Source: Vitis vinifera (taxonomy: Eukaryota > Streptophyta > Magnoliopsida > Vitales > Vitaceae). Taken from it: a stretch of 64,000 nt of DNA. Positions within the stretch are counted from its first letter, which is position 1. Every line of letters begins with the position of its first letter. Below, piece after piece: positions 1 to 64,000 of this stretch. A program made the position numbers and the translations under genes. The notes below the pieces were generated by a model that searched no databases, was not told the origin of the DNA, and saw only the letters and a program-made list of their open reading frames with translations. Location: positions 1,191,001-1,255,000 of the forward strand of contig NC_081818.1 of NCBI RefSeq assembly GCF_030704535.1, in the 5' to 3' direction.

Positions 1-2072
1 TTTTTCTCTTTTAACCAAGTATAACATTAAAGATAATTGTCGGCATTATTTGACTTAAAAACGGCATTTAATACAAGTCATGTAAAATGAGTTCTTCAAT
101 AGTTATTGCCTACTGTCCCATCAAACTCACTCAATAATCTCTTCTTTTTTTCTTTTTTTCTTTTTTTGGGTTTGAAGAATTTGTTATATGAAAATAGGTT
201 GTTTTTAGAATAACTTAGAAATGTTTTAAACTACTTTTTATTGAATATCTTTAGAAATAATTGAAAATATGGAGAATATTTTAAAATTTTGCGTTATCTA
301 TGAATGATTAATTAATTCCGACGGATAAGTCGAAGAATAATGTTTATTATATCTAAGGTGGTATTTGTTTTTTTGGCTTTTTGTTGAAAACCATTTAGTT
401 TTAGAATTTAAGTTGTTTGATTTTTTACTTTTTCATGACTTATTATAAACTTTTTACTAAATATAAAAAACCAAAATATGTGGCTTTTTCTAAATAGAAA
501 AAATAACACAATGGTTTTTTTTACTTTTTAATACTTAATAAAAATAAAATACTACAAAAACAAACAACCTAATATTTAATACTATTAAGTATTAAGGTTC
601 TATTTAGAATTAAGTAAAAAAACAAACACCACCTAAGTTTCTTTATTCCTAAAACAATATTAAGAACTTGTTTTTTAAAATTATACCCAAAAATTTAATA
701 AGAAGTTTTCAAACAGAAACTTATATTCCCTCCTTTGAAAAATAAAACCAAATAAACTCACATGAAATAAAAATTAAAAAAAAAATCATCCTTTTATTAC
801 TTTTTCCTTTTCTATTATTTTTTCCATTGAACAGATATTGTGTACTTGACCACTCCAAGAGGCCTAACTTCCAGGAAATTAAGCACCAGTGAAAGTGGGC
901 TCACCCACCATGTTCATGGTTGGAAGATTGCCACAAGGGTCAAGAATGTGATAACACATCTTAATCATGCACTTTTGTTCTTTTGTTTCTTTACATATAT
1001 TTACTTTATCCAATTTTGTTTTGAATCGAAATATCAATTCCAAAAAAGACAATGGCCCATGGGCCCTATGGACTTGAAAAAAAAAAAAGAAATAGTCATT
1101 TTCATTAAGCAAATAATTTTTTTTAAATTATTATTATTTTTTATTTCTATTTTTGAATTGTGGGCATCATTTCATATCATGCAAAATTCTATGGGGTCAG
1201 TAGGGAGTTCTGTGACATGAGCCACATGCATGTGCCCAAAGGACTAGTGCTAATCACAACCACCACTGCAATTTCCCAATCGCATGTGCCTCTCCAAGAA
1301 AATGTTGTTCAATAATAATCTTAGTGGGTTTTGGATCTCATAGATCCAGCTTCATCAAAATGACCCCAGACCTTGGGTGGTTGGTTGGCAGTGTGTTATT
1401 ATTAGACATCCTTAAAAGTCAAAGGAGATAACATGCTATGTCATTGTCCCTACATTAAATATGTGGGCACTATGAAAAACAATAAATAAACCCATTTTTA
1501 AATAATAACACTAAGAAAAATTTCTAACCAAGATTTAATATATGATCTCAATCATTGACAATAAAAAAAGTCATCAAATTTTAGTTTCTTGCTACCATTT
1601 TTTGTACCTGAATCATACTTTTCATATCTAATAGTTTTAGATTTGAAAAATGTTGTTCAATATCAAAGACTAATTCTAATATTATATTTTAGGGTTTGAT
1701 TTGTTCATGAAATATTGATTCTTAAAATAAAAAATAATAGGTCTTTTGAATGGAGGCAATAAAGTCAACAATTTATACTCACATATTCCACAAGAGGACT
1801 TATACATGGTGCATGGTACAAGAACTAAAGAGGTGACAGAGAATGTTGTCAGTCTGCTACAAAATTGAATGTGAAAATGACTATGGCTTGGGTAACTGAA
1901 GAGGGTAAAAATATAACTACCAACAAGAAGACTCAATCAGCTTACCTCAAGCCAGACTATTTTCTTGCATATTTTCCCAGCAGACAAACGCCATTTTTGG
2001 CCTTCTCACTGCCTCTGGTTTTGGTTGTACAGGTTGAGACCATCTTTAGGGCTCTCATGAAAAAGGATTGAG
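1..2072. other. AT-rich intergenic DNA
   Basis: No convincing gene is visible. A 277-bp MITE lies at 357-633. Two patches (about 830-960 and 1,180-1,440) are less AT-rich than their surroundings, but short frames across them start at non-ATG codons and resemble no family I know. 1,500-2,072 is the downstream flank of the RecQ gene and probably includes its 3' UTR. Confidence 0.6.
357..633. mobile_element. Tourist-like MITE, family 1, copy 1
   Basis: The 277-bp element starts GGTGGTATTTG and ends CAAACACCACC, so the ends are inverted repeats. It is bounded by TAA at 354-356 and 634-636. A 3-bp TTA/TAA target duplication is the signature of PIF/Harbinger-class elements. It has no coding capacity. 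A nearly identical copy is at 56,660-56,937 and an inverted, more diverged one at about 55,624-55,893. Confidence 0.8.
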
Positions 2073-8276
<6,204 letters not shown>

Positions 8277-8335
8277 TCTGATTACTGATGAAGGACTCTC
8301 CCGCGCTTCAACACAATTGTAGAACTCAACGTTGG

Positions 8336-8345
8336 CTTATATATA
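8336..8345 (-). promoter_or_regulatory. TATA box of the RecQ gene
   Basis: The minus strand reads TATATATAAG about 60 bp upstream of the ATG at 8,276. That predicts a start of transcription near 8,305-8,312 and a 5' UTR of roughly 30 bases. Inferred from spacing only. Confidence 0.5.
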
Positions 8346-8377
8346 CATATCACAGACCTTTAAAAAATGCTACTACT

Positions 8378-8391
8378 AAACGACGTCGTTT
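8378..8391. promoter_or_regulatory. ACGT-core palindrome upstream of the RecQ TATA box
   Basis: AAACGACGTCGTTT is a perfect 14-bp palindrome about 33 bp upstream of the TATA box. Its position suggests a cis element (an ACGT core could bind bZIP proteins), but binding is inference. The same core recurs at 47,692-47,705 (one base different) and 57,548-57,561. Confidence 0.4.
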
Positions 8392-8399
8392 TAAGTTTT

Positions 8400-10046
8400 G
8401 GGCAATTTGCACCGGATGTTCAACCAATGGATTGCTTAGACTCGAAGGTCAACTAGAGTCAATGTATGTGTATATGCAATAATTAATTAATTAAAAATAA
8501 TGAAATATTTTTCAAATTTGTGAATTTAATTATTCCCATATTTTTATTTAAAAAATAACTTATTTTGAACATAAATTTCATTTATCATTTTAAATATTTA
8601 TATGTAAGTTTTGAAAGAAATTATTATTTTTATATTAGAAATATACAAATATTTTTATCAAAATGAGATCAAAAAATGATGGAGGATTAAATATAAAATT
8701 TTGGATTTTCAATTACCTTTTTAATCAAATGACACCTATAAACAACAAATAAAATTTTACATCAATTGAAAAATAATAGTTATCATTCTAAATCATCTTA
8801 TTATGCATAAAAATGATTGAAAAATAGAAGATTAAAGTCAACTTTGATATAATTTTATATTTTATTTTTTGTAATAGTTTTCACTTACGGAAATAACATT
8901 ACATTCAAATAATGAAATTATATTCACTTTAAATATATATTGACTTTAGTTTTATTTTAATAATAATTCTTATTACGGTTTCAAACTAAACCAATATATA
9001 AAATTTATTTTCTTTGTAGCTTCTAGCTATTTAAAAAATAAAAAAAATTATTTATATATGGTTGAAGAATGAAAAAATAATCGGTCCAAGCTCAATCCAT
9101 TAAAAAATAGCTATAACATAACAAAATAATTTGCTTACGAGATTTGTATTATACATAACGTAATTTAAATGAATAAATAGTCATAGAAATATGCGAAATC
9201 TACCTTACATCAATGACACAACAAAGGTTCAAAAATTACCTTCGGACCAACTTGTATTGATAACATGTTATTAAAAGAGAATATACATAGGAAAATTGAG
9301 GAAAATGGGAAAAAAATTAGAGGGCAATTTTCTTCCTTAGGGTGTAGTATAGAAAAATTAAGAAAATTAGAAAAAGAATTTAGAGTGAAATTTTCAATGT
9401 GTCATTTGTATAATGGATGGAAAGTTTTTTTATAGGCTTTATAAATGAATTCCTTTTAATACTCGTACTTAAAACTAGTAAATGAAATTCCATTAAATAA
9501 ATTTCATTTCATTTCATTCATCGCTCCTTATGGTGATAGTCATCTACTACCCTAATTTTAGCCATCAAAATAGATATTTCCTTTATTATTTATTTTCATG
9601 ATTTTGGGTATGTATCCGCAATTGATTTAAAACCACTAAAGATAACCAACCTTTAAATTTTAGAAATCACTTAATTAACCACCAACATCTCAATTATCCC
9701 AAAAATGGAAAAACCCACCTAATTAACAATTACTTCCACAAAAAAAAGAAAAAAAAAAAAAAAAGGGAAAGAATGAAACACCATCAAAACGACATCGTTC
9801 AACTGAAAATCTAAGAGAACATGAAACAGAGAGAAGGTCGAAGAGAAGGAAATACATATGAAGGCATGAAGAGAACCCATAATTTACAAAGGGTAAAATC
9901 AAACATCCCATGCAACAAACTATTTCCTTTTTTCCCTTTTTTTTTTTTTTCTCTTTTCATAATGGAATCAAGGAATCAACCCCACCAAAGACCATCTCCT
10001 TTTCTCTCCCCCCCTTTTTTTTGGGTTTGTATCACTCACTTTCTCT
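8400..10046. other. AT-rich intergenic DNA between the RecQ and DUF3511 genes
   Basis: Strongly AT-rich from 8,470 to about 9,720, with no gene that I can see. 9,740-10,046 has long A, T and C runs and probably includes the 3' UTR of the DUF3511 gene. Confidence 0.5.
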
Positions 10047-10346
10047 TCAATACCCATGTATAATCCGAGAACACTTGCGCTTAATCCAACGCATCCCTTT
10101 CTTGAAAGAGGACTTCACCTTACCCTCAACGGCGTATAACTTGTACTTGGCCACCCTCTGCCTCCGTTTCACGTCTGGGTCGTCCAGCCACGCCTTGGAC
10201 GACGTCGTTTTCTTCACCCTCACCTCCCGGTACCGAAGCTCCTCCTGCTGCGGTTGAGAGCGGGTGATGCCGTTCGCCCTGCCGTTGATGACGTCGATTC
10301 TACGGGGCCTTCGGACGTACGCGATGTAAGCGGAATGCTCCGCCAT
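10047..10346 (-). CDS. DUF3511 domain protein (single exon)
   Basis: A complete intronless frame of 99 residues from ATG (10,346) to a stop at 10,047. The second half carries the hallmarks of the plant-specific DUF3511 family: VKKTTSSKAW, LDDPDVKRRQRVAKYKLY, then a basic segment GMRWIKRKCSRIIHGY at the C-terminus. The protein is very basic and has no signal peptide or membrane segment. The N-terminal third is Arg-rich and of low conservation. Biochemical function of the family is not known to me. Upstream (10,350-10,450) is a CT-rich leader when read on the minus strand, and a telo-box-like CTTAGGGTTT at 10,453-10,462. Family assignment is firm; role is unknown. Confidence 0.9.
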   Translation of the reverse strand: MAEHSAYIAYVRRPRRIDVINGRANGITRSQPQQEELRYREVRVKKTTSSKAWLDDPDVKRRQRVAKYKLYAVEGKVKSSFKKGMRWIKRKCSRIIHGY

Positions 10347-11355
10347 GGCTCTTCTCTTTCTCTTCTATCTTTCCCGTATTTTTTCTCTCCCTGGAGGGAG
10401 GAGAGGAAAGGAGAGGGAGGGTTGAGAGAGAGAGAGGGAGGGCGGGGGGAGTCTTAGGGTTTGGGGTTAATATGCATGTGCATGGAGGAGAAGGAGAGGT
10501 TGAGAAATTGAGGTGGTTTTCTGTTAATTAGACTCGTTTTCCGTGGATTAAGTGAAAATTTTATTTTTCATCCAATCACCCTTTGCCACGTAGAATTGAT
10601 AAAATTAAGAATATCGAGCCATACCACCATCCAATCAGATTTTGCTAGAATTTCATTCCAAGTCTAATATAAATAAACCATATCACCAAATTCATTTTTT
10701 AGAAAATTATTAAATACGCTTATTCAAAAATATATTATATATTTATATATACAAAAATTTTCTATAATTAAGCCATGTGTGGTTCTCAAAAAGCAAGAGG
10801 GAAATAATAATAAAAAGTTAAAAACAATAATTTTCTTATATTTAGTTTTATTAAAAAAAATACAAAAAAAATCATATATTATTGAAATTATTAAAAAATT
10901 TATATACTTTCAAATAATTTAATCCATATATAAAAATTAAATCCATAAAATATATATATATATATATATATATAATTTTTTATTTTCTTTTCACCTTTTT
11001 ATTTTCTTTCAAATTTTCCAAAAAACAAAGATACCCTTACATTTTCATTAACTCAAATTATTCAAGAACCAAATGCAACAAAATAAAAAACAAATACTGT
11101 TAAAAAAGGATTTAAAATAAAATTTTAAAAATTAAAAAAATTAAAAAGAAAATTGAAAAAGGGAAGGAGCATAGCAGAACTTCGCTTTTTCCTCCTATAT
11201 GTACATGTGAAATTGGATTTCACAGCAAAAGGATTAATTTGGATGTCCATTTAAAAGGAAATAAAAATATTTACAGAAAAAAAAAAAAAAAAAAACGAAA
11301 AAGGAAAGAAAGAAAGATGGAAGGGCAAAGGGCAATATGAATATATCTGCAAAGC
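10347..11355. other. Intergenic: GA-rich leader, then AT-rich DNA
   Basis: 10,380-10,445 is a G/A-rich simple-sequence tract in the 5' leader or promoter of the DUF3511 gene. 10,560-11,160 is AT-rich with a (TA)n microsatellite at 10,949-10,974. 11,160-11,355 is probably the 3' UTR of the exonuclease gene. No other gene seen. Confidence 0.5.
10949..10974. repeat. (TA)n microsatellite
   Basis: About 13 uninterrupted TA dinucleotides, directly visible. Likely length-variable between individuals. Confidence 0.95.
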
Positions 11356-14300
11356 CTAGATCTTTAACTGGGATTTTGAAAGATCATCAGCCTCTGGAGC
11401 AGTCGCCTTCTTCTTCTTCTTCTTACCCTTATAAACCTTTTTGGGCTTTGTTGTGTTATCCATGTGAGCAACCTGTATGTGATTAATCCCACAATTGAAA
11501 ACAAAATAATCCAGCAACCCATAGAAAGAAATAAATAAAGTTAAGATTAATACTATGTGCACACTAATTAATTTTCAGCTAGATTCAGAATCTCCATTTC
11601 AGTATGCTTTGGCATGATACTAGTATGATTTTCAGAGAAATTTGTGGAAAGCAATCCAACCAACCATCTAAACATTTCCCCCATCTTTGGTTCTTGGAAA
11701 AGAAAATAAAACAAAAAATAGATTTACCCTATATTTGGTTCCTGAATCATATTTGGCACTATTATGGAGAGAGAGCGAAGGAGATACAATTTGCACAACA
11801 ATTTTCCTATGTTTAGACCATCATCTAACTATACTTACAATGTAGGATTTCCACTCGTTTTTGGCCTGACCCTCTGGAAAGGTAGTGGCAGGGCTGCCTT
11901 TGCTGAAGATGTGAACAAGCACGGCAGCATCAAGGGCGGCATATTCCAGCTGCACATTAGTGTCATTTTAGTTTCTCAAATGAAATGACTCAAATACAAC
12001 TATAAAAGAAATGTACTTTATTTTTGTGGAAAAGAACCTTTCTTAAACCTTAATTTTGAAAAGAAGTTTTCTAAGTCTATTTTCCGTAAAGGCACAATAT
12101 TCTTTATGCAAAATGAAAAAGTTATTGGTATATTTTTCATATTTCTAATTTGTTTGTTAGGACACTCTACCCCCCAAAAAAAAAGAAGAAAAAACCCGAA
12201 AACACCTCACATTTGTTTTCCAAAATCACTTCTTTTAGAACAAATTGTCAAAACACAGTTTTCAATCCAAAACTTGCCTTTTTTTAGTTGGAAAACTATC
12301 TTATGTTATAAAGAACATAAAACATAATGCGGTTTTTAAGAACAGTTTCCAATCAACTTTGTTCTAGCATTTTAGATAAAGCAATCTACCATTAATACCT
12401 AAGATAGGAAGAGGTTAGATTCACATGATTAGTGAAATGGCAAATTATATGTTACATACTGACAGTAAACTGCAAAAATGGACACACACACACGCACAAT
12501 GAGAAATGAGCAGAAGAAAATCTTCGGTAATCCATCAACTGTAGAACATTCTCTACAAAACTCTTGATTATTAATCTAGCAGAACTTTACAGGTGACAAA
12601 ATATCAGAAAGAGGAATTGACAAACAGAGATAACATACTTGATGCTGACTCAAAGGCCGTTGCTCCCAGTTGCTGTTCCGTCTTGTCTTGTTTAAGCCCG
12701 CTCCCAATACTTTCTAATTTTATAAAGGTCACATAAAAGCAGAAAAGTTTGTTTAGAGGTTACTGTAGTGTAATAGTAACATCAATCTATGTGCGCACAC
12801 ACAAGAGAGGGAGAGGGAGAGAGAGATTGTAACAACCACCAGAATAGACAACACTGCAGGATACCAAGCAGATAGAGAGAGAAAGAGAGAGAGAGATCAT
12901 AAAAATACCAGAATAGGCAACATTACTGGATAGTGAGAAGAGAGAGAGAGAGAGATCATAACAATCACCAGAATAGACAACATTACCGGATATAGGTGAG
13001 ACAGGAGATTAAGTAGGGTAAAATATTTAAAGACTAAGTCACCTTGGCAAGGCCAGAAAGACCACCACGAGGTTCTTTGAACATATTTTGAATGTCCAGG
13101 AGCATTTCAAAGTGTTTGAAACACTTCAATTCCCCATATGACTGTGTAAGCTGGTTCACGTCACACTGGAAATTGTAGCCTACAAGGTGCAGAAGCCACA
13201 AAACAACCAGTCTGATGTAAATGCAACATGATGATGTCTGCCCATCAATGAAAAATTGAAAACCATTCATGGATAAGAAAATAACCATTAGATACTACAG
13301 AGAATATGGAACTGCATGTCTTTCCTAGAGACACCATAAACAACATGGACATATAGGGGGCTGGACAGATTACTTACAGGATACCAGCTAGGAGATGCCC
13401 TAACCAGGACAATCATCTGTAGAAGGCATCTACGTAATTGATGCTTACAAATTTACAATGACAAGAACTTGAAAAGGAGCAAATTTCTATCCAGAAGATC
13501 ACATGACAGGGGCCACCATTTGTAAGAAACACAGATAACTAAGTAATCTAGAGCACAGAAGAAAAAGGGTTTTCCACCTCTCAAGAAGAAATAGAGAATT
13601 TCTTCTGAAGACAACTGATATAAAGACAAAAGATTGATTCTTTCTTAAATAACGCATTCAGATTTCTCATACCTAGCTTTAGAATTCTAGAAGAATGCAA
13701 AATGCTGATAAGGCAGTTATCTAAAACATCAGGCACATCTGTGGCCAACTTTATCAGGTCAAAAATGAAGGCCCTCTTTTCAGAAGCAACTTGAAGAATG
13801 GAAACCTGCAAGATAGGGAAAAAAAAACCATGTTATCAATATAAAGAGCAAAAGATATGAAAAGATAGTAGAAAAAATAATTCCCTGTAATAAAAACAAC
13901 CATAACTATTCCATGCAGATCATGCATATTACTGTGGTATACATTCAGAACATTTAAGTTTATCAAAACTAAAGTCTCAGTCGTGTGTGCGCACGTACAT
14001 GTGTTGACAAATGCACAATGTTTTTTTTTTCCACTTTTTTGGGATTTTCACTTTTTTGGGATAGTGACAATGTACATAACTGTCATCAAGAATAGGGACC
14101 CACCATTATATTAATTTGAAACAGGCAACATGATAGAATGAGCATTATGAGTATCATTTCATCCCTACAAGGGTTATAATTGTTTAGGTTTCACTTGCTT
14201 TTTATTTCTCCAAGCAAACAGCAACAATTTTGTAATTAGAAAAATATCATTATCACTTGTAGTAAAAGAAAATTAAAGTAAAAAGAGAGCAAGATGGAAA

Positions 14301-17300
14301 CTTCTGCTAATTGAATTCAAACCAGACAAAGCCGGTCATTGAAGATACAAGAAGGTATATAGAAGCTTTATGTTCTGAATATATGGCAATAGGAGGTATG
14401 GTTATAAACTGAATGTAGGATGATGTTGCCATACTGTAAAGTTACAAAGGAAGAAGCAAAATTTCTATTTCTAAAATTTGAGGAAGTGAATTTTGGGAAT
14501 TTTCATAACCTCGCAACAGTTTTATTGAACAATGCCCAGCCATCTCAAGAATCTGTTCATTCACACTTTTGATATGACGAGTAAAGAAAAATAAACTTTA
14601 TTGCTATTACAGAAGTAAATGGATCTAATAGATAATTAGCATCTGAAAAAATTGACTTTCTATTAGTGAAATGAATAAAGACAAGGCCATGACTACCTTG
14701 TTCGGTTTGCTGCCTTTTTCATAATTGGGTTTCCATTCACAATCAATGCCCAAAACTTTACATCCTTCAATATAGCATGATGCATTATGCAAACCATTGA
14801 CTTCATCAACCCAAATGATGCCTTCTACAACCAATTCATTAATATTCAAATATCGACAAGACAAAGGGCTTATCTCAGCTTCTGCACAACACCAAAATAA
14901 TGAAGATTATAATAAGCTTATTTATGTTTGCCTGTAAAATCAATAATACAAGTATGTCAATAAATACTGTCTGGTGGATCATATTTGGAAAGCGAAGATT
15001 GAAATTCAACAGAATGTTGGCCAACCTAAAGACATATTCAATGTATTAACTACAGCCAACATAAGAAAGTAAAGGTGTACTGGGAAAATGATTCAGTGGA
15101 AGTGACAAAAACAGAAGCCGTTTAAACAACTGACAAACACAGGGAAAGGATAAAATTAATAACAGAAAAATGGGAAGATGCATGAGTTCTTTTGCTTGTT
15201 ATTTAGGCAAGAAATTGAAAAAGGTGTTAATCTCAAGTCAATACTTGAACCATTGATTTTGTTTTCTTTTTGCTTGTCCAAAGGGGGAGCACGCATTGAG
15301 TGATTACAACTATCATAACTTGAAAAGGTTCAAAGGAAACCAATAATAGGACAAATGTTTGATAGGCAAACGGTTGACATGGGGAGTTTATCCTCATCCT
15401 AGGTTGTGCTTTTCCCTTTTTTGTTGTTTTTAGTATATATTTTTGCTTGAAGGGAAGATCTCAAAAGGTATCTAGGTTTTGAAAGGAACATATATAATCT
15501 CATGCACTAAAATGAGCAGAGCATGATTTCTGTTGCTGAACTCAAATGGTAAGGTAAGTATATAATTGCCAGCCAGAGTTTTAAAAGGCTATTTTGTGGC
15601 TTACACCTTGAGAGTATAGCCTCAGGTAGGGTGATCGAGGCTTACAGCTTTGAGGCTATAGCCTCAAGGCTCTTGAGGCCAAAGCCTCAAATGGTCAAAG
15701 GGTTTTCGACTTTTGTGGGCTTTGGGTATATATTTTATAAAAGACTTAAGCCTCAATATTCAATGAGTTTTAATGGGTTCAATCATTTATGCTTTTGTGG
15801 GCTTCTGATATAGATTCATGAGTTTAATATTGGGTTCAAACCTGATTGAACCTTTTACAAAATAAAAGCTTAAGTGATGTCCTTAACCTTCCAATCAAAA
15901 AAAAAATGTCCTTAACCTTTTAAATGGAAGAGAAAAGGGGAGATTAAGAATAAATAATAGGGGAATTTTGACTGTTCTAGTGGCTAGTCTCATATATAAT
16001 CACTATCTTATTATTGATGGATAAGAAAAAATACCATTGTAATAGTGGACAACAAAGAAGAATGGGTAATATAGCAATTAGATATGACAATATCCCTTTT
16101 GAGGATCCTACTAGTGATTGTGACAATAATGTTGAAAATTATTTGATGAAATGAGGAAGAACTCAATTTTAGAAGGAAAAAAATGGGCCAAATTAGAAAC
16201 TATTAACAATAACAAACAATTAATTTTATCATTATGAAATTTATCTTTTATATCATTCAATTTCTTGTGACTTTACAAGTATTTTTATGATTTTATTTTT
16301 TTTGTAATTTTTATTTTTATTTTTTTAAGTTGAGGCTTATGCATCATTGTGCCTCAAGGCTTATGCCTCGCCTTTTTTGGACAAAACACCTGAATATTGC
16401 CTTTAGCCTTTTAAAATATTGTTGCCAGCTATGCAAAATTTTACCTGTATTGCTACAGGATAGGAAACTAAATAAAAGACAATGAACAACTTCCCAAAGA
16501 CTTTAAAATATGCCATATGTGCTGTCTTGTGTGTGTGCGCTAGAGAGAGAGAGAGAGAACGAGAGTAATAGATGACAAATAAATGTTCACTAGCATGACA
16601 TCTTACAAGAGTAATAGATGACAAATGAATGTTCACTACCATGACATCTTTGATGACAAGCAAAGGATCAACTATCAATTGACCCAACTCCATGTTTAGT
16701 TACTAGCATGACATATTTAGTGAATTGTCAAATGAAAAACCAACCACATCAGTGATTAGTGCACATCCTTGTGATACCATGAAGACATTGCGATGAAATG
16801 AACCTTTTTTTACTCTATTCTATGTTTTCACATCCACTACCTAGTGTTTTTTTCAAGGAACCCCAGAACTGAGTCATAAATCTCATGTGGAGAACTCCTC
16901 AAGCCAAATAGCAAAGCTGTTTCTTTTAAGGAAGGTTTATCATGGATCTAAAAGACAAGCTTTTTCCACTATTGTATTGTTCTCCTGACAATCAAATAGT
17001 TCAATAAGTTGATCCATTTCTCAAAAACAAGGGAACATTCAAAACTGATGACCGTTTCGGTAATAAGACAATAATTCAATGCAAAAAACAGTATAGTGGA
17101 ATTAAATTAACCCATTGATAGATCCCATACCTTTTAGGTACACACTTCATCTGAAGCTAGTCCAGACTTTGCTGGCTTTTCCCAAAATAACCACCCTTTT
17201 CCAGTTAAAATCCTGGCCTTATCTTTCTTGTTTATTTCAAATTATTTTCAAATTGATGTCTTGCATAAGAATTTCTCAAAAAAAAAAAAAATTGAAATTC

Positions 17301-20070
17301 CCATAATTTCAACATTAATAGATGAACAAATATGTGAAGCTCACATTTATTGCAAACAGACACAGTTAATTACATATTCCAAAACAGTTCCTATCATTTG
17401 ATTGTAAATGGAAATAAGGTCAACACCACTGCAAAGGACAAATTAAAGGAAAAATGCTTCTTTGAGCAGAATCACACAAGGATATCTTATTTTATTTGCT
17501 GCAGCTAATAAACTTAGAGACACATCCAACAAGTTTAGATGCAACAACCAAGAAAAATGAACGATTATCGTACCCTTGGCTTTCACAAAACCTTCGAGGG
17601 AGTACCGATCACATAGTTCATCAACTTTCTCAGTATAGCCAGCTTCCATTGCCAGGTAAACCTTTATTTAGTTTCAACAGAGAAATTATTGAGTTTTGAA
17701 GTATGATCAAGGGCTCCTCAACAAAACTTATTTGTAGGAAATACTGTAAAGAATGCCTTCATTCACAAAATAGGTCTCAGCAAAACAAGCAAAAGAAAAT
17801 GCACAGAAAGATGTTGATCAGGTCGAACACTACTTACCAAATATTCAATAAGTTGTCTATCACTATTAGTCTTAACCTCTGCAATATCCCAGCATCCCTT
17901 TTCAGCTAGCTTCTTTAGCGAGCTGCAATTTTTTGGAGCATTTCCATTTACTTTCAAGGAAGGGAAAAATCTAGAGCATCAAGAATCCCAGCAAACCGAA
18001 ACTAAAAATGATTTGGCCTTTGGTAATGAGTCATTAAAAAGATACCTTTCTTTACACTTATGATATATATCTGGAAATTCCTGACGGAGATTGTTTTTCT
18101 TTATAACATCATAAGCATCCTTTAACATATTCATGTTAACATATTCCTGAACAAGTAAACATAGCATGTCCATTCCCTTATGTGTCGCATACTTTTCTGC
18201 CGCTTTGAATTGTCTAGTTTGCAACATTTTAAGTAGAAAAGGCTGTCCAGCAGTCTGGATAGAAAACTGTTGTATTAGAGCAACCGCTGTCATATATGAC
18301 CGGGAATCCATCAATTGATGAATGTATCCCTCAACAAATTTTTTGGCAGCATCCAAAACACTATCATTCTTCATGGCCGAATTGCCTATGACTTTCTCAA
18401 TATTTGTCAACTTGACATCAAAAACTTCAAGCACCTTAATGACAATTCTCTCATCATGGTTTACAAAGCCAGCAACAATATCGAGAAATAATTGTGCAGC
18501 CACGTTTCTTGCTTCCAGTAAGTCTTCTTGGGATGATCCAGATTTTAGAAAACGTCGGAGACCAGATATTACCAAGTGGCTGAAGCCTTCAGAATATGAA
18601 CCAAAAAGAGGCAAGACATAGAGGCAGTGAGCAATAAAAATAGCTGGTCCAGGTTGGGGAGTATTATGTAGGACTTGCTGGACTCGTTGTTGAAGAGCAT
18701 GAAATTTTGCAGTGGCTGTACACGTGCCTATTGAATGCAGAATCCAATCAGAAAGTAACAGATACAAGGATGAAAGAAAATTCTGCAAAACTAGATCATA
18801 TAGCAGTCACTGAAAGAAGATGATAACAATAGCTTCTTGGATGTATTTTCGTTCATTGATGCTTAAGGGCTTTTCCATAAAAGTTTAGGAAGTTCAACCA
18901 TTTTGCCACAGAATTCTATGTAGAAATGGTAGAAAAGTAATCTGTTCTTGATCTGTTGGTAAAACCAAGCAACTTCTGTAGAATTAGGATGGATTTAATG
19001 GGTAGATTTTTAACTCATTGATACCAAGCTATCCTTGCAAGGAAATTCTAGGTCCAATGACAAAGGTTGATTAGCTTTAGATTCTTAATCTAGATTTCTT
19101 TGAAGCCAATATGCAACACATTCATATAAAAGCTATAGTCTATTGGGAAAAATATTATCCACAAGGACCACAATGAAAATAACTATCTGTTTGAGTTTCA
19201 TTTTTATCAGCCTAAAACATTGGTTTTCCTAACTTGATGATATGCACTTCTTGGAAATTTATTCCCAGGATTAACGAATAGAAATGATAAAATTAAAAAT
19301 ACTGGTTCTGAGATGAATAATGATCCCACAATCTTTCATTGGAGTTCTATCATTCCCCACCATCAAGGTACCATCAATACTCTTATGAGAACACATAAAC
19401 ATAAATAGCCACCTTGGAATTAAAATAAAACAACAATTGTCTTGAACGAAAACCACCAAAAAATTGGCACCTAAACAAATAAAAACTCCATGCATAATTG
19501 TTTTTCCAATGTCCAAAACTAAAACCGTCCATTCCACATCATATCCAACAAACCATTTAACCGTAGTTATGAATACATCCCATCCAATATTTATCAGCTC
19601 ACTGTGCATTTCCATAAGTTATCTTTCTATAAGCCTATGCTACAGATTGACCAAAATAAATCATATATTAGGGATTATGCTAAAGCTCAACCAATCACTA
19701 CGAACACATCTCAATTTTCCGAGTGAAGCATTGAAAGAAAAAAGAAATGATCCTACCTTCTTTCCCAAACATCAAATAATGTCACATGCTATAATTATTT
19801 TTTCAACACAAAACAGTGAGCTCATTGCCCTTGCTAACTCTAAAACACCATAGAAATCATTTCCCCATGGCAATGGAATCAGACTTGCTAAATAACTAAA
19901 ATAAGGATGGAGTAAAATATACCGTAAGCATAACATTCTTTCAACAGGTATAAGAATACCACTGGAGAAACACAGGATAGATCAGAGTAAGAATGCATGC
20001 AAATGGTCCATGCTTGATGAGTTTTGTCCTTATTGTTGTGCAGCTCTGTAACTGTTTCCTCCAAGCCCAT
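11356..20070 (-). CDS. 3'-5' exonuclease domain protein, Mut-7-like, DEDDy (10 exons)
   Basis: Predicted 3'-5' exonuclease on RNA or DNA. Coding exons: 20070-19923, 18727-18046, 17922-17838, 17661-17574, 14881-14697, 13805-13673, 13179-13043, 12713-12639, 11949-11839, 11472-11356. Junction phases all agree, giving 586 residues. Residues 1-330 form a helical N-terminal region with no catalytic motif. The exonuclease domain follows: ExoI GIDCEW (Asp381, Glu383), ExoII with Asp447 in YNFQCD, ExoIII EYAALDA (Tyr514, Asp518); the tyrosine makes it the DEDDy type. The tail has a lysine run (KKKKKK), a possible nuclear signal. It resembles the Arabidopsis At5g24340 type and animal mut-7/EXD3 proteins (from memory). 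The start MGLEETVT fits that family. Intron 4 (14,882-17,573) carries a hAT element. Substrate cannot be told from sequence. Confidence 0.9.
12809..12995. repeat. GA-rich minisatellite in an exonuclease intron
   Basis: About three imperfect units, each a (GA)n run followed by ATCATAACAATCACCAGAAT-like sequence and a motif near ACATTACCGGATA. It lies in intron 7 (12,714-13,042), close to both splice sites. Confidence 0.75.
15574..16421. mobile_element. Non-autonomous hAT element in intron 4 of the exonuclease gene
   Basis: An 848-bp element flanked by a perfect 8-bp target duplication TTGCCAGC (15,566-15,573 and 16,422-16,429). The ends are imperfect inverted repeats: CAGAGTTTTAAAAGGC on the left and the complement of CAATATTTTAAAAGGC on the right. 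Both ends carry many short TTGAGGC / GCCTCAA repeats in each orientation, like hAT subterminal repeats. An 8-bp duplication is typical of hAT transposons. No transposase frame is present, so movement would need a partner in trans. Confidence 0.85.
16563..16650. repeat. Direct tandem duplication of about 50 bp
   Basis: GAGTAATAGATGACAAAT and the following 25 bases (ending CATGACATCTT) occur twice in a row, next to a short (GA)n run, in intron 4 of the exonuclease gene. Confidence 0.7.
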
Positions 20071-20957
20071 GGTAGAAACAGTGAAGATCCTGGATAACTG
20101 GTTGAATTAATCAATTGGGCAATAATAATCAAAATATGGAACCTTACCATTTATACACCACTAATCCAGTGACAAGGTTTTCTTTCATCTAATCCAAGAG
20201 CAGCAACTACCATCCATTTTTTTTATTGTTCTCATAAATTCATTTTACAAAAAGTAAACAAGTTCATTCTCAAACCACACTAATAATCTTCAAAACCTAC
20301 CATCATGACATGAAAATTTGCAACACCTTCAACTTTAAAATAAATATGGAAAAAATAGACAAAAATAAAGAGAAGTCGCATTTACAATGCAATTGATGAT
20401 ACTTGTAAAGCAAAAAGGGTATTCATATCATAGCACTTTAAGTAAGAATTAAATCAATATATGTAATTTATAATTGGGATTCAAGACATATACTGTTTAT
20501 TATGGCAGGATACAAATATCTGAAAGGAACTTTATGCTCATTCTATTTCCACTTCTTTCCTTGTCCATGCTTATTTTCTTCTCTTCTTTTTCTGACCCTT
20601 CTAAAAAATTCTGACAAAGAAATCAAGATTAATTAAACCAAATATATAAACCCAAAGCGGGTTGCTCCAAAGAAATGCAGTATATCATATAGTTCATTTT
20701 CTTCCTTTATACTGAAGGTGGATAGCTTTTGGTCTGGTCTGGAGCGGCAATTATGATCAAATAAATACCCAGGAAAGCCCACATATTCATATGAAAAAAG
20801 GTTTTAAGCAGAGTTGCAGTTCATTTCCAAAACTAACACAACAATTGAAACACCCACCAAACTCCTCTCCTCTCCAAACAACCAAAAAAAAGGGAAAAAA
20901 GAGACAAGACAATCAATAGAAATAGAAACAGAAACAGAAACAAAAAATAAAATTACC

Positions 20958-21256
20958 AAACTGCGCTTCACAGAAGCCTTCCTTGTAGGTTAGGCAACTT
21001 TATCATTTCTCTGAAACCAAAATAATATAAACAATAAAATTCAAAATTTTCAGCTCTTCTTTTTTTTCCCTATTTTTCCCTGCAACCAAACGGAGAGTAG
21101 AATAAAGTTCTCAAACCGAGCGTCACAGAAGTACTTACTCATCCTTAGTCTAGGCGCGTTCAACATTTTTTCCAAAACGAAAATAATATAAAACACAAAT
21201 TTCAAAATTTTCCCTCCTTTTCTTTCCACGGTTTTTCTCGGCAGCCAAACAGAGAT
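20958..21256 (-). repeat. Duplicated leader segment upstream of the exonuclease gene
   Basis: About 20,958-21,096 and 21,112-21,256 are diverged tandem copies. Both contain CACAGAAG, an AAAATAATATAAA stretch, TTCAAAATTTTC and then a (G/C)CAACCAAAC-like motif in the same order. The copies fall between the putative first exon (near 21,400-21,480) and the start codon at 20,070, so they may hold alternative non-coding exons. On the minus strand one copy has TTTGGTTTCAG like an acceptor, the other GAGTAAGTAC like a donor. No coding meaning. Confidence 0.5.
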
Positions 21257-21402
21257 TAAAAAACAAACAAACAAACAAACAAATAACAAACGAGAAACCG
21301 ACGATTTCACCAAAGAAGGGCAGAAATACATATCTATATGATTCTTGATACGTACAGAGAACTGTAGAGAGAGAAAAAAAACAAGAAGGAACTCGCACTT
21401 AC

Positions 21403-21480
21403 AGAAGAAAACTGTGTTCCACTGCCGCTTGAAATGTCTTTCTCTCTCACACACAATGCGCCTTCTTCTCTGCAATCCTG
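21403..21480 (-). other. Putative non-coding first exon of the exonuclease gene
   Basis: A purine-rich leader downstream of a TATA box, ending at a consensus donor: the minus strand reads CTTCT then GTAAGTGCG at 21,402. The first exon end is inferred from TATA spacing (about 21,475-21,480). Transcript data would be needed to define it. Confidence 0.45.
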
Positions 21481-21503
21481 TTTCTTTATCTAACCTGTGA
21501 TAT

Positions 21504-21515
21504 CTATATTTATAG
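21504..21515 (-). promoter_or_regulatory. TATA box, exonuclease gene
   Basis: The minus strand reads CTATAAATATAG, with a telo-box-like AAACCCTAG (plus strand, 21,522-21,530) just upstream. This is a common arrangement in promoters of housekeeping plant genes. Confidence 0.5.
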
Positions 21516-21519
21516 AAAT

Positions 21520-24111
21520 ATAAACCCTAGCGAAAATCAACGCGACATTGTTGCTTGGCCCACTTGATCTTCAACTTCCAAAAATGGAAAAATGCGACCA
21601 CTTTCTCTCTCTACAATCTGCCCTTCCCTTTCTCCTTTTGGATTTTTCCTCACGTTCTCTCTCTAGAAACTGCCTTCTCTCTAAAAATATGTATAACAGC
21701 ATCACTGCAGGGTCGTTGTGCTATCTTGCGCGCTGTGGAAGACATGACCACGGACCCCGTGGTGGGAAGGGTGTTTTGGTCTTTTCAACTCGTCAGAAGA
21801 TTGGCGCCTCCCTGACCGCAGCACGAGCACTTGCTATGTAGCACTACCCAGTGGAGTGGTATTTCTCTGTCGGTCGATCCTCATCTGACGGCGTGTGAGA
21901 TGGTTGCAGCAGTGAACAGTTGGAAATGCAAAGCACCGAATCATTTTTCTTGCGAATATATATGGTGCGCATGGTGCGTAGGTGAGTGTTTTCAAGCTAA
22001 TAGATAAGGTTGTCATTAATAAAAAATCTTTTTCGTGGGACATGGGAAATATTAAGTTATTGACGTCTAAAATTTAAATATAAAAAAATAATTTTTTCGA
22101 TTTCTCTTCCATACAAATATTATATAAATAATCCCAAAATATCTATCCAATTTGAATTAATTTTTATAATATTTTACAAAAAATATTTCAACTTGTTTTT
22201 AAAAACAACCTATTTTCCAAACAATTTCTCAAAAACTATTTTAAGATACAAATTAATCAAAATATGTTTTTAAAATTAAATTAAAAAAAAAGTTTCAAAA
22301 GAGGCCTAGCCTTATTGATAACTATTTTTCAAACTGTTTTATGTTATTCAGAACAAAAAAATTACTAAAAAAAAAAACTCTTTTGATAATAAAAACTTAT
22401 TTTATATTTTTTATTCTTAAAAATAAGAAATATGATATTTTTAGAAATGTTTTTTAGTTATTTTTTTTATGATTGTTTAAAAAAATAATTATATAAATAT
22501 TTAGAATGATTAATAATAAAATATTATATATAAAAATTATTTTTAAAATATATTTAAATATATTAAAAATATGTTAAAAACATTTTAAGTTTTTAAATAA
22601 ACTTTTATTCTATACAAACATATAAAATATCATATACTAATCTTCAAAAATTATTTTTGAAAACAGTTATTAATCATACCTTAATATTTTAGTACTCCCA
22701 CTACCAAATGTAAATGATTTTTTGAACATTAAAAAAAAATTGCCTAAATATTTTATATTGCCATTCATATTAAAATCTATAATAAAAAGAAAAATAATTA
22801 TTAGAAAAAGTAATGAATTAATATTAAAATTTTTATGAAATTTGAAATGATTGTACTTTATAGATGTTTTCATTAGATTTGTAAAATATTATAAATTTTT
22901 TAACCTTCTTCAATAAATTAGAGGATAAAATGGTGTCAAACGACCTAATTATCATATTTTGGAAGCAATATTTTGCTAAATTAAAATTAAAATTAAAAAA
23001 TAAGAAAATAAGAAAAAAAATATTTAATAAAATTTAATATTTATTATTTAATAATTTAAGTTGATTTTAAATTATTAAATTAAAATGTATTATTTAATTA
23101 TTATTTTAAGTATTAAAATTATTTGATAAAATTTATTTTAAATCACATATTTATTATTATAAATTATAATTAAAATAAATGAGATTAAATAATAATGAAG
23201 ATAGTAAAATAACAAAAAAAAAATCTTTAAAGTAATTAAGAAAAACAAAAATAAAATAAATACATAAAATTATCAATTAGTGAATTATTTTTTTTCTTAT
23301 TGCTTAATATTTATATATAAAATAACGGAAAAATTACTTTCGTCTTCTAAATTCTAAAAGACGATCGATGTGACTGGAGGGAGAGAGGATGAGTTACGCC
23401 GAAATTGCTGAAGAAATGACACGGCTTCGTTTCACAGATTCTGGGGTTTGGAAAAATTTTGCCACGTGTCAAGACAGTCTGGAGATGATGATAGGTTTAG
23501 ATGAGTGACACGTGTACAATATATTTGTTGCAACATGACAAATATACTGTTGCTTTCAAGCCGTTTTGGGTTCCTCCCCTATTAACTTCTTTTGTTTGAC
23601 TTGTCTCTTGTAGGTTTTGTTTGGAAGGGATTCAATTTAATTTATAAAAATATAGAAAGTCAAACTAATATACAAAAAAGTTTCCTAATCACATTCTCCT
23701 TAATAAAAATTTTGCAAGATTCCAAAGATTTTTACAAGGATTGAACTACAAAGAATACTATCAATAGCATTAAATGGACTAAAATATTGGCAAATTACAG
23801 GTTATCCCTCTTGTATACGGAAGCTGTGATACCAATTTGTTACATCTGCGATTTCAATTGAAATTCCATTTGTCTTTATAGTCGTTTGCTCTTCCAGAAA
23901 TCTTCAACCCGAGCTCTTAAATCAGTTTATTATACATGCGGAAGCTTTGAGACCAGTTTGTTGTACCAATGGAAGCTTTAATACAAACACGTTAGCTCAA
24001 GAGCATTATCAATGCTATTGACTAGTTCGAAACAAAAATAACGAAAAGAATTAGTGGGTTAAAGTTGGTTGGTTGATTTTATTTTTCGTCCGTAACATTG
24101 AAAAAAAATAC
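21520..24111. other. Intergenic DNA, mostly very AT-rich
   Basis: 21,545-21,860 is of mixed composition and probably promoter of the exonuclease gene. 22,040-23,340 is extremely AT-rich and includes degraded copies of an AT-rich MITE family (about 22,190-22,680). 23,370-23,620 is an island of normal composition with two ACGTG cores (CCACGTGTC at 23,462, ACACGTGTA at 23,508) and a 39-codon frame. The rest is probably the 3' flank of the Ppx/GppA gene. Confidence 0.5.
23389..23508 (+). other. Small open frame in a GC-normal island (doubtful)
   Basis: ATG to TGA, 39 residues beginning MSYAEIAEEMTRLRF. It stands out only because its surroundings are so AT-rich. No family recognised and no homolog in the window. 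It could be a remnant of a gene or chance. Confidence 0.15.
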
Positions 24112-27100
24112 TCAATGCATCCATTGTAAGTGTCTGGATCGTTCTGAGGATTCTGAAGAACTTGAAGGAACTGCTATCGACAACTTTTCTTGGAATACCT
24201 GAGGATAAATGAGAAGTTGGTGGTGAAAATATGATCCCTATGTTTGGTTCTTCGGAAAATTTGGGGGAAAATATGAGTAAATGAAGTTGATATTTGAAGG
24301 AATTACCATTTCAAAATGTCCCAACTCTTTTCTTAGTTCTGCTTCGTCGCCCTCAGCTAATGGTTGTACAATGCCAGGCAGTAGAGACTGATCCTTTGTT
24401 TCGCTTACAATCTGTAAACAAGATTCGGGTTAATACAACGAAGAAAGTCAACAGAAGCAGCCCGACGTTACTGGGCTTATGGCAGGGGAAAACAATTCAG
24501 GCAAGATGATCAACCAAACGGAACCTCAAGTTTTCTCTTTAGTTGCCATACCCAAGGAAGAGAACAGCAATTTGAGTTATTCTGCTGTAATTTGGTGAGC
24601 TAAAACCCTATGCTATATGATTAAACATTCTTTGGTACTTTTTACTTGGAAGGAAGAAAAAGGATATCATCAGGCAGTATTTAAAGCCAAATAGGAACAT
24701 ACCAATTTGAATCCTTCACTGGAACGCGAAAATTCCATCCCTTGAATATTCAAGCCCCGATGCTTCTGTACTGCAATGGAAACACGTATAATTGCACAAA
24801 GCATTTTGAATTTCTCCTTTACCTGAATGTGCATGAGGGAAAAACTATTAACAATCACGACTTTTTTTGGGGTTAATACTGCTTAGTAAGCAGACTATCA
24901 TTTAGAGAATTACACATGCCATCACCTCTTTTGAGAATTCCTTAAGAGAACCATGATTGGGTTTCGGGAATTTCTTTCTGTGATGTCTTGCAAGTAACGC
25001 TATTAACTGCAGATTTTATAACGGTCATCAGCCTTGAGAGCACAACAAGAGTATAGGAGCATTAAGGACAAAGCATGATGGACAGGTAGATGGAGTACCT
25101 TGACTTCCTCAGTACTGTAACCATAAAGATGATCGCCATTCTGTAACAATAAAACTGAGCTCATTAGATTCTTAAGTCATATTCATCGAGCACTGTAGAT
25201 CACATAACAAAATTCTTGGAATTTTTAAAAGCATCTACCCGACTTTTGACCTATGCAAATGACAATATTGCTAATAATTCAATAACTTGCTATGCTATTG
25301 TCCGTTTCACTATTATCACCACATTGCATCTTTCACAACGTTTTCTCGTTTTGCCTTTTTGTTTTTTTGTTTTGACTTAGGAAGCACATTTGGGCTTAAT
25401 AATTTTCAAACATGTCATTATCCTATAGTGCCTATGCATGTTGTAAAAGCATTCAAGGAAAGGACGCAGGGTACATACCATGATGATATTACAAGACTGC
25501 TTATGGTAACCCTTTTCACCAGTAATGAGCCCGATATTGTGAAGCACACAGGCAGCTTCAAGGTATTCAAGATCCTTGTCATTCAAGGAGACAGGAAGTT
25601 TAACTTGATTTTCAGTTTCAGCAAGCGTATCACATTTTCTTAAACCTTCAAAAATCACCTGCAGAAGTAATCTGGTCAGAAAAATTAAAAAATCATCATA
25701 TGCTGCAAGGTAGTCTTTTTATACAATATGCTTTAACCGAGAGCACAAAGACCATCGATCCCCATCATATACAAAAATTTCATGTGAACCCTAATGAAGC
25801 TGCTAACTTCTAGGCTTAAATTAAATTACCCAATTGAAACACAAATGGGTTTACCACTTCTATCAAAAGTATCCAAAAGTTGATGTGGGTTTCTTGATTA
25901 AAGTTCCACTCTAAGATCAACACACAACACAACGATACACTACGTAGAAAGACGTCATATGAATCAAAATGAAGTAGTTAACATGTTAGACCTAGAAATT
26001 AGCCTGAAAACCAAAACTATTGGGTTGAAGATGAAGATCTTGTAATACCTTCCAAAGCAATCTAGTTAGAAAAATTCAAAAATCATCATATGCTGCAAGG
26101 TAGGCTTTTCCAATCATATGCTTTAACCAATAACACAAAGACAATCCATCTCCATCATATACAAAACTTTTGTGTAAACACAAATGAAGTTACAAACTTG
26201 TAGGCTTAAATTAACTTGGATTCAAAACTATCCGAAAGTTGGTGCAGGTTTCTTGATTAAAGTTTTACTCTAAGATCAACACGCAACAATGCTTTAACCA
26301 AGAGCACAAAGAACATCCATCTCCATCATACAGAAAATTTTACATGCACCCTAATGAAGCTGCTAACATGTAGACTTGAATTAACTAGGATTCGGAGATT
26401 AGCTAAATGAAACACGAATAGGGTTAGCACTTTTATCAAAACTATCCAAAAGTTGATGCGGGTTTCCTGATTAAGGTTCTCCTCTAAGATTAACACACAA
26501 CACACTAACGAGTTATGTAAAAGGATTTCGCATGAATCAAAATGTAGTGTACATGCTAGACCTAGAAATTAGTCCCAAAACCGAAACTATTGATTTGGAG
26601 GTGAAGATCTTGTAATACCTTCGTAATGTTAGCGCATTGAGAAGCAGTCCCCATCTTCTTCTTACCGAGAAACCTAGTCGCTAGGCGTACGACTGATCCC
26701 CATCTTGCATTAGCATTGAAATCATAGTTATCACAAACCTGCAATAACATTTCTGCAACCACACCCTCCCCCAATGCATACCCTGAAACCTCCATCTCCT
26801 CAATGTCTAGCATCGCAAATATTTCATCCAACAACACTGCACCCGCCACAATAAACTCCGATCGCCTCTTGAAAAACCGGTCTCTCCTAGCCCTCTCTAT
26901 GGCCTCTCCCCCTCCTCCACACAACCTCTCCACCAAAATTCTCAATTCCTCCCTGCTAAACCTCCAATCCCTCCCTAAATCCCCACACAATGCACCATCA
27001 TTGCTCACTACATTGCGCGAAAACCCTGAAAAAATGGCTTTTTCTATGGATTGAACTGTGCCTGATGAGCCAACAGCAATCTCAAAACCATGGTGTTTAA

Positions 27101-27722
27101 TCTTCTCAACAATTCCACATTGCCGAAGAATTGATCTAATGTGACTTCTCATTTGAAGAATTTCATTGTGATTCACAAATTTTTGGGTTAAATTAACGTG
27201 CCCTAGCTTCACAGACGTACCAAAAATTGCTTTCCCCTTTTGGCCAAGGAGAAACTCGGTCGACCCACCTCCTATGTCGATAACCAGAGCGGTTTTTTCA
27301 TAAATAGGGAGGAACTGGAGGGCACCAAGGTAAATTAACCGAGCTTCTTCCTCACCAGACAGGACTTCCACTTCGAACCCTACCTCGTCCCGGACTCGTC
27401 GGAGAAACTCCGCCTGGTTGCCGGCTTCGCGAACGGCGGCGGTGGCGACGGTCCTGTGGCGGTGGATCTCGTGGTTCTGCAGGAAATTCCGAAATTCTTT
27501 GAGGGCTTCGATTGCCCGAAGCTGGGAGTCGACGGCAGCTGCGGCGGACGCGGCTTGGCGGCCGAGGACGACGGGCTCTTTGAGGCGGTGGAGGTGGAGG
27601 AATTTTCCGGTGGAGGGGTTGAATTGGACGGTGAGGAGCTTGAAGGAATTGGTGCCCATGTCAATTGAGGCGAATAGGTTGGTGGGGTTTGCAGAAACTG
27701 TGGGAATAGGAACCGTCGCCAT
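24112..27722 (-). CDS. Ppx/GppA-family phosphatase (exopolyphosphatase-like), 7 exons
   Basis: Member of the Ppx/GppA family (ASKHA fold), which hydrolyses polyphosphate or pppGpp in bacteria. Coding exons: 27722-26619, 25658-25479, 25140-25099, 25006-24926, 24822-24703, 24411-24307, 24198-24112. Every exon is a multiple of three, giving 572 residues. Phosphate loop 1: IDMGTNSFK (20-28). SGEEEARL (122-129) holds the expected catalytic glutamate. Second loop: VIDIGGGSTEF (147-157). VGSSGT at 217-222 is the adenosine-type motif. The C-terminal part is HD-like but reads VLHNIG near 408, so the usual HD pair is HN; RHHRKK follows at 449. Start: ATG at 27,722; an in-frame TTG further upstream is not plausible in a plant. 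Exon 1 is GC-rich at its 5' end. The plant substrate is not known to me. Confidence 0.92.
25665..26618 (-). repeat. Triplicated segment filling intron 1 of the Ppx/GppA gene
   Basis: Three diverged direct copies, roughly 25,665-26,054, 26,055-26,288 and 26,289-26,618. Each shares blocks such as ATATGCTTTAACC, GCACAAAGA, CCATC.CCATCATA, AAGCTGCTAAC (or similar) and TTGATTAA. The first and third copies both end GAAGATCTTGTAATACCTT (plus strand); in the third this is the true exon 1 donor at 26,618, so the first carries a decoy donor near 26,050. Confidence 0.8.
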
Positions 27723-29234
27723 TGTCGTCTTCTTCCTCAAGCCCCTGTTGCAGAAACATTGAGACTACCTATACATATTGTCCGTTGCGTGACGTCAGCT
27801 GGAAGTTGATTAGCAATTTAACACGCAGGTTGTTGGAACTTGGAAGTGAGGTTGTAGAAGAAGTTAGAAATTGTGAACAAATTCCGGGTTTCTAATCATT
27901 TTCATATTTTTATTTAATTATTTATTTTGTAGGTATATTCCATGAAACATGCCTCCCCACTAATCACTTTGAAACTTCATAAGAAAAATCACTAAAATCC
28001 CTTTCAAATTTGAAAAATGTCCATAATTAATATTAATAAAAGATTTTTTTTAGAAATTAATATATTTTTGATATTATAAATAAATATTTTAATTGAATGA
28101 TAAAAAATTTTAGAAACAAAAAAAATATATAGAATTTCAAAATAGTTATTTTAATAAACGTGACATAATTTTTTTCAATGCTTGTGAGTTTATTTGAAAG
28201 AAAAAAAAGGACCAAATCATTGGGAAGTGTTTGTGACGTGTGATTTATATCACTTATGATGACAAGCTATTATGATAAAAAGGAAAATAAAAATAATTAT
28301 CATTATTATTTTGATTAAGGGCAATGATATAATCCATGTTCAAAAATTTTGAATATTGGGAAAATTATATTATTTAAATATTAAATAAAAAAATGTAAAT
28401 TCATAAAATATATTGCAAGACAAATTAATCATTTGTCCATGATTAGAAAATGTTTTTTTAATTATTACATTTATTTGTATTTTTTTCACAATATTTCTAT
28501 TTTTTTAAATAAGAAAAATAATTTGAGTCATAAATCATCCTTTGACTCATTTGTGGCCAAATTTACATTTTATTTGTTTTATTGTTTGAACAATGCTATA
28601 AATTTCAAGTTGCTTCCCTTATTTGCTATTGTGAGTAAATAAAACAATTTTATTTATATCATTTTGTCCTTTTGAATAATTTGTTATTGTTTTCTAATTT
28701 TGTTTATTTTCATGCTCCCATTAATAATTTTTTGTTGTTGGATTTGAGTGGTGGTTGAAGTTAAAATTAAAGTCATAATTCAATATTAATGTGATAAAAA
28801 AATTACTAAAAGGTAGCACTAAATTCGTTAATAAAAATGAGAAGTATTTGTACTTATGGTTCAAACACTATAAGACATTTAGAGTGTGTTTGAGAATGAT
28901 TATAGTAAGTGTTTTTATCATTTTTAACATTTAAAAATGATAAAATTTTTCAAGCATTAGAAATATTAAAAGCGCTTCATAAAATCACTATCAAACTAGC
29001 TCATTGAGCGCGTTTGAGAGTAATTATAAAAATGTTTTCTACCATTTCTAATACTTAGAATGATAAAATTTTTAAAATATTATAAATATTAAAAGCACTT
29101 TCTAAAATCACTACTAAACGGGCACTTCGCATATTTTATATAAATGAGTGTATGTATTAAAACACGATTAAAAAAAATGAGATTATAAAATACAAAAGAC
29201 GATCAGTAATGTAAGATTTCTTATAAAGACTTTA

Positions 29235-30402
29235 GTGGTGTTTATTTTTTGGCTAAATAAAAAAAAATCAAAATATTTGACTTTTTCCATTAAGCTAAGG
29301 GGGTGTTTGGTACATGAGAATAGGGAGTGGGAATAGACATCTCATTCATTTTATCTCTTATTCCTATGTTTGGATAAATGTTAAGAAAGTAGAAATAAAA
29401 TAAAAAATTATTCACACAGAAATCAAATCCAACTTATAAGTCGGATTTGAATTCATCAAAAGTAGGTGGTATTTTAATTCATTAAACTCATTTGATAATA
29501 TAAAATAACTTAAATTTACTATTTTACCCTCTTATCTTATTCTTCAAGCTTGATGCTTATTTTATTTGCAAAGTTAGAGACTCATTTATCATCCACTTCT
29601 ATACAACAAGTGATTCTCCCAAACTGAATCAATCAAACCTTCCACGAAATTTAGAAAAAAAAAATTCAATTTCTAATTTATAGGGTTTTGGATGTTCATT
29701 TTGATTGTTGGATCCATGAAATTTGAATTAATTTGTTTCCTTTTTTGGAAATAGGAAAAACATTTACTAGCTTTGAGAATTTAAATATTAATATATATAT
29801 ATATATATATTGGGATATAGTTTTATAACTACTTAAGCATAACAAATTATTCAAATTTTTAATAAAAATAATAATTGAATATTTGTACATTAGGGTTATA
29901 TGACTTTTTATCGTTAATTTTCTATTTATTGAGTATATATATATATATATATTAGTCTTATTATTTAATAACAAAAAAAACTCTCAATTTTTAATTTTTT
30001 TAAATAAAAAAAACATTTTAAATTATATGGAAGGATATTATTGTAAATTTATTTATTTTTCAGTTCCATTTCTATTATTATCAAATATTGGAATGAAAAC
30101 AAATAATTATTCTAATATTGCATTCCTAAGTTCATCAAAGTGTTAAAAATGGAATCATCAAATTCATTTATATCCACTAAGAAATAGAAATGGGAACAAA
30201 ATATTCATTTTAATTCCCTATTCTACATACCAAATACACTCTAAAAGTAATTCATTGACATCAACCAATATAATTAAACTAAACTTATTGATAATAAATT
30301 CATTTTAGTTATGCTGGTTAATATTAATAAGGTACTTTTAGCTAAATAAAAAAAGTCAAATATTTTGATTTTTTTTATTCAACCAAAAAACAAACACTAC
30401 CT
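29235..30402. mobile_element. Outer MITE interrupted by a second element
   Basis: The left part GTGGTGTTTATTTTTTGGC and the right part ending CAAACACTACC match the ends of MITE family 1. The interior is split by the element at 29,299-30,241. Its own target duplication is unclear. AAATATTTGACTTTTT and its complement near each end show the internal inverted symmetry. Confidence 0.55.
29299..30241. mobile_element. Harbinger-like MITE, family 2, copy 1 (nested)
   Basis: A 943-bp element starting GGGGGTGTTTGGTACATGAG with a degraded right end (ACCAAATACACTC). TAA flanks both sides (29,296-29,298 and 30,242-30,244). Its full-length relative is at 60,806-62,037. A (TA)n run lies inside. No transposase frame. 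Confidence 0.75.
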
Positions 30403-30899
30403 TGGTATTAATCAGAAGGAAGTATACTTTCTCATTATAGACACGATCACATTTTAGTTTAGTAAGTTTTAGCAATCTTAAAAGGACTAGCATATATCTT
30501 ATAGATGTTGTTAAAGGTGTTTTGGATAGTGGCATATATATATGAAAGCCCTCAGAAAGATTCAAAATGTTTAAACATTTTGACAAAAGAGGAAAAAAAA
30601 AGACAAAGAAAATAGGTCGGTGCTAGGAAAATGACAGAGAGTTTCCAGGAAGTGATTTTCACTGAAAATTAGTCAAAAAGGAAATGTAGTGGCAGTAGTA
30701 CTACTACCACGCCCGAAAACTCGGGCAGTTCCCCAGTCTGACTTTCCCACCAAACAAACATGAGGTTCTTGTTTCACTATCCCACCTAAATGTACTACAC
30801 ACCGTCGTCCATGGAAAATCGAAACACATTTTCTTTTATTAGCAAATTGACCCCAATTCGACGACTTTTGCAATCTACAGTGGAAAAAAACAAAAAGAA

Positions 30900-31034
30900 A
30901 ATCCAAACTCAAATTCAAATCCGCCAACGCGTATCAAACCTTTTCCCTGCAACTTCGTCTATCCTTCTCGGCACCTACGCGTTTCTCTCTCCTTTCTCTC
31001 TGTGGAATAGCCTTATAACCATCAGTCTACTCAG
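30900..31034 (+). other. Putative 5' UTR exon of the CBP60 gene
   Basis: A pyrimidine-rich leader ending TACTCAG then GTACGCG at 31,035, a fair donor. No start codon for the CBP60 frame occurs before 31,559, so a leader intron is likely. Its acceptor (perhaps CCCCAG near 31,475) is not certain. Confidence 0.35.
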
Positions 31035-31558
31035 GTACGCGTATTCGTCACATCTCTCTTTACAATATTCCACGCATACTGGTCGCGAAAATGAAAGAAA
31101 AAATGCTGAAAATAAAAAAAATAAAATTGAATAAGGTATATTGAATAATATGCAGATTTTCTGTTTAATCATAGAAAAAAAATACGGGAAAAACTCATGT
31201 TTGTTGTTGTTTGGAATGTACTGTGGATGTAGTTTTGAAAATTCAGAATCTCAATAAATGCAAATTCATAATTGACTTTCAAGTGTCCACATTAGTTGAT
31301 AGAGTGATAAACCCTAAGCTTTGAAGAATTCAGATGCATAATATATAAAAATGTATGTGTATACGACTACGATGATGTTGAGGTGTTTGTTTGGATACTT
31401 TAGGGTATCTTTGCTTGACTTTTAGATTAACGCGGTATCTCTAGTTCAACTGAAGCTTCCATGTATTTTCCCCAGTTCTTTATATAGTATAGCAGTTGAG
31501 CATTGTTTGGCTACTAGAGTTTTGGAATTTTTCTTTTTGATTTCTCTTGAATAATTTG

Positions 31559-34500
31559 ATGGAGAGTTTGGCATCTCTCAAAAGGTGTTTTGGCCAGGAG
31601 CAGGATGGTGATGATGATTTTGGAGTTGCAGGTCAGGGGGAGAAGATGAAGAGGTTTAAATTCGCAAGGTAGATTGTTTAGTACTAGTTGAATTTGGGGT
31701 TAGTTTTGAGTTTTAGGGTTCTTGATGGGGTTTTCAATGTGGGTTTTTTGATGTTTGTGCAGTGCTGTTAGAGACGTGATGAGTGAACGTTTGCTGAAGG
31801 AGATGGCTCTAAGGATGGAACCTTTTTTCCGAGTGCTGGTATGACGAGTCCCTCTTTCTATTTCTAGACAAAATAAATTTAAACCATAGTGTCTTTTTAA
31901 GTTGTTCTTATTGCATCTTGTGTTGTTTCCTTTAGCGAAGCTTAATTAATTTGTGTCAAATTTAGAGAAAACCGACCCTTTCTGTGCCCTGGTTTCCATG
32001 CATGATGATATTTTCTGTTTTTATTGTTATATTTGAGGTTGGATCTGAAACAAATTACTAAATTTAGGTAAGAGTGGCTACCATGCCTTTTCCGAGCTTT
32101 GAATTGTTAACTGCCATTGGGTGATTTGGAGTTTTCCAAATTTTCATGAACTGTCCTAAAAAAATTATAGTGCTTTGATGGTTGCAAAATTTTGCTCTGT
32201 GAAGGGCCATTTTTTTTTATTGATTTTTCCTCGTTTGGTCTGTGTTGACCCGATTTAACTGGCTAGTATTGATGTGAATGAATGGTTGATTTCAACCTAT
32301 CAAGAAAACAGAGTAAGAAAAAAGAAACCGAATGAATGGGAAGTTTCAAGTTGTATGATTATGTAGATTTCTTAACTAATCATGTGTGCAATAAGACTAT
32401 AACTTAAGGTTAACATATCTGTCCTCTGAAAATCAGCTGAAATTAATATTGTTGCATGTTTGAAATCCTCTTTATAGCAATAGAAGATTTGATCTGTTCA
32501 TTGGTACTGATATAGATTACTGAAACAATTCATATTGAATCATATTTGTTTCCATTACTGTTTGCTAATTATTCTGCATATTGTTCCTGAGAAGGTGAGG
32601 GAGGAGGTGGAACGAGCAAGTCGGCTCTTTCTGAACGCATCTCCTGGGTTAGTTTTATCTGCCAATTCTTTGTTGTACTGTCTTCCTTGCAACATGCATG
32701 TCATAAAGGGTTTTTTTTTTTTTTTGGAGCATCAGTGCATCTCATGTGTTATGGATGTGTCATATTTTGATTTTATAAGCTTATTGGATCAACCGAATGA
32801 ATGGATCTTGTTTAATATCATCAGAGTTCTTTATGGTATACTGTTCTGATTTGAAGCATTTGATTTCATAGTACCATAGTTATTTTATAAGCAAATGTCT
32901 TCTGTCAAACACCCCTTACCTGCAGTCTGATATTGACTTTCATGCTAACTGTGTTGTAGACCTTCAAGTAATCAGATTGAGTCATCTGGAGTGAGGAACT
33001 GGCAGTTGCATTTTGCCAGTAAATTGCCCTCTAAAATTTTTACGGGCAGCAGGGTAGAAGCCGAAGGCAGTACATCTGTTAAAATAGTCATACTTGATGC
33101 TCGTTCTAAGGATATAATCACATCAGGTCCCCTATCTTCAGTTAAAATTGAGATTCTTGTCCTCGACGGTGATTTTGGTACTACCGATGATAATGAAGAT
33201 TGGACTGAGAGTGAGTTCAATACCAATATTGTACGTGAAAGGGAAGGCAAAAGGCCATTAGTGACTGGGGAGCTGTTTGTTACACTGAGATGTGGGGTTG
33301 GTTATATTGATGATGTCTCTTTTACTGACAATTCAAGCTGGATTAGAAGCCGGAAGTTCAGGTTAGGAGCTAGAGCTGTGTCAGGCATTTCCAAAGAAGT
33401 AAGGATTAGAGAAGCACGAAGTGAAGCTTTTGTGGTGAAAGATCATCGTGGGGAGCGTGAGTTTTTAAAACTTAACTTTATCCTTAGGACTTTTAACAAT
33501 AGATTTGTGACGATTAGATTCTAACCTTGCCATTTTCCCTAGATTTATAATTCTGTTTTTTTTTTTTTAACTGGTATGCATGAGAAATATCTCTGTGAAT
33601 TTTTTTAGTGCTTTGGTTTAACTATCAGAACATCTTTCTGAATCAGGTTTATGCTTTTAATATGCTTGTGTAAGTATCATGCTTGAGGATATCAGCTTAT
33701 GGTTTGTTGTTCAAACAAAACCTTGAAAATGACATACTCATAATCTGGATCTAGTAAAGAAATAGGTGGTGGGCACTTGCAATCCACATACAGAAACCAA
33801 GGGTTTGTTTGGTAACTGTTTTTAAAAACAATTTTGAAAATAGTTTTTTAGAATAGTTTTTGAAAATTGTTCTTTGATTTTTATAAAACAAAAGTCTGTT
33901 TGAAAACCTAAAATGTTTTTAACCTGTCTTTAATATTTTTAAAAATAATTTTTATATCTAATGTTTTATTTTTAATCATTCTACATGTTTTTATGATTAT
34001 TTCTTAAAACAACTCTCAGAAAACAAGTGAAAAAGATAGAAAAACAATTAAAAGATGTTCTCTAAAAATACTCTATTTTCTATTTTTAAGAATAGAAAAC
34101 AGAAAACAGTTTTGGTTGCCAAACATGGCTTTTGTGTTTTTTGTTCTGGAGGACAAAAAACTATTTTAAAAAACAATTCCCAAAAAAGCCCTAAGGTAAT
34201 CACTTAGGTCATAACTGAGGATACTTAATGGTTAATACTGTTACATGTTTTGAAACATATGCTGCGCATTAGTTATCTTGTAAAAAATCACATTCTTTTA
34301 GTGTTGTTGTCACTGTTGACAAACCACGAAATCTCTGTAGTGAAACATAATAAGTAGATTATTAGTATGCCACTTTCTTTGTCTGCTCTGCATCTACCTG
34401 TTTCATGCCTAATGTCTTTGATGTATTCCTTTTGGTGTGCTTGAATCTTGAAATATCTGTCCATAGGCGTTTGAATTTAATGTGGCCTATATTCAGTATA

Positions 34501-36385
34501 TTTTGCTTATGGATAGCCATAGCCATGATTCTAGGATTGACTGGTAATTTTTTCATTTAGTGTATAAGAAGCACCACCCCCCATCATTGGATGATAAAGT
34601 GTGGCGTTTGGAAAGGATTGCAAAAGATGGTGCCTCCCACAAGCGATTGGATTCTCATGGGATTCACAATGTGAAGGACTTCTTGCGGTTGTACGTAACT
34701 GATCAATCCTCACTACGCAAGGTAAGAGAAATTCTTTTTCTTGGATTGGAAACTATTTTTGAATTTCTACAATTTGCTTTTAAATGGTTGTCTAATCTCT
34801 TACTGTGGAAACTGTAGCTGCTTGGCAATGGGATTTCAAACAAGATATGGGAGATAATCATAGAACATGCTAATACCTATGTTGGAGATGAGGAGTTGTA
34901 TGTGTACTCCAGGGCTGGGGAAAGTCTTGGGGTCGTGCTCAGTTCAATCTATAAGATTGTTGGGTTAACATTTGATAGTCATAGTTATCAGGCTGTGGAT
35001 AAACTCACTATGCAGGAAAAGGTGCATTTTCTAGCCTGGCTTCTAATAAATCTTTGTTTTCAAAATGTTAGTTCTTCTTTATCTGGTTAACATTTGAAGT
35101 GTTTCTGCAGTCACTGAATTCCACTCATGTTATTGTCATTACTTTTGAAATCTGATCTTAGAAGTGTTGCTTTTGATTTGGAGCTGATAAACTTTCTGTT
35201 CCTTTGGCAGTTTTTGATGGAAGATTTGAAACGGCATGCCTATAAAAATGTGAATGACATTAAACCCTTCCCAACAAGGCCTTTGCCAACCATACAAACT
35301 GAAACATTCAACGATCCATGTCTACCCCTGCACAATTTCCCAGTCAGACATCAAGGTATGTGAAATTTCAGAAGTTAATAGTAATATACTTGTTCTTGGA
35401 CATTTTTTAGGGAACCCATAGCTGTTTTGCCCCATTTCCCATATCATTGAATTAACAAAATCATCTTGAGTGATCCTTTGCCTTCACTCTTAGAATTGAA
35501 CATCTGAGGTAGCTTTTTGACTGCTAGGAAATCTCCAAAGATGCCCATTATACTCTGCCCACTGTAGACGGCCTATCTTCAATATTGACGAAACAGATGA
35601 AAATTAACTGTTGAATGTAATTAGACCTTCATCATGATTAATTCCTCTGATACGTAGTCCTTCAATTGTGGCATGAAGAGGGTCCTGAGGGTTGTTTCCA
35701 ACTCTCACCTGTCACATTATATGAGCAAGCTACGCCATAGACTGTCCTTCCAGTCAAGTAGATTCTACTGGAATGATTGATCCCTCAAGTTTGCAGTTTT
35801 CCTTTTCCCATTTTCCCTACTATCGTTTAGTTCTTCTGGAAGCATCTAAGACAATATTTCTTTGCAGATCAATCTGATTCACAGATGGGATTTGACCAGT
35901 CACCATCTTCATCATACTATGACTGGGATGACAACAATCAAGAAGTAGTTTCTCTAGCTGCATGTCATCCACTGGAAGCATTGAGTCCAATGTTAAGGAG
36001 CAGTTTCATACTGAGGGACACTTACACAGGACCCTTCAATGGGGGTATTGGTTGGTCTTCAAGCGGGTCACCGGGGCCAGTTATGCCAAATGGTCATTTG
36101 GCTGCAGACGACACTTTCCAGTTTCAAACATCAACTTTATTTCCTGTTTCTGCCACATGGGGGCAAGGGAATAGTTTTTTCCTTGCTGCAAACAATGAAG
36201 CAGAGGTTGGCATTCTTTCCTCTCACCCCAATTTTGGCATCGGTATGTCAAGGAAAGGAAAACCTAGAGCAAGGTGGTGCAAGATTCGGGCTGCTCTTAA
36301 GTGGGGGATATCGGTTAGGCGAGATGTGGAAGCTAAGAGGATGATGCAAAAGCTTATTTTCTGCTCAACCCCGATTTGGGATTAA
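31559..36385 (+). CDS. Calmodulin-binding protein 60 (CBP60) family transcription factor, 8 exons
   Basis: Plant-specific DNA-binding regulator that responds to calcium through calmodulin; family members control salicylate synthesis and immunity. Coding exons: 31559-31668, 31763-31838, 32595-32647, 32960-33456, 34561-34721, 34818-35021, 35211-35355, 35868-36385. Phases agree throughout, giving 587 residues. N-terminus: MKRFKF basic patch, then [10 protein letters not shown] and [12 protein letters not shown] (about 63-74). The conserved CBP60 domain starts about 80 ([17 protein letters not shown]) and runs through [20 protein letters not shown] and [13 protein letters not shown] to about 375. 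The extreme C-terminus has [20 protein letters not shown] (from about 549), the basic amphipathic calmodulin-binding helix at the position typical of CBP60a-f rather than CBP60g. Exon 3 could instead begin 3 bases earlier. Intron 4 holds an AT-rich MITE. Confidence 0.93.
33801..34193. mobile_element. AT-rich MITE, family 3, in CBP60 intron 4
   Basis: Starts GGGTTTGTTTGGTAACTG and ends in CCAAAAAAGCCCTAA. Much of it is a long imperfect inverted repeat of AAAACAGTTTT / AAAACTATTTT words. Related copies lie at about 44,868-45,222, 45,834-46,230 and 51,560-51,950, with remnants near 22,200-22,680. Boundaries are approximate. Confidence 0.6.
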
Positions 36386-36740
36386 CATGTGAAGGAATAG
36401 AAATCTCAAGGGAGGTGATGAAAGATCCAGGCAACTACTAGCTAGGGGGACGTCAGTTAGGTGAGATACGGAGTCTAAGAGCCCGTTTGGAAACTGTTTG
36501 TAAGAACAGGTTCTTGTTCTTAAAAACAGAAAACTGTTTTCTAGACTCGAAAACATGATTAGTGATTTTCTAAACTCTAGTTATTAGCCTAGAATCTAAA
36601 AAATTTAGGAGTTAAGCTTCTCCTAGATGTGTTAGCTTTGGTTTTGTAATCAGCCATTTTCTTTATTTTTTTTGCTCTTTCCTTTTGGTTCTAGTCCGAC
36701 CAACTTGCCTCCTAATTCAAAATTTGGAAGGCATGCTTAA

Positions 36741-36846
36741 GTGTTGGCTCAACTGGTAAAAGGATGGGGAGGATTTGTGGGAGTTCCAGGTTCAAGTCCT
36801 AATGGAGATAAAAATTTAACTATCAAAAAAAGAAAAAAGAAAAAAG
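36741..36846 (+). mobile_element. tRNA-derived SINE in the CBP60 3' UTR
   Basis: An RNA polymerase III A box TGGCTCAACTGG (36,745-36,756) and a B box GGTTCAAGTCC (36,789-36,799) are spaced as in a tRNA. An A-rich tail (AAAAAAAGAAAAAAG) follows. No cloverleaf closes, so it is not a tRNA gene. It lies between the CBP60 stop codon and the AATAAA at 36,957, so it should be part of the CBP60 mRNA. A clean target duplication is not visible. Confidence 0.75.
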
Positions 36847-36956
36847 GCCACCCCATAAAGTGTATGCTCCCTTTGTAAATTCTCTTATCCTCTTCTAGAT
36901 TTTCCTTTTTGCATCAAGTGTAAAAGAGTGTTGTTGTACATTTTGTTCAAATGATC

Positions 36957-36962
36957 AATAAA
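36957..36962 (+). terminator. Probable poly(A) signal of the CBP60 gene
   Basis: AATAAA preceded by a T/G-rich stretch (TTGTTGTACATTTTG) about 570 bases after the stop codon. Position fits; cleavage site unknown. Confidence 0.45.
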
Positions 36963-37115
36963 ATGTATCTTTTTTAAAAGTTTATGTCAATTTTATTATC
37001 TCATTTATTGCTTTATTGCTTGAATATTACCTTTGGAATGCTCTTTGCCTGCAACTGCATTTTTGAAAGAGGCCAGTTCTCTGTGGTGTAGGTTCTCTGG
37101 TTTGATACCCTCTTC

Positions 37116-38550
37116 TAGGAATGGCAACGGGCGGGTTTGGGACGGGTCACCGCTATCCCATTCCTGTCCCAAAATATTTAGTTATTTCCCAAACCCGTCC
37201 CAAACCCGGGGCGGGGCGGGGCGGGGCTGAAGCAACTCATCACCAAAAGTATTGAAGATATCAGTTGAAGCCATAATAGAGGTCTTGGACAGAGCACTTC
37301 TAGGGTTCTTCATGGCCTTCACCAGCACCAACAACACTTTTTCTCTGCAAACACCACAAACATTAGCTGACCCCTATCTTCATTTTCCGAAAAACATTTC
37401 AAAATTAGAAATTCCCTTACAAGATCGGTGCCATCAGAGCGGAATGATACAGCGCAAACCGCCTAGCGTCATTCAGAGATTCACACACCTTGGCCTAATC
37501 CTTGGAATCCAATCACTCAGTCAAACCCTTCATTTCCAAACGAAATACACACAATTAACTCAAATCACAAGTTAATTTTCCCTCCAGAGGAGCCACTGAG
37601 AGAGGGAGACTTACAATTATCTGGGTTTTTGGGTCAGGCATGGCTTTAAGATTCTTAGAAGAGATGTAGTCAATGGTGGCATCTGCAGTTGGTGGCATCT
37701 GCAGTTGGTGGCAATGGAGCTTTGTTCTCATCATTCACACCAAAATCAGACTGTTTCTGAATTGAAACTACAACTTTCGCTTGCTTTTTGGGCCTTTCCG
37801 GTGTTGTCGGGAGAGCATTATCCAAAGACCTCAGAGCCATTTCTTTGAGAGAGAAAGAAACAGATCCAAACAGAGAGCATGTGTGTGTCCGAAAGATTGA
37901 AGCATTTGATTGATTTAAAGGAATCAATGGCTTTGACGATAAGATCTGCTTAGCCCCTATTAAGATTCGCAAGAAACGGATTCAAAACCCTAAATAGCAA
38001 CCCGAAAACTAATAGAAAAAAAAATCCTTCAATAATCTGAAACTGGAAATGGAAAAATCCTAAATCTCGTATCTCATTCCCGAATTAGAAACGAAATACA
38101 ATACCAAATCAAGGCATCATTCAACCAAAAAATCAACAAAAAATCTTACCGGTTTGTAGATACATGAAGATAATAGTTGTGATTCTTGATTTCTTGTGAA
38201 TATGGGATAAACAAGGATGAATCGAGAGGAAATGGATTTTCGAATGGATTATCTGATGGATTTTTCCATTGAGTGGGAGGAAAAACCCTAGCATCAACAG
38301 GAACGAGAACTGAGAGAAGAAGACCTAAAATGAGGAGAGGAAGCTAATATTTATAAGTGGGGGGTAAAGTAGTAATTTCATATTCGGGGTGGGCGGGGCA
38401 GGTCAAATTATAACTACACCCGACCCCGCCCCGAACCCGATTCGGGTTTTTTAAAAAATCTTGAACCCGACCCATCCCCGATTGCCATGTTCCTATACCC
38501 GTCCCAATAAGGGCGGGTGACCCGGGAAACCCGCGAAATTGCCATTCCTA
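37116..38550. mobile_element. hAT-type element with captured gene sequence (Pack-hAT)
   Basis: 1,435 bp bounded by a perfect 8-bp target duplication CCCTCTTC (37,108-37,115 and 38,551-38,558). The ends are inverted repeats: TAGGAATGGCAA on the left, TTGCCATTCCTA on the right. These are followed by long GC-rich subterminal stretches of GGGCGGGT / ACCCGCCC-like words, typical of one plant hAT group. There is no transposase. The interior (37,227 to about 38,380) is a piece of a host gene. The insertion sits in a tandem-repeat unit whose uninterrupted relatives (38,617 and 38,800) show the empty site. The element lies just downstream of the CBP60 gene. Confidence 0.88.
37227..37840 (-). pseudogene. 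Captured 5' part of an ARM-repeat superfamily gene
   Basis: Exon 1 (37840-37615) starts ATG and reads MALRSLDNALPTTPERPKKQ, then NDENKAPLPP. A 16-bp tandem duplication (37,675-37,706) then shifts the frame; beyond it the sequence still encodes IDYISSKNLKAMPDPKTQ and ends at GTAAGT. Exon 2 (to 37,421) encodes KVCESLNDARRFALYHSALM, with in-frame stops TGA and TAG upstream of it (the TAG probably a former Trp codon). Exon 3 (37344-37227) encodes EKVLLVLVKAMKNPRSALSK and TSIMASTDIFNTFGDELL, ending exactly at the GC-rich end of the transposon. I recognise this as the plant ARM-repeat family of At3g01450/At5g14790 type, from memory. Introns are kept, so capture was from DNA. A TATA-like CTTATAAATA (38,349-38,358, minus) suggests the promoter was captured too. 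Confidence 0.75.
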
Positions 38551-38574
38551 CCCTCTTCCTATCAAGTGATAATT

Positions 38575-38880
38575 GTTTTCAAAACTGTTTTTTAAAAACA
38601 TTATTCGACAGGCATAGGTTCTCTCGCTTGGTGCTCTCTTCCTATCTTCAACCTCTGTTTGAACTCATACTCTTTTGATTACCCTAAAAAAGTTTGAGTA
38701 CATGCTCTCAAGTTGCTTGAGAGCATGTACTCAAGTATTAGGTTTCTCAAAAGTTGTTTTCATAAATTGTTTTTTTAAAACATTTTGTATCAGGCATAGG
38801 TTCTCTCTTTTGGTGCTCTCTTCCTATCTTCAACCTTTGTTTGAACTCATCCCTTGTCCAAAATGATTACCCCAAAAAAT
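38575..38880. repeat. Two tandem units of about 185 bp
   Basis: Both units share a T/A-rich start (AAAACTG/AAATTGTTTTTTAAAA), then CAGGCATAGGTTCTCTC, GGTGCTCTCTTCCTATCTTC, AACCT.TGTTTGAACTCAT and GATTACCC.AAAAAA. A third unit is interrupted by the hAT element at 37,116, and the second is interrupted by the solo LTR at 38,893. Confidence 0.8.
38694..38734. repeat. Perfect hairpin, 19-bp arms
   Basis: TTGAGTACATGCTCTCAAG, then a 3-base loop TTG, then its exact complement. A relative of one arm, GAGTACATGCCCTCAAG, lies beyond the solo LTR near 41,728 without the second arm. No function can be assigned. Confidence 0.95.
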
Positions 38881-38892
38881 GATATAGGATTG

Positions 38893-41719
38893 TGTGGACC
38901 CCGCATTTCGGCTCATGCGTTTTCCACTCGATGGCAAGCTCAATTTTTATTTTAAAAATGATTTTTATTGATTAAGAAAATGACTTGGAATCGCCACTTA
39001 TTTTTGTTTTATTTTTAAAGGGTAAACAAAATAAGAAATAAAAACTCTAATTGTGACTCCTTATTTTGGAAAATGTGGTTTGTGAAAAACCGGATCAAGT
39101 TTGGGGGTCAGGTTACTTATCGGGAAGGTACGGTAAAGACCGTAACACCCCTCTATGTCCCTAAAGTCGGGTCTCTACTAATAAAATGAAGTAAGTATGA
39201 CAATTGATTGATTGAACATGGATACCGAACAATGATCAAAGGTGTGAAAACAAGACACGCATGATAACAAATAAATCGATAGACACAATCGAGTGCGAGA
39301 CGTACCTTAGTCACAAGCTTAACGCTATCATAAAGACGAGGTTAGTGCACAAGTACAGAATAATCGCGAGCAGAATAAATCAATAATGTATGACTATCGA
39401 ATCAATCAATCAATCAATCATAAAATCACATATGTCAAGCTCTCACCAAAGCCCGTTTTATTTTGCATAAATTAATATCACGAATTCCATTATTTTGGAA
39501 TTATGAAAAATTCATTCACTGCTTATTAAAATCAAGAGGAACATAAAATTATTTGAAAATCAGAGTGGAATTAAAACTATTCGAGAGAAAATTGGATTTT
39601 TGAAATTTATTTGAAAAATTGGAGTCTCGAAGATTACTTGAAAATCGGAGTTTTGAAAAATGAAATTTAAGAATTGGAATTTTGGATATTAAATTTACAA
39701 GAAATTTGATTTTGGAAATTAAATTTGAAAGAAATTAGAATTTTTGGAAATTAAATTTGAAAGAAATGAAATTTTGGAAATTAAATTGAAGGATTTGAAT
39801 TTTGAAAATTAAATTTGAAGGAAATCGGAATTCCGGAAATTAAATTTGAAAAAGATTGGAGTTTTAAAAATTAAATTTAGGAAATGGAATTTTAGAAATT
39901 AAATTTAAAAGAAGTTGGATTTTGAAAATTAAATTTGAAAGAATTTAGAATTTTGGAAATTAAATTTGAAAGAAATAAAATTTTGAAAATTAAATCGAAG
40001 AATTTGAATTTTGAAAATTATATTTGAAAAAGATTGAAGTTTTAAAAATTAAATTTAGTTTGGAGCTTTGAGAAGATTAAATTAAAACTGGAGTTTTGAA
40101 AAATTATCTTAACATTAAAATTTTGAAAATGAAATTTTTGGGTATCAAAAGTTAAAAGAAAGAAAATAAGAAAACAATAAAACAAAAGCCATATGGCCTT
40201 AGAATGGCCCAACGTGTACAAGCATACCTTTAATGAATCAAACAAATAGAAAAAGGTGTACAGGCATCATTTAATGAATAAACAAATAAAAAAAGTGCAC
40301 AGACATATTCTTTAATGAATAAACAAATAAAAAAAAGGTGTACATGCACATCGTTTAATGAATAAACAAATAAAAGAATGCATTACAAAATGCTAATGTT
40401 GCAGGCTTCACCAACTTATTGAACGGTTCAATGCTCATCTGTTCATCAATATGCAAAGCACGTTCTGGATTTTTCTTGTTCCCAAAAAGCAAGCGCATGA
40501 AGCTTAATGATGAGGTCTAGTTCGTCTTCCCCAGAGCTAGCACGGTAACATCAGGTTGTAGGTAGCTGAAACATCTCAGCCTGCAGCGAAGCAAGCCTCC
40601 AGCAAGCTTCACCATGCTGTCCAATATAGAGATTCCAACCAAAAACGGAAACGGCATAATCTCCCATGCTACGTCCACTAAAGGTCAACTTCAGAGGGCG
40701 CCCTCTTGCTCCTTTCCTTTGTCCCCTTCCCTAGAAAAATCTCTCCTCTGTCCTCAACTCTCTAAGGCTCCTTTCCCAGTTGGCCGACCACCAGGAAAAT
40801 CGCAGCGAAAGCACCCCCCTGCTCAAAGTGTCCTCTCCAAGCTAAAAGAAAAATACCCTTAGAAACCTGTCTCCTCTCGTCTCTAGCCTAAACTCTCCCC
40901 TCAAGCTAACTCCCCCCCCCCCCCCCCCCCCCTCCCCCAAAAAAAATAAATAAATCTCCCAAAATTAGCCCCAAAACACCCTTGCCCCGGCAAAATCAAA
41001 AGAATAAACACTAAGGCATGAACTAGAGTGAAAATTGAGGGTAGAACAAACAGGTGAGCATGCAGCACATGAATGTACATGATCTCATATCAGGTGATGT
41101 TCATGGGCTCAAAACAGGTGGGATAAGGGAGAAAATTAAATCAATTCATACCAATCCATGTACGTGATAACCTCAAATGAAATCCAAGAGAATGAGATAT
41201 TAGCAGGGCAAACATATCCAAACAGAAAATGAAACGATCAATGAACATGTGAACAAGCCAGAAATTAACAAAACTTATATATGACTCCTGTTATCCATAA
41301 GACAAGCGGGACCCCAAGTAGCAAGAGAAGAAAATGAAAGATCAATGATAATGAAGATGAACAAGAGGTACACAGTAAACTTATCTGAGAGTTCTTTCAC
41401 AGTTCTTGCCTGGCCGGCGAATGCCCCTTTCCCCAGCTAAACGAATACTCCCTCCAGCTCTCCGGTTTCTTCTTCTCCTTCTCCAGTCCCCCCCCCCCCC
41501 CCCCCCCCCCCCTTCCTCCCTCCTTTTTTAGTCCACAACTCTCTCTTATCTGCTACTAGCTTCACTGTTCTTGGCTCAGCAAATAAGAACCACCACTATG
41601 GCAAGGCGGTGGTCTCCTCGACCATGCGTCCCATGTGGCTTGCTCTTTCGGAAACTGGCCCCTACTCCAAAAAAATGAAATCTTCAGCCAACTCTCGGTA
41701 GCCCAAAAAGGGGTCTACA
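38893..41719 (+). mobile_element. Solo LTR of a retrotransposon, about 2.83 kb
   Basis: Starts TGTGGACCCC and ends GGGGTCTACA, the inverted TG...CA ends of an LTR. Flanks GATTG (38,888-38,892) and GCTTG (41,720-41,724) match at 4 of 5 bases, a decayed target duplication. There is no gag/pol reading frame and no second LTR, so internal sequence was probably lost by LTR recombination. It contains an AT-rich minisatellite (39,590-40,080), a CAATCAATCAAT run and two pure C tracts (40,912-40,932 and 41,488-41,512). A diverged piece of the same LTR start is at 52,556. Confidence 0.75.
39590..40080. repeat. AT-rich minisatellite inside the solo LTR
   Basis: About a dozen imperfect units near 35-40 bp built on GGAAATTAAATTTGAAAGAA followed by an ATTTGAATTTT-like piece. 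Directly visible. Confidence 0.8.
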
Positions 41720-41810
41720 GCTTGTTTGAGTACATGCCCTCAAGCAATTAGCCATTGCTAGTAAGGTGTCGATGTCGTAGGCTCTTTATGCAGATCTACA
41801 AAACTAATAT

Positions 41811-43050
41811 GTTATGAACCCAAGTAGTTAGTGTTAGCCCAAGGGTTCTCTTAATTGCGTTTTGATTATAGCAAATCATAGTTAAGTTGCTAATTTATTT
41901 GAATTATAAAAAATTTCATGTATTAGTTTGGAAATTTATTAAAGGACCTAATGGATGCACGATTGAGACAATTGGAAGACCCTTTAATCATAAGAAACAT
42001 ATGTAAGATGAAAGCATAAGTGCACTTAAGTTTTTCATATCTTTTCATGCATCTTTAAAAACTCGGTTTATGCATTAAAGATACATTTTCATCTAAACCT
42101 GAGTTTTATCAAATGAACTTTGGGCAAGTCATTTCAAAATTGACATATTAATTTACCTAAAGACCTTGTCTAAGTGTTAAAAAATAAAATAATAGAAAAA
42201 TATAGGTTTTCGAGGCAAAAAAATGTGAACCAATCGAGGTAGTGGCTAATCGGCTCAACCAGTTAGGGTACCGGTCAACCGGTTACACTTTCCTGATCGA
42301 GGTCTGGTCGAGAATGCAAAAAATCTTCTCTATCTTCCCATAGCCTTTCATTATTGGTTGAGGAATATGTCTTCCCAATCGAGGTTCGATCGAAGACTAA
42401 TGGTTACCTTCCACGTATGAATTGCCCAACTCGACCGATCGAGGTTGCTTTTTGACATTTTGGCTTTCGATGCTAAAAACCTATAAATTGAGAGCTTCAC
42501 TTCATTTATGAGCAAGAGAGCACCTGCATTTATTTGTTTATCTATTTGTTCTTGCCTCAAAAGCTCTCATTCTTTTCTTGGTGTGCATTAAATCTCCATT
42601 TGCATATTCCTTAGCACACCCTTGTAATTTTTCCTAGCATTTAAATTGAATTTAAGCATTTTTTGAGCTAGGTTGAGAGATTTGAACTTGTTATTTGAGT
42701 GTTAGAACCTTCAAGTGAGTAAAGACTTGAAGAAATTGTGTAATAGTCCATTGGAGTCGAAATCCAAGTGTAAAGGTGATTAGAAGCTTGGTTGAAGCTT
42801 TAAGTATAGTAGAATCCTCACTCGGTTAGAAGCTTAAGGAGAGTGAATGTAGACAAAGAAGTGTCGAACCACTATAAAATATGAGTTTGCTCTTTCTAAC
42901 TTTATCTCCTTATAATTGTGCTTTCTTTACTTGAATTTGTTGTGATTGAGAAAATATTTTTTAAAACCCAATTTATCCCCTCTATTTGGTGTTTTTTCTG
43001 TTAAGATTAGCCTTTATTTTCTCAATTAGATTTATCCCAAGTAATCCTGC
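41811..43050. mobile_element. Probable degenerate LTR-retrotransposon remnant
   Basis: Contains repeated GATCGAGGT / CCGGTCAACCGGTTA-type words and a TATA-like CCTATAAATTGAGAGC followed by leader-like sequence, as in a retrotransposon LTR. It may begin TGTTATGAACCC and end near CCTGCAACA, but no target duplication supports these limits. No protein frame. Confidence 0.4.
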
Positions 43051-43270
43051 AACACTTGGACAACTTTGGCCCGAGGTATCACAATGAGTTATGAATTCTA
43101 AGTAATAGCCGAAAAAGAAGTGTCATTAATATAAATTCTAAGTAGGAATATTGTTACAAATTTAAAGGATGCAACAACACACTTAGACAATTTTGGTCCA
43201 AGGTGTGACAATAAGTTATCAAGTAATAGTAGGAAAAGAAGTGTTATTGCTATAAATTCTAAGTATGAAT
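43051..43270. repeat. Two tandem units of about 120 bp
   Basis: Units at about 43,051-43,150 and 43,173-43,270 both contain ACTT.GACAA.TTTGG.CC, AAAAGAAGTGT.ATT and TATAAATTCTAAGTA. Imperfect. Confidence 0.65.
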
Positions 43271-46200
43271 GATTTGGGTTGCAATTTAGGTGGGTTGATG
43301 CAACTTGAGCTTAATTTGTATTAAGAAACAATAGACTCAAACTCAATCAAATTTAACTTTAACATGAGGTAATCAACTCAAATTCAACTTAATTCCATTT
43401 TTTTAAACTTGGGTTGGATTTAGGTTGGATTTGAGTTGGTGGAGTTAAATTCAGGTTAATCAGGTTAAACTTAAATTGATTGAGTAAGACTGAAGTTGGT
43501 GAGGTTGAATGGGTTGTATGTTTCAAAATTCATCCATAGTAATTTTAAAAAAATGTAATTTTTCCAAAAAATGAAAAAGTATATGATATAATTTTAATTT
43601 GATACTTTCACTTTAAAATCTAAAAATAAATAAATGTTGTTATAAATGAACATTATAAATATCACAAAAATATTAAATTAGGTTCCAGTTAGACTAGGGT
43701 TGTTCAAACCCTGACTCAAACCCAACCCAATTTGAGTTCGAGTTGAGAAAATTTAACTCAAGCTCACCCAAGTATTGAAATGTTTGTTCAAACTCATCCA
43801 AACATTAGTTTGAGTTTGAGTTAGGTTGGACCAACTTGCTCAAATTACATACTAGAAATAATGTTACAAACTCAAAGGATGTACGGATACTATAAAACTT
43901 AAGGAAGAATAGTATTACAAACTTAAAGACTCCGTTTGATTCTCATAAACTTTGAAGGGAAAAGTGATAGAAATAAAATTTTAAAAAAAATGAAAAAAGA
44001 ATTTAAAGCCAATAAATTATATTTATATACTATTTTAAATTTAATTTATTTTAACTATTTTGTATAAAAATTGAACAATTTCAAAATACATAAATTTTTA
44101 ATTAATTTTAAATATATTTTTTTTTCTTTTACAATTTTTATAATAAAATCAAATATAAGAAGATTACTTTTCTTAAAAATAAAAAATAAATAAAAAGAAG
44201 GAAGAAGGGAAATTAGATACCCATCAAAGATGGTGACATTCCCGTCAAGCATCAACTTTTGAAGAATTCAATGTAAGGAATTAGAGATGCTTTTCATAAT
44301 GATAAACATGGCAGTTTCCCTACTTCTCTACTCAACCTTATTTACGTGTCTCACTTGGTCTCTTGCAGTTGGGATACTTTTTTATTTTTTATTTAAATAA
44401 GAAATAAAATTAAGGGCAAAATTATAATTTTTAAGCAATAATATTAACATAATAGAAATTTTATTAAATATAAAATATTTTCCTACACAAGTCAATTAAA
44501 AATGATAATTTTTTTTTTGTCATCCATTTTAAATTATAAGCTTTTTTTTTTAAATAAAATTATGTTAAATAGACATAAAAGTTTTTATTTAAGCTCGATT
44601 TTATTACCACTAAAATTACTAAATTTATCATAAATAAGTCATGTTAACTATTGATAATGCAATGTACATCACCTATTATAATAAGATATCAAATCATAAT
44701 GTCCAAATTTATCCATCAAAATCATCAATTATTTGATGGAAAGTCTAGTCCATTTTTTTAGTGGGAAAACTTTGTTATTCAATAATAGATTCTATGCAGG
44801 AGTGGAATTCAAATACAATCGAAGTTTATGGTAGACGACTTGACTAAAATGAATAAAAATACAAACATTGTTTGGTGATGGTTTTCAAAAATAGTTTTTA
44901 AAAATAGTTTTTTAATAATCGTTTTATAATGTTTTATAGAACAAAAATCTGTTTGAAATCTGAAATGGTGTTAAACTATTTTAATATTTTTAAATATATT
45001 TTAAAAATGATTTTTATACAAGTGCTTTATTTTTAATAGTTATTTTAGAAAATAAATAAAAATAATTAAAAGATGTTCTTTAAAAATACAATATTTTTTA
45101 TTCTTAAAAATGAAAAACAAAAAATAATTTCTAATTATCAACTATATATTTTTCTATTTTTTATTTTTTGTTTTAGAGAATAAAAAATTGTTTTCGAAAA
45201 TAGTTTTCAAACAGACCCTTAAGTTTTTAGTCAACTATAATCCAATTCAATATTTAAATAAGATTGAATCATTGAATTTGGATTTGAGTTGAGTTATTTT
45301 TATCCTAAACTTATTTCAAATTAATATTCATTTTATATGATATTTTAATTTTTTTTTGAAAGGAAGAATATTTGTAGTCTTAAATAGAACTAATTTATTG
45401 TTTGAATATATAATTTTAATGTTATTTTTAAAAATGTCATTATATTTTCTTATTGATATTTGCTACAATTTGATGATTCAATGGTAACAAATTTGAGTTT
45501 TATAATTATGTCAATTAATTAAATAAACAAAATCTAATCATCATGTGCACGTTGATGTGAAATATAATCCAGCCGACTAATTTGACTCGAGGTTTCTAAT
45601 AATATGCTTATGCCATGTGATTTGTGTGTTTTACTGTTGAATAATTTGCACTTTAAATATAATGTAACTAATTTATATTTTAGCATAAAGTTTAATATTG
45701 GTTTATGAAAATGTTGTTACATTGGATAATTTTAGGTATGTTTGAATATAATACTCTTTGTTATCAAGAATAATAAATAAAAATAAAAACATGTTTGACA
45801 ATTAAAAAATAGAAAACAGTTCTTAGAAATATAGAGTTTGTTTGACAAATATTTTCGAGAATAATTTTATGTTCTCCAAAAAAAAAAATTAGGAAAACAC
45901 ATTTGACAATCAAAAACCGTTTTTTTTTTTTCCTGTTTTTAAAAATAAAAAATATGATGTTTTAGTTTAGTTGTTTTCTACTGTTTTCATTTGTTTTCTA
46001 AAAATTGTTTTAAAACATAATTATACGAATATGTAAAATGATTAAAAATAAAATATTAGATATAAAAATTATCTTTAAACCTTATTTAAAACTATTAAAA
46101 ACGGATTTAAAATATTTTAGGTTTTTAAACAAATTTTTTTTTACAAAACATCAAATAGTAGTTTTTAAAAATTGTTCTCAAAAACTGTTTTTCAAAAGTA

Positions 46201-46900
46201 TTTTCAAAAATAATTACCAAACAAACCCTAAAGCATGGTGTTTTACTATAATGTATTTTAATTGTTTTTATTTTCTAAATATTTGTCTAAAAATGACTGA
46301 GAATAAAGCAATATAGATAAAAAAAAAATTAAATATTTAAAAATATAGAAAATAAATGAAAAATATTTCAGACTCCTAAACATAATTCTACAAAATATCA
46401 AAAATAATCTTCAAAATCAATTGTCAAATCTATTTTTTAGAAGAAAAAAACAAAAACACTTCCCAAATAAATTAGTTTCCTCGTAAACCTAACTAGTTAC
46501 TTCCAATTACGGCAATCAATAATTCAAACGATTTTTTTCATGTTTTACCCTTAAATGACATAATTATAACAACCCAATCTTTTCGTGATATAACCATATT
46601 ATACTAATCAATCACATTTAACTAACCTATAATTATTGTTAATTAAAAGCATAAATATAATCCTATTAATAAATGAAATTATTAAAACCTAATTTAATAA
46701 TAATATTAATAATATTATGGTAAAATCAGTAATGATCGATGCCCACAAATAGTTTTATAAAAACTATATTATAATATAATTATATATATATATTTTTTAA
46801 ATAAATAGTGTGTCAATGACGAACTTAAATCCTTATAAAATATAAACTCTAGTCACTCATTTTTTTCATTTAAATATTTTAGTTAAAAAAAGTATTTATT
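43270..46900. other. AT-rich intergenic DNA with MITE copies
   Basis: 43,270-43,860 is full of TTGAGTTGGGTTT / AACCCAACTCAA words in both orientations, probably an old TIR element. Family-3 AT-rich MITE copies lie at about 44,868-45,222 (ends CAAACAGACCC) and 45,834-46,230 (GAGTTTGTTTGACAA ... TTACCAAACAAACCC). No gene seen. Confidence 0.5.
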
Positions 46901-47035
46901 TTTATTTTTGGGATAAATATGAAATTACATTTTCATCCTGAGTGGCATGCCCGTTAATTCGATGAACGTAAGTGTTATTTCCTTAAGTTCATCAAAAATA
47001 TCTTGCTCAGTTGCTCCAGATGTCCGAAATCTCTC

Positions 47036-47050
47036 GAAGTTTCCTTCGAA
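47036..47050 (+). promoter_or_regulatory. Gapped heat-shock-element-like motif upstream of DnaJ
   Basis: GAAGTTTCCTTCGAA holds GAA-nn-TTC followed by another GAA, with a 4-base instead of a 2-base gap. It lies 124 bp upstream of the start codon. A heat-shock link is inference from the motif and the chaperone gene. Confidence 0.3.
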
Positions 47051-47173
47051 AAATCCAAAAAGGTCTTCACAGATATTTCTTTCTCTCTCCTCTCTCCTTT
47101 CCTCTCTCTCTAACCTTAAAAGCCCCACGTCCGAGTCCCTCGGTCTTGGCCGACCTGTTCCGACCCGGACAAT

Positions 47174-48185
47174 ATGGATCCCGAAGGTGGATCCGCCGGA
47201 TCTTGTTACTACTCCGTTCTCGGAATTCGCAGAGACGCCTCCTCCTCCGATATTCGCACCGCCTATCGGAAACTCGCTCTGGTTCGTCTTCCCTCCCCAA
47301 AGCCGTCTTTTTCTTTTCTTTCCTTTTCTTTTCTAGGTGTATTTTTTGTTTTTTGGGGTTTTGATTTTTGGTGGGGTTTGTGAAGAAGTGGCACCCGGAC
47401 CGGTGGGCGAAGAATCAGGCGCTGGCCGGCGAGGCGAAGCGGCGGTTCCAGCAAATCCAGGAGGCTTACTCAGGTGGGTGGTGACTTCATTTCCTGACGG
47501 CACTTCTCTGTGTTTTCCGTTTGATGGGGCCTAACGGGCGTTACTGGTGCCGTTTTCTCTGTGTTGCAGTTCTGTCTGATGCGAGCAAGAAGTCAATGTA
47601 CGACGCTGGATTCTACGATCCGATGGAGGAAGATCAGGTTTGCTGTTTCCTTCTTCGGTGGTTTTCATCGGAGTTTGATCGGAGATGGATAAAACGGCGT
47701 CGTTTTGAAATCGAAGTGTCGGCGTTTTACATGCGGCGCCGTGTTTATTTCTTCCGTCGCCGGAGTGGCCCCCTCAAAGCGATTTTTTATTTTATTTTAT
47801 TTTTTTTAAAAAAGAAACGAACTTTGTATTTTGTGTTGTTTTGGATTATTTCAGTGTAGTCCCTGAATTTTGTTAAATTCTGGAAACAGGATTTCTGTGA
47901 TTTCATGCAAGAGATGTTATCTATGATGAACAATGTGGGAGACGAGGTAGGGATTTTACTCAATTTCTCGATTTACGAAGGCATGATTGCAAATTCTAAA
48001 AGGAAGTTTTACCTTTGCAGCCGGACAGTGTCGAGGACCTCCAGAAGATGTTCGTGGACATGGTCTCCGGAGACGCGTTTAATTTTGACTTCAACGTCAA
48101 CGCAAATGCACCGTTTGCTCCCAAAAAGTCACCGGTAGCTGGATCCAACGGTGGCGCAGCAAGGCGCAGCAACTCTCGTCGCTAG
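47174..48185 (+). CDS. Small J-domain (DnaJ-like) co-chaperone, 5 exons
   Basis: J-domain protein that would stimulate an Hsp70 ATPase. Coding exons: 47174-47281, 47386-47473, 47570-47637, 47890-47946, 48021-48185. Phases agree, giving 161 residues. The J domain fills residues 12-77: [20 protein letters not shown], the HPD motif in KWHPDRW (37-43), then [15 protein letters not shown] and YDAGFYDP. The C-terminal half has [15 protein letters not shown] and a short Ser/Arg tail (RRSNSRR). No Gly/Phe or zinc-finger region, so it is a type III J protein. No signal peptide or membrane segment. It matches the small stress-linked family of At1g56300 (from memory). A duplicated, broken copy of its last exon is at 57,573. 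Poly(A) signal AATAAA at 48,331. Confidence 0.92.
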
Positions 48186-51100
48186 TGCAGCCTCCAAATG
48201 CTTTCTTGCTTGGGGATTTCATGGGAATGTTGTGTTTATTGGTGTCAGTTTAGGCAATTTGGCTCAGTTTTTTTTTTTTTTTTCCCTGATTTTTTAAAAA
48301 GTTATGGAGGCTGAAAATTGATACAAGTTGAATAAAAGCGCTCTTGATCTTTTGATCTTTTATTTAGGTGTTTGTTGTTGTTTTCTTTATTTTTATTTTG
48401 TATATTTTATATCATGATATTGTGTGTAAATATTTATAAATTATTTTTATTTATTGTTCTATTTTTTTTTTTTATAATATTTTAATTAGTATGAAATTTG
48501 GATAGAAATTAATATTCAAAAATCAATTTAAAATATTTGAAAACAAAACTTTAATAATATTGGCATGTGACCCATGCCTTCTGTGTAAATTAATGGAAAA
48601 ATAAGGCTTTCTTGGCAAAAGAGGGAGCCACGTGGGCTGTGTTGACATAAAATTACAAGAAAAATTGAAATTAAAATCCGAATTTTATTGGGAATTTTGA
48701 GTCTTTACTCATATGGGCGGCCTCAATATTTTGATGGGTCATGAGGGGAGCCTCAAAATCTTGATGGGTATGTGAAGAAATAGCATTGGAGGCCCTAAAT
48801 CTTTCATGGGTCTGTGAAGAAATACCATTGGAATTAACCCCAAATTTTGATTGGTTTGTGAACAAATATCAGCATTGAGGAGGGCAGAGGGCGGTGGTGG
48901 AGCAGAGGATTCTTTCGGCAGGAATGTGTGTCAGTGACGGCAGAGGCTTCTAGTTGCATGTGACATTGAATGGATATTTCATATTTGTCTCTACTTTTCC
49001 TTTTTATTTCTGTGGTGGGTATGTGTTTGTGGCCTGAGGAATCTTTCAAAATCAATATCCAAATATCTTGTTTGTTTCATGATGTGAATGATGGCATCAT
49101 TAAAATTTCTCTCCTTCTGCTAAGTTTAGGCAACATTGAGATGCCTGTTGTCCTTTTTCAACACCCAGTTCAGGTATCCTCTGATAGTGATGCCCATCTC
49201 TCCATGGGCCCTACGGGCCCAGTGGGAAAATGGGAAGTGGACTTTTGATATTGGCCCAAAAAATTTGGGCCCATTATGAGACTGGTTTACTTTTTTTTGA
49301 CCTTTTTTGCCATCAGAGTGACGCCAATGCCATCTCTAAATGGAATTGGAATTGAAATAGGTTAATCTGTGGTGTTTTGCTCTCAATCTTGAGCTTGGAG
49401 TGAAGAATATCAATTTCAGGTTGGCTATGCTTTCATCCTTGAATGAGATTGTTTTAATTTGTTTGAATGTTTTTTCCTTGTTTCTTGTAGCTTAAGTTAG
49501 TATGTATCAATTGTGTTTGGTACAATAACTTAAAAACTTACAAAGAAGATTGCACTAATATCAAAAATAAAAAAAGTTGATTTCCTAGTTCATTTCAATC
49601 GAATTTTGGAAATTAGAAAGGTCTTTGTGGTCAATGAGACTTTTTAAGCTATACATCTTATTTTTCTAGATACTTCTCGCGATTTTTTCTTTCATTTTTA
49701 GCGTCCTTTTTTTATTTAATTTCTTGTTTTAAAGATAGCTTAAAAAACATGAGTAAGTTATGAAAACTTCTTTTTAGTAATATAAATTTTAAATTATTGT
49801 CAAACATGGATCATTTTATTAGACTTATTTATTAGAAATTAATAAAAAAACTTACAATGGATCATTTAGTAATTTTTAAGTGAGAAATAAACCTTTTATG
49901 AGAACGGTGAATAATTCATTGATTTATTTCATCTGCTATTTGTGATCAAGTTCTTCATTCATGGTTCATGCTTGGTTGAATGATAATAAATTGCATGAAT
50001 CCACTCTTTTTATATTAGAGTACTTTTGGATTTTAACACTTAATCTTTAATATTATTGATTTGTACTCCTTCAATTGCTATAGTTTTCTTGCTATTATTA
50101 TTTTTTTCGATGTATTTTGACGTCTAAAATGATATTAGAAATGGATGGCATGGGAAGATTGATAACTTTATAACATGGCCACTTAAGAGTTCTAGTTGTT
50201 AATCCTCAAAAAATGGCTAATAGATGATGAAAAAACAAAGGAAAAATATGTTTTAAGTTGTTAACTCTCAAAAGATGGATAGTAAATGATATAACATAGC
50301 CCCCTAGAGTTTCAGTTGTTATGCCGTTGTTAATCCTCAAAAGATGGATAATAAATTATGAAAAAATAAAAGAAAAGAAGGAATAGCATTTGGTGCCAAA
50401 CTCTTAAAAAAATTAGGTTAAGGTATAAAATCCTAAAAACAAGTCTAAGAACCTACTCGACGTGGCTAATTTCGGACCAAAAACATGTCATTCAAACAAT
50501 TACATTATTTCCTTTCATAGTCTTAGTCTTGTACTAGTGCTGTGCTGGTATTTATCATGTAGTACTTGATATTGTTATGATACATATAAATTCATTTATT
50601 AAATGTCTTATCTCTTTTTATTTTTTTCTTTGTTTTTTTTTACAGGCCCTCATATTCTTTTATTTATTAATTTATTTATTTTTGAAAGTATTAAATTATA
50701 AGAAATAAACATAAAATAGACAGAGAATAATTGTTTCCGTATAATGATAAATTTGCTTTTTATAAAAAAAAATTTAAAATGTGAAGGATAGATATTAATA
50801 CTTTAATAAAATTAATAAATTATATTTATTTGTTAAAATTAAATAATAATATTCTAACTAATAAGTATTGATAATATTTTATTTAAAATAGTTATAAGAA
50901 CAAACATGGTTAATTTTTAAAAAAATATACAAATAAACCTTCTTTATTACATGTTTACATTTATATTAAAGTGCATGATATACATTGTGAGCCCAAATCT
51001 TACATACTTAAGCTTTAAAAAAAATTAATGGTTAAAGATGGTATTAAAATCTTATTTGATGGAAAATCATATTTGAATCTCACCATGACTTATTTATTTA

Positions 51101-51550
51101 TCCAATTTATTAAGACAAGGTGTAAATCCAAAAATAAAGACTATGAACTTAAACCCTACAAGTTTAAACTTTTAAGAAAATTAGTAACTCAATAATTTAT
51201 TCTTTAATTATTATAATGATATTCTAATGAAAAGTTCAAAGAAATATTGTTGCGTGTGGAAGAGAAATTGGCATATTCATTTTGGATTAGTTTTACTTAA
51301 TAATCAAAGTTATAGTATATATACAAACAGGAGGCAATACATGCTTTCATGCTTAAATAAGGGCTAATACAAATATAAATAAATAGTAGTACACACTAAG
51401 ATGTGTTATAATTTGAATGCATGCTTTTAATTTTTACTCAATAATATTAGAAAGTATATTCAGGCAAGTCCTAAGTTCATAACTAACCATAAAAATAATA
51501 ATAATAATAATAATAAATTTAATTTTTTTTTTTTGCAATACGTGAATAAA
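48186..51550. repeat. Downstream block of the DnaJ gene, duplicated copy 1
   Basis: 3' UTR and flank, partly repeated further right. 48,200-49,470 matches 57,740-58,400 in patches, 49,905-50,180 matches 52,330-52,553, 54,960-55,193 and 59,000-59,240, and 50,700-51,000 matches about 56,030-56,220 and 60,060-60,260. 48,700-48,870 holds short imperfect units around GATGGGT.TGTGAAGAAATA. No gene in it. Confidence 0.6.
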
Positions 51551-52214
51551 GAATCTTAAAGATATATATGGAAATGTTTTCAAAAATAATTCTTATAAAT
51601 AAAATTTTTTTAGAACACTTTCAAAAACAATTTTATGATTAAGAATTTGGAACGTTTTCCATATGTTTGTATATCTCATTATTTATTAAAAATAACTTTA
51701 ATTTATAATAATTTATTTTTAATTATGTTTTATATTTATATAATTATATAATTATTTTTTAAAACATACTATAAAAAATAACTGAAAATTATTAAATATG
51801 TTTTAAAAGATGACCTTATTTTCAAAATAAGTTCTTGAAACATTGTTTTCTATCATAAAACTATGAACGTATTTTCGAGTCTAGAAAACAAGTTTTTATT
51901 ATCAAAAAATAAGAAACTGCTTTTAAAATATTTTCCAAACAAAATTGTTAACTTCATTGACATGGCAACTCAGTTTAGAGGGAGGCTTTCTATATTTGGG
52001 TGAGCTGGTTTAGTATGATTTTTTTTTTCTCTTTCATGCTTTGCTAATTTTGTTTCATTTATTTGGGTTGTGTGAAGGTTCGATAAATCAAACCAATTTA
52101 ATAACTTAATTAAATTCATCATGCATATCAAACATATTTGATAAAACAATAGTAATTAACATCAAAATTAATTTAAATAATAATATAAAAAAAATCATAT
52201 TTTCATATTCAAAA

Positions 52215-52553
52215 TAGCTTTTACCCTAATTGCTCATAAATCTCAACTTCTTACCCATTCAAAAAATTTGGAAATTTTATCTTGTGTTCTTCACAATACA
52301 TGTATTTTCTTTTGTCTATTAACAAGAGCTTTATGGATTGATTTATTTCATCTACCATTTATGATCAAGATCTTCATTCACAATTCATGCTTGGTTGAGT
52401 AATAATGAATTGCATGAATCCACTCTTTTCATATCATAATACTTTAATATTATTGATTTGTACTCCTTCAATTATTGCTATTATTATTATTTTTTAATTA
52501 TATTTTGATATCTAAAATGATATTGGAAATGGATGATAGGGAAAATTGATAAC
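52215..52553. repeat. Long direct repeat A (left)
   Basis: 339 bp starting TAGCTTTTACCCTA and ending GAAAATTGATAAC. It matches 54,857-55,193 with roughly a dozen differences by eye and bounds an inserted block of about 2.3 kb. Confidence 0.85.
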
Positions 52554-52555
52554 CC

Positions 52556-53440
52556 CGTGGACCCTGCATTTCTGCTTATGTGCTTTCACTCAATGATAAA
52601 CTCGCTTTTTATTTGAAAATGATTTATTTATTAAGAAAATGACTTGTAGTCGCAACTTTTTTTTGTTTTATTTTTAAAGGGTAAACAAAATAAGAAAAAA
52701 AAAACCCTAAGTGTGACTCTTTATTTGAAAAATGTGGTTTATGAAAAACCAAATATGGGTTCGGGGGTTACGTTACTTATCGGGAAGGTACGGTAAAAAC
52801 TGTACTACCCCTCTAAGTCCCTAAAAACATGTATCTACTGATGAAATGAGACAAGTATAACAATTAATTGATCAAATATAGATACTGAATGAATATCAAT
52901 CAAAACAAAATAATCGAATGAACAAGAGAAGCAAATAGTGTACCTGATTGATGAACGGATTTGTTTCATGACAACAAAGGTTAGTAAACAAACACAGAAT
53001 AATTACATGCGTGTCATAGAGTGGAATAAGTCAATTATGTATAGCAATCAATCAATCAATCAATCAATGAGAGAATCACATATGTTGAGCCCCCACCAAG
53101 GCTCGATTTATGTTTTGTATGAATTAATCCTATGAATTTTGATTATTCGAAATTACAAAATTAAATATACACTTATTTCAAAACATTTTAAAAAAAATGT
53201 GAAAATTGTTTGCGGAAGAAAATGACAACAACTTTTATTTGAAATGGGATTTTTGGTGACTTAAAATTCTAAGGAAGAATGAGAATTTGAAGAATTAAGA
53301 TCATTGGAATAACTAAAATTTAGAAAATTATTTGCAAAGTGGTACTGGGAAATTATTTTTAAAATGAAAGTGAGGGAATTGGTAGAGCGACACGTGGCCT
53401 AAAGGTGGCCATGCAAAAAAAAGAAAAAAGAAAAAGATCA
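52556..53440 (+). mobile_element. Truncated LTR fragment related to the solo LTR
   Basis: Begins CGTGGACCCTGCATTTCTGC and follows 38,893 onward (GGGAAGGTACGGTAAA, CCCCTCTAAGTCCCTAAA, a CAATCAATCAATC run, AATCACATATGTTGAGC). It fades by about 53,440 and never reaches the right LTR end. Confidence 0.7.
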
Positions 53441-53592
53441 TGCATGTGTCTGACCTAGAGGCCACTTACTGCAGCTGATTTCAAAGTGAGACATGATTTG
53501 GATCAAAAAGCTGGCCCACACTGTCACCAAACTTCTGCTTCATAGCTGCATTTCCCAAGGGACCCCCTGAAGTGGAAGTTTTGATCTCCCCC

Positions 53593-54060
53593 TTACATCA
53601 CAGCTGATCCACTGAGGGTATCACATATCACACCAAAGTCAGATATGTTTCTTCGACCAATAGCACCAAGGTTGCTAGAAAGTTGGTTAGATTGTAAAGG
53701 TGGCCCAAGAGGAAGATCGGTATCTCTTGGCACTTGGGAAGGCTCTGTCAAAAAGCCAGATACTCCTGCAGATGTGTCCATTGCATATGAAGCTTTCAAA
53801 TCATCCTCATTCATGAGATTCTTTCCAAGACCAGAAGTAGGAACAAATTCCACTGGTCCTCAGCTTCGACATGGCTAACATCAGCATCTTTTGGACCAGT
53901 AGATAACAAAGCTTGCTGATTAGACTGTTGGAAGACGGAACCTGGCTGTTGCTGTAGGGTGGCAGATGTAACAGTGTTGAGACTAGGTGCCTGGACTCCA
54001 AGTCCCAGACCAACATGAGGCGAGACAAATGAGCTTTGAGAATTGAACTGCTGCAAGAGT
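53593..54060 (-). pseudogene. Fragment of a CCR4-NOT subunit 3 (NOT3) gene
   Basis: The minus strand encodes [20 protein letters not shown], then [20 protein letters not shown], then in another frame [38 protein letters not shown] and GRRNISDFGVICDTLSGSAV. I recognise this as the middle, Gln/Ser-rich linker of plant NOT3 (mRNA deadenylase scaffold), from memory. Neither the N-terminal Not3 domain nor the C-terminal NOT box is present. A frame change near 53,850 and the missing ends make it a fragment. Confidence 0.7.
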
Positions 54061-54084
54061 GGGTTTTGCTATTGTAGTGATAAG

Positions 54085-54640
54085 TATGTAGGTTCTGCAT
54101 AAAGGGATACACCAAAAGGCGTTCTGTTGGTGTGGTGCAAAATCCAATCAGCCGTGATAAATTCCTGTGAATAGCTACACTTATCATCTCCACCTCGCGC
54201 TCGAAAACAGCATCTCTATCAGGACTTTCATAATCTGTTGATCGTTTCCAGCAACCTTGGTGTTATCTCTAAGCACTCCCTCATAAACTTTCACAAAGCC
54301 TCCGTCTGATAACATTTTTCTCATTAAAATTTTCTGTGGCTGCTTGTAACTCCTTCCATGCAAATCTTATCAATTGGTCAAATTCAACTCTTCTGTCAAC
54401 TTCACCTACAACATCTACATGAACTCCCCGCTTGTAGCCTCTGTATGAACCCTCAGTTGAAGGGCTCCTGTCAATGGCCTTGATCAAGAGAAAGTTCACA
54501 TATACAGTAGCAGTTCCCAAAAAGTTTGGCAGCAAGTAAACTAAACTCCAGAGGAAGTCGCTCTTGTTTCCTGATTTACTTGAAATGAAGGATGCTACAG
54601 TGGTTTTTGAATTCATGAAGACTAAATTGTCAAATCAGAG
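54085..54640 (-). pseudogene. Fragment of an LRR receptor-like kinase gene
   Basis: The minus strand encodes YRGYKRGVHVDVVGEVDRRV, then RFAWKELQAATENFNEKNV, a frame break in the glycine loop, then [20 protein letters not shown] and [33 protein letters not shown]. This is the juxtamembrane region and start of the kinase domain of a SERK-related LRR receptor kinase. The glycine-rich loop is damaged and VAVK has become VAGK. No ectodomain and nothing after the hinge. It joins the NOT3 fragment directly, in the same orientation. Confidence 0.75.
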
Positions 54641-54856
54641 AGAGAGGTTGAAGATGACGACGGAGAGGAATGAGAGCGTTTAATAACCATGGTCATTACA
54701 GCATGATTATCCTCTGAAAGTAACAACAACTCTTCACGAGTAGCAAGAGCAATGTCCAAGGAGCGATGATGCTCAAGGCATTACGTGACTTTCTTCTGTA
54801 TTAAGTTGTTCAACTCAGAAAACAACATTTACATCACCTTCAGGGACAATACCGAG

Positions 54857-55193
54857 TAGCTTTTACCCTATTGCTCATAAATCTCAACTTCTTACCCATT
54901 CAAAAAATTTGGTAATTTTATCTTGTGTTCTTCACAATATATGCATTTTCTTTTGTCTATTAACAAGAGCTTTATGGATCGATTTATTTCATCTACCATT
55001 TATGATCAAGATCTTCATTCACAATTCATGCTTGGTTGAGTAATAATGAATTGCATGAATCCACTCTTTTTATATCATAATACTTTAATATTATTGGTTT
55101 GTACTCCTTCAATTATTGCTATTATTATTTTTTTGATTGTATTTTGACATCTAAAATGATATTGGAAATGGATGACATGGGAAAATTGATAAC
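54857..55193. repeat. Long direct repeat A (right)
   Basis: The partner of 52,215-52,553, starting TAGCTTTTACCCTA and ending GAAAATTGATAAC. Its right flank continues into the block also found after 50,180 and 59,240. Confidence 0.85.
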
Positions 55194-55623
55194 TCCATAT
55201 GATTAAAACCTAGGATTATGATCATTAATCCTCAAAAAAGTGGGTGAAGATGAAAAAGGATTAAAAAAAAAAATGTTTTTATACCCAATTTTGAGAAGAA
55301 ATGGTATTTAGTGTCAATCTGTTAACCAATATTTTGCATAAAGACATAAACCCTTAAAAATATAATTAATGTCTCAAATAATTAAGAAAAACCTTCATAG
55401 TATTAAACTCACTATTGGAATGCCCAATTTCGCACTAATGTATTAAGAATTAATTTAACTTCTTCGCCTATCTCCACCATGGTAATAGTCATTTCAAACA
55501 ATATTTTTTTCATACTAGGAAGAATTTCACATTATTTTTATCATACATTTTTCCAGTCTCACTCTTTGAAATCGGTTGTATATGAAAGTATAAAAAATAA
55601 GTACAATTTTAGATATTTACTTA

Positions 55624-55893
55624 TATAGTGTTTGTTTTTTTTACTTAATTTTAAATAGAACTTTAATGTTTAATAGTGTTAAGTATTAATTGTTTGTTTT
55701 TATACTATTTTATTTCTATTAAACATTAAAAATAACTAAAAACCAATATATTATTTTTTATATTTAGAAAAAGTCAAATATTTTAGTTTTTTCTATTTAG
55801 TAAAAAATTTATAATAAGTCATGAAAAAGTAGAATAACTTAAATTTTGAAAACAAATTATTTTTAACAAAAAAAAAAAAAAACAAACACCCTC
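55624..55893. mobile_element. MITE family 1, copy 3 (inverted, diverged)
   Basis: Reads as the reverse complement of the copies at 357 and 56,660, with shared words such as CATGACTTATTATAAA and AACAAACACC. The right end is followed by TTA; the left end is degraded. Confidence 0.6.
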
Positions 55894-56659
55894 TTAATCT
55901 TGTAAGCAAAGTACTATCCATACCAACTTATTATTATCTCTTTATTTTATTTTACAAACTTGTCCATCCTTTTAAAAAGAAATCTATTTTTTTATAATAA
56001 AAAAAACTATGCATTGTTTTTGTTGATAATATTTTTTTGAAAAAATATAAAAGCTAGATATTAATAATTTAATAAATCTATAAATTATATATGTTTGTTA
56101 AAAATAAATAATAATATTTGATAGCTAATCAATGTTGATAATATTTTATTTAAAAGTAGAACAAATACAATTCATTTTAAAAATATATAAATAAACCAAC
56201 TATACATTTACCCTTGGATTATTATTATGATATTCTAGATGGGTTTAATCTAAATTCTCCTAATAATTATTATAATTTTTTAGTTTGAGAATAGTTAAGA
56301 ATCAAGTAAGTTTCATATGATTTAAGGTTCATTTTCTTAGTTGAAAAGTTCAAGGAAATATTGATTTGTGTAAAAGAGAAATTGATATTATCATTTTGTA
56401 TTAGTTTAAGCCCAAAATTTTTTAGTATTAATGGATTATTTTTTAGTGTTAAATTATTTTTAAAAGTTATTAAACTTATTAATAAATCTAAATTCTCATT
56501 TTATTTAGAGTTATTTGACCTAATGAAATAATTCAAGAAAATTAGCTAACTCATTGAGGGAATTATAAATTTTTACTCAATAACATATTAGTAATACATA
56601 TTTAAATAAGAGCTAACACAAGTATAAACAATGACATTTAAGAATTTGAAATAGTCTTA

Positions 56660-56937
56660 GGTGGTGTTTGTTTTTTTGGTTTTTTGCTGAAAATTATTTA
56701 GTTTTAGAATTTAGGTTGTTTGTTTTTTTACTTTTTCATGACTTATTATAAACTTTTTACTAAATAGAAAATGCCAAAATATGTGGCTTTTTCTAAATAG
56801 AAAAAATAACACAATGATTTTTTTTTACTTTTTAATACTTAATAGAAATAAAATACTACAAAAACAAACAACCTAATATTTAATACTATTAAGTATTAAG
56901 GTTTTATTTAGAATTAAATAAAAAAACAAACACCACC
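56660..56937. mobile_element. Tourist-like MITE, family 1, copy 2
   Basis: 278 bp, starts GGTGGTGTTTGTTTTTTTGG and ends CAAACACCACC. A perfect TTA target duplication (56,657-56,659 and 56,938-56,940). Almost identical to 357-633, which suggests recent movement. Confidence 0.88.
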
Positions 56938-57544
56938 TTAATCTCATATTATTTAAGAATTTAAAATAATCTTAATCGCATTTATTTATTGAGATTATTT
57001 TAAATTATTTTTCATATTTGCTTAATTATTTTTTAAAAACATGTCATAGAAAATAATAGAAAACAAGAGAATATTTTTCTAATAAATATTCCTTAGTACT
57101 TTTTATTAATAGAAAATATTATTTTCTTATTGATTTCTATTATTAAAAATAGAAAATTGAGTATTTTTTCATAGTATAATTTTATTTAATTTAAATTATT
57201 TTCTCTTATTTTGTTAAGACTATTTTAAAAAATAAAAAGATAAATATAAAACATAATTAAAAATAAAGCACCACGTATAAATTTTTTTAAAAATTAAAAA
57301 CTTAGAAAACAAAGACTTTTATTCTTTAAATATTAAAAAAAATATTTTTAAAAATATTTCTAAACATATATTTATTTTATTTTATTTTCTATTTTCTACA
57401 TCACCTAACCATATCGATTCTTCTGAAAATAATCTCGAAGATAATTATATTTAGAAAGTGGTACATTGTGAATGAATTTTGTGACAAAGTATTATTTGAA
57501 TAATTTATTAAATATAAAATCCTATTTGGACACGATTGCAAATT

Positions 57545-57564
57545 CTAAAACGACGTCGTTTTAG
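57545..57564. repeat. 20-bp perfect palindrome
   Basis: CTAAAACGACGTCGTTTTAG equals its own reverse complement. It replaces the sequence that, in the intact DnaJ gene, precedes the last exon (about 47,993-48,012). Confidence 0.95.
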
Positions 57565-57572
57565 CCTTGTAC

Positions 57573-57734
57573 CCGCACAGTCTCGAGGACCTGTAGAAGA
57601 TGTTCTTGCACATGGTCTCCAGAGACGCTTTTAACTTCGATTTCAACGTCAACGTAAATCCAGTGCCTCCCAAAAGGACACCCGTCACTGGATCCAATGG
57701 TGGGACAGCAACGCACAGCAACTCTCGCAGCTGA
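57573..57734 (+). pseudogene. Pseudogene copy of the last DnaJ exon
   Basis: A 162-bp match to exon 5 of the gene at 47,174. The acceptor AG is lost (TTGTAC instead of TTGCAG) and the eighth codon is a stop (CTGTAG, 57,591-57,596). Beyond it the copy still encodes [19 protein letters not shown] and ends with TGA. Exons 1-4 are absent. The 3' flank to about 58,400 is also duplicated. Confidence 0.88.
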
Positions 57735-60700
57735 TCATGAAGAGAGAGAGAAAAAAAAAAGACCCTCCAAATGCTTTCTTCCATGTTTTAGCGGGGATTT
57801 AATGGGAATCTTGTGTTAATTGGGGTCAGTTTAGTCAATTTGGCTAAGCTTTCTTTTTTCCTAATTTTTTTTAAATCCGAATTTTATTGAGAATTTTGAT
57901 TCTTTAAGCACATGGTCGGCTGTGAACTCTTGTTGAGAAGTGAGTGGAGCCTGGTATTTTGATGGGTTTGTGAAGAAATAGTAGCATTGAATGGAAGTGA
58001 GTGGGACCTCAAGATCTTCATGGGTATCTGAAGAAACATCATTGGAGCCCCTAAATCTTTTGATGGGTTTTTTTTGAAGAAATATCATTGGAATTAACCC
58101 CCAAATTTTGATGTGTTTGTGAAGAATCCAGAATTGGAGCCTCAAAATTTTGATGGGTTTGTGAAAAAATTGGGGCCCCTTATGAGATTGGTTTATTTTC
58201 TTGTCATTGGGTCACACCAAATACCAATGCCATCTCTAATTGGAATTGAAATTGAGCTTTGGCTTAGTAGGTTACTCTATGGAGCTTTGCTTTCAATCTT
58301 GAGCTTGGGGTGAAGAACATCAATTTTAGGTTGGCTATGCTTTCATCCTTGAATGCCTTAGTTTAATTTGTTTGGGTGTTTTTCCTTATTTCTTGTAGTG
58401 GCAATGATATTTTTTATTAAAATTATCGAGATTAAGAATGTTAATAGACTACTATAGAGAAAAAAAAAATGGTAGTTAACCAAAATAATTATTTGTACAT
58501 CGGAATCATAAATTTTAAGGTTTCTTCGATACCTATTTTGAATTCTTCAATCTAAATAATAGGTCGTAAACTAGATTGAATATGCTTAGTATGAGAACTT
58601 TAATGCTCAAGTTAGTATATATCAATTATGCTTGGTATGAGCACTAAAAACTTACGAAAAAAGATTGAATTAGTCTCATAAATAAAAATAATAATATCCA
58701 ATATTTTCAATTGAATCTCGAAAATAAGAAAGATGGTTAATGAGACTTTATGTATTGTAGTTTTAATTTTGCTATATATTTTCTAAGGTTTTTTAGTAAA
58801 TAAGAAAAATCATTCTTATATTTTTATTAATATCTCACTTGAGTGCAAAAACTTTTTATAGTAATGTCAAATTTAAATTATGGTTAAACATATAAGAAAT
58901 TAATGAAAAAAAACCCACAATAGGTCATTCACTTAAATATTTATATTGTGTTCCTCACAATATATGTATTTTTTTTTCTTTTTATTAAAGAAACCTTTAT
59001 GAACATGAATAATTCGATGATTTATTTCATCTACCATTCATGATCAACATCTCCATTCATGATCAACATCTCCATTCATAGTTTATGCTTGGTTGAGTAA
59101 CAATAAATTGCATGAATTCACTCTTTTTATATCATAATACTTTAATAATATTGATTTGTGCTCCAATTCTTTCTATTATCATTTTTTTTTCAATTGTATT
59201 CGACATCTATAATGATATTGGAAATGGGTGACATGGGAAATTTGATAACCTCATCTCATCAACCTAGAAACAAAATTGATATCTCATTGATTTAGGTTAA
59301 AGTATCAAACCCTATAAATAAAATTGATGTCTCAAAGTGATCAAGAAAAGCCTTCATATGGTTAATCTCATTCTAAGAACCTACTTAAAATGGCTCATTT
59401 CGTAATAGAGATTATAAAATACTTTTTAAAATGACTAAAGTCATATTAAAGAACTACATGTATTAACAATTAATTTGATTTTCTCATAAATCCTCCATGC
59501 TAATGGTCATTTAGATAGTTTTCGGTGCTCTAAAAGATTTCACATTATTTTCTTTACTTAATCTAGTAAGTAAACTTCCACACAACTCGTTTCGTATTAG
59601 AGATTATAAAATACTATTTAAAATGACTAAATATAGTAAGTAAACTTCCACACCCAGCCATGTAGATCCCACACCCAACCATGTAGATATTGTCCACTTT
59701 TGGCCAAAAGGAGCCTCACGACTTTAAAACGCGTCTATTTAGTTAAGAGGAATCTCTACATATGTAGCACCAATAACTTTTTTTCCTATCCGATGTGGAT
59801 GTCACATTAAATATATTATCTTTTTATATATATGTTGTTATAAAATATGATAATTTATCGGAGGGAACATGTGGATGATCTCTTTGTGACTCCCTATAAA
59901 AGGAGATACCTCTAATGAAATTCTATTATCTTCCTACATTCTGATTTCTCTTTTTTGTTTTCTTCTCTTTCACTTTATAATTTTACAATATATATATTAT
60001 TTTACAAGCCCATACATCAATTTTTTTTTCATTTTTTCTACTCTTTTTTATAAAACTATGTGTTGATAATATTTTTTGAAAAAAAAACATAAAAGATAGA
60101 TAATAATAATTTAACAAACCTATAAATTATATATATATTTTAAATTAAATAATAATATTATGATAGTTAATCAATATAAATAATATTTTATTTAAAATAA
60201 TTAGTAGAACAAATACAATTCATTTTTTTTATAATATATAAATAAACCAATTATTCATTTACTCTTCAATTATTATTACTATTATTATGATATCCTAGAT
60301 GGCTTTGATCTAAATTTTACTAATAATTGTTATAATTTTTTTTTTTTGTTTTAAAAATAGTTAACAATCAAAAAAGTTTTCTCATGATTTAAAGTCAATC
60401 CTCCCAGTTGAAAAGTTTCAAGGAGAAATTGATATCATCATTTTGCATTAGTTGTAACACAAGAAATTTTAGTATTAATTGGTCCAATTTTTGAGTTCTA
60501 AATTATTTTAAAAATTACTAACCTCCTTAATAAATCCAACATCAATTCTCATTTGATTTAGAGTTCTTTAGCCTAATAAAAGAATGCAAAAATGAAAAAA
60601 ATTCAAGAAAGTTAGTGAACTCATCGAGTGAGTTATAAATTCTGAAAAATAATTTGGAATAAAAATTTAATCCAGTACAAGAATTTTTCAAAAGAAAAGA

Positions 60701-60805
60701 AAAAAAAATTATAATTTAATAGAGAGGTACTCTCATTCAGATAAGTTTTAATTTCCACTTATGAGAGTAGACTAGGAATGAATTAAGTTAAAGGATAGAC
60801 ACTTA
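57735..60805. repeat. Duplicated copy of the DnaJ downstream block (copy 3)
   Basis: Follows the pseudo-exon. 57,740-58,400 resembles 48,200-49,470, 59,000-59,240 resembles repeat A, and 60,060-60,560 resembles 56,030-56,500. 59,041-59,075 has a 19-bp tandem duplication (ATTCATGATCAACATCTCC). No gene seen. Confidence 0.6.
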
Positions 60806-62037
60806 GGGGGTGTTTGGTACATGGGAATAGGGAGTGGGAATAGACATCTCATTCCTTTTCTCCCTTATTCCTATGTTTGGATAAATGTTAAGAAGGCGGA
60901 AATGAAATAAAAAATTATTCCGGCAGAAATCAAATTCAACTTATGAGTCGGATTTGCATTCATTAAAAGTAGGTGGTATTCTGATTCATTAAACCTATTT
61001 GATAATATAAAATAACCTAAATTACTATTTTACCATCTTATCTTGTTCTTCAAACCCGATGTTTATCTTCTTTGCAAAGGTAGAGATCCATTCATCATCC
61101 ACTTCTTATCTTCTTTGCAAAGCTAGAGACCCACTCATCATTCAATTCTCTGCAACAAATGATTCTTCCAAATTGAATCAATTAAACCTTCCACGATATT
61201 TAAAAAAAAAAATCAATTTCTAATTTATAGGGTTTTGGATGTTCATTTTGACTGTTGGATCTAAGATTCGTCATTTTGAAGTTTGTGTTTTTTTATTTCC
61301 TTTTTTGCAAATAAGAAATAAGTATTTGGTAGCTTTGACAATTTATATGTTCTTATATTTTTTTTCTCTTTTTTTTTCTTAGTAAAATATAATTCTATAG
61401 CTTTTTTTGCATGACAAATTATTTAAAATTTTGATAAAAAAAACGAATATTTAAAATTTTTTAAGGTTATGGATTTTATCGGATATGATACTTGTTGAAA
61501 ATTAGAATAAATTTGAATTATTTTATTTCCTCTTTTGAAAATAGGAAAAACATTTGCTAGCTTTGAGAATTTAAATATTATAATAAATATTTTTTTTTTG
61601 AAAAATATAATTTTATAACTACTTAAGCATGACAAATTATTCAATTTTTTAATAAAAATAATAATTGAATATTTGTGCATTAGGGTTATACGATTTTTTA
61701 TGGTTAATTTTTTATTTATTGAGTATATATATATTTTTTAGTCTTATTATTTAATAACAAAAAACCTCTCAAATTTTATTTTTTAAAAATAAAAGTAAAA
61801 ATAAAAAAATATTTTAAATTATATGTAAGGATATTATTTTAAATTTATTTATTTTTCATTTCCATTCCTATTATTATCAAACATTGGAATGGAAACAAAT
61901 AATCATTCAAATCTTGCATTCCTAAGTTCATCTAAATGCTAGAAATGGAATCATCAAATTCATTCCATTCCACTAAGAAATAGGAAAGGAAACAAAATAT
62001 TATTTTCATTCCCTATTCCAACGTACCAAACACCCCC
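60806..62037. mobile_element. Harbinger-like MITE, family 2, full-length copy
   Basis: 1,232 bp with inverted ends GGGGGTGTTTGGTAC and GTACCAAACACCCCC (15 of 15 complementary). A TTA target duplication lies at 60,803-60,805 and 62,038-62,040. No transposase. The copy at 29,299-30,241 shares ends and much of the interior. Confidence 0.88.
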
Positions 62038-62040
62038 TTA

Positions 62041-63200
62041 AAGGAAAATGACTAGTTTTATATTTATGCTATGTTTGGTTCTTGAAAATATGAGGGAAAA
62101 TGTGAGAAAGAAAATAGAAAATAGGAATATTTTGAAAACATTGTCAAATAGAGCCAATACCGGTTCAAAATGTAAATTATAGGAAGTGATTGAATGAAAT
62201 TTAAATTATTTTTATTTTATTCAATGAAAAATACTAAAAATAAAATATAATAAAATTATTTAATTTTTTAAATATGTTTATTTTATTATTCTATGCAAAA
62301 ATCTTTTCCATACTTAATTTTAGAAAAAATAAATAAATTCATTTGTAATTTTAAATAACTTAAAATGAGCAATAAAATATATATTTTTATATGAGTGTTG
62401 GATTAAAAATGGATAAAATAATTTCTCAATAGGAAAGTAATGTTCATATTTTGGCAACATAAAAAAATGATCTTTTTGTGATAAAAATACCATCATCATT
62501 TTTTTCATCAAAATATCTTGTTTTTATGATAAAAAAAACTAAAATAACCTTAATTTTTTTATGCTTTTTTTTTTAAAAAAAATCTAAAGCAAGAGACATT
62601 TATGTTCAATTAAAGTCATATTTACAATTCTAGCAAATGGGTGTTAATTTTGCAAAATTAGAATTATTTTATATATATGGAACAATTTTTTTTTTTATGT
62701 TTATGGCACTAATTTTTATCGGAAAAATAACATTTAATTTTTTAAATAATAAAATTTTGTAGGTTTATTTAACAATACTATAAAAAAATACACTTTTTTA
62801 AATTTAGGAATAATATTATATTTAAGAAAATTAAATACAAAAATATTTTTTCAACTATTTTTTAAGAAAATATTGTATATTTATATGCCATATAAAATTT
62901 CATAATCCTTTTTTTTCGAAATATTCTAAAATATATCTAAAAAATGCCTTAATTTTATTTTAAAAATCACTCTATTTTAATAGTAAATTCTCAAAAAAGA
63001 AAAAGAAAAAGAAATCAACTCAAAATTTATTAATCGTATTTTTTTTTTTTTTAAGTTAATGCTTTAAAAACAGTTTTCAAACACCCCCTTACATTCCATG
63101 TTTTTTCACTTTTCCCACAATCTTCAAATTCAAATTAATGGCATTCCGTAAATCAATCCTGATCCAAGCCCATTTATACGAAACGCCTTGGTTTAAAAAA
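62041..63200. other. AT-rich upstream DNA of the importin alpha gene
   Basis: Strongly AT-rich to about 63,085, then promoter-like sequence of balanced composition with an AGCCCA word at 63,167. No gene on either strand. Confidence 0.5.
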
Positions 63201-63204
63201 ACCC

Positions 63205-63213
63205 TATATAAAG
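63205..63213 (+). promoter_or_regulatory. TATA box of the importin alpha gene
   Basis: TATATAAAG, 88 bp upstream of the ATG; predicts transcription starting near 63,235. A telo-box-like CTAGGGTTT follows at 63,252-63,260. Confidence 0.55.
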
Positions 63214-63300
63214 CGCTTTGTTTCTTTTCTCTCTTCAAATCAAACCCCTCTCTAGGGTTTTTCATTTTCACTGTCCAGCAATTCTCCGACACCATCGACG

Positions 63301-63510
63301 ATGTCTCTCCGGCCGAGCGCGAGGACCGAGGTTCGACGGAACCGATACAAGGTCTCTGTAGATGCGGAAGAAGGTCGGAGGCGGAGAGAAGACAACATGG
63401 TTGAGATCCGAAAGAATCGGAGAGAAGAGAGCTTGCAGAAGAAGAGACGCGAAGGCCTTCAGGCCCAGACGTTACCTGCGTCAATCCATTCTGCTGCTGT
63501 TGAAAAGAAG
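63301..63510 (+). CDS. Importin subunit alpha, first coding exon (gene runs off the window)
   Basis: Nuclear import adaptor that binds cargo signals and importin beta. The exon starts ATG (63,301) and ends AAAAGAAG then GTATAA at 63,511, coding 70 residues in phase 0. It is the importin-beta-binding (IBB) domain: MSLRPSARTEVRRNRYKV, EEGRRRREDNMVEIRKN, then KKRREGLQAQ, with the expected clusters of Arg and Lys. The armadillo repeats must lie beyond position 64,000; 63,511-64,000 reads as intron 1 with no further exon that I can see. Partial only because the window ends. Confidence 0.92.
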
Positions 63511-64000
63511 GTATAATTATGGTTGATTCGATCCAATTTATTCATTTCCGACTGTTCGATCAGGCGCGTGCGGTACACTTTTCAATTCCGCTTTAGGGTT
63601 CGGATTCGATTCGTTGATGTGTGATTTTTTCTCATTTCTGAGCTTATTTGTCATTGGTCTTATGGAAATGAGTTGTGTGTTTTGAACTTTTTTGTTGTTT
63701 ATGAGGGTTTTGGACTGAATATGTCACTACTGCTAAGCAAATTTAGAAGGGTTATTTAATCATGAGGTCCCCCCCCTCCCCTCATTTTTAAAGAGCTTTA
63801 TGCGATTATTACTGCTTTTGGCCTAATTCGGAATCCGATTAGTGGGTGTTTTTTTTATTTTTTTTTATTTTTTTTGAGTTTATTGGAGATTGCCCATGTT
63901 ATGTATAATTTGAGTGGGTTGAGCTTTTATCATGTGGGGAAATGTCGAATTTCCCCGGTTACTGTTCTTTCGCATATCAGTGTTTGGTATTGTAATGGTT

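What the first reader, a model, noticed from the sequence alone, without database searches (positions are those of the whole stretch)
37116..38550. A hAT-type element that captured the front of an ARM-repeat gene
Ends, 8-bp target duplication and GC-rich subterminal words mark a hAT element. Its whole interior is host gene sequence: TATA-like box, leader with intron, and three exons with introns kept. Gene capture is well known for MULE and Helitron elements and less so for hAT, and here both boundaries are visible. The third exon stops exactly at the subterminal GC repeat, which marks the capture junction.
Basis: partly seen in the sequence, partly recalled or inferred. Interest (0 to 1): 0.8.

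Follow-up and report, generated by a model that had tools for sequence, protein, structure and literature searches.

The report
Grape jumping gene carrying gene front
A small grapevine jumping gene has swapped its own enzyme gene for the front part of a microtubule-related plant gene and has since copied itself to at least eight places; this is a clear case of a kind of gene capture already described in grapevine.

Summary
The finding is real, with one important correction. Window 37116-38550 is a complete non-autonomous hAT element: perfect 12-bp inverted ends (TAGGAATGGCAA), an 8-bp target duplication (CCCTCTTC) and GC-rich arms. Its minus strand carries exons 1-3 (exon 3 in part) and two introns of a TOG/CLASP_N (ARM-like) gene.

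The window's own genome (496 Mb, grape by protein matches) holds the intact parent gene on another contig, 96.5-97.8% identical. It also holds seven further complete copies with the same cargo, each with its own target duplication.

The capture covers only about 705 bp (37227-37931), not the whole interior. The TATA box and leader (37932-38550) belong to the transposon: the block recurs at 31 other loci without the TOG piece, and the parent's upstream sequence is unrelated. At L034, one of those loci, hAT transposase ORFs lie downstream of the block on the same strand. So the gene front sits behind what is probably the transposase promoter. Microhomology at the joins (3 and 5 bp) suggests template switching.

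The window copy is decayed: frameshift duplication, two stops, C-to-T excess. Large relatives (9.4-12.5 kb) with variable interiors resemble the published Hatvine-6 family. New member of a known kind.

The parts
37108..37115 (.). target-site duplication, left copy CCCTCTTC
   Evidence: identical to 38551-38558
37116..37127 (+). left terminal inverted repeat TAGGAATGGCAA
   Evidence: 12/12 complementary to 38539-38550
37116..37226 (.). left arm, GC-rich subterminal region; 40-91 bp shorter than in the seven sister copies, with the loss between GGGGC repeats
   Evidence: GC 0.60; alignment with 7 sister copies
37227..37931 (-). captured stretch (705 bp here, 689 bp in the parent) of the TOG/CLASP_N gene: about 90 bp of 5' leader, exons 1-2, part of exon 3, introns 1-2
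   Evidence: parent locus L009 matches element positions 109-830 only; 96.5% identity over 689 aligned bases
37615..37840 (-). captured exon 1, with a 16-bp tandem duplication causing a frameshift
37674..37705 (-). 16-bp tandem duplication, present in 1 of 8 copies (the window's) and absent from the parent
37421..37527 (-). captured exon 2, with stops at 37515 (TGA) and 37497 (TAG)
37227..37344 (-). captured exon 3 (part), open, ending ...GDELLQ at the arm
37224..37226 (.). left capture junction; GGG shared by parent and element
37932..37936 (.). right capture junction; TTTGA shared by parent and element family
   Evidence: same junction in 8 of 8 copies
37932..38383 (-). the transposon's own promoter and leader block, in the same direction as the transposase ORFs seen at L034
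   Evidence: shared with 31 loci without TOG sequence; transposase on the same strand in L034
38348..38355 (-). TATA-like box TATAAATA of the transposon
   Evidence: present in 29 of 30 family loci examined and 8 of 8 TOG copies
38384..38550 (.). right arm, GC-rich subterminal region
   Evidence: GC 0.56, 6 ACCCG words
38539..38550 (-). right terminal inverted repeat
38551..38558 (.). target-site duplication, right copy CCCTCTTC

Best explanation
This is a non-autonomous hAT element (a Pack-hAT) derived from a large hAT family of grape. In an ancestor of this copy, 689 bp of a TOG/CLASP_N gene lying on another contig (5' leader end, exons 1-2, part of exon 3, introns 1-2) came to stand in the middle of the element, where relatives have other sequence and, further on, the transposase. 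The TIRs, the GC-rich arms and the promoter/leader block were kept (shown). The joins carry 3 and 5 bp of microhomology, so template switching or gap repair is the likely route (inferred). The new element was then moved in trans by a family transposase (inferred; stop-free transposase ORFs exist in a relative with the same ends) and multiplied to at least eight sites (shown). Because the cargo lies in sense behind the probable transposase promoter, copies with an open frame could make a truncated TOG protein with a tail read from the arm (inferred). The window copy cannot, being frameshifted and interrupted by stops (shown). The C:G-to-T:A excess in the copies suggests they are methylated and silenced (inferred).
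For: Ends and TSD. Parent gene: L009 matches all of the 297-aa protein P0002 in pieces and matches the element only at positions 109-830. Eight complete copies (window plus L041-L047, 1257-1517 bp), each with 12/12 TIRs and its own 8-bp TSD, exact in 7 of 8 and one base off in L045. Same two junctions in 8 of 8 copies. Within the captured part, 5 differences from the parent are fixed in all copies, which points to one capture. The right block is at 31 other loci without TOG; 19 of 31 show the older continuation by a set pattern (20 by eye). Transposase with Dimer_Tnp_hAT and hAT RNase-H domains on the same strand in L034, a 10.8-kb element whose TSD CATCCTGT is the same at both ends, with one mismatch in its left TIR. 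Of 61 private substitutions, 45 are C:G>T:A and 2 the reverse.
Against: No expression, small-RNA or methylation data were available. Mobilisation by this transposase is inferred from shared ends only. The TIR has A, not G, at position 5 of the recalled hAT consensus YARNG. Other capture routes are not excluded: the joins of independent captures were not compared with their parents. That the right block is the transposase's promoter rests on position, direction and a conserved TATA word, not on a transcript.
Confidence: 0.92

Rival explanations
1. The whole interior, promoter included, is host gene sequence taken as one piece.
For: A TATA-like box and leader lie upstream of the ATG in the right direction.
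Against: The right block 37932-38550 recurs at 31 loci without TOG sequence, and TATAAATA is kept in 29 of 30 of them. The parent's upstream sequence departs from the element within about 105 bp of the ATG.
Confidence: 0.02
2. The capture came from two neighbouring hAT insertions on either side of the TOG gene front that were mobilised together (the model of Gisby and Catoni), not from template switching.
For: This model is supported for Pack-TYPE elements in rice and maize (PMC8903248 section 9).
Against: Both joins fall at short microhomologies (GGG, TTTGA). The right join lies inside element sequence whose older continuation is still seen at 19 of 31 loci. An exact search for the TIR core (GGAATGGCAA or its complement) found none in the 8.5 kb around the parent.
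Confidence: 0.25
3. The chimeric TOG fragment is a working new gene in grape, kept by selection.
For: Four of 8 copies have the three exons free of stops, one of these with a damaged splice acceptor. Protein entries end in arm sequence: P0001, P0124, P0127, P0133, P0185.
Against: The piece holds only the first four predicted helices of the TOG domain. Copies show decay: 45 of 61 private changes are C:G>T:A. The database entries carry only names such as 'hypothetical protein' or none.
Confidence: 0.05

Closest known systems
Hatvine-6 (hAT-6_VV), grapevine (Benjak et al. 2008, PMC2528002; abstract, sections 6 and 10 and passages seen)
   Same: Grapevine hAT family of variable length sharing transposase and TIRs, with interiors that are unique or shared by few copies and match genic exons and introns.
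   Different: The paper's table gives TIR 13 bp and TSD 9 bp for Hatvine-6; here 12 and 8. The TOG cargo is not mentioned in the sections seen.
Pack-hAT elements of maize and rice (Gisby and Catoni 2022, PMC8903248; abstract, sections 8 and 9 and passages seen)
   Same: hAT elements without transposase, with TIR, 8-bp TSD and captured host gene pieces, some in large clusters.
   Different: Found in grasses. Here the cargo lies in sense behind a retained promoter block of the element; I did not see that arrangement described in the parts read.
Pack-hAT-N8_XT of frog (Tan et al. 2021, PMC8277862; passages seen)
   Same: Multicopy hAT carrying a gene's 5' piece, distinct TSDs; the paper reports microhomology at breakpoints of many Pack-TIRs.
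   Different: Animal; cargo 291 bp of 5' UTR, three copies.
hAT element with captured histone H3 in Pseudocercospora fijiensis (Dhillon et al. 2019, PMC6710886; abstract seen)
   Same: Host gene amplified by a hAT transposon and the copies mutated, the original kept.
   Different: Fungal, hundreds of copies, decay by RIP.

Membership tests
hAT superfamily | 8-bp target-site duplication | tested here: met
   CCCTCTTC on both sides; 8-bp duplications at 7 sister copies, one of them with a single mismatch
hAT superfamily | short terminal inverted repeats | tested here: met
   12/12
hAT superfamily | TIR consensus YARNG (recalled, from no call) | tested here: inconclusive
   TAGGA fits four of five positions; position 5 is A at both ends
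hAT superfamily | transposase with hAT C-terminal dimerisation domain in a member with the same ends | tested here: met
   L034: PF05699 E=5.4e-32 and PF14372 E=8e-31, in an element with the same right end, a left TIR one mismatch off and the same TSD at both ends
Pack-TYPE / Pack-hAT | no transposase of its own | tested here: met
   The 1435 bp are arms, TOG cargo and promoter/leader block; the stop-to-stop ORF list of the window shows no ORF of 120 aa or more inside it
Pack-TYPE / Pack-hAT | captured host gene piece with parent elsewhere in the genome | tested here: met
   L009 on contig C5, 96.5-97.8% identical to the eight copies over 685-689 bases
Hatvine-6 | common transposase and TIRs with variable, partly genic interior | tested here: met
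   31 loci share the right block. With L010 as reference, 23 of the 30 others also match its upstream part (which holds its transposase ORFs; L013 only outside them), while the stretch between differs (fetched stretches end at different points). DUF707 exons in L012
Hatvine-6 | TIR 13 bp, TSD 9 bp as printed in the paper's table 2 | tested here: not met
   12 bp and 8 bp here; so not filed as Hatvine-6, only as like it
Hatvine-6 | sequence match to Repbase hAT-6_VV | not testable with these tools
   Repbase not held
TOG/CLASP_N gene family (cargo) | homology of the captured piece and TOG fold of the parent-type protein | tested here: met
   305 homologues at E <= 0.001; P0002 has PF12348 E=4.6e-10; its model matches the CLASP1 TOG2 crystal structure, Foldseek E=3.5e-6. 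The 145-aa captured piece alone gave no Pfam or PDB sequence hit

The most novel reading that the evidence does not exclude
A grape hAT family repeatedly replaces its transposase reading frame with host gene fronts placed in sense behind its own promoter, so the family acts as an exon-trap that issues chimeric transcripts, or small RNAs that act in trans on parent genes such as the TOG gene.
Probability: 0.1. Interest if true: 0.7.

Novelty: new member of a known kind. Interest (0 to 1): 0.42.

Why it matters
It is an unusually complete natural record of gene capture by a hAT transposon in one genome: the intact parent gene, both joins, relatives that keep the older sequence at one join, eight daughter copies with separate insertion scars, and a transposase-bearing relative. 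That makes the capture route testable. It also warns gene annotators, since grape protein lists already contain entries that are transposon chimeras.

Tried and rejected
Rejected: capture of the gene's own promoter (refuted by the family loci and the parent locus). Rejected: a retrocopy, since both introns are kept. Considered: chance TIR/TSD (12-bp ends: 0 in 50 resamples; 10-bp ends: 3 in 50). The local repeat at 38582-38850 gives only a weak look at the empty site: 32 bases at 84% identity, crossing the join by 5 bases.

Corrected during checking: one search counted 8 differences fixed in all copies, but 3 of them lie right of the TTTGA join; within the captured part there are 5. Identity to the parent over the captured part alone is 96.5-97.8%; over the slightly longer match it was 96.2-97.5%.

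Led nowhere: Pfam and PDB sequence searches with the 145-aa fragment (0 hits); viral contigs pattern scan (0 hits); literature search for the TIR sequence (3 unrelated papers) and for LOC100853515 (0). The source of the L038 interior (about 470 bp with no match longer than 80 bases in the other 39 loci compared) was not found, because nine requests did not complete. My early protein-level reading of P0195 as a DUF707 piece fused directly to the arm was weakened: in the genome the DUF707 exons lie about 1 kb from the arm, so the entry is probably a gene-prediction splice. Of five large-element end pairs checked, three had the same TSD at both ends (L023, L024, L034) and two did not (L012, L015).

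Full report
What was checked. The window lies in a 495.6-Mb assembly of 21 contigs (C14:1191001-1255000). The closest named protein relatives are Vitis vinifera entries, so I take it as grape; the assembly itself is unnamed. The element at 37116-38550 has 12-bp perfect inverted ends and an 8-bp duplication CCCTCTTC. No other such pair is in the window and none came up in 50 first-order resamples.

The cargo. On the minus strand lie exon 1 (37840-37615), exon 2 (37527-37421) and part of exon 3 (37344-37227), with GT-AG introns of 87 and 76 bp. They correspond to the first 145 residues of a 297-residue protein found across flowering plants: 305 proteins at E <= 0.001 among 479 candidates, 120 of them listed. 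The full-length relative P0002 carries CLASP_N. Its predicted structure (mean pLDDT 84) matches TOG domains of CLASP proteins. The captured piece holds the disordered start and the first four helices, ending just after helix 122-144.

The parent gene. The genome search gave 44 matches; the tool scored 40 of 83 candidates, so counts are lower bounds. One locus, L009 on contig C5, matches element positions 109-830 only. All of P0002 matches it in pieces. Over the captured part alone the eight copies are 96.5-97.8% identical to it, on 685-689 bases.

The copies. Besides the window, seven loci (L041-L047) hold complete elements of 1257-1517 bp with perfect TIRs. Their 8-bp duplications are GGTGTTGA, GTTACTCT, ATATTGTG, ACTACCAC, CTTACGTA/CTTATGTA, CACCCAAC and ATTGAAGG. 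All eight share both capture joins. Five differences from the parent within the captured part are fixed in all of them, so one capture followed by spread is the simplest history. Grape protein entries P0001, P0124, P0127 and P0133 and the unnamed entry P0185 run from ...GDELLQ straight into arm sequence. P0124 and P0185 end in GFGTGLGNN, which the window's own arm also encodes at 37207-37181.

The correction. Thirty-one further loci (L010-L040) match the element in its right part but not in the TOG part. The match starts at position 817 (window 37932) in 20 of 31 and at 825-867 in 11. The right end was found in 30 of 31; L040 matches only to position 1017. Three also match the left arm (L036, L037, L038). 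A set pattern for the older continuation into non-TOG sequence is met at 19 of 31; I counted 20 by eye. TATAAATA is kept in 29 of 30 and the exact right TIR in 24 of 30. The parent gene's upstream sequence is unrelated to this block. In L034 the transposase lies on the same strand as the cargo, in two stop-to-stop frames of 255 and 433 codons. They carry Dimer_Tnp_hAT, the hAT RNase-H fold and a zf-BED match just below its cut-off. So the TATA box and leader are the transposon's own, probably its transposase promoter (inferred). The capture put a gene front behind it.

How the capture happened. At the left join parent and element share GGG; at the right join they share TTTGA. Short microhomology fits template switching or gap repair, as reported for animal Pack-TIRs (PMC8277862, passages). 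The rival model of two neighbouring insertions (PMC8903248 section 9) is less favoured: the right join cuts into element sequence that relatives still have, and an exact search found no TIR core in 8.5 kb around the parent. It is not excluded.

State of the copies. The window copy has a private 16-bp duplication that shifts the frame (1 of 8 copies) and stops at 37515 and 37497. Its left arm is 40-91 bp shorter than in the sister copies, with the loss between GGGGC repeats; three sisters (L042, L044, L047) have smaller arm deletions of their own. Four of 8 copies (L044-L047) have stop-free exons, one of these (L045) with an AA acceptor; L041 and L042 have one stop each; L043 has one stop and an unclear acceptor. 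Of 61 private substitutions (seen in one copy only) 45 are C:G>T:A and 2 the reverse, as expected of methylated DNA (inference).

The wider family. Three large relatives have the same TSD at both ends: L023 (C7:3611470-3620879, 9.4 kb), L024 (C10:15224404-15236857, 12.5 kb) and L034 (C15:1881941-1892778, 10.8 kb, left TIR one mismatch off); lengths are computed by me. Two other pairs (L012, L015) did not match. With L010 as reference, 23 of the 30 other right-block loci also match its upstream part, while the stretch between differs. DUF707 exons lie in L012, and further matches lie about 10-18 kb from the right ends of L011, L013, L014 and L015. Two short complete elements, L036 (1413 bp) and L038 (1298 bp), have the same ends (one mismatch in the left TIR of L036) and interior stretches absent from the TOG copies; their sources were not found. 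This agrees with the description of Hatvine-6, which shares transposase and TIRs but has interiors often matching genic and non-genic grape sequence (PMC2528002 section 10). The paper's TIR and TSD lengths (13, 9) differ from those here, and no sequence comparison was possible, so I do not file it as Hatvine-6.

Novelty. Capture by hAT elements is in print for grapevine, rice and maize, animals and fungi. A 2026 review of plant gene capture (PMC13317346, passages) has no whole-word match for hAT. Searches for 'Pack-hAT' (2 papers), 'Hatvine' (4), LOC100853515 (0), AT4G15830 (2) and gene-capture terms (16, 8, 3 and 20 listed of 65) did not show this TOG-carrying element in titles or abstract starts; I read only the parts named, and the library lacks most subscription papers. 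It is a new, well-documented member of a known kind.

Noticed in passing
32949-36385: A plus-strand gene with a CBP60-type calmodulin-binding domain (PF07887, E=6.9e-60 at 32949-33521) seems to end at 36385 (last exon inferred, no domain hit), with an AATAAA at 36957. The element starts about 160 bp beyond that word with its promoter facing the gene's 3' end, so read-through would be antisense to it.
   Followed up: partly
L034:237-2340 and C15:1881941-1892778: A 10.8-kb hAT relative with the same TSD at both ends and transposase frames without stops; a possible autonomous source.
   Followed up: partly
L022, L023, L024, L011, L034 (variable interiors): A long coiled-coil-like coding stretch (395 aa open in L011) recurs in the interiors of several large family members. 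It is unidentified (only a weak Pfam match below cut-off) and may be another captured gene.
   Followed up: partly
L012; C10:2306275-2307677: DUF707 gene exons lie about 1 kb from a left arm of the same hAT family; similar pairs lie on the contigs of L011, L013, L014 and L015. Grape protein P0195 (CK203_042282) looks like a gene-prediction fusion of the two.
   Followed up: partly
P0001, P0124, P0127, P0133, P0185: These protein database entries (four named as Vitis vinifera) are chimeras of TOG exons and transposon arm, so transposon copies are listed as proteins.
   Followed up: yes
38582-38668 and 38764-38850: An 87-bp repeat (89% identical, 182 bp apart) adjoins the insertion; the left flank resembles part of the same unit.
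   Followed up: partly
38964-39239 and 52623-52899: Two dispersed repeat pairs (81 nt at 93% and 141 nt at 79% identity) at the same spacing, like parts of one repeated element.
   Followed up: no
26562-27764: Minus-strand reading frame of 400 aa with a Ppx/GppA phosphatase domain (E=6.6e-49).
   Followed up: no
2916-6848: Minus-strand reading frames with DEAD and Helicase_C domains; looks like a RecQ-type helicase gene (name from recall).
   Followed up: no
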